Positions 1 to 35,411 of a stretch of 35,411 nt of DNA are shown piece by piece; the stretch's first letter is position 1, and every line of letters starts with the position of its first letter. This stretch comes from Trichococcus sp. GTDB taxonomy: Bacteria; Bacillota; Bacilli; Lactobacillales; Aerococcaceae. The stretch covers positions 1-35,411 of the forward strand of contig JASKKA010000004.1 of NCBI GenBank assembly GCA_030153215.1, in the 5' to 3' direction. The notes under the pieces were generated by a model. The model did no database searches. It saw nothing but the letters and a program-made list of their open reading frames with translations, and had not been told where the DNA came from. The position numbers and the translations under genes are program-made.

Positions 1-23
1 CGGCGGCATATAGGGGGATACAT

Positions 24-818
24 ATGAAGACAAGAGTTATCACAGGCTTAGTGGCTGCTGCCGTTTTTATCCCATTCCTATGGTTTGGGGGACTGCCGCT
101 GCAATTGCTCATGACAGCAATCGGTTTGATTGCAGTCCAAGAATTATTGAAAATGAAAAAACTCTCGATTTTCAGCATGGAGGGTATCATCACTGCTATG
201 GCGACCGTCCTTTTGATGTTGCCGGAATCCTATCTGCACTTTATCCCTGACGGCATTGATGCGATGCTTTTGATTTATTTGGAAGCATTGATCCTGTTCG
301 TGTTTACAGTGTTCTCAAGAAATGATTTCACATTTGACGATGCAGCAGCTTCCGTTTTGACTTCCCTTTATGTGGGGAGAGGATTCTATTATTTCATGCA
401 AACAAGACAAATCGGCTTTTGGATGGTGCTCTTGGTGTTGTTCATCATCTGGGGGACGGATATAGGCGCATATATGATCGGGAGAAAAATAGGCAAAAAC
501 AAATTGGCTCCGGCAATCAGCCCCAACAAAACAATCGAAGGGTCCGTCGGCGGCTCAATCGCTGCAGTGCTGATCGCCATCGTGTTTTTTCATTACTACA
601 ATCCGTTGGACCTGTCGATGGGACTGCAGATTATGCTAGCTGTCCTGCTTTCGGTCTGCGGTCAGATGGGTGATCTGGTTGAATCGGCTTTCAAACGCTA
701 TTTTGGTGTCAAGGATGCCGGGAAAATATTGCCCGGACATGGCGGTATGCTCGATCGATTCGACAGCACGCTCTTTGTGATGCCGGTGTTCCATATTTTT
801 CTGCATTTCATATTTTAG
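24..818 (+). CDS. cdsA: Phosphatidate cytidylyltransferase
   Basis: CdsA makes CDP-diacylglycerol from phosphatidic acid and CTP, the branch-point precursor of phosphatidylglycerol and cardiolipin, in the cytoplasmic membrane. The 264-residue protein is a chain of hydrophobic helices. Near the C-terminus (about residues 220-247) it carries the family signature: S-x-x-K-R, then K-D-x-G, then PGHGG-x-x-DR-x-D. Length is normal for the family. The ATG at 24 follows a GGGGG ribosome binding stretch. It lies 36 bases ahead of rseP with no terminator between, so the two are probably cotranscribed; uppS would be expected just upstream, outside the window. Firmicutes using the non-mevalonate pathway often have dxr between cdsA and rseP. 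Its absence here fits a lactic acid bacterium using mevalonate, which is an inference. Confidence 0.96.
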   Translation: MKTRVITGLVAAAVFIPFLWFGGLPLQLLMTAIGLIAVQELLKMKKLSIFSMEGIITAMATVLLMLPESYLHFIPDGIDAMLLIYLEALILFVFTVFSRNDFTFDDAAASVLTSLYVGRGFYYFMQTRQIGFWMVLLVLFIIWGTDIGAYMIGRKIGKNKLAPAISPNKTIEGSVGGSIAAVLIAIVFFHYYNPLDLSMGLQIMLAVLLSVCGQMGDLVESAFKRYFGVKDAGKILPGHGGMLDRFDSTLFVMPVFHIFLHFIF

Positions 819-854
819 CAAAGCGCTGACAAGATAAAGAAAGGGAGGGATTAC

Positions 855-2129
855 ATGTTTCAGACAATCATTACGTTCATTATTGTGTTCAGCATCTTAG
901 TGATCATCCATGAATTCGGTCATTTCTATTTCGCGAAGAAAGCCGGCATTTTGGTTCGAGAATTCGCAATCGGCATGGGACCGAAAATCTTCTCTCATCG
1001 CAAAAATGGAACGACCTATACGATCCGGATGCTGCCCATCGGTGGTTATGTGCGGATGGCTGGCATCGGGGATGAAGACACCGAGTTGAAACCCGGAATG
1101 CCCCTTAACATATCCCTTGACGAGGCCCAACAGGTCACTCAAATAGATTTAAGCAACAAACAGCATTTGCATGCTGTTCCAATCGAATTGCTGGAGGCAG
1201 ATCTGGAACAGGCGCTCTTCATAAAAGGGATCATCCCTGGAAGTTCGGAACCCGTTACCTATGAAGTCAAACGCGACGCGACAATCATCGAAACCGACGG
1301 AACCGAAGTTCAGATCGCTCCTATCGATGTCCAATATCAATCAGCTCCTTTGCTGAAAAGGATGATGACGAACTTCGCGGGCCCGATGAATAATTTCATT
1401 TTGGGTATCGCCGTGTTCATCACGATTGCATTCATGCAAGGCGGCGTTATGGTCAATGATAACCGGTTGGGGGAAATCCAACCGGATAGCCCTGCGGAGG
1501 CAGCCGGATTGCGGGCGGATGATGAAGTACTGGCTGTGGAGGGTGAAGAAATCGAAGATTGGACGGAGCTGGTTTCGTCCATCCAGGCTAATCCCGGGAA
1601 CGAAATTACACTTACAGTCGTGAGAGATGGCCAGGAAGCTCGTGATATCCTCATCATTCCTGAAACGAAATCCGATGAACAAGGCAATGATTATGGCTTG
1701 ATCGGTGTTGCTCCGCCTATGGATCGCACCTTGATGGCAAAGATCAGTTACGGATTCGAAGAATTCTGGATGATAGCCACCTCCATTTTCGGATTGGTAT
1801 TCGCCATGTTCAGGACCGGTTTCCAAGCTGATTCATTCGGCGGCCCTGTCGCCATCTATGCTGCTACCGAACAAGTCGTTGACTATGGCTTTCTGAGCGT
1901 GCTCAGTTTCCTGGCCTACTTGAGCATCAACCTTGGCGTCGTGAATCTGTTGCCGATTCCGGCATTGGATGGCGGGAAACTGTTGCTGAACGTAGTGGAA
2001 GGAATCAGAGGCAAGCCGCTGGATCCGGAGAAGGAAGGCATCATCACAGCTATCGGAATGGGACTTCTGTTGCTGCTGATGGTCATCGTCACTTGGAATG
2101 ATATCCAAAGATTTTTCTTTGGTCAGTGA
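855..2129 (+). CDS. rseP: Site-2 intramembrane zinc metalloprotease, RseP/Eep family
   Basis: This membrane-embedded protease cleaves transmembrane substrates such as anti-sigma factors and, in enterococci (Eep), lipoprotein signal peptides that become pheromones. The zinc-binding HEFGH motif is at residues 19-23 inside the first hydrophobic helix. A PDZ domain lies at roughly 205-285 (GEIQPDSPAEAAG). The second conserved motif, NLLPIPALDGG, is near residues 363-373 and supplies the third metal-ligand region. The protein has 424 residues, the usual size for Eep. Start ATG 855 follows AAAGGGAGGG. It is the second gene of the cdsA unit and is followed by a hairpin terminator before polC. Substrates cannot be read from this window. 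Confidence 0.96.
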   Translation: MFQTIITFIIVFSILVIIHEFGHFYFAKKAGILVREFAIGMGPKIFSHRKNGTTYTIRMLPIGGYVRMAGIGDEDTELKPGMPLNISLDEAQQVTQIDLSNKQHLHAVPIELLEADLEQALFIKGIIPGSSEPVTYEVKRDATIIETDGTEVQIAPIDVQYQSAPLLKRMMTNFAGPMNNFILGIAVFITIAFMQGGVMVNDNRLGEIQPDSPAEAAGLRADDEVLAVEGEEIEDWTELVSSIQANPGNEITLTVVRDGQEARDILIIPETKSDEQGNDYGLIGVAPPMDRTLMAKISYGFEEFWMIATSIFGLVFAMFRTGFQADSFGGPVAIYAATEQVVDYGFLSVLSFLAYLSINLGVVNLLPIPALDGGKLLLNVVEGIRGKPLDPEKEGIITAIGMGLLLLLMVIVTWNDIQRFFFGQ

Positions 2130-2142
2130 AAAGGAAAATAAT

Positions 2143-2185
2143 AAGAAGATTCAAAGAAAGGAAATTTCATTCTTTGGATCTTTTT
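2143..2185 (+). terminator. Rho-independent terminator-like hairpin between rseP and polC
   Basis: The arms 2148-2158 (GATTCAAAGAA) and 2170-2180 (TTCTTTGGATC) pair with one G-T wobble across an 11-base loop. The stem can extend into A-T pairs and is followed by five T (2181-2185). No convincing promoter lies between this hairpin and polC, so polC may depend on read-through. Confidence 0.7.
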
Positions 2186-2212
2186 GTTTGTTAGTTGAGA
2201 AGGAGCGATCAA

Positions 2213-5200
2213 ATGGCATTATCGAAACATGAATTGTTCCAACAGATGCTGGAACAGATAAATCTGCATCACAAGCCGGAGTACCTGCCGTATTTTGAAA
2301 ACGGGGAAATTGAACGGGTCATTGTGCATAAAAAATCCAAATTATGGTCATTCCAGTTCGTTTTTGATAACGTCCTGCCTTTCGAAGTGTTCAATGCTTT
2401 AATGAGTCATATGAAAATCAAATTCCAATCCATCGCCGCGATCGATTTTCAGATCAAAACAAGGAAACCGATTTTGACGAACGAAAGCATCCTGGATTAT
2501 TGGGAAACTGTCGTCCAACGGAGCAACATATCCTCTCCATTGGTTCAGAGTCTGTTTGCGAAGCATACGCCCGTTGTCCTGAACAGTAAAGTCGTGATCA
2601 GTGTTGAAAACGAGATAACCAAAAACCATTTGGCGGATAACTATTTATCCGTTATCCAACAAAACTATCTGGTGCTAGGATTTCCGAGTTTCCAGATCAC
2701 AATCGAAGTGGACGAGGAAGCCTCCGAGGCCAGAATGGCACAATATTTAGCAAGGAAACAAGAGCAGGATGAAATGTTGGTCAAGCAAGCTGAAGAAGCC
2801 ATCAAGCAGAACCAACAAGACAGACAGCGCATTGACGGCTCACAATCGAAAGCCGGCAACAATGGCCCCTTGCTGATCGGTAGACAAATTTCCGGCAAGG
2901 AAGAAATCAAACAGATGGCTTCGATCACCGAAGAAGAGCGCTCCGTAGTCATTGAAGGCTATATTTTTGACAGTGAAATCCGTGAACTGCGCTCCGGCCG
3001 GAAACTGCTCGTATTCAAAATGACGGATTACACTTCTTCGTTTTCGGTCAAACTGTTCTCGTCGAATGAAACAGATGAACAAAACTTCGAACTGGTCAAA
3101 AAAGGCATCTGGGTTCGTGTACGCGGAAGTGTCCAAGAAGACACCTTCATGCGTGATTTGGTCGTGAATGGCCGTGACGTTAATGAGGTCGCACATGCGG
3201 AACGGAAAGATCGTGCGCCCGAAGACGAAAAAAGGGTCGAATTGCATCTTCATTCAAATATGAGTCAGATGGATGCCACTAACGGAATCGGCGATTTTGT
3301 CAAACAAGCAGCCAAATGGGGTCACAAAGCCATCGCGCTGACTGATCATGCAGCCGCGCAAGCATATCCGGATGCCCATGCAGCCGGAAAAGCGAATAAC
3401 GTGAAAATATTGTACGGAATTGAAGCATACGTCGTCGATGACGGTGTTCCGATAGCCTATAATCCGGTCCATGAAGATCTCAGTGAAGCGACATATGTCG
3501 TATTCGACGTGGAAACGACAGGCTTGTCGGCAGTGTACGATACGATTATCGAGCTGGCAGCTGTAAAAATGTACAAAGGAAATGTCATCGAGACATTCGA
3601 AGAATTCATCAATCCGGGCCACCCCTTATCGCAGACGACCATCCAATTGACCGGCATAACCGATGACATGGTGCGCGACTCTAAGCCGGAAAAAACGGTA
3701 CTCGAGGAATTCGCTGCATTTGCGGAGGGAACGATTCTCGTAGCCCATAACGCCAGTTTTGACATGGGCTTCCTGAACAACAGCTACGAACGCTATGGCA
3801 TGGCCGAGGCACCACAACCGGTGATCGATACCTTGGAGATGTCCCGTTTCTTGCATCCGCAATTGAAATCCCATCGTTTGAACACGTTGGCGAAACGTTA
3901 TGGCGTTGGCTTGGAACAGCATCACCGGGCTGTTTACGATTCCGAAACGACCGGGGCGCTCTGTTGGATATTCCTGAAGGAAGCCCGCGAGGAGCACAAC
4001 ATCCTGTTTCATGATGAACTCAACAAATTCATTGGCGGCGGCGATTCATACAAACGAGCTCGGCCGTTCCATGTAACGATATTGGCAAAAAATCAGGACG
4101 GGCTGAAAGATCTCTTCAAAATCATTTCTGCTTCGAATATCGATTACTATTACCGGACACCGCGCCTTCCGCGCAGCGTGCTGCAAGCGTCCCGTGAGAA
4201 CCTGCTGATCGGTTCCGCCTGCAGTGAAGGCGAAATTTTTGAAGCGATGATGCAAAAAGGGGCGGAAGTAGCGAAAGTGAAAGCCAAGTTCTATGATTAC
4301 ATCGAAGTCATGCCGAAAGAAGTTTATGCTCCGCTCATCACGAAGGAACTGGTGAAGAACGAAAGCGATCTGGAAGAAATCATCACTCAGATTGTTGCCA
4401 TTGGCGATGAATTGGGCAAAACAGTCGTCGCAACCGGGAATGTGCATTATCTGAACAAAGAGGACGCCATCTACCGGGAAATTTTGATCGGCTCCTTGAA
4501 AGTGAACCAAGGAAAAGTCCTGCATCTTCCGGAAGCCCATTTCCGGACGACGGATGAGATGCTGGACTGCTTCTCCTTCCTCGGCAAAGAAAAAGCCAAG
4601 GAAATTGTTGTCTATAATTCCCAGAAAATCGCTGACAGCATTGAAATGATCGTTCCGATCAAGGATCAGTTGTACACGCCGAATATGGAGGGGGCAAATG
4701 AGGAAATCACGCGGCTCTCTTATGATGAAGCCAAACGTCTCTACGGAGAAGAACTCCCTGAACTGGTCGAAAAAAGGTTGGAGAAAGAGCTCAATTCGAT
4801 CATCGGCAACGGCTTCTCGGTCATCTATCTGATTTCCCAAAAACTGGTGCTGAAAAGCAATCAGGACGGCTATCTGGTTGGATCCAGGGGCTCGGTAGGC
4901 TCAAGTTTTGTTGCCACCATGACCGGAATAACGGAGGTCAACCCACTGCCGCCGCATTACCGCTGTCCGGAATGCAAATATTCCTATTTCTATGAAGACG
5001 GTTCGATTGGTTCCGGATATGACCTCGAGAAAAAAGATTGTCCGAAATGCGGAACGGATATGGATCGCGACGGACACGATATCCCGTTCGAAACGTTCCT
5101 TGGTTTCTACGGAGACAAAGTACCCGATATCGACTTGAACTTCTCCGGTGAATACCAAGCGCAAGCGCACGCTTACACGAAAGAGCTTTTCGGTGAAGAA

Positions 5201-6550
5201 TATGTCTACCGCGCCGGAACAATCGGCACGGTTGCGGACAAAACGGCCTATGGTTATGTGAAAGCCTATGAACGGGACCACAATTTCAGATTTTCCTCTG
5301 CAGAAATCGACAGATTGGCCAAGGGCTGTACCGGCGTTAAGCGGACGACCGGGCAACATCCCGGTGGTATCATTGTTATTCCGGACTATATGGATGTCTA
5401 TGATTTCACGCCTATCCAATTTCCGGCGGATGCACAGGATTCCGAGTGGAAAACGACCCACTTTGATTTCCATTCCATTCATGATAATGTATTGAAATTG
5501 GATATACTTGGACACGATGATCCGACTGTTATCCGGATGCTGCAGGATCTTTCGGGGATGGACCCTCAGACGATTCCACCGAATGATCCGGACGTCATGA
5601 CCATATTCGGCAGCACAGATGTACTGGGTGTCACGCCAGAGCAAATTTTCAGCAAAACCGGAACACTGGGAATTCCGGAATTCGGCACGCGTTTTGTCCG
5701 GGGGATGCTGGAGCAGACGAGCCCGAACACCTTTGCGGAATTGCTTCAGATTTCGGGGCTTTCCCACGGGACGGACGTCTACCTGGGCAATGCCGAAACG
5801 CTCATCCGTGAAAACAACATCCCCTTAGCGAAAGTTATCGGCTGTCGTGATGATATTATGGTTTATCTGATCCACCATGGAATGGATGACGGTCTGGCCT
5901 TCAAAATCATGGAGAGTGTCCGTAAAGGCAAAGGGATCCCGGATGATTGGCAGGCAGAGATGCGGGCGAAGGAAATTCCCGAATGGTATATCCAATCGTG
6001 CCTGAAGATCAAATATATGTTCCCAAAAGCCCACGCGGCGGCATATGTGTTGATGGCTTTGCGCGTTGCGTATTTCAAAGTGCATCAACCAATCCTCTAT
6101 TACTGTGCATTCTTTTCGGTGCGCGCGCAGGATTTCGATTTGGTCGCGATGACGCAAGGAAAAGAAATGATCAAGACCCGTATGAAAGAAATCATGGATA
6201 AGGGATTGGAAGCTTCGGTCAAGGAAAAGAATTTGCTGACGGTATTGGAGTTGGCGAATGAGATGGTCGAACGCGGCTTCACCTTCAAGATGGTCGATCT
6301 CGAGAAATCGCATGCGAAGAACTTTGTTATTGAAGGGGATACGCTGATTGCGCCGTTCCGTGCCATTCAAGGGCTAGGAGAAAACGTGGCAAACCAAATT
6401 GTTCAAGCGAGGGAAGATCAGCCGTTTCTGTCAAAAGAGGATTTAGCGACGAGGGGGAAGGTTTCGAAAACGATCATCGATTACATGAATGAAAATGGAG
6501 TGTTGAAAAACTTACCGGACGAAAATCAACTTTCTTTATTTGATTTTTAG
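2213..6550 (+). CDS. polC: DNA polymerase III alpha subunit, PolC type
   Basis: PolC is the replicative polymerase of low-GC Gram-positives, with its proofreading exonuclease built in. The 1445 residues run: N-terminal and OB regions, a PHP domain split around the exonuclease (ELHLHSN near 342, LTDH near 376), a DnaQ-like 3'-5' exonuclease (FDVETTG with D432 and E434; HNASFD further on), a zinc module with C918, C921, C943 and C946, and the polymerase palm (PDIDLNF with D972 and D974). The C-terminus ends QLSLFDF, a beta-clamp binding motif. I chose ATG 2213 because AAGGAG ends 8 bases before it; an upstream in-frame TTG at 2195 would include the ribosome binding site in the gene. Its usual neighbour proS is missing. 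Several long minus-strand frames inside it are shadows. Confidence 0.98.
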
Positions 6551-6587
6551 GAGAAGGCTATTCCAAAGCCTTTAGATTGGTAAGTCC

Positions 6588-6616
6588 TTGCATTTACTGA
6601 CACAATGGTGTATGAT
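6588..6616 (+). promoter_or_regulatory. Sigma-A promoter of the rimP-nusA-infB operon
   Basis: The -35 box TTGCAT (6588-6593) and -10 box TATGAT (6611-6616) are separated by exactly 17 bases. Transcription would start near 6623, immediately upstream of a perfect terminator hairpin and about 100 bases before rimP. Confidence 0.75.
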
Positions 6617-6640
6617 TATATAAGAATAAGTCGTCGGATG

Positions 6641-6667
6641 GAGTGAGCGGAAACGCTCACTCTTTTT
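6641..6667 (+). terminator. Leader terminator (putative attenuator) before rimP
   Basis: A perfect 9-base-pair stem, GAGTGAGCG (6641-6649) and CGCTCACTC (6654-6662), closes a GAAA tetraloop and is followed by TTTTT. It sits about 20 bases downstream of the predicted start of the rimP promoter. It therefore acts in the leader of the nus operon as well as ending any polC read-through. In Bacillus subtilis the nusA operon is autoregulated by NusA-stimulated termination in its leader; this hairpin is the likely counterpart. Confidence 0.8.
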
Positions 6668-6720
6668 ACGCAGTCAGCCAATGAATGACGGTGGTATAGG
6701 ATTGATAAAGGAGGATTTCT

Positions 6721-7194
6721 GTGAGTCGTGTAGTAGATGAAGTTCGAGTAGTGGTTCAGCCAATAGTTGATGAACAGAATTTAGAATTAGTGGATATGGA
6801 ATTTTTGAAGGAAGGGAAGAACTGGTTTCTCAGAATCTATATTGATAAGCCAGGCGGCATCGATATCGAAGAGTGTGCATTGATCAGCGAAAAAGTCAGT
6901 GAAGCATTGGATGCCATCGAGCCGGATCCGATCCCTCAGGCGTATTTCCTGGAGGTGTCCTCGCCAGGCGCAGAGCGTCCATTAAAGACTGAAGCAGATA
7001 TGCAGAATGCCATCGGTAAGTACGTGCATCTGTCCTTCTATCAGGCGATCGATGGAGAAAAATTCTACGAAGGAACGTTGAAGGAAATTAACGATGAATC
7101 CGTCGTATTGACGATCAGAATCAAAACCAGAACAAAAGATATAGAAATCGAAAGAAAACAGATCGCAAACGCAAGATTGGCTATCCAATTTTAA
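6721..7194 (+). CDS. rimP: Ribosome maturation factor RimP
   Basis: RimP binds the 30S subunit and helps its late assembly. The 157-residue protein has the usual two domains: an N-terminal alpha/beta domain with the conserved DMEFLKEG...L-R-I-YIDKPGGIDIEEC stretch, then VSSPGAERPL, and a C-terminal SH3-like barrel (about residues 90-157). The start is GTG 6721, set by a strong AAAGGAGG at 6708-6715. It opens the rimP-nusA-ylxR-ylxQ-infB-rbfA operon; nusA begins 31 bases after its stop. Expression should be subject to the leader terminator at 6641-6667. Confidence 0.95.
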   Translation: MSRVVDEVRVVVQPIVDEQNLELVDMEFLKEGKNWFLRIYIDKPGGIDIEECALISEKVSEALDAIEPDPIPQAYFLEVSSPGAERPLKTEADMQNAIGKYVHLSFYQAIDGEKFYEGTLKEINDESVVLTIRIKTRTKDIEIERKQIANARLAIQF

Positions 7195-7225
7195 TCATTT
7201 TTTGAGATAGGAGTGAACGAGTAAT

Positions 7226-8527
7226 ATGAGCAAAGAAATGTTAAGTGCTCTTGAAGTGTTGGAAAAAGATAAAGGTATTTCAAAAGAGATTGTCATCAGT
7301 GCGCTGGAAGCTGCGCTTGTGTCTGCATACAAACGCAATTATGGACAAGCCCAAAACGTCGAAGTGGAATTCGATACGAAAAAAGGGGATATCCATGTCT
7401 ACGCTGTCAAAGAAGTAGTGGATATGGTATTCGATTCGACTTTGGAAGTAAGTTTGGAGGATGCTCTGCAGATCAATAAGGCTTACGAATTAGGCGACAA
7501 GATCCGTTTTGAGGTCACTCCTAAGGATTTCGGACGGATTGCTGCCCAGACAGCCAAACAGGTCATCATGCAACGTATCCGTGAAGCGGAGCGCAGCATC
7601 GTCTACAATCAATTCATCGCTTATGAAAATGACATTTTGACGGGCGTTGTCGAAAGAATGGACAGCCGTTACATTTATGTTAGCCTAGGCAAAATTGAAG
7701 CAGTCTTGTCCAAGCAGGAGCAGATTCCGAATGAAACGTTCCAACCGCACGACCGCATCAAAGTCTACGTCACAAAAGTCGAAAACACTTCAAAAGGACC
7801 GCAAGTTTTTGTCAGCCGCAGTCATCCCGACCTGCTGAAGAGATTGTTTGAACAAGAAGTTCCTGAAATCTTCGATGGCGTAGTCGAAATCGTTTCGATC
7901 GCACGTGAAGCCGGTGATCGTTCAAAAGTTGCCGTGCGTTCCCGCGATAAGAACGTAGATCCTGTAGGGACTTGCGTAGGACCAAGAGGCCAACGTGTCC
8001 AAGCGATCGTCAACGAATTGCGCGGAGAAAACATGGATATCGTCGAATGGAATGAAGATCCGTCAATCTATATCGGAAATGCGTTGAATCCGGCACAAGT
8101 CGTGAATGTGGATTTCCATCAAGCAGATGGCAGCTGCACAGTCATCGTTCCGGATTACCAATTGTCCCTGGCAATCGGTAAAAAAGGTCAAAATGCGCGC
8201 TTAGCTGCCAAATTGACAGGCTATAAAATCGATATCAAGTCCGAAACGGAGTATAATAAGTTATTGATGGAGTCTGGTGCTCAAAAAGTAGCATCCGATG
8301 AAGAAGATGCTGATACGCTTCATTCTTTCGCCGGCTTGGATAAGATTTTCACGGCTGAAGAAGTCGCTGATGACATCTCGGTCCCAGCGGAAGATACGGA
8401 TTATACGGAAGAATACGAGAACGATGAAAAAATCCTTGATCCTGAAGATGTAGAGCAACTGATCTCGGAAGTCGAGACAGATCCGGAGCAAAGCTATGAT
8501 GAGTTAGCAGAGGACTTTCAAGACTAA
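7226..8527 (+). CDS. nusA: Transcription termination/antitermination factor NusA
   Basis: NusA binds RNA polymerase and nascent RNA, stimulating pausing and intrinsic termination. The 433 residues contain the N-terminal polymerase-binding domain (about 1-130), an S1 domain (about 134-200), and KH1 and KH2. The GxxG loops are visible: GPRG in KH1 near 250 and GKKG in KH2 near 320. After residue 350 comes a tail of about 80 residues very rich in Asp and Glu, longer than in many Firmicute NusA proteins. It may mimic the acidic C-terminal repeats of proteobacterial NusA in function only; no sequence likeness is claimed. The ribosome binding site is TAGGAG. NusA probably feeds back on its own operon through the leader terminator before rimP. 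Confidence 0.97.
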   Translation: MSKEMLSALEVLEKDKGISKEIVISALEAALVSAYKRNYGQAQNVEVEFDTKKGDIHVYAVKEVVDMVFDSTLEVSLEDALQINKAYELGDKIRFEVTPKDFGRIAAQTAKQVIMQRIREAERSIVYNQFIAYENDILTGVVERMDSRYIYVSLGKIEAVLSKQEQIPNETFQPHDRIKVYVTKVENTSKGPQVFVSRSHPDLLKRLFEQEVPEIFDGVVEIVSIAREAGDRSKVAVRSRDKNVDPVGTCVGPRGQRVQAIVNELRGENMDIVEWNEDPSIYIGNALNPAQVVNVDFHQADGSCTVIVPDYQLSLAIGKKGQNARLAAKLTGYKIDIKSETEYNKLLMESGAQKVASDEEDADTLHSFAGLDKIFTAEEVADDISVPAEDTDYTEEYENDEKILDPEDVEQLISEVETDPEQSYDELAEDFQD

Positions 8528-8545
8528 TCAGTGAGGTGAAAGTTT

Positions 8546-8830
8546 ATGAAGACAAGAAAAATTCCGATGAGGAAATGTGTCGTCTCCAATGAGATGAAAC
8601 CAAAAAAAGAGTTGGTCCGCATCGTAAAAAATCAAGCGGGTGAAATTGCCATTGACCCTACCGGCCGCATGAATGGCCGTGGAGCCTATGTCTCTTTGGA
8701 ACCCGCATTGGTGCAGAAGGCTTGGAAACAGCACATTTTGGACAAGCACCTTGAGATCGCCATCAGTGATGCGTTCTATCAGGAGTTATTCGATTATGTC
8801 GAACACCAGAAAGCAAGGAGCTTATTATGA
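8546..8830 (+). CDS. ylxR: YlxR/RnpM family RNA-binding protein
   Basis: This small nucleic-acid-binding protein (94 residues) is conserved between nusA and infB in Firmicutes. It carries the family core M-R-K-C-V at the N-terminus, the PKKELVRIV stretch and the signature DPTGRMNGRGAYVS near residues 37-50. The B. subtilis homologue has been shown to bind RNase P RNA and modulate its activity (renamed RnpM). Its stop codon overlaps the ylxQ start as ATGA at 8827-8830, so the two are translationally coupled. Confidence 0.92.
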   Translation: MKTRKIPMRKCVVSNEMKPKKELVRIVKNQAGEIAIDPTGRMNGRGAYVSLEPALVQKAWKQHILDKHLEIAISDAFYQELFDYVEHQKARSLL

Positions 8831-9135
8831 CACCTGAAGACAAGATGTTGAATTTGCTGGGCTTGGCATTGCGCGCCGGCAAATTGATCACAGGTGAAGA
8901 AATGACCATCAAGTCCATCCAAAAAAATGAAGCGGTCTTCGTCCTATGTGCGACGGACTGCAGTAACAACACCAAAGAAAAATTAGAAAACAAATGCCGC
9001 TATTATGAAGTCCCGTTCCTGGTGCATTTCACTTCGGAACAAATCAGTCAAGCAATAGGCAAGTCCCGTTCCATTTGCGCCTTGACTGATAGAGGATTCG
9101 CTAAAAGTTTCATGCGGCTGAAAGGAACAAAGTAA
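8827..9135 (+). CDS. ylxQ: YlxQ, L7Ae/L30e-like RNA-binding protein
   Basis: The 102-residue protein belongs to the L7Ae/L30e/Gadd45 fold family, whose members bind kink-turn RNAs. The pattern is typical: [16 protein letters not shown] near the N-terminus, a central [14 protein letters not shown], and YYEVPFL. Its precise role between nusA and infB is unknown in the family. It overlaps ylxR by 4 bases and is followed 22 bases later by infB. Confidence 0.9.
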
Positions 9136-9157
9136 TGAGATAAGGGAAGGTGATGAC

Positions 9158-11602
9158 ATGGAAAAAAAACGTGTCTACGAGTATGCAAAAGAACACAAGG
9201 TATCAAGCAAAACGGTGTTGGATAAAGCAAAACAATTGGGGATCGATTATCATAGCCATATGTCAACCATGGAAGACGGAGACATCAAAAAATTGAATCA
9301 GTCCATCTCTTCCGCTGCTGGAAATCAGGTTGCCAAGCCAAGTGCACCGCAGTCCAATGCGACACAGAAAAAGCAACCAGCACAAAACAAAAAGGCGCCT
9401 GCAACAGAAACACATAAACCTACTGATAAGAGTGAACTGAGGAAAAACACAGACATGAAAAATAAACCATTGCATCCTTCTTCGAATCAGAAAAACGGTT
9501 CCGAAAATAAAGGACAAACAAGAACTACTGCAGAAAAGAATACAAATCGGCCGGCGCAAGCCACAAGCCAACCTGGACAAAATCGTCCAAATACTAAAAT
9601 GAATCGAGTTGACTCTGTTTCGCCAAACAAATCAAACAACAAACCAGTGCAGAAAACTGCAAACACGAATACTACCACTAATGCGCCAGCCAAATCAAAC
9701 CGTCCAGCATACGGTCAAAATTCAGGCGGATCCAATCAGCGTAATCAAGGTCGCGGCAACAATCCTTACAACAAAAACAAACGCTCTAAATTCAAAAAAG
9801 GCACGACTAAGCAAGGACCGGCAGTGCCACCGCGCAAATTCCGTGAGTTACCTGAAACATTTGTCTACACAGATGGCATGAATGTAATGGAAGTTGCCAA
9901 AAAGTTGCATCGTGAACCAGCAGAAATCATCAAAAAGTTATTCCTGATGGGTATCATGGTTACGCAAAACCAAGCACTAGGAAAAGACGCTTTGGAATTA
10001 TTGGCTGCTGATTATGGAATCGAAGCCGAAGAAAAAATCGTGCAGGATATTTCCGATCTGGACAGCTATTTCGAAGTGGAAGAAAATCCGGATGAATTGG
10101 TTGCAAGACCACCTGTTGTCACAATCATGGGACACGTCGATCACGGTAAAACGACACTTTTGGATTCACTGCGCAACACGAACGTGATCCAAACCGAAGC
10201 AGGCGGAATCACGCAGCATATCGGAGCTTATCAGGTCAAAATCGACGGTAAGCCGATCACTTTCCTTGATACGCCAGGACATGCTGCATTCACGACCATG
10301 CGCGCACGCGGAGCGGATGTCACAGACATCACGATTATTGTTGTCGCAGCTGACGATGGTGTGATGCCGCAAACAATCGAAGCCATCAACCATGCGAAAG
10401 CGGCTGATGTTCCTATCATTGTTGCCGTAAACAAAATCGACAAACCGACAGCAAATCCGGATCGCGTCATGCAGGAACTGTCCGATCAAGGATTGGTTCC
10501 TGAGGCTTGGGGCGGCGAAACAATTTTCGTCAACATCTCGGCCAAGTTCGGACAAGGGATTGATGAATTGTTGGAAATGATCCTGTTGGTTGCTGAAGTA
10601 CAGGAACTGAAAGCTAATCCGAATCGTTTAGCGATCGGTTCTGTAATTGAAGCCCGCTTGGATAAATCCAAAGGCCCGATTGCTACCGTACTGGTGCAGG
10701 CAGGCACTTTGAAAATCGGGGATCCGATCGTAGTCGGAAATACGCATGGCCGCGTTCGTGTAATGACAAACGATCAAGGCAGACGTGTAAAAACAGCTGG
10801 ACCTGCAATGCCGGTCGAAATCACAGGTTTGAATGCAGCACCACAAGCCGGGGACCATTTTGTTGTCTTTGAAGATGAGAAAACAGCGCGTCAAGCTGGT
10901 GAAGAACGTGCGAAACGTGCCCTTATGGAACAACGTTCAACGCAGAACCGCGTGACCCTGGACAACTTGTTCTCCAGCTTGAAAGACGGAGAGCTTAAGG
11001 AAGTCAATGTCATCATCAAAGCTGACGTGCAAGGTTCGGTTGAAGCACTGGCAGCGAGCTTGCAAAAAATCGAAGTTGAAGGTGTGCGCGTAAAAATCGT
11101 TCACTCAGCAGCAGGAGCAATCAACGAGAGTGACGTTACCTTGGCTGCAGCCAGCAACGCGATCATGATCGGTTTCAACGTTCGTCCGACTCCTCAAGCG
11201 AAGATCCAAGCAGAGAGCGAAAATGTGGACATCCGTCTGCACCGAATCATCTACAATGCCATTGATGAAATCGAAACAGCGATGAAAGGTATGCTGGATC
11301 CTGAATTCGAAGAGCAAGTAACTGGTCAAGCGCTTATCCGTGAGACTTACAAAGTATCTAAAGTCGGAACAATCGGCGGCGCGTTCGTAACGGATGGCTA
11401 CATCTCAAGAAACAGCAGCATCCGTATCATCCGTGACAATATCGTCATTTTTGACGGCAAACTTGCCAGCCTGAAGCGATTCAAGGATGATGCCAAAGAA
11501 GTTAAAAAAGGCTTCGAATGTGGTGTTATGATTGAAGATTACAACGATATCCGCATCGATGACGTCATCGAAGCGTACCATATGGTGGAAATCAAGAAAT
11601 AA
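9158..11602 (+). CDS. infB: Translation initiation factor IF-2
   Basis: IF-2 is the GTPase that brings initiator tRNA to the 30S subunit and promotes subunit joining. The 814 residues start with a small IF2-N domain (1-50). A linker of about 160 residues follows that is extremely rich in Asn, Gln, Lys, Pro and Thr and looks disordered. Then come a second IF2-N domain, the G domain (GHVDHGKT at 325-332, [12 protein letters not shown]), and domains II-IV ending in the initiator-tRNA-binding C2 barrel. The start ATG has AAGGTGATGAC upstream. Only the linker is unlike homologues; such linkers vary freely between species. Confidence 0.98.
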
Positions 11603-11640
11603 AATGCCACAACAATCGAGCTATTGAGAGGTGAACCGAA

Positions 11641-11997
11641 ATGGCTAATTTCAGAGCCGGAAGAATAAGACAAGAAATACAACGCGAAGTGAATGACATC
11701 TTGGCTAAACGTGTAAAAGATCCGCGGGTTGCGAACGTAAATATTACCGATGTGGAAATCACAGGAGATTTGCAGCAAGCAACCATCTATTACAGTACAT
11801 TGTCGGAACTTGCCAGCGATCGCGAAAAAACGCAACAAGGTTTGGATAAGGCAACTGGCCTTGTCCGCAAAGAGCTTGGGACGCGTCTGTCACTTTACAA
11901 GACACCAGAATTGATTTTCAAAAGAGACGAATCGGTGGCTTACGGCAGCAAAATCGATGAATTGATCCGCAAGATGCACGAGGATGAAAAGAAATAA
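11641..11997 (+). CDS. rbfA: Ribosome-binding factor A
   Basis: RbfA is a KH-fold cold-adaptation factor for 16S rRNA 5' maturation in the 30S subunit. The 118 residues show the family pattern: R-x-x-R-I-x-Q-E-I-Q-R-E at the N-terminus, DPRV...[10 protein letters not shown] in the middle, and [10 protein letters not shown] near the C-terminus. AGAGGTG precedes the start. It is the last gene of the nus operon here. In most Firmicutes truB and ribF follow, but here a very strong terminator follows directly. Confidence 0.95.
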
Positions 11998-12011
11998 ATT
12001 CTAATTTGCGC

Positions 12012-12061
12012 AAAAAAAGGCAGGCACAATGATCGCTATGATCGTTGTGCCTGCCTTTTTT
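12012..12061 (+). terminator. Strong bidirectional terminator after rbfA
   Basis: The arms AAAAAAAGGCAGGCACAA and TTGTGCCTGCCTTTTTT pair perfectly, with an inner GATC-GATC pairing and a GCTAT loop. The A-run on one side and T-run on the other make it work in both directions, so it also backs up the convergent C39-like gene. Confidence 0.92.
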
Positions 12062-12164
12062 GCATCAATGATCGCAATCCAGCACTTAAAGGCGAATAAA
12101 ATTGCCTATATTGAATTTTTGCGCTCGAAATGACCCGGACTGTGTACTTACTGACTATAAGTGC

Positions 12165-12956
12165 TCAGGGATCAAATATATTGGCTTTTGTCTGCATTTC
12201 ATTCCGAGCAGGCAGCCCTGCTTCGATGTAGATGGCTTGCTTGCCCATCTATTCCCATGCAGAGATGAAGTTCTGCCGATCGATTTCCTGGTCCTTTTGT
12301 CCATAAGGACTGTTTATGAACAGACTGTCAGCATCGTAACCGACGACCACCACGCTGTGCATGATGTAGCTGATGTTGACCGGACCTGTCGGCGTTTGCC
12401 AGACCTCCAGTTCCTCATCAGGTGAAAAAGTGGTCGTCGTGACGACCCAAACAGGATAGCCCTGATCCAAGGCAGCGATAACTGAATCAAATTCCTGCCC
12501 GCTGATATCCTTCACGCGATTGGATGGGATGTATTCGGATGCCAAGACCGCGATGGGGCCATGGTAGACGCAAAAACCGTAGTCCGTCCCGGTCACATCG
12601 CCGACAAAAGCTTTGTTCGGGTTGCCGTGCAGCCCGTTTTCGTAGTAGATCGGAACGACCGGAAATTTGTCCGCAAGCTTGTCCGCAAGCTCGTTTTTCG
12701 TGACCATGATCCCGTTGTACTGCAGAATCATCGCAAGCGAAGTGACTTCGCAGCCGAGCAGCAGGGCCGGCGGATCCAACTGATTCAGGAGCGGCACATC
12801 CAACCGCACCTCATCGGCAGGTCCGGGTTGAATGATTGTGCCGGATTCGGCGGTCGCAATTTCGCCCTCTTCGGGTTCCATGCGGATGAGACTCAGAGGC
12901 AGCAGAGTGAGTAAAATGCCAGAAAACAGTGTGAAATTGAACATGCCCATTCTCAT
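12165..12956 (-). pseudogene. C39-like cysteine peptidase cut short by an in-frame amber codon
   Basis: The readable protein (12249-12956, 235 residues) has an N-terminal membrane or signal helix (about 7-25), then a papain-like C39_2 domain with candidate catalytic residues C69 (GCEVTSLAM), H200 (IMHSVVVVGYD) and N215 (INSPYG). Family members are extracellular or membrane-anchored peptidases of unknown substrate. The frame stops at TAG (12249-12251) after ISAWE. Beyond it the same frame encodes MGKQAIYIEAGLPAR and more, 27 codons to a TGA at 12165-12167. Homologues typically continue W-E-Q-M-G-x-Q-A, so a CAG Gln codon has probably become TAG. AAGGAGG (12963-12969) sets the start at ATG 12956. 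A perfect 12-base tandem repeat (12667-12690) encodes duplicated LADK. The truncated protein retains the catalytic residues and might still fold. Confidence 0.75.
12667..12690. repeat. 12-base tandem duplication inside the C39-like gene
   Basis: TTGTCCGCAAGC occurs twice in direct succession, giving a four-residue repeat in the encoded protein without changing the frame. Confidence 0.8.
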
Positions 12957-13013
12957 CATGATCCTCCTTAACCGGAATGGCTGGCTGCGCTTATGCATAT
13001 GCTTTACGCCTAC

Positions 13014-13054
13014 ATTTTAGCATATTCCGTGTTCCGGGACGATTGGAACGTCCC
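13014..13054 (-). promoter_or_regulatory. Possible extended -10 promoter and inverted repeat before the C39-like gene
   Basis: On the minus strand TGCTAAAAT gives an extended -10 (TAAAAT at 13014-13019). No good -35 is seen. In the -35 region lies an inverted repeat, GGGACG (13036-13041) and CGTCCC (13049-13054), which could be an operator. Confidence 0.35.
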
Positions 13055-13145
13055 GATGCAACAGCGTGACAATAAATCAAACAGGCTATTCGACTGGCGG
13101 ATGGGCCAGGATCTATAAAAAGTCGATTCGAATGGCTAAAAAGGA

Positions 13146-13175
13146 TTGACCTGGCTGATCTTTTTTGGCGATAAT
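13146..13175 (+). promoter_or_regulatory. Predicted promoter of the frameshifted small gene
   Basis: TTGACC (13146-13151) and GATAAT (13170-13175) are 18 bases apart, about 60 bases upstream of the ATG at 13235. Confidence 0.5.
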
Positions 13176-13234
13176 GAAAGAAGCCAGCTTGAGGATAAAT
13201 GGACAACAATAATGTTGCCTGATGGAGGAAAAAT

Positions 13235-13803
13235 ATGATTTGGAGCAAAATGAAGCCGCAGCTGGAAAATTTCCTAGCGCCTGCATTGGCGGACAGAGTG
13301 GGGTACCTATCCACCAGCTACCGTTATTCACCTGATAAAAACGGAAAGTGCTGCATAGCCGTGGACAAAAAAAAATATTCAACATGAAGGACGGGACGAC
13401 TGGGATGAAATGGTACCAGTCGGAACAGGATATCAAGAATGATCCCGCCATCGTGATTCCGCTCAGCGATGCCGAAATTGAGCTCATCAGGAAAGGAACC
13501 GGCGGAAAAGTGCCGGAAGAGCGCTTGGCAGTGATTGCCAGGGACCGCAAACTTTTGGCCTATGCCAAGGAAACGATGGCTGCCCAGATAGCCTTGAGCA
13601 AATCCGATTTCTACAAAACAGCAGAAGTTTATTTGAATCAGCCCGTCGAAGCCAGTCTCGCAAGCACGGATATCCTGCTGAATTGCTTGGCCCTGCTGGA
13701 TAAGCGCGTCGGCAAAAAACGGATCCTGGATATGGAGCAAGCCATCAAAATGAAGCACCCGATTGTTCAGTATTTCCATGGATTGAGGCGCAATCTGCTC
13801 TAG
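13235..13803 (+). pseudogene. Conserved small protein of unknown function, frameshifted at an A9 run
   Basis: A gene with its own promoter and ribosome binding site (GGAGG 13224-13228, ATG 13235) reads MIWSKMKPQLENFLAPAL... and stops at TGA 13385-13387 just after nine consecutive A (13367-13375). The rest of an apparently conserved protein continues in another frame (KIFNMKDGTTG..., through VGKKRILDMEQ, to TAG 13801-13803). Joining the frames needs ten or seven A in the run and gives a protein of about 188 residues. I recall a family of uncharacterised Firmicute proteins with this layout but cannot assign a function. It contains no membrane helix or recognised catalytic motif. The break may be a true mutation, a sequencing error, or a slippage site. 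Confidence 0.7.
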
Positions 13804-13834
13804 AGGCACCCACGGGAATACACACCTCCGGATG

Positions 13835-13881
13835 CAAAAACGGAACCGTTCAGGACAATGACCTGGGCGGTTCCGTTTTTG
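13835..13881. terminator. Bidirectional terminator between the frameshifted gene and yjeM
   Basis: The arms 13835-13854 and 13862-13881 pair over 20 bases with two wobbles around a 7-base loop, flanked by A5 and T5. The hairpin serves both converging genes. Confidence 0.9.
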
Positions 13882-13897
13882 TGTTTTATAGTGAAAT

Positions 13898-15406
13898 CTA
13901 AAGATTATCTTCAAGCACCCATTGTGCCCGTTTCTTTTCGAACCTTTGGTAGATGCTGCTGCCGAGGAGCCCGAACAGAATCGGTCCAATGAGCAGCAAC
14001 AAGGATTGGACATATTCGCCGGTATGGAACGGCTGATAGACCTGGAATGTGATGGCAATCAAGGTAGCCGTGCAGACACTCAGCGAGCATAGGTACCCTT
14101 GCCAATGGGACGGAATCAGTGAATGCTTCAGCAGTCCAGGGTTCTTGATGCGATAGAACGGATAACTTGCGGCCACAACGAAATACGGAATTGCGCGGGC
14201 TACGTTTGTCATATAGGTCAATTGATTGAATAAAGCGCCTAAAATGCTACTATTTAAAGACAACCCGATGATGCACACGGATACAACCGCTGCTTGGATC
14301 CAAAGCGCTGTTTGTGGCATTTGCTTTTGGTTGATTTTTGTCAGGAATTGTGGCCAAATCTCCTTCGGTGTTCCCTGAATCAAACTTTTTAATGGTGTAT
14401 AGGTGATGGATGACAACAACCCAATATAGGCTACAAACAACGTGAAGGCAGTATAGCGTATGAACGTTTGATACAGAAAAGTTTGAGCAACTGCTGATAA
14501 TCCGAAAGAAACGCTGATATTGTTGGCGAGACTGCCCATCAAACCATACATAAGATTACCCAGATGGAACTGATCCGTTTCCCGCAGGACGTTCAGGTTG
14601 TTCGCACCGCTCCAAAGCATGATGCCGCCGAAATAGAGGATGACGATGATCACAGCGCTGATGATCAATGCTTTCGGGAATTTTTTCCTTTGCTCGCCGG
14701 ATTTGTCGACCAAGCTGGCAATCGTGTCCAATCCGCCGAATGCAGTAATGGCAAAAATAAAGAACGGAAGCTGCGAAAGGAACGAATCACTGGTCCCTTT
14801 GAAGAAACTCGGAGCGGCCAAGCTTTGCTGCAAATTTTGCATAATCAGTTCAGGATTGCTCCCCATCAGCAACAGATTGCCGATTCCAGAAATGAGCAGC
14901 AAACCTACCATTGCATAGCTGCTTGTCTTTAAAAATGAAAAGACAGCCTGGTGTCCGCGGTTAATCACCCAAGTCATGCAAAAGACAGCCACAAGCGAGA
15001 GTACCATGATCCAGTAGGTCGTGTCGATGCCGAACCATTGCTCGGCGGAAGTCAAGTCCTGTCCGAAAAGCATGATGGTGAAAGGAATCAACAATTTCAT
15101 GAATAGACTGATGATCCACGTGAAGTAGCTGCAGTACCACAGGAAGGCGGTAATGAAAGCGACACGCGGCGAGAAAGCATCCTTCAACCAATCATAGATA
15201 CCGCCTGTGCGATTCGAATAGCTGCGCGTATATTCTGATACAATAAGGGCATAGGGGATAAAATAAAAAAATGCACTGATCAAAAACCAAGGGAATGATT
15301 TCAGGCCCATCATGAAAAAAGAGGACGACATACTTGAAAAAGAGTATACTGTCATGACGATAATCAGAACCAGATTGAAAAATGATAGACTTTTGATTTG
15401 TTTCAT
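13898..15406 (-). CDS. yjeM: APC-superfamily amino-acid permease, YjeM/GadC-like
   Basis: The 502-residue integral membrane protein has about 12 hydrophobic helices. It resembles the YjeM branch of the glutamate/GABA antiporter group: a helix-1 stretch starting near SLSFFNLVLIIVM, GGIYDWL, then ALDG-like FGGLDTIASLVDKSGEQRKKFPKAL and YTPLKSLIQGTPKEIWP. The substrate of YjeM is not well established, so amino-acid uptake or exchange is all that can be said. The start is ATG 15406, with AAGGAGT just upstream on the minus strand. It is transcribed from its own promoter, divergently from nreA, and ends at a shared terminator. Confidence 0.85.
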   Translation of the reverse strand: MKQIKSLSFFNLVLIIVMTVYSFSSMSSSFFMMGLKSFPWFLISAFFYFIPYALIVSEYTRSYSNRTGGIYDWLKDAFSPRVAFITAFLWYCSYFTWIISLFMKLLIPFTIMLFGQDLTSAEQWFGIDTTYWIMVLSLVAVFCMTWVINRGHQAVFSFLKTSSYAMVGLLLISGIGNLLLMGSNPELIMQNLQQSLAAPSFFKGTSDSFLSQLPFFIFAITAFGGLDTIASLVDKSGEQRKKFPKALIISAVIIVILYFGGIMLWSGANNLNVLRETDQFHLGNLMYGLMGSLANNISVSFGLSAVAQTFLYQTFIRYTAFTLFVAYIGLLSSITYTPLKSLIQGTPKEIWPQFLTKINQKQMPQTALWIQAAVVSVCIIGLSLNSSILGALFNQLTYMTNVARAIPYFVVAASYPFYRIKNPGLLKHSLIPSHWQGYLCSLSVCTATLIAITFQVYQPFHTGEYVQSLLLLIGPILFGLLGSSIYQRFEKKRAQWVLEDNL

Positions 15407-15449
15407 ATTAAACTCCTTAATGAATAATTTGCTTCCAACATTTGGTATC

Positions 15450-15478
15450 ATCATAGTAACTTTTGCGATAAAGGGCAA
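15450..15478 (-). promoter_or_regulatory. Promoter of yjeM
   Basis: Read on the minus strand, TTGCCC (15473-15478) and TATGAT (15450-15455) are 17 bases apart and lead into yjeM. The nreA promoter must lie in the same short divergent gap but is not clear by eye. Confidence 0.6.
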
Positions 15479-15526
15479 TAGGAAGATGTGGATTTTGAAA
15501 AATATAGGGAATTGGAGTAGTGAACA

Positions 15527-15973
15527 ATGTCACAAATAGATGTGTGGTTGGAAGAGAAAAGAACGGAATGGCAGGTGGATTTTTTAGGATTGGCTCAGGA
15601 TGTTGCCACGCCTTGCCAACAAACTGACCTACGTTGGACGAATGTAGCCGGAAACACAAGTGAACACTACAAAACCATCCGCCTGCGGATCGGTAAAGGC
15701 ATCGCTGGCGAAGTTTGGCGCACCGGTCGGGAACAACGCGCCTCGCACATACAAGATGACAGTGAGAATTTATTGAGGTATCCGATCGCAAGGCTTGAGC
15801 AGCTCGATATGACAATCGGAATTCCGATAATGAAGAACGGCATCATCCGAGCGGTCTTGTTGCTGGGATACCGCCATCCGATTGATTACCAACAGACCGA
15901 CATGACTGTTGTCTACGCATCTTTGCTAAGCATAGCGTCCCTATTGGAAAAGGAGAGACAAAAAAATGTCTGA
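15527..15973 (+). CDS. nreA: NreA, GAF-domain nitrate receptor
   Basis: NreA is a cytoplasmic GAF protein that, in Staphylococcus carnosus, binds nitrate and controls the kinase NreB. The 148 residues form a single GAF domain with the typical core: YKTIRLRIGKGIAGEVWRTGR, a strand with IGIPIMKNGIIRAVLLLGYR, and a C-terminal helix. Identity as NreA rests on the fold pattern plus the gene order nreA-nreB-nreC. GGAG at 15514-15517 precedes ATG 15527. It overlaps nreB by 8 bases, which suggests coupled translation and fits formation of an NreA-NreB complex. Confidence 0.85.
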   Translation: MSQIDVWLEEKRTEWQVDFLGLAQDVATPCQQTDLRWTNVAGNTSEHYKTIRLRIGKGIAGEVWRTGREQRASHIQDDSENLLRYPIARLEQLDMTIGIPIMKNGIIRAVLLLGYRHPIDYQQTDMTVVYASLLSIASLLEKERQKNV

Positions 15974-16958
15974 TCAAAATGAGCGTAATTTCAAAATTCT
16001 GCCCCAACCGACCTGGATCCTGGATGCCGACTACATTGTGATCGACAGGAATGCCCAGGCTGAAAAGTTCGAGATGGATTATGTCGTGTCGATGGAATAT
16101 GCGGTACAGGTAGCCAAGGGCACTTGTTGCGCCTTCCATACCGACAAAACGGCATGTAAGAATTGCCCGCTCGAGAATAAATGGGCGGCTTCGGATGGGT
16201 TTCCGATCACCTTCATGAGCCGGGACGGGATTTCCTACGAATTTTTCGGGAAACTCCTGAAAAGGGAACAAAACTGGTTGCTGGAAATCCGTTATATCGA
16301 TAAGCCCCTTGAAGCCGAAAGGAAAAGCATGCTGACCTACTTGAATGAAGCGCGCGAGAGCGAGCAGAAAAGAATTGCACGCGAACTCCATGATGGGATT
16401 GCGCAAAGCATCTACAGTCTGATGCTAGAAACCAGAGGCCTTAAGTGGACACCGGCTGAAGAGCACCAGCAGAAGCTTCAGGCGATCGACCGTCATTTTG
16501 CTGATGTGCTTTTGGAAATCAAAAGCTTGGCAACCGAATTGCGGCCGAGCATTTTGGATGATGTCGGCCTACTCCCGGCTATAAATCAGTTTGTCAATCA
16601 GACAATGGAAATGACAGGATTCATCATCCATGTTATCGTTGAAGGGGAACAGAATCCTCTTAAGAGCCGAGGGAATGTCGTCATCTATCGCAGCATCCAG
16701 GAGGCAATCTCGAATGCTTTGAAATATTCCGGGGAGAATGAAGCCACAATCTCTCTTAATTTCGGTCAAAAGGAATTGAGGGTCATGATTGCGGACGAGG
16801 GAAAAGGGTTCATCTACGATCCGTATCATCTTGGATTCGGCCTGCTGAATTTACGGGAACGCGCCCATTCTGTAGGCGGGAAAATGGAAGTCGAAACAGG
16901 TATAGGAAAAGGAACACGCATCAAAATGATCGTTCCTTATGAGGAGGGAAAAGCTTGA
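15966..16958 (+). CDS. nreB: NreB, oxygen-sensing Fe-S histidine kinase
   Basis: NreB is a soluble kinase whose N-terminal PAS-like domain holds an oxygen-labile [4Fe-4S] cluster in staphylococci; loss of the cluster in air stops autophosphorylation. Here the 330 residues show an N-terminal PAS-like domain with four cysteines, C54, C55, C64 and C67. A HisKA_3 dimerisation domain follows with phospho-acceptor H142 in RELHDGIAQ, then HATPase motifs (EAISNALKYS, ADEGKGF, GFGLLNLRERA). The first cysteine pair is adjacent (CC), while I recall staphylococcal NreB having a C-x-x-C pair, so the cluster geometry may differ. No membrane helix is present. The stop overlaps nreC as TTGA. Confidence 0.9.
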   Translation: MSDQNERNFKILPQPTWILDADYIVIDRNAQAEKFEMDYVVSMEYAVQVAKGTCCAFHTDKTACKNCPLENKWAASDGFPITFMSRDGISYEFFGKLLKREQNWLLEIRYIDKPLEAERKSMLTYLNEARESEQKRIARELHDGIAQSIYSLMLETRGLKWTPAEEHQQKLQAIDRHFADVLLEIKSLATELRPSILDDVGLLPAINQFVNQTMEMTGFIIHVIVEGEQNPLKSRGNVVIYRSIQEAISNALKYSGENEATISLNFGQKELRVMIADEGKGFIYDPYHLGFGLLNLRERAHSVGGKMEVETGIGKGTRIKMIVPYEEGKA

Positions 16959-17587
16959 AAATCATTATCGCAGACGATCATGCATTGGTACGCAACGCGC
17001 TGACCTTTATGTTGAACGCACAGCCGGACATGGAGGTCGTCGGGGATGCCGCTGACGGCAACGAAGTTTTCATGAAACTGGAAAATACGCAAGCAGATCT
17101 GGTTTTGATGGACATCAGTATGCCTCCGGGCGAGAACGGTTTACAAACGACGCGTAGGATCAAAGAAACGCATCCTGAGATCAAAGTGATCGTATTGACG
17201 ATGCATGATGAGGAAAGTTATGTGAGGGAAGCGCTGAATGCTGGAGCCGATGGTTTCATCCTCAAAAGCACAACAGACGACATCTTGCTGGACGGCATCC
17301 GACAAGTCCATGCCAACCAACGCTACTACAGTGGCTATACAAGCGATCGGCTGGATGAAATGGACACTTTCGAGGGTGACAGCCTCTATGCCAGCCTTTC
17401 GAAACGGGAAAAGGAAGTACTGCCGCTGGTCGCTTTGGGCTACAACAACCGGGATATAGCCGATAAACTGTTCATTTCGGTCAAAACAGTGGAAGTGCAT
17501 AAAGCGAACATCAGGAAAAAGCTGCAGGTCGATAGCTACGCTGATCTCTTGCGTTATAGTGTTAAAAATCATCTGGTCGATTTTTAG
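16955..17587 (+). CDS. nreC: NreC, NarL/FixJ-type response regulator
   Basis: NreC is the DNA-binding partner of NreB and activates nitrate/nitrite respiration genes in Staphylococcus. The 210 residues carry a receiver domain (D7, D8, phospho-acceptor D53 in LMDISMPPG, and the conserved K after FILK) and a LuxR-type helix-turn-helix at about 145-205 (LSKREKEVLPLVALGYNNRDIADKL). The start is a TTG at 16955 supported by GAGGAGGG 7 bases upstream and by the 4-base TTGA overlap with nreB. sirB follows after 10 bases, so the sensor and siroheme genes share a transcript. Confidence 0.92.
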   Translation: MKIIIADDHALVRNALTFMLNAQPDMEVVGDAADGNEVFMKLENTQADLVLMDISMPPGENGLQTTRRIKETHPEIKVIVLTMHDEESYVREALNAGADGFILKSTTDDILLDGIRQVHANQRYYSGYTSDRLDEMDTFEGDSLYASLSKREKEVLPLVALGYNNRDIADKLFISVKTVEVHKANIRKKLQVDSYADLLRYSVKNHLVDF

Positions 17588-17597
17588 GAGGAATAGG

Positions 17598-18287
17598 ATG
17601 AAAATTGGAATATTGTATGTGCTGCACGGCAGAAAGACAAGCATCCCGCAAAAACTTTACAATATCGTCAAAGGCTTCACGGACACATTGGCCTTGCCCC
17701 AAGCAATCGGAATGCTCGAAGGGCAGCAGCAGACTTTGGAAGACGCAGTCAAAACACTCGAAGAACAGCTGGTGGACAAAATCATTGTCCTACCGGTGCT
17801 GCTTTTTCCGGCCACGCATGCTCGGGAAGATGTACCTGAACGCATGAAAGCTTGTGCTGCTGTCCCGTTTGAAATTTGCGCCACCTTGGGTACGACGCGT
17901 TCCGTATATGACTGGCTGAAAAAACGTTTGCAGATAGCGACCGCACTCTATCCAACGCTGCCGGTCATGTTGGTTGCACACGGTACGACCCATTATTCTG
18001 AACCAGGCGAACAACTGGAAAGGATTGCTGCTGCTTTGAGAGCGGATTTGGGCCGTGAAGTATTCGCGACGAATCATCTTGGGGAACCGCACTATCAAGC
18101 GATTTCCGGTGAAAATCCCTACATTGTGCAACGACTGTTTTTTACCGACGGGTACTTAGCCAAAAGAATAGGGGGCTGGTTTGAAGAAAAACGGCCCCAG
18201 GATGTGTTGTTGGAACAGTTGCTCGATACAGAAGCCGTCCATGCTGCTCTAGAGGAACGGTTGGAGGACATGGGATGTATCCAATGA
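17598..18287 (+). CDS. sirB: Sirohydrochlorin ferrochelatase, CbiX/SirB family
   Basis: SirB inserts Fe2+ into sirohydrochlorin, the last step of siroheme synthesis. The 229 residues form two CbiX half-domains. Metal-binding histidine candidates are H10 (YVLHGRKTS) and H128 (VAHGTTHYSEPG). AGGAGG at 17586-17591 sets the start at ATG 17598; an earlier in-frame start would sit inside nreC. It overlaps sirC by 13 bases. Cobaltochelatase activity is the alternative for this family, but the context (sirC, nirBD, sumT and no cobalamin genes) favours iron. Confidence 0.9.
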   Translation: MKIGILYVLHGRKTSIPQKLYNIVKGFTDTLALPQAIGMLEGQQQTLEDAVKTLEEQLVDKIIVLPVLLFPATHAREDVPERMKACAAVPFEICATLGTTRSVYDWLKKRLQIATALYPTLPVMLVAHGTTHYSEPGEQLERIAAALRADLGREVFATNHLGEPHYQAISGENPYIVQRLFFTDGYLAKRIGGWFEEKRPQDVLLEQLLDTEAVHAALEERLEDMGCIQ

Positions 18288-18724
18288 TGGTGGACATCAG
18301 CAAACGGAAAGTTGTGGTGGTCGGCGGCGGCAAGATCGCCACACGGAAAATAAAGGAATTGATCCGCTGCGGCGCTCAGCCGATCGTGATCGCACCTGCA
18401 ATCAGTCCGGAAATCCAGGGATGGACAGATGACGGCCAAATAGTATTGTCCAGGCGGGCATTCCAACCAGGCGATCTGGCTGAGGCTACATTCATCTTCA
18501 TCTGTACGGATGATCCGGTGACAAACCGAGCGATAAGGTCGGAAATCGGACCGCACCAGTTTCTGAACGATACGACCGACCGCAATAACAGCGATTTCAT
18601 CAATCTTGCGACGTTGCGCCAAGAAGATTATCTGGTGGCGGTCTCAACTTTCGGCAATGACCCGAGAAAAGCCAAACGTTTGCTTCATGAGATTGCCGAA
18701 AAAATAAATCCGGCTCAAGCCTAG
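18275..18724 (+). CDS. sirC: Precorrin-2 dehydrogenase, SirC/Met8-like
   Basis: SirC oxidises precorrin-2 to sirohydrochlorin with NAD. The NAD-binding loop VVVVGGGKIATRK is at residues 13-25. The conserved NDTTDRNNSDFINLA stretch carries the Asp region linked to catalysis in Met8p. At 149 residues it ends shortly after the third domain begins (VSTFGNDPRKAKRLLHEIAEKI), shorter than the roughly 200 residues common for SirC, so the C-terminal helical domain is reduced. It is the last gene of the nreABC-sirBC unit. The stop codon lies inside the terminator hairpin. Confidence 0.88.
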   Translation: MYPMMVDISKRKVVVVGGGKIATRKIKELIRCGAQPIVIAPAISPEIQGWTDDGQIVLSRRAFQPGDLAEATFIFICTDDPVTNRAIRSEIGPHQFLNDTTDRNNSDFINLATLRQEDYLVAVSTFGNDPRKAKRLLHEIAEKINPAQA

Positions 18725-18740
18725 TGCTTGGGTTTTTTTT
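18714..18740 (+). terminator. Terminator of the nreABC-sirBC unit
   Basis: CTCAAGC (18714-18720) pairs with GCTTGGG (18726-18732) around a CTAGT loop and is followed by eight T. The sirC stop TAG (18722-18724) is in the loop. Confidence 0.85.
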
Positions 18741-18755
18741 GTCTAAAATATGGCA

Positions 18756-18785
18756 TTGGAGAAAACATAGGCGTTTCCCTAATAT
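18756..18785 (+). promoter_or_regulatory. Predicted promoter of nirBD-sumT-nirC
   Basis: TTGGAG (18756-18761) and TAATAT (18780-18785) are spaced by 18 bases. The next 40 bases hold a dyad suited to a regulator. Confidence 0.5.
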
Positions 18786-18792
18786 TAAATGT

Positions 18793-18825
18793 TTCACAAA
18801 ACCTTTATTGTGAATTTAATAACAA
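18793..18825. promoter_or_regulatory. Dyad and Rex-like operator upstream of nirB
   Basis: TTCACAA (18793-18799) and TTGTGAA (18808-18814) form a perfect inverted repeat with an 8-base spacer. From 18808 the 18 bases TTGTGAATTTAATAACAA also fit the Rex consensus TTGTGAA-W4-TTCACAA at 16 of 18 positions: all of the left half, the W4, and five of seven in the right half. The dyad is just downstream of the -10, where a bound repressor would block transcription. Confidence 0.5.
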
Positions 18826-18846
18826 CAAATAGAAGAGGGTGCGGAA

Positions 18847-21270
18847 ATGAGAGAACATTTGGTCTTGATCGGAAACGGTATGGCGGGGGTTCGTTTGGTT
18901 GAAGAAATTCTGGAAAGGGATCCGGAACGATATGAAATCACGATCATCGGGAAGGAATGTTACCCGAATTACAATCGTATCATGCTGTCCAATGTATTGC
19001 AGAACAAAATGACGGTGGATGAAATCATCACTAATCCATATACATGGTACGAAGAAAACAACATCACGCTGATCAACGAAGATCCGGCTGTCGGAGTAGA
19101 TAAAGAAAACAAAATCGTCACAAGTGAAAAAGGACTGAAGATTCCTTTCGATAAATTGATTTTTGCCACAGGATCCCATCCTTTCATATTGCCGATACCC
19201 GGTTCGCAGAAAACGGGCGTTGTTGCTTTCCGCACCATCGATGATACGGCAGAAATGATGGAAGCTGCCGGCAAACACAAGAAAGCCGTCGTCATTGGTG
19301 GCGGTCTGCTTGGCTTGGAAGCCGCGAAAGGCCTGCAGCTGCAAGGGATGGATGTCACCGTAGTACATTTGGCCAAATGGTTGATGGAAACACAATTGGA
19401 TGAAAGAGCAGGAAAATTACTCCAGGGAGATCTGGAGGCCCAGGGACTGAAATTCCTTTTGGAACACGCGACAACCGAAATTTTGGGTGACGAGCGGGTT
19501 ACAGGTCTGCGCTTTAAGGATGGCACTACAATTGATACGGATCTTGTCGTTATGTCAATCGGAATCCGACCAGCTGCCGAATTGGCAAAAGAAGCTGGCC
19601 TCGAAGTAGGCCGTGGAATCATCGTCAATGACTTCATGGAGACTAATCTGCCGTCAATCTATGCAATCGGTGAGTGCGTTGAGCATGACGGAAAAACGTA
19701 CGGATTAGTGGCTCCTCTCTTTGAACAAGGGAAAGTATTGGCCGATGTGCTGACCGGCATCGAAGCCAAACCATACAAAGGCTCCAAGACTTTCACTTCC
19801 TTGAAAGTATCCGGATGCGACCTGTATTCAGCAGGGAACATCATGAATACTGAAGGGCTGCAGAGTATCGAAGCCTTCGACGGCGTCAATCGGAACTACA
19901 AAAAAGTATTCATCAAAGACAACCGCATCGAAGGGATTGTCCTCTACGGCGAAACAGCGGATGGAAACCGATACTACAACATGATGAAAAAAGGCCAGGA
20001 AATTGCTGATTTGCAATCCATCGCAATCCTGCAGGCCGCTGGTGAAGAAGCAGGCAGTGATGATGTCGTTGCCTGGGATGATGAAGAAACCGTCTGCGGC
20101 TGTAACGGTGTCACGAAAGGCGATATCATCAGAGGCATTCGCGAGAAAGGTTTGAAGAACGTTGCTGAGGTCGGTAAGGTAACCAAAGCAGGAACCAGTT
20201 GCGGAAAGTGCAAGCCGCAAGTCCAAACTTTGTTGGAGCATGAACTGGGCGAAGGTGTCACTGCCTCAACCGGTATCTGTTCCTGCACGGATCTGAACAG
20301 GGATCAGGTCATGACGCAGATCTATGCCAAACACTTGATCACCAGCTCGGAAGTTTTTAAGGAATTACATTTTGCAAATCCTGAAGGCTGTGCAAAATGC
20401 AGACCGGCAGTCAATTTCTACCTGAATGTCGCCTTCCCGACCGAACATAAGGATGAGCGCCAATCCAGAGTTGTGAATGAGCGTATGCACGCCAATATCC
20501 AAAAAGATGGAACGTTCTCTGTCATTCCGAGGATGAGGGGCGGCCAGACGAACCCGCAACAATTGCTGCAGATCGCTAAAGTAGCCGACAAATACAAGGT
20601 GCCTTTGGTAAAAGTAACCGGCAGCCAACGTATCGGTCTTTACGGCGTCAAGAAACAGGATCTTCCAGCCATCTGGAAAGAACTGGACATGGTTTCGGCG
20701 CAAGCTTACGCGAAGGCCTTCCGGTCAGTCAAAACCTGTGTCGGAAAAAACTTCTGCAGATTTGGAACACAGGACTCGATGGGTCTTGGCATCAAATTGG
20801 AAGAACGCTTCGAGTTCATCGATACACCGCATAAATTCAAAGTCGGAGTATCAGCTTGTCCACGTAGCTGTGTAGAATCTGGTGTGAAGGATTTCGGCAT
20901 CATCTGTGTGGAGAACGGCTATCAAATTTATATCGGCGGAAACGGCGGTACCGAGGTCAAGGAAGCCCTGTTGCTGACGACTGTAGAAACAGAGGATGAA
21001 GTAATCGAGTATTGTGGTGCTTTACTGCAATACTATCGTGAAACCGGCATTTACGCCGAGAGGACCGCTCCATGGATTGAAAGGTTAGGCTTTGAGACAG
21101 TGAAGCATATCTTGAGCGATGCTTCCAAACGCAAAGATTTGATTGAAGCCCTGGATGTGGCAACCGCAGTGAAACGCAAAGATCCATGGCATGAAGTCGT
21201 AGGCGATCGCGACATCCAGGAAAAATTATATTCGATCGACAGAAGAGAACTTGTAACGGTGGGTGATTAG
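18847..21270 (+). CDS. nirB: NADH-dependent assimilatory/ammonifying nitrite reductase large subunit
   Basis: NirB reduces nitrite to ammonium in the cytoplasm using NADH, FAD, Fe-S clusters and siroheme. The 807 residues run: FAD-binding Rossmann fold (GNGMAG 9-14), NADH-binding fold (GGGLLG near 150), a BFD-like [2Fe-2S] domain (C417, C419, C452, C455), a second cysteine module of the same form (C478, C480, C515, C518), then the sulfite/nitrite reductase ferredoxin-like half and the siroheme-[4Fe-4S] ligands C631, C637, C671 and C675 (C-x5-C and C-x3-C). All expected ligands are present and the length matches Bacillus NasD/NirB. It leads an operon with nirD, sumT and nirC. Confidence 0.96.
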   Translation: MREHLVLIGNGMAGVRLVEEILERDPERYEITIIGKECYPNYNRIMLSNVLQNKMTVDEIITNPYTWYEENNITLINEDPAVGVDKENKIVTSEKGLKIPFDKLIFATGSHPFILPIPGSQKTGVVAFRTIDDTAEMMEAAGKHKKAVVIGGGLLGLEAAKGLQLQGMDVTVVHLAKWLMETQLDERAGKLLQGDLEAQGLKFLLEHATTEILGDERVTGLRFKDGTTIDTDLVVMSIGIRPAAELAKEAGLEVGRGIIVNDFMETNLPSIYAIGECVEHDGKTYGLVAPLFEQGKVLADVLTGIEAKPYKGSKTFTSLKVSGCDLYSAGNIMNTEGLQSIEAFDGVNRNYKKVFIKDNRIEGIVLYGETADGNRYYNMMKKGQEIADLQSIAILQAAGEEAGSDDVVAWDDEETVCGCNGVTKGDIIRGIREKGLKNVAEVGKVTKAGTSCGKCKPQVQTLLEHELGEGVTASTGICSCTDLNRDQVMTQIYAKHLITSSEVFKELHFANPEGCAKCRPAVNFYLNVAFPTEHKDERQSRVVNERMHANIQKDGTFSVIPRMRGGQTNPQQLLQIAKVADKYKVPLVKVTGSQRIGLYGVKKQDLPAIWKELDMVSAQAYAKAFRSVKTCVGKNFCRFGTQDSMGLGIKLEERFEFIDTPHKFKVGVSACPRSCVESGVKDFGIICVENGYQIYIGGNGGTEVKEALLLTTVETEDEVIEYCGALLQYYRETGIYAERTAPWIERLGFETVKHILSDASKRKDLIEALDVATAVKRKDPWHEVVGDRDIQEKLYSIDRRELVTVGD

Positions 21271-21271
21271 G

Positions 21272-21589
21272 ATGACAGAAAAAATATTTTTGACAACAAC
21301 TGCTGCTTTGTTGCCGCAGGTTGGACGTTCCATTTCAATCGGTGATAAAAAGATTGCCTTGTTCCAATTATCTGATGGGCGCATCACTGCCATCGAAGAT
21401 TACTGCCCGCTGACAGGCGGCCCTGTATTGGAAGGGATTGTTTCAGGGGAATATCTTTACGAACCGCTTCGGGATTATAAAATCTCCTTGCTTGACGGGC
21501 GCATCCAGGAACCTGACGAAGGCCAATTGAAAGTGTATGAACTGTTGGTGGAAGACGGGAACATTTACTTGAAGGGTGCTTCCGTATGA
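21272..21589 (+). CDS. nirD: Nitrite reductase small subunit NirD, Rieske-fold without Rieske ligands
   Basis: NirD is the small subunit of the NADH-nitrite reductase. The 105 residues have the Rieske-like beta fold, with DYCPLTGGPVLEGIVSG in the place of the usual C-P-H-x-G-G-P-L. The second ligand loop, normally C-P-L-H, reads YEPLRDYKISL. Only one cysteine of the expected two Cys and two His ligands remains, so no [2Fe-2S] cluster should bind. Some NirD proteins are known to lack the cluster and may be structural. I prefer ATG 21272 (one base after the nirB stop) to GTG 21263. It overlaps sumT as ATGA. Confidence 0.9.
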   Translation: MTEKIFLTTTAALLPQVGRSISIGDKKIALFQLSDGRITAIEDYCPLTGGPVLEGIVSGEYLYEPLRDYKISLLDGRIQEPDEGQLKVYELLVEDGNIYLKGASV

Positions 21590-22542
21590 TCCATTTTGTC
21601 GGTGCTGGCCCGGGCGATCCGGAATTGATGACAGCAAAAGGCGTGCGGTTGTTGCAGCAAGCAGATGTGGTCATCTATGACCGACTGGTTAATCCTTTGC
21701 TGCTCTTTCACTGCAAGCAGGAATGTATTTTCATCTATGTCGGTAAAACACCCGATCGGCTCTCAATCAAACAGGCAGAAATCAATGAAAATCTGATCAA
21801 AACAGCTGAATCATATGACTCGGTCGTACGTTTGAAAGGCGGAGACCCGGCCATTTTCGGCCGTTTGACGGAAGAATTGGAGGCTTGCCAAGCGGCAGGG
21901 GTCCGTTTCGATATCATCCCTGGTATTACTGCTGCCAGCGGCACTGCCAGCTACAGTGGGATTTCGCTGACGCAAAGAGGAGTAGCCACTTCAGTGACCT
22001 TCACTACCGGCAGATTGATCGATAATGAAAAAAACACCTTCCGGCAATTGCTGAATGGCCAGACCGTCTGCCTTTACATGGGTGTTGAGGCGCTCGACCG
22101 TTTTGTGGAAGCAGCCCTGGAGCAAGGGATGAAAGCGGAAATGCCTATTCTGATTACGCAATGGGGAACCTACGGCAGACAGACAAAATTGCAAGGTACA
22201 CTCAGCAACATCAGGCAAAAAATCAAGGCCACCAAAATCGAAAATCCGGCCATGATCCTACTGGGTGAGGTTGTCCACGCCGGGAAACGATTCGACTGGT
22301 TTTCGGACTTGCCGGAAAAAGGCAAGTCCAAATTATACGTATCAACAAACAGACCTGATATGGATATGCTGCTTGAACAGACGCAAAAGGGTGCGGATGT
22401 ATGGTGGATGCAAGTAGGCGAAGAGCGGGACCGCCGATTTGATGCTGTGAACAGCCACTACTTGGCGGAACAACATTTCGACACCCTCATTTTTGCCGAT
22501 GCAGCAGCAAAAAATATTTATGAAGCGGAAAAGGTGAAGTGA
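21586..22542 (+). CDS. sumT: Uroporphyrinogen-III C-methyltransferase with a C-terminal HemD-like extension
   Basis: SUMT methylates uroporphyrinogen III twice with SAM to give precorrin-2, committing tetrapyrrole to siroheme. Residues 1-240 form the methyltransferase, with the signature VGAGPGDPELMT(A)KG near the N-terminus and RLKGGDPAIFGR near 80-92. The enzyme alone is usually about 250-260 residues; this one has 318. The extra 75 residues (KLYVSTNRPDMDMLLEQ...FDTLIFADAAAKNIYEA) follow the pattern of the first lobe of uroporphyrinogen-III synthase (V-T-R-P, G-A-x-V, D-x-L-I-F-x-S/A-A). A full HemD is encoded separately at 24261, so this lobe looks vestigial. It overlaps nirD by 4 bases. 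Confidence 0.9.
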   Translation: MIHFVGAGPGDPELMTAKGVRLLQQADVVIYDRLVNPLLLFHCKQECIFIYVGKTPDRLSIKQAEINENLIKTAESYDSVVRLKGGDPAIFGRLTEELEACQAAGVRFDIIPGITAASGTASYSGISLTQRGVATSVTFTTGRLIDNEKNTFRQLLNGQTVCLYMGVEALDRFVEAALEQGMKAEMPILITQWGTYGRQTKLQGTLSNIRQKIKATKIENPAMILLGEVVHAGKRFDWFSDLPEKGKSKLYVSTNRPDMDMLLEQTQKGADVWWMQVGEERDRRFDAVNSHYLAEQHFDTLIFADAAAKNIYEAEKVK

Positions 22543-22544
22543 TC

Positions 22545-23318
22545 ATGGGAGCATTGAGCCCGAAAGAATTATTGGAAGAATCCATCCTGAGAGGCAAACA
22601 TAAAGCCGATTACAGTCTGATGACGATGGCAACATTGGGAATCATGGCCGGCGTCTTCATCGGCCTTGCGGGTGTCGCCATGATCCGCACAATGGGATCG
22701 ATGCCTGCTGAGTGGGGTACGCTCGTCAACCTGTTGGGAGCGATGGTTTTCCCGGTTGGTCTTATCTGTTTGCTTTTGGTGGGCGGCGAATTGGTGACAG
22801 GCAATATGTTGTCTGTGTCGCTAGCACTATTCGCAAAAGAAATTTCCGGAAAAGCATGGTTGAAGAACATGGCGGTCGTCACACTGTTCAATCTGATCGG
22901 TGCACTGTTTGTGGCCTACTTCTTTGGCTATCTGTCCGGAACACTTCAAGGCGTGTTCGTGGAACGGACGATTGCCGTCGCAAGAGGCCGGCTGGATGTG
23001 GCACCCGTGCAACTGTTTTTCTCAGCTGTTGCTTGCAATATCCTGGTCTGCACTGGCGTTTATATGAACTATGCAGCCAAAGATTTCATCGGCAAAATCC
23101 TTGGCACGTACCTTCCGATCATGGCTTTTGTGGTCGCCGGCTACCAGCATGTCGTCGCAAACATGTTCCTGATTCCAGCAGGTATTTTTGCAGGAGGGGC
23201 CACTTGGACGGAATTCATGCTGAACATCAGCATCGTCTGGATCGGAAATCTTGTCGGCGGCGGTTTTTTCATGGGCGGCCTCTATTTCATGGCATACAGG
23301 ATCGGTATGCAGAAGTGA
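22545..23318 (+). CDS. nirC: Formate/nitrite transporter family channel, NirC-type
   Basis: NirC is a FocA-fold pentameric channel for nitrite and related anions in the cytoplasmic membrane. The 257 residues contain about six transmembrane helices and the family motifs GNMLSVSLALFAKEISG, NILVCTGVYMNYAAKD and GYQHVVANMFLIPAG, whose His is the conserved gating residue. The assignment to nitrite rather than formate comes from the operon. ATG 22545 has AAGGTGA 8 bases upstream; an in-frame GTG at 22539 is too close to it. It starts 2 bases after the sumT stop and is followed by a separate promoter for hemC. Confidence 0.92.
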   Translation: MGALSPKELLEESILRGKHKADYSLMTMATLGIMAGVFIGLAGVAMIRTMGSMPAEWGTLVNLLGAMVFPVGLICLLLVGGELVTGNMLSVSLALFAKEISGKAWLKNMAVVTLFNLIGALFVAYFFGYLSGTLQGVFVERTIAVARGRLDVAPVQLFFSAVACNILVCTGVYMNYAAKDFIGKILGTYLPIMAFVVAGYQHVVANMFLIPAGIFAGGATWTEFMLNISIVWIGNLVGGGFFMGGLYFMAYRIGMQK

Positions 23319-23328
23319 AGATATCCGT

Positions 23329-23356
23329 TTGATTCCCAGCGTAAGTCTTCTATAAT
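23329..23356 (+). promoter_or_regulatory. Promoter of hemCD
   Basis: A perfect -10 TATAAT (23351-23356) lies 16 bases after TTGATT (23329-23334). The expected start, near 23363, falls at the AGGAGGGAGG ribosome binding site, giving a leader of under 20 bases. Confidence 0.65.
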
Positions 23357-23379
23357 AGTGACAGGAGGGAGGACGCTGC

Positions 23380-24264
23380 ATGAAGACTCTAAGAGTAGGT
23401 ACACGAAGCAGTGCATTGGCATTGAAACAAACCGAGCTTGTGATTGAGGCATTGAAAAGAGTGGACCCATCGGTGAATGTCGAGGTGGTCGGCATCACCA
23501 CCAAAGGGGACAGGTTGGTGCATGTACCATTAACACAAATCGGGGGCAAGGGCGTGTTTGTGAAGGAAGTCGAGGCACAGCTTTTGGATAAAACAATCGA
23601 TTTTGCAGTACATAGCCTTAAGGATGTACCGGCAAGATTGCCGGAAGGATTGACTATCGTCGCAACACCCAAACGGGCTAATCCATTCGATTGCTTGATC
23701 TGGAATGACGACAAACCATTTTACGGGGTAACTGCTCCTTTGGTGATTGGAACGAGCAGTGTGCGCCGGATCAACCAATTGAAGATTGCATTTCCGAACC
23801 TGTCGTTCGTGCCGATTCGCGGCAATATCGAGACCAGGCTCAGGAAGATGAAGGAAGAAGGGTTGGACGGCATCGTCCTTGCGGCAGCAGGGCTTGAAAG
23901 GATGGACTATCTGGAAGGACTGCATACACTCATGCTGGAACCGGAAGTCTGTACACCGGCAATCGGGCAAGGGATCATGGCTGTCCAATGCCGTGAAGAG
24001 GACAAGGAAATAATTGAGCTGCTCAGTGGAATAAACGATCAGACTGCCTTGATGGCCAGTCTCACTGAACGATTTTTCCTGCATCGCGCCAATGGCAACT
24101 GCGACTTGCCGATAGGCGGGTACGCGCATCCATTGGACGATGGAAAATGGGAATTCTTGGCTTTCTTGGCAAATTCGATCGACGAACCGGGTGTAAGGAA
24201 ACGTTATGTCGGGGATGATCCGCTGAAGTTGGCGGAATTGGCTGCGGACGAATTGCTGCCATGA
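23380..24264 (+). CDS. hemC: Porphobilinogen deaminase (hydroxymethylbilane synthase)
   Basis: HemC links four porphobilinogens into hydroxymethylbilane. The 294 residues show the N-terminal VGTRSSALALKQTE, the catalytic HSLKDVPA loop, GTSSVRRINQL, IRGNIETRLRK, DGIVLAAAGLERM, and the cofactor cysteine C241 in NGNCDLPIGGYA. AGGAGGGAGG precedes the ATG. It has its own promoter downstream of nirC and overlaps hemD as ATGA. Given its place beside sirBC, sumT and nirB, it probably feeds siroheme rather than heme; no later heme genes are in the window. Confidence 0.96.
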   Translation: MKTLRVGTRSSALALKQTELVIEALKRVDPSVNVEVVGITTKGDRLVHVPLTQIGGKGVFVKEVEAQLLDKTIDFAVHSLKDVPARLPEGLTIVATPKRANPFDCLIWNDDKPFYGVTAPLVIGTSSVRRINQLKIAFPNLSFVPIRGNIETRLRKMKEEGLDGIVLAAAGLERMDYLEGLHTLMLEPEVCTPAIGQGIMAVQCREEDKEIIELLSGINDQTALMASLTERFFLHRANGNCDLPIGGYAHPLDDGKWEFLAFLANSIDEPGVRKRYVGDDPLKLAELAADELLP

Positions 24265-24932
24265 CGAAAGCGATCTTGTTGACGAGACCTTTATCCATGA
24301 ACGCCGAAGATCAGGTCCGTTTCCGTGCGCATGGGTACGGACAGTTTTACGAAGTACCCCTATGTGAAATCAAGCAGTTGCCAATATCGGAAGCCGTCAA
24401 AACAAACATCAATGCTGCCGAGTGGTTGTTCTTTACGAGCCAAGCGCCTGTCAAGAGTGTCCTGGCCGTTGTTGAAAAAGGGCATCGCCCTTTAATTGCT
24501 GTGATCGGCAAAAAAACAGGCGAAATGGTCCGGTCATGTGGATTTGAAGTGGCATTCATCAGCCCGCAGGAGACAAAAAAAGAGTTCGTTTCGGCGTGGA
24601 CGGAACGCTTTCCGGGAGGAACTTCGATTTTTTATCCCAAGAGCCAGTTAGCGGATGCGTACATCGAGGAACGGCTGGGGATCGAAAACGAGGTTACCGG
24701 TACGGTTCTTTACGAGAATGTACTTCTCGACGAACGCAGGGAGGAATTGGCGGAAGTCCTCAACTTGGGCGACTTATCCGCTGTATACTTCGCAAGCCCA
24801 TCGGCATGGAAGAGATTTCTTGCGGTCTATGACAAAACCGAAAAAAAAACGCTCCTTTTCTTCGCCATCGGAGAGACCACTAAGAATGCGATCAACCAAA
24901 GCGGCTATGAAGCTGTTTTGCTTCAACGATAA
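24261..24932 (+). CDS. hemD: Uroporphyrinogen-III synthase
   Basis: HemD closes and inverts ring D of hydroxymethylbilane to give uroporphyrinogen III. The family is weakly conserved, but the 223 residues follow its two-lobe plan: LLTRPL at the N-terminus, WLFFTSQAPVKSV at the end of the first strand-helix set, IAVIGKKTGEMVRSCGF between lobes, AVYFASPSAWKRFL and FFAIGETTKNAINQSGY near the C-terminus. Coupling to hemC by a 4-base overlap supports the call. A terminator follows directly. Confidence 0.92.
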   Translation: MTKAILLTRPLSMNAEDQVRFRAHGYGQFYEVPLCEIKQLPISEAVKTNINAAEWLFFTSQAPVKSVLAVVEKGHRPLIAVIGKKTGEMVRSCGFEVAFISPQETKKEFVSAWTERFPGGTSIFYPKSQLADAYIEERLGIENEVTGTVLYENVLLDERREELAEVLNLGDLSAVYFASPSAWKRFLAVYDKTEKKTLLFFAIGETTKNAINQSGYEAVLLQR

Positions 24933-24937
24933 GCAAC

Positions 24938-24976
24938 CAGGCGCAAAGATCCAATCGATCTGAGCGCCTGTTTTTT
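24938..24976 (+). terminator. Terminator of hemCD
   Basis: CAGGCGC (24938-24944) pairs with GCGCCTG (24964-24970), with an inner AGATC/GATCT stem, followed by six T. The 135 bases from here to the nadR start hold no gene and no clear promoter by eye; a short AAGAA-TACG-TTCTT hairpin lies just before the nadR ribosome binding site. Confidence 0.88.
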
Positions 24977-25111
24977 GTCCTATCGATCTTTTCTCCGGGC
25001 ATCAAGTCTAGGGAAAGACATTCGTGGTATACGGTGCAGTCAGGAAGTTGTAGAATATAGGTAAAAGGTATGCTGAATGAAAGAATACGTTCTTCAGAAG
25101 GGAGAATCGAG

Positions 25112-26245
25112 ATGGGGAATCTGTACAAAGACAAATTGAGCGGCAGCCGGATCGGCATCGTTTTCGGAGCCTTCGCACCTTGCCATATTGGGCATCTGGA
25201 AGTCATCCTGAAAGCCAAGAAGGAGAATGACGGTTGCGTCGTGATCGTCTGCGGAGAAGATGGAGATTGTGGCGAGCCTTTCGGTCTGGATGTCTACAGG
25301 CGATTCCGCTATATGCGCGAATTGTTTGCGGATGATGACCAGATTTATGTAGTGATGGCGGCGGGTCAAGGAATTCCGCAAAAGGAAATTGAGTGGGAGC
25401 CGTGGTTGGAAATCATCAACCTCAAAATAGTTGATTCGTTGCAGCACAGCGATGCGCAAAAGATTTGGTACACCGGGAAAAGAGTGCAGGCTGAAGCATT
25501 GGAAAAAGAATCCAGTGACGAAGTCCACTTGGTGGATACTAGCCTCTACCCGGTCTCTGGTCTGAATATCCGAAATGATGCCTTGCGCTATTTTAATGCC
25601 ATCGCATTGCCTTTTCGGCGTGCGTTCACGAAAAAAGTATTGGTGTTGGGAGCTCCGAGCGGGGGGAAAACGACATTGGTCAAGGATTTGGCGAAACTGT
25701 ATTCCTGTCCTTACAGCTTCGAGTATTCGCGCCAATATCAAGAAGAATCGAATGTGAATGATTTCGAATTGGATGGTATGGATTATCAACGGTTAGTCAC
25801 CGGGCAATTTCAGCTGAATCGGGACACGATTGCGGATCCTGCCAGTCAAGGAATGGCCATTTTGGACACAGATGTGATGGTCACGAAAGTTTACGCACGC
25901 CTTGGCGCCGAGGACGAGGATTATGCGATCACACCGGAAGAATATGCAATTGTGGAACAGTCTGCCAACGCCTTCATTGCACGCCAAGTATGGGATCTGA
26001 TCTTGGTTGTGCCACCGACTCTGAAATATGTCGATGACGGCTACCGCAACATGGAATTTTCAGAGGACGCCTTTTTGACGACCATCCATGAGATGATGCT
26101 GGAGGAAATCGCAAACAGCGGAAACCTGGATAAAGTGGTTATGCTGGATGCGAAAGGGGTCGACGATAAGGACGAGTACAGTTATTATGCCCGCTATAAA
26201 CAAGCAAAAGAAGCGATCGACACGCTGATGGGACACAATCAATAA
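25112..26245 (+). CDS. nadR: Bifunctional NMN adenylyltransferase / nicotinamide riboside kinase, NadR-like
   Basis: NadR proteins salvage nicotinamide riboside to NAD. Residues 1-160 form a nucleotidyltransferase with the GAFAPCHIGH motif (19-28) and a YPVSGLNIR stretch corresponding to the ISxTxxR site. Residues 170-377 form a P-loop kinase with GAPSGGKTT (180-188) and DTD further on. The regulatory helix-turn-helix of the enteric protein is absent, as usual in lactic acid bacteria. At 377 residues the length fits. AAGGGAG sets ATG 25112; an upstream in-frame ATG at 25070 has no ribosome binding site. It is a stand-alone gene closed by a very long hairpin. Confidence 0.92.
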   Translation: MGNLYKDKLSGSRIGIVFGAFAPCHIGHLEVILKAKKENDGCVVIVCGEDGDCGEPFGLDVYRRFRYMRELFADDDQIYVVMAAGQGIPQKEIEWEPWLEIINLKIVDSLQHSDAQKIWYTGKRVQAEALEKESSDEVHLVDTSLYPVSGLNIRNDALRYFNAIALPFRRAFTKKVLVLGAPSGGKTTLVKDLAKLYSCPYSFEYSRQYQEESNVNDFELDGMDYQRLVTGQFQLNRDTIADPASQGMAILDTDVMVTKVYARLGAEDEDYAITPEEYAIVEQSANAFIARQVWDLILVVPPTLKYVDDGYRNMEFSEDAFLTTIHEMMLEEIANSGNLDKVVMLDAKGVDDKDEYSYYARYKQAKEAIDTLMGHNQ

Positions 26246-26254
26246 AACAATAGT

Positions 26255-26320
26255 ATCAGACATAAACGAACAAGGGTGTTCGGAATAACCGATCACCCTT
26301 GTTCGTTTATGTCTGATTTT
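26255..26320. terminator. Exceptionally long hairpin after nadR
   Basis: Arms 26255-26278 and 26294-26317 are perfectly complementary over 24 bases, with a further TCGG/CCGA inner stem and an AATAA loop, ending in TTTT. It probably terminates nadR, but it is much longer than needed. Confidence 0.75.
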
Positions 26321-26389
26321 CAGAGAAGCATTCCCGTGGTATGCTTGCTTTACCATCGAATGAAAAAGAAGTCGCTTCATGCTTAAATA

Positions 26390-26419
26390 TTGAAGCTTAC
26401 ATTCATAAAAAGATAAAAT
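26390..26419 (+). promoter_or_regulatory. Promoter of cysK
   Basis: TTGAAG (26390-26395) and TAAAAT (26414-26419) are 18 bases apart, just upstream of the GGGGGA ribosome binding site. I saw no T-box or SAM riboswitch in the roughly 100 bases between the nadR hairpin and cysK. Confidence 0.5.
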
Positions 26420-26435
26420 TAATGGGGGAATCAGC

Positions 26436-27359
26436 ATGGTTAAGATAGTATCATCTGTAGAAGAGTTGATTGGAGATACACCTATCATCAAATTAAGCAA
26501 TGTCGTGCCGGAAGGGTTCGCTGATGTCTATTTGAAATTGGAGGCATTCAATGTAGGCGGCAGCATAAAGGATCGCATCGCCTTGAATATGATCGCGACT
26601 GCGGAAGAAGAAGGAATCCTGAAACCGGGTGACGCGATTGTTGAGCCGACAAGCGGCAACACAGGCGTTGGATTGGCGATGTTGGCAGCAGCGAAAGGGT
26701 ATAAATCCATCTTTGTGATGCCGGATACAATGAGCATCGAGAGACGCCTGTTGCTTTCCGCTTATGGGGCCGAACTCGTGTTGACTCCGGGTGCCGAGGG
26801 GATGCCTGCAGCAATCGCAAAAGCGAAAGAAATTGCAGCCCAACCTGGTCATTTTTTGCCTTTGCAGTTTGATAATCCAGCCAATCCGGCTATCCATGAA
26901 ACGACAACGGGTCCGGAAATCATTGCCGCTTTCGGTGGTGTCGGTCCTGATGCCTTCTTATCGGCTGTCGGAACAGGCGGTACAATCACAGGGGTTGGCA
27001 GAGCCCTACGAAAAGCGAATCCGGATGTAGGCATCTATGCGTTGGAACCTTCTGAGTCCGCCGTATTGAGCGGTGGCCAAAAAGGTCCGCATAAGATTCA
27101 GGGAATCGGTACCGGCTTCATTCCGCAGGTATTGGACACATCGGTATTCGATGGTGTGTTCCAGGTTTCAAGTGAAGAGGCTTTCGCGATGACACGCAGA
27201 CTTGCCAAAGAAGAAGGCATTCTGGTGGGCATCTCCAGCGGTGCAGCAGTGGCAGGCGCCATCGCTTTGGCTGGGCAAATTGGTGCAGGCAAGTCGGTAG
27301 TGACGATCGCACCTGATAATGGCGAAAGATACCTATCCACCCCAGTGTTTCAGAATTAA
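26436..27359 (+). CDS. cysK: Cysteine synthase (O-acetylserine sulfhydrylase)
   Basis: CysK replaces the acetyl group of O-acetylserine with sulfide, using pyridoxal phosphate, to make cysteine. The PLP lysine is K45 in GGSIKDRIA. The substrate loop [11 protein letters not shown], the phosphate-binding [10 protein letters not shown] and the C-terminal SSGAA follow in order. At 307 residues the size is standard. It stands alone between two hairpins. With nitrite reduction nearby, a siroheme sulfite reductase elsewhere could share the siroheme supply and provide its sulfide; that link is speculation. Confidence 0.95.
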
Positions 27360-27382
27360 GCATCTCACGGGATAGTGAGCAT

Positions 27383-27426
27383 GCCCCAACCAAAACAGGT
27401 GCAGTTCCTGTGGTTGGGGCTTTTTT
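27383..27426 (+). terminator. Terminator of cysK
   Basis: GCCCCAACC (27383-27391) pairs with GGTTGGGGC (27412-27420), with an inner ACAGG/CCTGT stem, followed by six T. Between here and 27593 I see no gene and no promoter I would defend. Confidence 0.9.
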
Positions 27427-27592
27427 GTGTTCCTAGTCTGGAGTTGGCGTTTAATTGTGTATGTTTCGCTTCTTTTTTTCCGCAACTATTCGTATGGATT
27501 TCGAGGAATTCGATGGGTATGCTCATTTAAAATGGAATCAGCAACAGAAAAGGAGCATCGGTTTCTCGGACTTAAATTTAGGAGGCGTCAAG

Positions 27593-28651
27593 ATGAATCC
27601 AGTCATAATCATTCCAGCTCTTAACCCTGATGAGAAGTTGGTTTCATTGGTTGAAGAGTTGCAGAAACAGGATCTGCACACCATCGTGGTGGACGATGGC
27701 AGCGGTACGGAACATGCAGCAATTTTTAGACTTTTGAAAAGCAAATACGCCAGCGATATTTGCACACATCCCAGCAATTGCGGTAAAGGCCGGGCCTTAA
27801 AGACAGGGATAAGTTTCCTTTTGGATAAGTATCCTGAGTGCCCAGGTTTTTTGACAGCTGACGCAGATGGTCAACACGCGGTCAAGGATATCAAGGAAAT
27901 CGCAGACATGCTGAGCAAAAATGAGCAGGCATTTGTTTTGGGTGTGCGGAACTTCAAGGAGCCGGACATTCCCTTACGCAGCCGCGTTGGCAACAGGATG
28001 ACCTCTGCGGTTTTCCGCGCAGCGACAGGCGTCCGTTGCCAAGATACCCAGACTGGGCTACGGGGCGTTCCGATGCGGTACGCGGATCTGTGTCTTGGAC
28101 TGCCGGGTGAAAGATACGAGTACGAGATGAATATGCTCATGACATTTGCGGCAAATAAAATCCCTTTCAAGCAAGTGCCGATCGAGACCATCTATATTGA
28201 GAATAATCGTGCCTCGCATTTCGATCCCATCAAGGACTCAGTACGCATCTATTGGAATATACTGAAATACGGTCTGTCTTCCGCGCTGTCGGCACTGTTG
28301 GACCTGTCTTTGTTCGGATTGTTCAGCACGTACCTGTTTCCATCCATAACGGAAACAATAGGCCTTGCGACCTTGTTGGCCAGATGCATTTCCGGATCCG
28401 TAAATTTTATCCTGAATAAGCAGTGGGTTTTCCAAAACGAGCGATCATCCGGAAGCCAAGGAATCAAATATGGCGCACTCTTCATTGCGCAGCTGGTTTT
28501 GAGCGGACTTCTGGTGGAACTTCTGAGCGGATTGTCGATTCCGCTGCTGTTCGTAAAAGCAGTGGTGGATGCAGCGCTTTTTTTTGCCAGTTACGCGATC
28601 CAAAAAAAATACATATTTAATACGGTAAAGAAAGGACAAATCATCTCATGA
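27593..28651 (+). CDS. GT2 glycosyltransferase fused to a GtrA-like membrane domain
   Basis: Residues 1-225 form a dolichol-phosphate-mannose-synthase-like family 2 glycosyltransferase: VDDGSG near 34, the metal-binding ADADGQH with D90 and D92, then RSRVGNRM and DTQTGLRG. Residues 235-350 form a GtrA-like domain of about four membrane helices (KYGLSSALSALLDL, NFILNKQWVF). Such fusions are thought to charge polyprenyl phosphate with a sugar and help move it outward for decoration of cell-wall polymers or proteins. ATG 27593 follows AGGAGG by 7 bases; longer readings of the frame upstream lack a ribosome binding site. It overlaps the next gene as ATGA. Confidence 0.88.
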   Translation: MNPVIIIPALNPDEKLVSLVEELQKQDLHTIVVDDGSGTEHAAIFRLLKSKYASDICTHPSNCGKGRALKTGISFLLDKYPECPGFLTADADGQHAVKDIKEIADMLSKNEQAFVLGVRNFKEPDIPLRSRVGNRMTSAVFRAATGVRCQDTQTGLRGVPMRYADLCLGLPGERYEYEMNMLMTFAANKIPFKQVPIETIYIENNRASHFDPIKDSVRIYWNILKYGLSSALSALLDLSLFGLFSTYLFPSITETIGLATLLARCISGSVNFILNKQWVFQNERSSGSQGIKYGALFIAQLVLSGLLVELLSGLSIPLLFVKAVVDAALFFASYAIQKKYIFNTVKKGQIIS

Positions 28652-29592
28652 AACAGTTTTTTTCGAAGCCCTACCGTTGGGCGTTCATTTATTCTAGCCT
28701 GTTGAGTGCAGCGGCTGCATTCGTCTTATTGGATGCCTTCGTCATCCCGAAGTCTTTGTCTGCGGTAGCAGCCACAGAGACGACAAGCACAGGAACCGGA
28801 GAAACGGATCTGGATGGGTCCGAATCCGCAAGCGAACTGACAGATGCAACTGCCCTGGTCACTGAATCTTCCTATGAGGATGAGAACATCAAAATAGCCA
28901 TCGAGACAGGTCGTAGCAACAACACAACCTATTATGCGGTGGATGTCCAGATTTCCGATGCATCCTTCCTAAAGACTGCTTTAGCACAGGATACTTACGG
29001 CAGAAACATTAAAGCGGTCACCTCAAACATCGCTACCAGCCATGATGCAATTTTGGCAATCAACGGCGACTTTTACGGATTCCGGGATGAAGGTTATGTC
29101 CTAAGGAACGGAACGCTCTACCGCGATATTGCGAGGGACACAGAATCTGCGGAGTCCTTGGTCATCGACAACGAAGGAGACTTCTCCATCATTTCCGAAA
29201 ATGAAACGAGTCTGTCTTCCCTCGACACATCCAGCATCGCGCAAATCATCTCGTTCGGTCCTTCTTTGATCGAAGATGGGGAAATAACCGTGGATGCTTC
29301 GAGCGAAGTATCCCAATCGATGACCAGCAACCCGCGGACCGCCATCGGCCAAATTTCCCCGTTGCACTACATCATTATCGTGTCGGATGGCCGGACAGAT
29401 GAGAGTGAAGGGTTTTCGTTGCTGCAGTTGGCGGAAGAAATGCAGAACAGAGGCGCAGTCACGGCCTACAATTTGGATGGCGGCGGCTCATCAACATTGT
29501 ATTTCAATGGTGAGATCATCAATAATCCGACGAGCGGCAACAGCACAGGAGAAAGGGAAGTGAGCGATATTGTCTATTTTGGATATGAATAA
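28648..29592 (+). CDS. Secreted or membrane-anchored phosphodiester glycosidase (NAGPA domain)
   Basis: The 314 residues begin with a membrane/signal helix (about 12-30), then a Ser/Thr/Glu-rich linker to about residue 70. The rest is a NAGPA (DUF2233) domain: NGDFYGFRDEGYVLRNG near 133-150, PRTAIGQ, and the catalytic-region NLDGGGSSTLYFNGEIINNP near 276. Family members hydrolyse sugar phosphodiester bonds; the mammalian one uncovers mannose-6-phosphate. In Gram-positives some act on exopolysaccharides or wall polymers. Its coupling to a polyprenyl-type glycosyltransferase suggests removal or transfer of sugar phosphates on a surface polymer, which is inference. Confidence 0.85.
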   Translation: MKQFFSKPYRWAFIYSSLLSAAAAFVLLDAFVIPKSLSAVAATETTSTGTGETDLDGSESASELTDATALVTESSYEDENIKIAIETGRSNNTTYYAVDVQISDASFLKTALAQDTYGRNIKAVTSNIATSHDAILAINGDFYGFRDEGYVLRNGTLYRDIARDTESAESLVIDNEGDFSIISENETSLSSLDTSSIAQIISFGPSLIEDGEITVDASSEVSQSMTSNPRTAIGQISPLHYIIIVSDGRTDESEGFSLLQLAEEMQNRGAVTAYNLDGGGSSTLYFNGEIINNPTSGNSTGEREVSDIVYFGYE

Positions 29593-29992
29593 AAAAAATT
29601 CGGCATCAAGGAAAATCGGAATCACATACAGTGTATGGACTGTTTTAACCATAACAACCGAAAAGATTTACAGACTGTTTGGTCACGGTGTCACCTCGCC
29701 GGCAATGACGTGGATGTTCTTGTATCCTTTGGCAGGGGGGCTGCTCATTTATCTCGTGGCCACAGCAAAGGTAGGTATCGTCGATACAGAGCGTTTCCGC
29801 AGTTTTTCCAACCTGTACCACTCGGGAATCGCCACACTCACAGTCGGTAATTTCCTGAAGGGTGTGCTGGAAATTGCCGGAACCGATTCGGTCTATCTAG
29901 CTTATTTCTGCATCGTCGGCTCAAGCATGGTACTGCTCGGCATCTTGCCACTGCTTTCAGGGAGCACCAAAGGGATAACCGAATCAAACTGA
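29585..29992 (+). CDS. Small multi-spanning membrane protein of unknown function
   Basis: I do not recognise this family. From ATG 29585 it has 135 residues with four predicted membrane helices (near 14-28, 42-60, 80-95 and 105-125) and a basic N-terminus. The ATG overlaps the stop of the glycosidase gene by 8 bases, so it appears translationally coupled. TTG starts at 29570 or 29579 are possible and would lengthen it slightly. It is probably a partner of the GT2-GtrA and NAGPA proteins. The 120 bases after it hold the metallophosphatase promoter. Confidence 0.7.
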   Translation: MNKKNSASRKIGITYSVWTVLTITTEKIYRLFGHGVTSPAMTWMFLYPLAGGLLIYLVATAKVGIVDTERFRSFSNLYHSGIATLTVGNFLKGVLEIAGTDSVYLAYFCIVGSSMVLLGILPLLSGSTKGITESN

Positions 29993-30048
29993 GGTGAAGA
30001 ACACCCATGTGAAAGCAGCGAACCCTTGCTCCTGACCGTCCTAAATAG

Positions 30049-30077
30049 TGGCACTTCCGGTCCCCGAGAACTATAAT
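30049..30077 (+). promoter_or_regulatory. Predicted promoter of the metallophosphatase gene
   Basis: A perfect -10 TATAAT (30072-30077) has only a weak -35 (TGGCAC, 30049-30054) at 17 bases. Confidence 0.45.
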
Positions 30078-30112
30078 ATAGGTAATGGATTCTGTGAGAT
30101 GAGGTGAAAAGC

Positions 30113-31046
30113 ATGTTTACGGACAAACGGCTTACGGAGGCTTACGAAAAGGCCAGGGTCGAATACATCGATGAAACTTCCAATTATGTTTTTTTGAGTG
30201 ACTGTCACAGAGGCGATGGGAGTCTTTCTGATGAATTCGCCCGGAACAAGAATATTTTTCTGCATGCGATGGAATACTATTACAAGAATGAGTTCATATA
30301 CGTTGAAAATGGGGATGGTGATGAACTATGGGAGCACCACGAGTTCAAGCACATCAAGAATGCCCATCCTGAGGTATTCGCAGTCCTGAAACGTTTTTAT
30401 GATGAAAAACGCTTGATCATGATTTACGGGAACCACAATATTTATCTGAAAAGCCAATGGTATGTGGAACAAAATTATTTTCGGAACTACGATGAATATA
30501 CTGAATTCTTCTACGATTTCCTACCTGGAATCCGGCCGATCGAAGCCTTGGTTTTGAAGCACCGGAAGACGAAACAGGAAATATTCGTTGTCCATGGCAT
30601 GCAGGGGGATTTACCGAACGACCAACTTTGGTACCCGACGATGCTCTCCTTGAAATACTTTTGGCGGTTTCTGCACGCTTTCGGAGTCAAGAGTCCGACG
30701 AGCCCAGTAAAAAATATGAATAAGCGGCATAAAATCGAAAAAAATCGAAAAAAATTACGTGAAATGGATCAAGAAGCACGAAAAAATGCTGATATGTGGA
30801 CATACGCACCGCTTCAAATACCCGAAAACAAAAGACCTGCCTTACTTCAATTCGGGCTGCTGCATCTATCCGGCAAGCATCACCGCAATCGAAATTACTG
30901 GTGGCCAGATTCAGTTGGTCAGATGGAAAACGCGTGTGAACGAAGACGGCTTGCTCCAGATCAAACGGGAAGTCATGCGTGGGCCAGATCCGATCGGGAA
31001 ATTTGATATCCGGGCGAGTGTCAGAAATGCTGACTCAACTGTATAA
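30113..31046 (+). pseudogene. Metallophosphoesterase interrupted by a frameshift in an A-rich stretch
   Basis: The first frame carries the opening metal motifs of a calcineurin-like phosphoesterase: DCHRGDGS, ENGDGDELWEHH, YGNHN and VHGMQGD. After KNMNKRHKIEKNRKK it loses the family pattern. The next frame (+1) continues YVKWIKKHEKMLICGHTHRFKYPKTKDLPYFNSGCCIYP, with the final GHTH motif, to TAA 31044-31046. The switch point is near two A7 runs (30738-30744 and 30748-30754); one A fewer restores a single frame of about 310 residues. ATG 30113 follows GAGGTGA. Without the GHTH segment the short product should lack a metal ligand. True mutation and sequencing error cannot be told apart here. Confidence 0.78.
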
Positions 31047-31052
31047 CCTACC

Positions 31053-31089
31053 AAAAAGGCACTTCTGTAACTTTCAGAAGAGTCTTTTT
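31053..31089 (+). terminator. Terminator after the metallophosphatase gene
   Basis: The arms AAAAAGGCACTTCTG (31053-31067) and CAGAAGAGTCTTTTT (31075-31089) pair with one wobble and one mismatch, ending in five T. Confidence 0.8.
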
Positions 31090-31135
31090 ATGTTCAAACA
31101 GAAGGAAACAGGATCAATAGTTGACGAAAATTGGT

Positions 31136-31164
31136 TTGCACTCCCCATCATTGACTGATAGAAT
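31136..31164 (+). promoter_or_regulatory. Promoter of the nuclease gene
   Basis: TTGCAC (31136-31141) and TAGAAT (31159-31164) are 17 bases apart. Transcription would begin near 31171, which rules out the in-frame TTG at 31121 as the start codon. Confidence 0.55.
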
Positions 31165-31183
31165 TGAGGGATGCTTTCAATGG

Positions 31184-31942
31184 ATGCTCCAAATTCTTAT
31201 CCGTATGAAGCTAATATTCAATTCTATACAGAGGGTGGTAAAAATAGCGAAAAGAAAGCCTGCAGGCAAACACAAACTGTTGCGGCTGCTGTTGCTGTTT
31301 ACGTGGTTTTGCGTCCTTACCTGGATCGAAATACATGAAGAAGTCGATCCGACCTCAAACCAGGACAGCACAGCCAACACGTCAGTTATCCTGTCCGCGG
31401 ATGATGCGCCTCAATATAAAGGTGCGGATACGATCGAAATAAACGGTGGAGAGAGTACGTTCGAAGATTCAGAATTGCAGTTTGAAGGGGAAGGCTGGAT
31501 CAATTACGGTGATTTGGACGAGTTGAACCGCGTTACGACAATGGACGCCATGATTACGCCGGAAATGTATCAGACCGGAACTGACGCAGACAGCAGCATC
31601 CTACCGACTGGCTGGTCGAAAAGCAATCAGAACGAATCGAATCCGAAACAGCTGAACCGCGGGCATCTGCTGGCGGATGTACTTGGCGGAAGCGGTGAGG
31701 ATTGGCGCAATCTGGTGACGTTATACCGCAATGCGAACTATCCGGCCATGTATTTTTCCTCAGAGTTCATTGTTAGTGAGGCAATCCAGTCAGGCTCAAC
31801 GGTCCGCTATCGGGTGACACCCATCTTCAAAGATGAGGAGTTGATCTGCGAAGGACTTCACATCATGGCAAAAAGCGTCGGGGACGATTCGGTCGATCTG
31901 AATGTTTATGTCTTCAACGAACCCAAAGACTCTGTCGATTAG
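31184..31942 (+). CDS. Membrane-anchored DNA/RNA non-specific endonuclease, EndA-like
   Basis: The C-terminal half matches the DNA/RNA non-specific nuclease family (beta-beta-alpha-Me fold): QLNRGHLLADVLGGSGEDWRNLVTLYRNANY, with H161 as the expected catalytic base in N-R-G-H, where D-R-G-H is commoner, and the metal-binding Asn in RNANY. A basic N-terminus precedes one membrane helix (about 35-50), so the nuclease would face outside, as streptococcal EndA does during DNA uptake or host-DNA degradation. The start is uncertain: ATG 31184 lies just inside the predicted transcript but has no strong ribosome binding site; ATG 31205 is the alternative. It is monocistronic and convergent with the VanZ-like gene. 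Confidence 0.8.
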   Translation: MLQILIRMKLIFNSIQRVVKIAKRKPAGKHKLLRLLLLFTWFCVLTWIEIHEEVDPTSNQDSTANTSVILSADDAPQYKGADTIEINGGESTFEDSELQFEGEGWINYGDLDELNRVTTMDAMITPEMYQTGTDADSSILPTGWSKSNQNESNPKQLNRGHLLADVLGGSGEDWRNLVTLYRNANYPAMYFSSEFIVSEAIQSGSTVRYRVTPIFKDEELICEGLHIMAKSVGDDSVDLNVYVFNEPKDSVD

Positions 31943-31969
31943 TGAATGACAGGGCGTACCTGTTATCTT

Positions 31970-32006
31970 AAAAAACAGGCAGCCGTCAGTTGGACGACTG
32001 CCTGTT
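31970..32006 (-). terminator. Terminator between the nuclease and VanZ-like genes
   Basis: Arms 31974-31987 and 31993-32006 pair around a 5-base loop. The one imperfect pair is a G-U wobble when read on the minus strand but a C-A mismatch on the plus strand, and the A6 run (31970-31975) gives a U-tract on the minus strand. It therefore mainly ends the VanZ-like gene. Confidence 0.82.
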
Positions 32007-32008
32007 TA

Positions 32009-32467
32009 TCATTTTCCGCTGCAAATCGGAATTTTCCGTTCCAGCACTCTCTGTTTCCACTCGTATAGGATGACACCTGCCAGTCCTCCTGCAGTATCGA
32101 TCAGTACATCTGAAAAGGCCGGACCCCTTCCCGGAATGAAGGATTGATGGAACTCGTCCGATGAAGCATACAGAAAAACGAACAGCAAGGCACAGAAAGC
32201 CGATTTTTCACCTGTGCCACGTTCTTTCCGGTAACGTAAGAAGAGGACAGCCAGAATCAAGTATTCGGTGAAATGGCCTGCTTTACGGACCAAATAACTG
32301 AGCGCACCCTGAACCGAACTGCCGGGTCCGACCCCCATAAATTCCAGTAATTCCAAAAGGATTCCGCTCGTTTCGGATGAATCCTGACCATTTTGGTGCG
32401 ACAGCAGAAAAATGACGCCCATCCAGAGACATAGAGCTGTAAATCTGATGTTAAAATTAAAACGCAT
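32009..32467 (-). CDS. VanZ-like family membrane protein
   Basis: The 152 residues have four hydrophobic helices and the VanZ family motifs RKAGHFTEYLIL (about 61-72) and SSDEFHQSFIPGRGPAFSDVLIDTAGG (about 105-131). VanZ itself lowers teicoplanin susceptibility, but most chromosomal members have no proven role and are not resistance determinants by themselves. GGAGGG lies on the minus strand upstream of ATG 32467, with a rather long spacing. It is monocistronic. Confidence 0.88.
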   Translation of the reverse strand: MRFNFNIRFTALCLWMGVIFLLSHQNGQDSSETSGILLELLEFMGVGPGSSVQGALSYLVRKAGHFTEYLILAVLFLRYRKERGTGEKSAFCALLFVFLYASSDEFHQSFIPGRGPAFSDVLIDTAGGLAGVILYEWKQRVLERKIPICSGK

Positions 32468-32496
32468 ACGTGTGGATCCCTCCGTCCTATTGCATC

Positions 32497-32502
32497 AGTA
32501 TA
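32497..32502 (-). promoter_or_regulatory. Candidate -10 box of the VanZ-like gene
   Basis: On the minus strand TATACT is well placed upstream of the gene. Only poor -35 candidates (TTTTCA at 17 or TTTCAG at 16 bases) are present. Confidence 0.35.
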
Positions 32503-32611
32503 GCGCAGCAATCCATGTCTGAAAAGTGGATAATGATAATTTTTGCGCACTGATGGCCTCATAATGATCGCAGCACAATAGGTAATGTTCCACATCTCAG
32601 CAAAATTGTTA

Positions 32612-32643
32612 TACAATAGAACTGATAAATGATAGCGCTTCCT
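32612..32643 (+). promoter_or_regulatory. Candidate promoter and cre-like site before the Lon-related gene
   Basis: TACAAT (32612-32617) is a plausible -10, with a weak -35. Immediately downstream, ATGATAGCGCTTCCT (32629-32643) agrees with the CcpA operator consensus WTGWAARCGYTTWCW at 13 of 15 positions and would sit in the early transcribed region, where CcpA represses. Confidence 0.4.
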
Positions 32644-32707
32644 TTTCGGTCCGGAGACATCTTTGTCCAGGCAATAAGCGCAATCCAACAGTAAAGGAGT
32701 CCTTTGC

Positions 32708-35155
32708 ATGTCGATTGAAGAAAAATACCGTATTCCGGTCGAGAAACTACGTTGGAGTTATCAGCTTACCGGTGAACTGGATCTTTGCGAGTCATCCAAG
32801 GATGTCCCGCCCTTGCAGGGCATCATCGGCCAGGACCGAGCCGTCAAATCGATGGACTTCGGTCTGGGGATGGCGGTACCTGGCTACAATATTTTCGTTT
32901 CCGGTCCCCCGGGAACAGGGAAGAGCACCTACGTCCAGACCATAGTGTCCAGATTGGCTGAGAAAGGCAATACGCCCGATGATTGGTGCTACATCTACAA
33001 TTTTACCGATCGGGACAAACCGATCGCCGTGTCCGTGCCTGCAGGACAAGGGAAGATATTCCGCGATGACATGACCGAGTTCATAGAGGACATGCGCAGC
33101 CTTATTCCAAAAACATTCGAGAGCAATGATTATGATCAACAGAAAGGCACCATTATCCAAGTAGTACAGGAGAAAGTAGATGCCGTTTTCCGGAGCATCG
33201 AACAGGAAGCACTAAAAGCCGGATTTGTCGTCCGGCAAGCTCCCGGACGCGTGGCTTTGATACCGATCAGGGATGGCAAGCAACTTTCTCCGGAAGAATA
33301 TAAAGCTCTTTCAGCCGATGAGCGGAAAATCATAGATGAAAATACTTATAAACTCGAGAAGAGGCTGGATGAAATCATCCGCGGTTCCCGTGCGCTCGAA
33401 AAAGAGGCCGATAAACAGCTCAAAGAATTGGACAGGCAGATTACCCGGTTTGCTACAGAGCCAGCCATTACCAGATTAAAAGAAAAATACACTTATTCGG
33501 AAAAAATCCAGAATTATCTGGATAAGGTGCTGACAGACATCACTGAAAACAACATTATGTTCCGTTTGGCCGACGCCCCGCAAGCGCAGAATCCTTTTCA
33601 ACTGCCTGAAAATGACGGAGACCCCTTCATAAAATACAAAGTCAATCTTTTTGTGAACAATGAGAACAGCAAAGGCGCCCCAGCGATTATCGAACCTTTT
33701 ATGAATTATTACAATATCTTCGGAAAAATCGAATACAAAAATCAATTCATGTACACCACCACTGACTTCACCATGGTGAAAGCCGGTGCTATCCACCAGG
33801 CCAATGGCGGGTATCTGGTACTTCAGGCGAAAGATGTCCTGTTCGATCCGTTCATGTGGGATGCCCTGAAAAAAGTGCTGAAGCATCAACAAGCATTGAT
33901 AGAAAATATTGGTGAACAGTACCGCTACGTACCTACCTTGACACTGAAACCGGAGACGATTCCTTTGAACGTCAAAATCATTTTGATCGGGAGTCCGATA
34001 TTCTACAAAGTGCTGACCTATGATGAAGATTTCCGGAAATTGTTCAAAGTAAAAGTTGACTTCGATATCACTATGGACCGAAATGAAGAAAATATCCGAA
34101 AATATGTCTCATTCATCAGTTCGATCTGCGAAGAAACGGAAATCCTCCATTTTGACCGTAGCGGCTTGGGAAAAGTAATTGAATACGGATCGCGGCTGGC
34201 GGGTAATCAGACCAAATTGTCCACTCAATTCAACGAAATCACGGAAATCGTCCATGAATCCAGCGCCATTGCCAAATACGAGGGGGCTCCGCTCGTTTCA
34301 GATAGTCACGTGAAAAAAGCCCTTGCTGACAGAAAATACCGGGCCAATATGATCGAAGAAAAATTCCAGGAAATGCTGCTGAAAGACAAGATCATGATCG
34401 ATGTACGGGATTCGGTCGTGGGACAAGTGAATGGACTTTCGGTCATCCAGACCGAAGAATATGCATTTGGCCATCCCACACGGATCACTGCCCGAACTTA
34501 TATCGGTTCGAACGGCGTGACCAACATCGAGCGCGAAACGAAAATGAGCGGCAGCAGCCATTCGAAAGGAGTTTTGACGCTGGCGGGCTTCTTGGGCGGG
34601 CAGTTTGCGCAGGAAAAGCCGCTGGCAGTGACCGCCCAACTGACATTTGAACAGAATTACGGTGGAGTAGACGGGGACAGCGCCTCCAGCGCCGAACTTT
34701 ATGCACTGCTGTCAAGCCTTGCTGACGTGCCGCTGAAGCAGAACCTCGCGGTAACGGGTTCCATCAACCAGAAGGGTGAAATCCAGCCGATCGGCGGCGC
34801 CACCGAAAAGATCGAAAGTTTTTTCGATCTTTGTGAGGCTAAAGGTTTGAACGGAGATCAGGGGGTCATCATTCCGGAACAGAATGTAGACGATCTTATG
34901 CTCAAGGAAGAAATCATCACAGCTGTGAATGAAGCTAAATTCCATATCTATTCCGTCAAAACAGTTGCAGAAGGGATCGAGCTGTTGACCGGGCTGAATT
35001 GCGGAAAACGCGAATCGGACGGAAATTTCACGGAAGGCAGCGTCTTCCGTAAAGTCCAAGAGAAGTTGGAAAAATACAACAAGAGCATCGAAGCTGCACA
35101 AGAAACCAGTAGCCGGAATAAGGAAGATACTGTCGGAGCATATGAAGAAGACTGA
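32708..35155 (+). CDS. Lon-related AAA+ protease (AAA_32 / LonB-like family)
   Basis: The 815-residue ATP-dependent protease resembles LonB or YcbZ-type Lon relatives rather than classical LonA. It has no LonA N-terminal domain. Walker A is GPPGTGKS at 66-73, close to the N-terminus. A long helical, partly coiled insertion (about 130-290) splits the AAA+ module. The second AAA part carries VKAGAIHQANGGYLVLQAKD. The Lon proteolytic domain has nucleophile S658 in DGDSASSAE and K701 in GGATEKIE, 43 residues apart as in Lon (E. coli S679/K722). No membrane helices are present, unlike archaeal LonB. AAAGGAG sets ATG 32708. A leader cre-like site suggests carbon control. Substrates are unknown. Confidence 0.9.
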   Translation: MSIEEKYRIPVEKLRWSYQLTGELDLCESSKDVPPLQGIIGQDRAVKSMDFGLGMAVPGYNIFVSGPPGTGKSTYVQTIVSRLAEKGNTPDDWCYIYNFTDRDKPIAVSVPAGQGKIFRDDMTEFIEDMRSLIPKTFESNDYDQQKGTIIQVVQEKVDAVFRSIEQEALKAGFVVRQAPGRVALIPIRDGKQLSPEEYKALSADERKIIDENTYKLEKRLDEIIRGSRALEKEADKQLKELDRQITRFATEPAITRLKEKYTYSEKIQNYLDKVLTDITENNIMFRLADAPQAQNPFQLPENDGDPFIKYKVNLFVNNENSKGAPAIIEPFMNYYNIFGKIEYKNQFMYTTTDFTMVKAGAIHQANGGYLVLQAKDVLFDPFMWDALKKVLKHQQALIENIGEQYRYVPTLTLKPETIPLNVKIILIGSPIFYKVLTYDEDFRKLFKVKVDFDITMDRNEENIRKYVSFISSICEETEILHFDRSGLGKVIEYGSRLAGNQTKLSTQFNEITEIVHESSAIAKYEGAPLVSDSHVKKALADRKYRANMIEEKFQEMLLKDKIMIDVRDSVVGQVNGLSVIQTEEYAFGHPTRITARTYIGSNGVTNIERETKMSGSSHSKGVLTLAGFLGGQFAQEKPLAVTAQLTFEQNYGGVDGDSASSAELYALLSSLADVPLKQNLAVTGSINQKGEIQPIGGATEKIESFFDLCEAKGLNGDQGVIIPEQNVDDLMLKEEIITAVNEAKFHIYSVKTVAEGIELLTGLNCGKRESDGNFTEGSVFRKVQEKLEKYNKSIEAAQETSSRNKEDTVGAYEED

Positions 35156-35206
35156 TGTTCCCATCTCATTCCTAGGGGTACAGCATTCATGGTCTGTTAA
35201 AAGCAG

Positions 35207-35244
35207 AAAGCAGGAACGGCAACTACAGCCGGTTCTGCTTTTTT
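35207..35244 (+). terminator. Terminator of the Lon-related gene
   Basis: AGCAGGAACGGC (35209-35220) pairs with GCCGGTTCTGCT (35228-35239) with one wobble and one mismatch, followed by a T run. Confidence 0.82.
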
Positions 35245-35300
35245 GTATAGCAGGAAAGTATACAATTTTTCGAATTGAAAAGTGCTTCACCGTAGGTGTT

Positions 35301-35411
35301 TCACAGGTTCCTAAAATGTTTCATGCCATCAAATTTGATGGCCAGCTTCACGGGTAAGCCCTTCGGAAAAGGAAAAAGGAACCTCTTGTCTCTGCGAGCC
35401 AAGACATACTG
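35301..35411 (-). CDS. Possible 3' end of a further minus-strand gene (partial)
   Basis: From the right edge an open minus-strand frame of 36 codons ends at TGA (35301-35303). The tail reads ...FPFPKGLPVKLAIKFDGMKHFRNL and is basic. It has no start inside the window and I do not recognise it. The frame is short, so chance is possible; its support is only that it is open to the edge and that the region lies after a terminator. Confidence 0.3.
   Translation of the reverse strand, partial: QYVLARRDKRFLFPFPKGLPVKLAIKFDGMKHFRNL
35325..35342. repeat. Perfect 18-base palindrome near the right edge
   Basis: GCCATCAAATTTGATGGC is its own reverse complement. It may be an operator-like site, or may simply fall within a coding region on the minus strand. 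Confidence 0.6.

Follow-up and report, generated by a model that had tools for sequence, protein, structure and literature searches.

A conserved promoter and early terminator ahead of rimP-nusA-infB in Trichococcus: a likely antiterminator-free attenuator with NusA feedback

The leader of the rimP-nusA-infB operon in a Trichococcus genome is best read as an attenuator that operates without an antiterminator and is subject to feedback by NusA, a reading that we consider quite probable. The leader was analysed within a stretch of 35,411 nucleotides (contig JASKKA010000004.1 of assembly GCA_030153215.1, from a genome with a completeness of 51.5%), the whole of which is referred to here as the window. 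Promoter and terminator are present in the sequence and conserved together with rimP, compensatory changes maintain the pairing of the hairpin, and computation gives no sign of an antiterminator. The proposed mechanism is that a sigma-A-type promoter would fire into a terminator that starts about 18 bases past the transcription start, where some transcripts would stop after about 45 bases and the remaining ones would read through into rimP-nusA-ylxR-L7Ae-infB-rbfA. As no alternative RNA fold is evident, the level of read-through would be set by a factor acting in trans; the operon's own NusA would stimulate termination in the leader, such that the whole operon would go down when NusA is high and up when it is low. 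If this feedback is true, transcription termination would be coupled to translation capacity through a single short leader, since the operon encodes IF-2 and two ribosome-assembly factors alongside NusA.

The features of the region are listed in Table 1. The initial annotation had described a TTGCAT-N17-TATGAT promoter, a perfect 9-bp terminator capped by GAAA and a downstream six-gene operon that includes nusA. All three stand: the promoter (6588-6616) is found with conserved spacing to the stem in the leaders of relatives, the terminator (6641-6667) is rare in shuffled sequence and folds strongly, and the Pfam domains follow in the order RimP, NusA, YlxR, L7Ae family, IF-2 and RbfA. The L7Ae-family gene we take to be ylxQ-like. 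Promoter and hairpin both lie in the 170-base gap between polC and rimP (6550 to 6721), with 58 bases between the end of the stem and the rimP start codon.

Table 1. Features of the rimP-nusA-infB leader and its surroundings in the window.
Feature	Position	Strand	Basis or remark
polC	2195..6550	+	Pfam PolC domains; upstream neighbour, outside the switch
-35 element TTGCAT	6588..6593	+	read from the sequence; -35 conservation
-10 element TATGAT	6611..6616	+	17-base spacer; TATGAT/TATAAT in 13/13 genus loci
putative transcription start	~6623	+	inferred, ~7 bases past -10
intrinsic terminator, 5' arm GAGTGAGCG	6641-6649	+	sequence, shuffles, fold, conservation, compensatory changes
terminator loop GAAA	6650-6653	+	
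terminator 3' arm CGCTCACTC	6654-6662	+	
terminator T-run TTTTT	6663-6667	+	
Shine-Dalgarno AAAGGAGG of rimP	6707..6714	+	read from the sequence
rimP	6721..7194	+	start codon GTG; Pfam RimP_N, DUF150_C
nusA	7226..8527	+	Pfam NusA_N, S1, KH_5
ylxR	8546..8830	+	Pfam YlxR
L7Ae-family gene	8827..9135	+	Pfam Ribosomal_L7Ae
infB (IF-2)	9158..11602	+	Pfam IF-2
rbfA	11641..11997	+	Pfam RBFA

The hairpin is confirmed as a real feature. A stem of nine Watson-Crick pairs followed by a T-run (loop of 3-8, at least five T in six) arose in one of 20,000 dinucleotide shuffles of the polC-rimP gap, and the hairpin at 6641-6662 is the sole match to these strict criteria on both strands of the whole window; a looser stem (six pairs, G-U allowed) appeared in 92 of 5,000 shuffles of the same gap. 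The hairpin energy is -16.0 kcal/mol. The RNA of 46 bases from the putative start (6623-6668) folds at -18.7 kcal/mol (z -4.77), which none of 200 shuffles equalled, and in the predicted fold of 6623-6720 (z -2.92) bases near the 5' end pair with bases at the Shine-Dalgarno end of the leader while the terminator hairpin is retained. A generic scan of positions 5500-13000 also lists the hairpin, and in that region there is no excess over chance of terminator-like sites (9 against 8.2 expected) or promoter-like sites (8 against 9.8 expected). Because the hairpin is strong, any need for NusA would have its source in the shortness of the U-tract (TTTTT followed by ACG) and not in a weak stem.

The promoter is absent from that scan, as TTGCAT matches TTGACA at only three of six positions, and its identification therefore rests on conservation and not on its own score. 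Promoters in related leaders were placed with a detector built on sigma-A features, which adds to the score for CA at -35 positions 4-5 and takes the best raw score among about 42 positions. The -35 element begins with TTGC in 45, TTGA in 7 and TTGT in 7 of 59 leaders from elsewhere in the class Bacilli (class leaders), and with TTGC in 22, TTGA in 12, TTGT in 8 and TTTA in 2 of 44 leaders from the order Lactobacillales (order leaders), a likeness that is partly by construction, given that the detector is tuned to sigma-A and rewards CA. Most detected promoters have a 17-base spacer and a TG ahead of the -10 element. The distance from the -10 element to the stem, which the detector constrains only to its search range of 18-60 bases, is narrow, at 24 bases in the window, 21-32 in the order leaders (16 in one of them) and 30-43 in 58 class leaders. 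A second promoter candidate seen by eye, CTGACA-N16-TATAAG, was dropped because its elements vary among the 13 genus loci, neither being kept in all of them, unlike TATGAT/TATAAT. A further motif, GG[N][AT]AT[AG]CT, lies within 20 bases past the -10 element, in or near the transcribed leader, in 26 of the 59 class leaders and in none of the 44 order leaders; its carriers are non-Lactobacillales Bacilli among L067-L130 (e.g. L100, L106 and L092), where it may act as a binding site or cause an early pause.

The initial annotation had seen no alternative antiterminator pairing, and this is borne out by both folding and pairing scores. Pairing of the leader with the 5' arm, measured against shuffles, has a mean z of -0.02 in the 59 class leaders and 0.15 in the 44 order leaders, with 0.62 in the window; values of -1.645 or lower occur in four class and three order leaders (7 of 103), and pairing with the 5' arm is seen in single leaders such as L084 (z -2.73) and L097 (z -2.79). 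The window's 6623-6649 taken alone has no notable fold, 189 of 200 shuffles folding at least as well. An antiterminator is accordingly rejected as a systematic feature, since 5'-arm pairing with the leader does not rise above shuffles. The nusA autoregulation of B. subtilis is likewise said, in the 2016 work of Mondal, to operate without an antiterminator.

If read-through is set in trans, we infer NusA to be the factor sensed in Trichococcus. The window terminator has a distal interruption of the U-tract and a stem whose basal pair is G-C, and all 38 of the order rows described below carry a non-U in tail positions 6-8 (counted from rimP leaders alone). In the excerpted text of a 2021 eLife paper, distal interruptions of the U-tract are frequent among NusA-dependent terminators, and dependence on NusA alone is suggested for terminators with such a basal pair. 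The strength of the window hairpin counts against NusA dependence, for which a 2025 review, as excerpted, stresses weak hairpins or interrupted U-tracts (PMC12288461).

Attenuation could also be real with RimP, IF-2, YlxR or the L7Ae-like protein as the sensed factor in place of NusA, for which we see a small chance; all these candidates are encoded in the operon, and the conserved stem sequence suggests a specific binder. Binding of an L7Ae-type protein, however, needs a kink-turn, which is not available in a perfect stem without an internal loop. RimP is mentioned too by Naville and Gautheret (2010, PMC2965389, in excerpt), but the factor published for B. subtilis is NusA (PMC12288461).

RimP was found in all 60 genomes of the order, including the window's own, and the upstream sequence was read in all 60. 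Setting aside 11 near-identical genus rows (L003-L013) leaves 49 order rows, of which 38 agree with the window in 15 or more of the 18 stem letters and 13 in all 18; at the remaining 11 loci the scripts placed other stems ahead of rimP, those of L057 and L061 being imperfect. Only four of 342 cells are unpaired in the 38 rows. A comparison of the leader across Lactobacillales for covariation in the hairpin, as proposed in the initial annotation, was made on an alignment of 36 distinct rows (without repeats and loci L030, L044, L051 and L055-L061; one row, L020, has its loop out of register). Changes on both sides of a pair, i.e. compensatory changes, are found in five of nine pairs; none of 500 shuffles, a control that ignores the relatedness of the rows, is as high or reaches any of five covariation measures, and slid registers fall far below. 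Paired cells amount to 99.1% of this alignment, a figure that is partly built in since the scripts that choose rows reward pairing and T content, and some of them also likeness to the consensus. Loops are of the GNRA type in 24 of 38 order rows and 24 of 61 class rows. Three genomes of group g24 (L058, L059 and L060) have another stem, in which GAGGCGAAG or a similar arm faces CTTCGCCTC, 0-14 bases from the script-called rimP start; the choice of start is uncertain here, and at so short a distance the hairpin may interact with the ribosome site.

The window-type pattern GAGTGAGCGN{3,8}YGCTCRCTYTT occurs in 31 of 60 relatives, each time at the rimP place (compared by eye), with a single additional place (in G040) and with no genome matching the backwards control. 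In a collection of 84,980 species, GAGTGAGCGGNRACGCTCACTCTTTTT was found in 23 stretches, in 22 of which it sits 26-80 bases before a RimP match; the 23rd, from T. ilyis, ends short of RimP, and in the matching contig of a relative (G008:C38) the hairpin adjoins rimP. Two titles in these data deserve mention. L143 (titled Sedimentibacter sp. SX930) matches G012:C19, a relative in the window's genus, and has a RimP of 98% identity, and its label looks wrong; L154 (titled Streptococcus sp. 263_SSPC) has a window-type leader, with a RimP 61% identical to that of the window.

This distribution bears on whether the hairpin is merely the terminator of polC, with rimP transcribed by read-through or from another promoter. 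In the window polC is indeed the immediate upstream neighbour, as it is in 31 of the 60 order loci. In the other 29 loci, many of them stretches of only about 450-730 bases, there is no upstream polC match, and 19 of these retain 15 or more of the 18 stem letters, so that the hairpin travels with rimP and not with polC. As the window-type pattern is moreover found at rimP with one exception, and a conserved promoter precedes the hairpin, we regard a polC terminator as very unlikely. Slighter still is the prospect that the inverted repeat near +18, a perfect 9-4-9 arrangement, is a DNA operator that binds a repressor just past the promoter, because 27 wobble cells in the 38 order rows preserve RNA pairing but break DNA symmetry, loop length ranges from 4 to 10 bases and the tail is rich in T, with a mean of 4.6 T among the first five positions. 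Equally poor are the chances that the hairpin, lying some 18 bases from the putative 5' end, merely stabilises the mRNA there with negligible termination, in view of the T-rich tail after the stem in the order rows and of early termination ahead of the same operon in S. agalactiae (PMC4448216, in excerpt).

Most of the Bacilli leaders examined have a related hairpin and promoter ahead of rimP. Outside Lactobacillales, 64 loci were taken from 64 of 112 class genomes (40 chosen for family spread), and GAGTGGG(3-7)CCC[AG]CTC is present in 60 of them. Stems placed before rimP by script begin with GAGTGGG in 58 loci and GAGTAGG in three, with an unrelated stem in one (L127); L116 and L128, missed by the script, both carry the GAGTGGG pattern. 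Genome-wide, GAGTGGGN{3,7}CCCRCTCTT matches 102 of 121 class genomes (backwards control 4 of 121), i.e. none of nine from the window's order and 102 of 112 outside it, with a second place in at least three (G091, G134 and G135); proximity to rimP at class level was examined for the 64 loci. In the phylum search, 136 of 199 genomes match (backwards control 7 of 199), at least four of them with a second place. Twenty phylum places from 19 genomes were picked among the matches listed, and 18 were called by script as upstream of RimP; by its coordinates L160 also lies before RimP once the hairpin is read on the RimP strand, and L169 lies away from RimP in a genome that has another copy at RimP. 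Copies of the motif that have no adjacent RimP are rare (L131-L134 and L169) and are probably ordinary terminators, as is likely from L133, which lies 37 bases past the end of an open frame.

The two arms of the stem differ in how freely they vary. In the 38 order rows, departures from the consensus occupy 10 of 342 cells in the 5' arm and 37 of 342 in the 3' arm, and wobble cells arise 26 times by a change in the 3' arm and once by a change in the 5' arm; parsimony over seven pairs on a RimP tree of 62 tips gives 8 changes in the 5' arm and 23 in the 3' arm. Part of this bias is expected, since composition opens about twice as many wobbles on the 3' side and the cells are not independent. Pair 4 is U-A in 46, U-G in 15 and C-G in none of 61 class rows. 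The asymmetry is compatible with recognition of the 5' arm.

The 3' arm with the U-tract (6654-6668, CGCTCACTCTTTTTA) resembles a boxA of the rRNA type, with A replacing G at one position. The rRNA-type boxA is GCUCUUU, and its counterpart in the 3' arm is CRCTCTTT; the boxA-like G is found in 14 of 38 order rows and 15 of 61 class rows, the window having A.

The least explained feature is that the stem letters are fixed across the phylum, usually once per genome, and this suggests recognition of the sequence itself, for which Naville and Gautheret argued. A fixed stem sequence exceeds the needs of generic stimulation by NusA. Tentatively, the leader stem may be more than a terminator, namely a sequence-specific binding site in nascent RNA with a 5' arm that a single protein recognises, in that case most likely NusA; it would then be a regulatory word, kept throughout the phylum and usually once per genome, that measures NusA at its own operon. 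Why a terminator keeps the letters GAGTG... across a phylum, though pairing alone permits many others, is an old question made testable here.

The arrangement of promoter, terminator and operon claimed in the initial annotation has published counterparts (PMC2965389, PMC4448216 and PMC12288461, each in excerpt), and no paper with both Trichococcus and nusA was found in the literature searched. The rimP-leader of Naville and Gautheret (2010, PMC2965389) is a short terminator before rimP-nusA-infB with a conserved stem sequence, for which, in the excerpted text, no antiterminator is visible in its general form and NusA is the best candidate factor. The window shares the short terminator before the rimP operon and the lack of a visible antiterminator, and its T-stretched hairpin lies within the 4-130 bases before rimP of that description. 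Its stem GAGTGAGCG/CGCTCACTC, however, differs from the rimP-leader signature GGGc...gCCC; most other Bacilli examined have GAGTGGG/CCC[AG]CTC, and the order relatives L044, L051 and L055 have GTGGGC...GCCCAC. In Rfam, the window has no match at the gathering cut-off, and none in 6450-6900 up to an E value of 10; nor was there a match at that cut-off in the loci of 20 relatives searched, out of 60. Family RF01770, named for rimP like the window's gene, scores over its cut-off in none of 101 class genomes and in one of 14 control genomes, E. coli, with three weaker matches (G049, G088 and G147), none at the rimP places of those genomes. Because the stem departs from the signature and the window scores below the cut-off, we keep the leader out of the strict GGGc...gCCC motif and of RF01770.

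A nearer parallel within Lactobacillales is S. agalactiae gbs0413-gbs0418 (Rosinski-Chupin 2015, PMC4448216), which encodes RimP, NusA, IF2, RbfA and two further proteins and, in the excerpted text, yields, from one start, a long transcript as well as a short RNA, with NusA feedback proposed. Both leaders place an early terminator before the rimP-nusA operon; termination is 31 bases past the start in S. agalactiae, as against about 45 estimated in the window. For B. subtilis, control of nusA by NusA-stimulated termination in its leader, on which the initial annotation had drawn, is stated in the 2025 review (PMC12288461), citing Mondal 2016; the review adds that NusA stimulates about 75% of intrinsic terminators in that species. 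There the case rests on a NusA depletion strain, whereas in Trichococcus the role of NusA is argued from the leader. The leader belongs to a known kind that is strikingly conserved, and its value lies in the clear comparative support that it gives and in the pointer to a fixed stem sequence.
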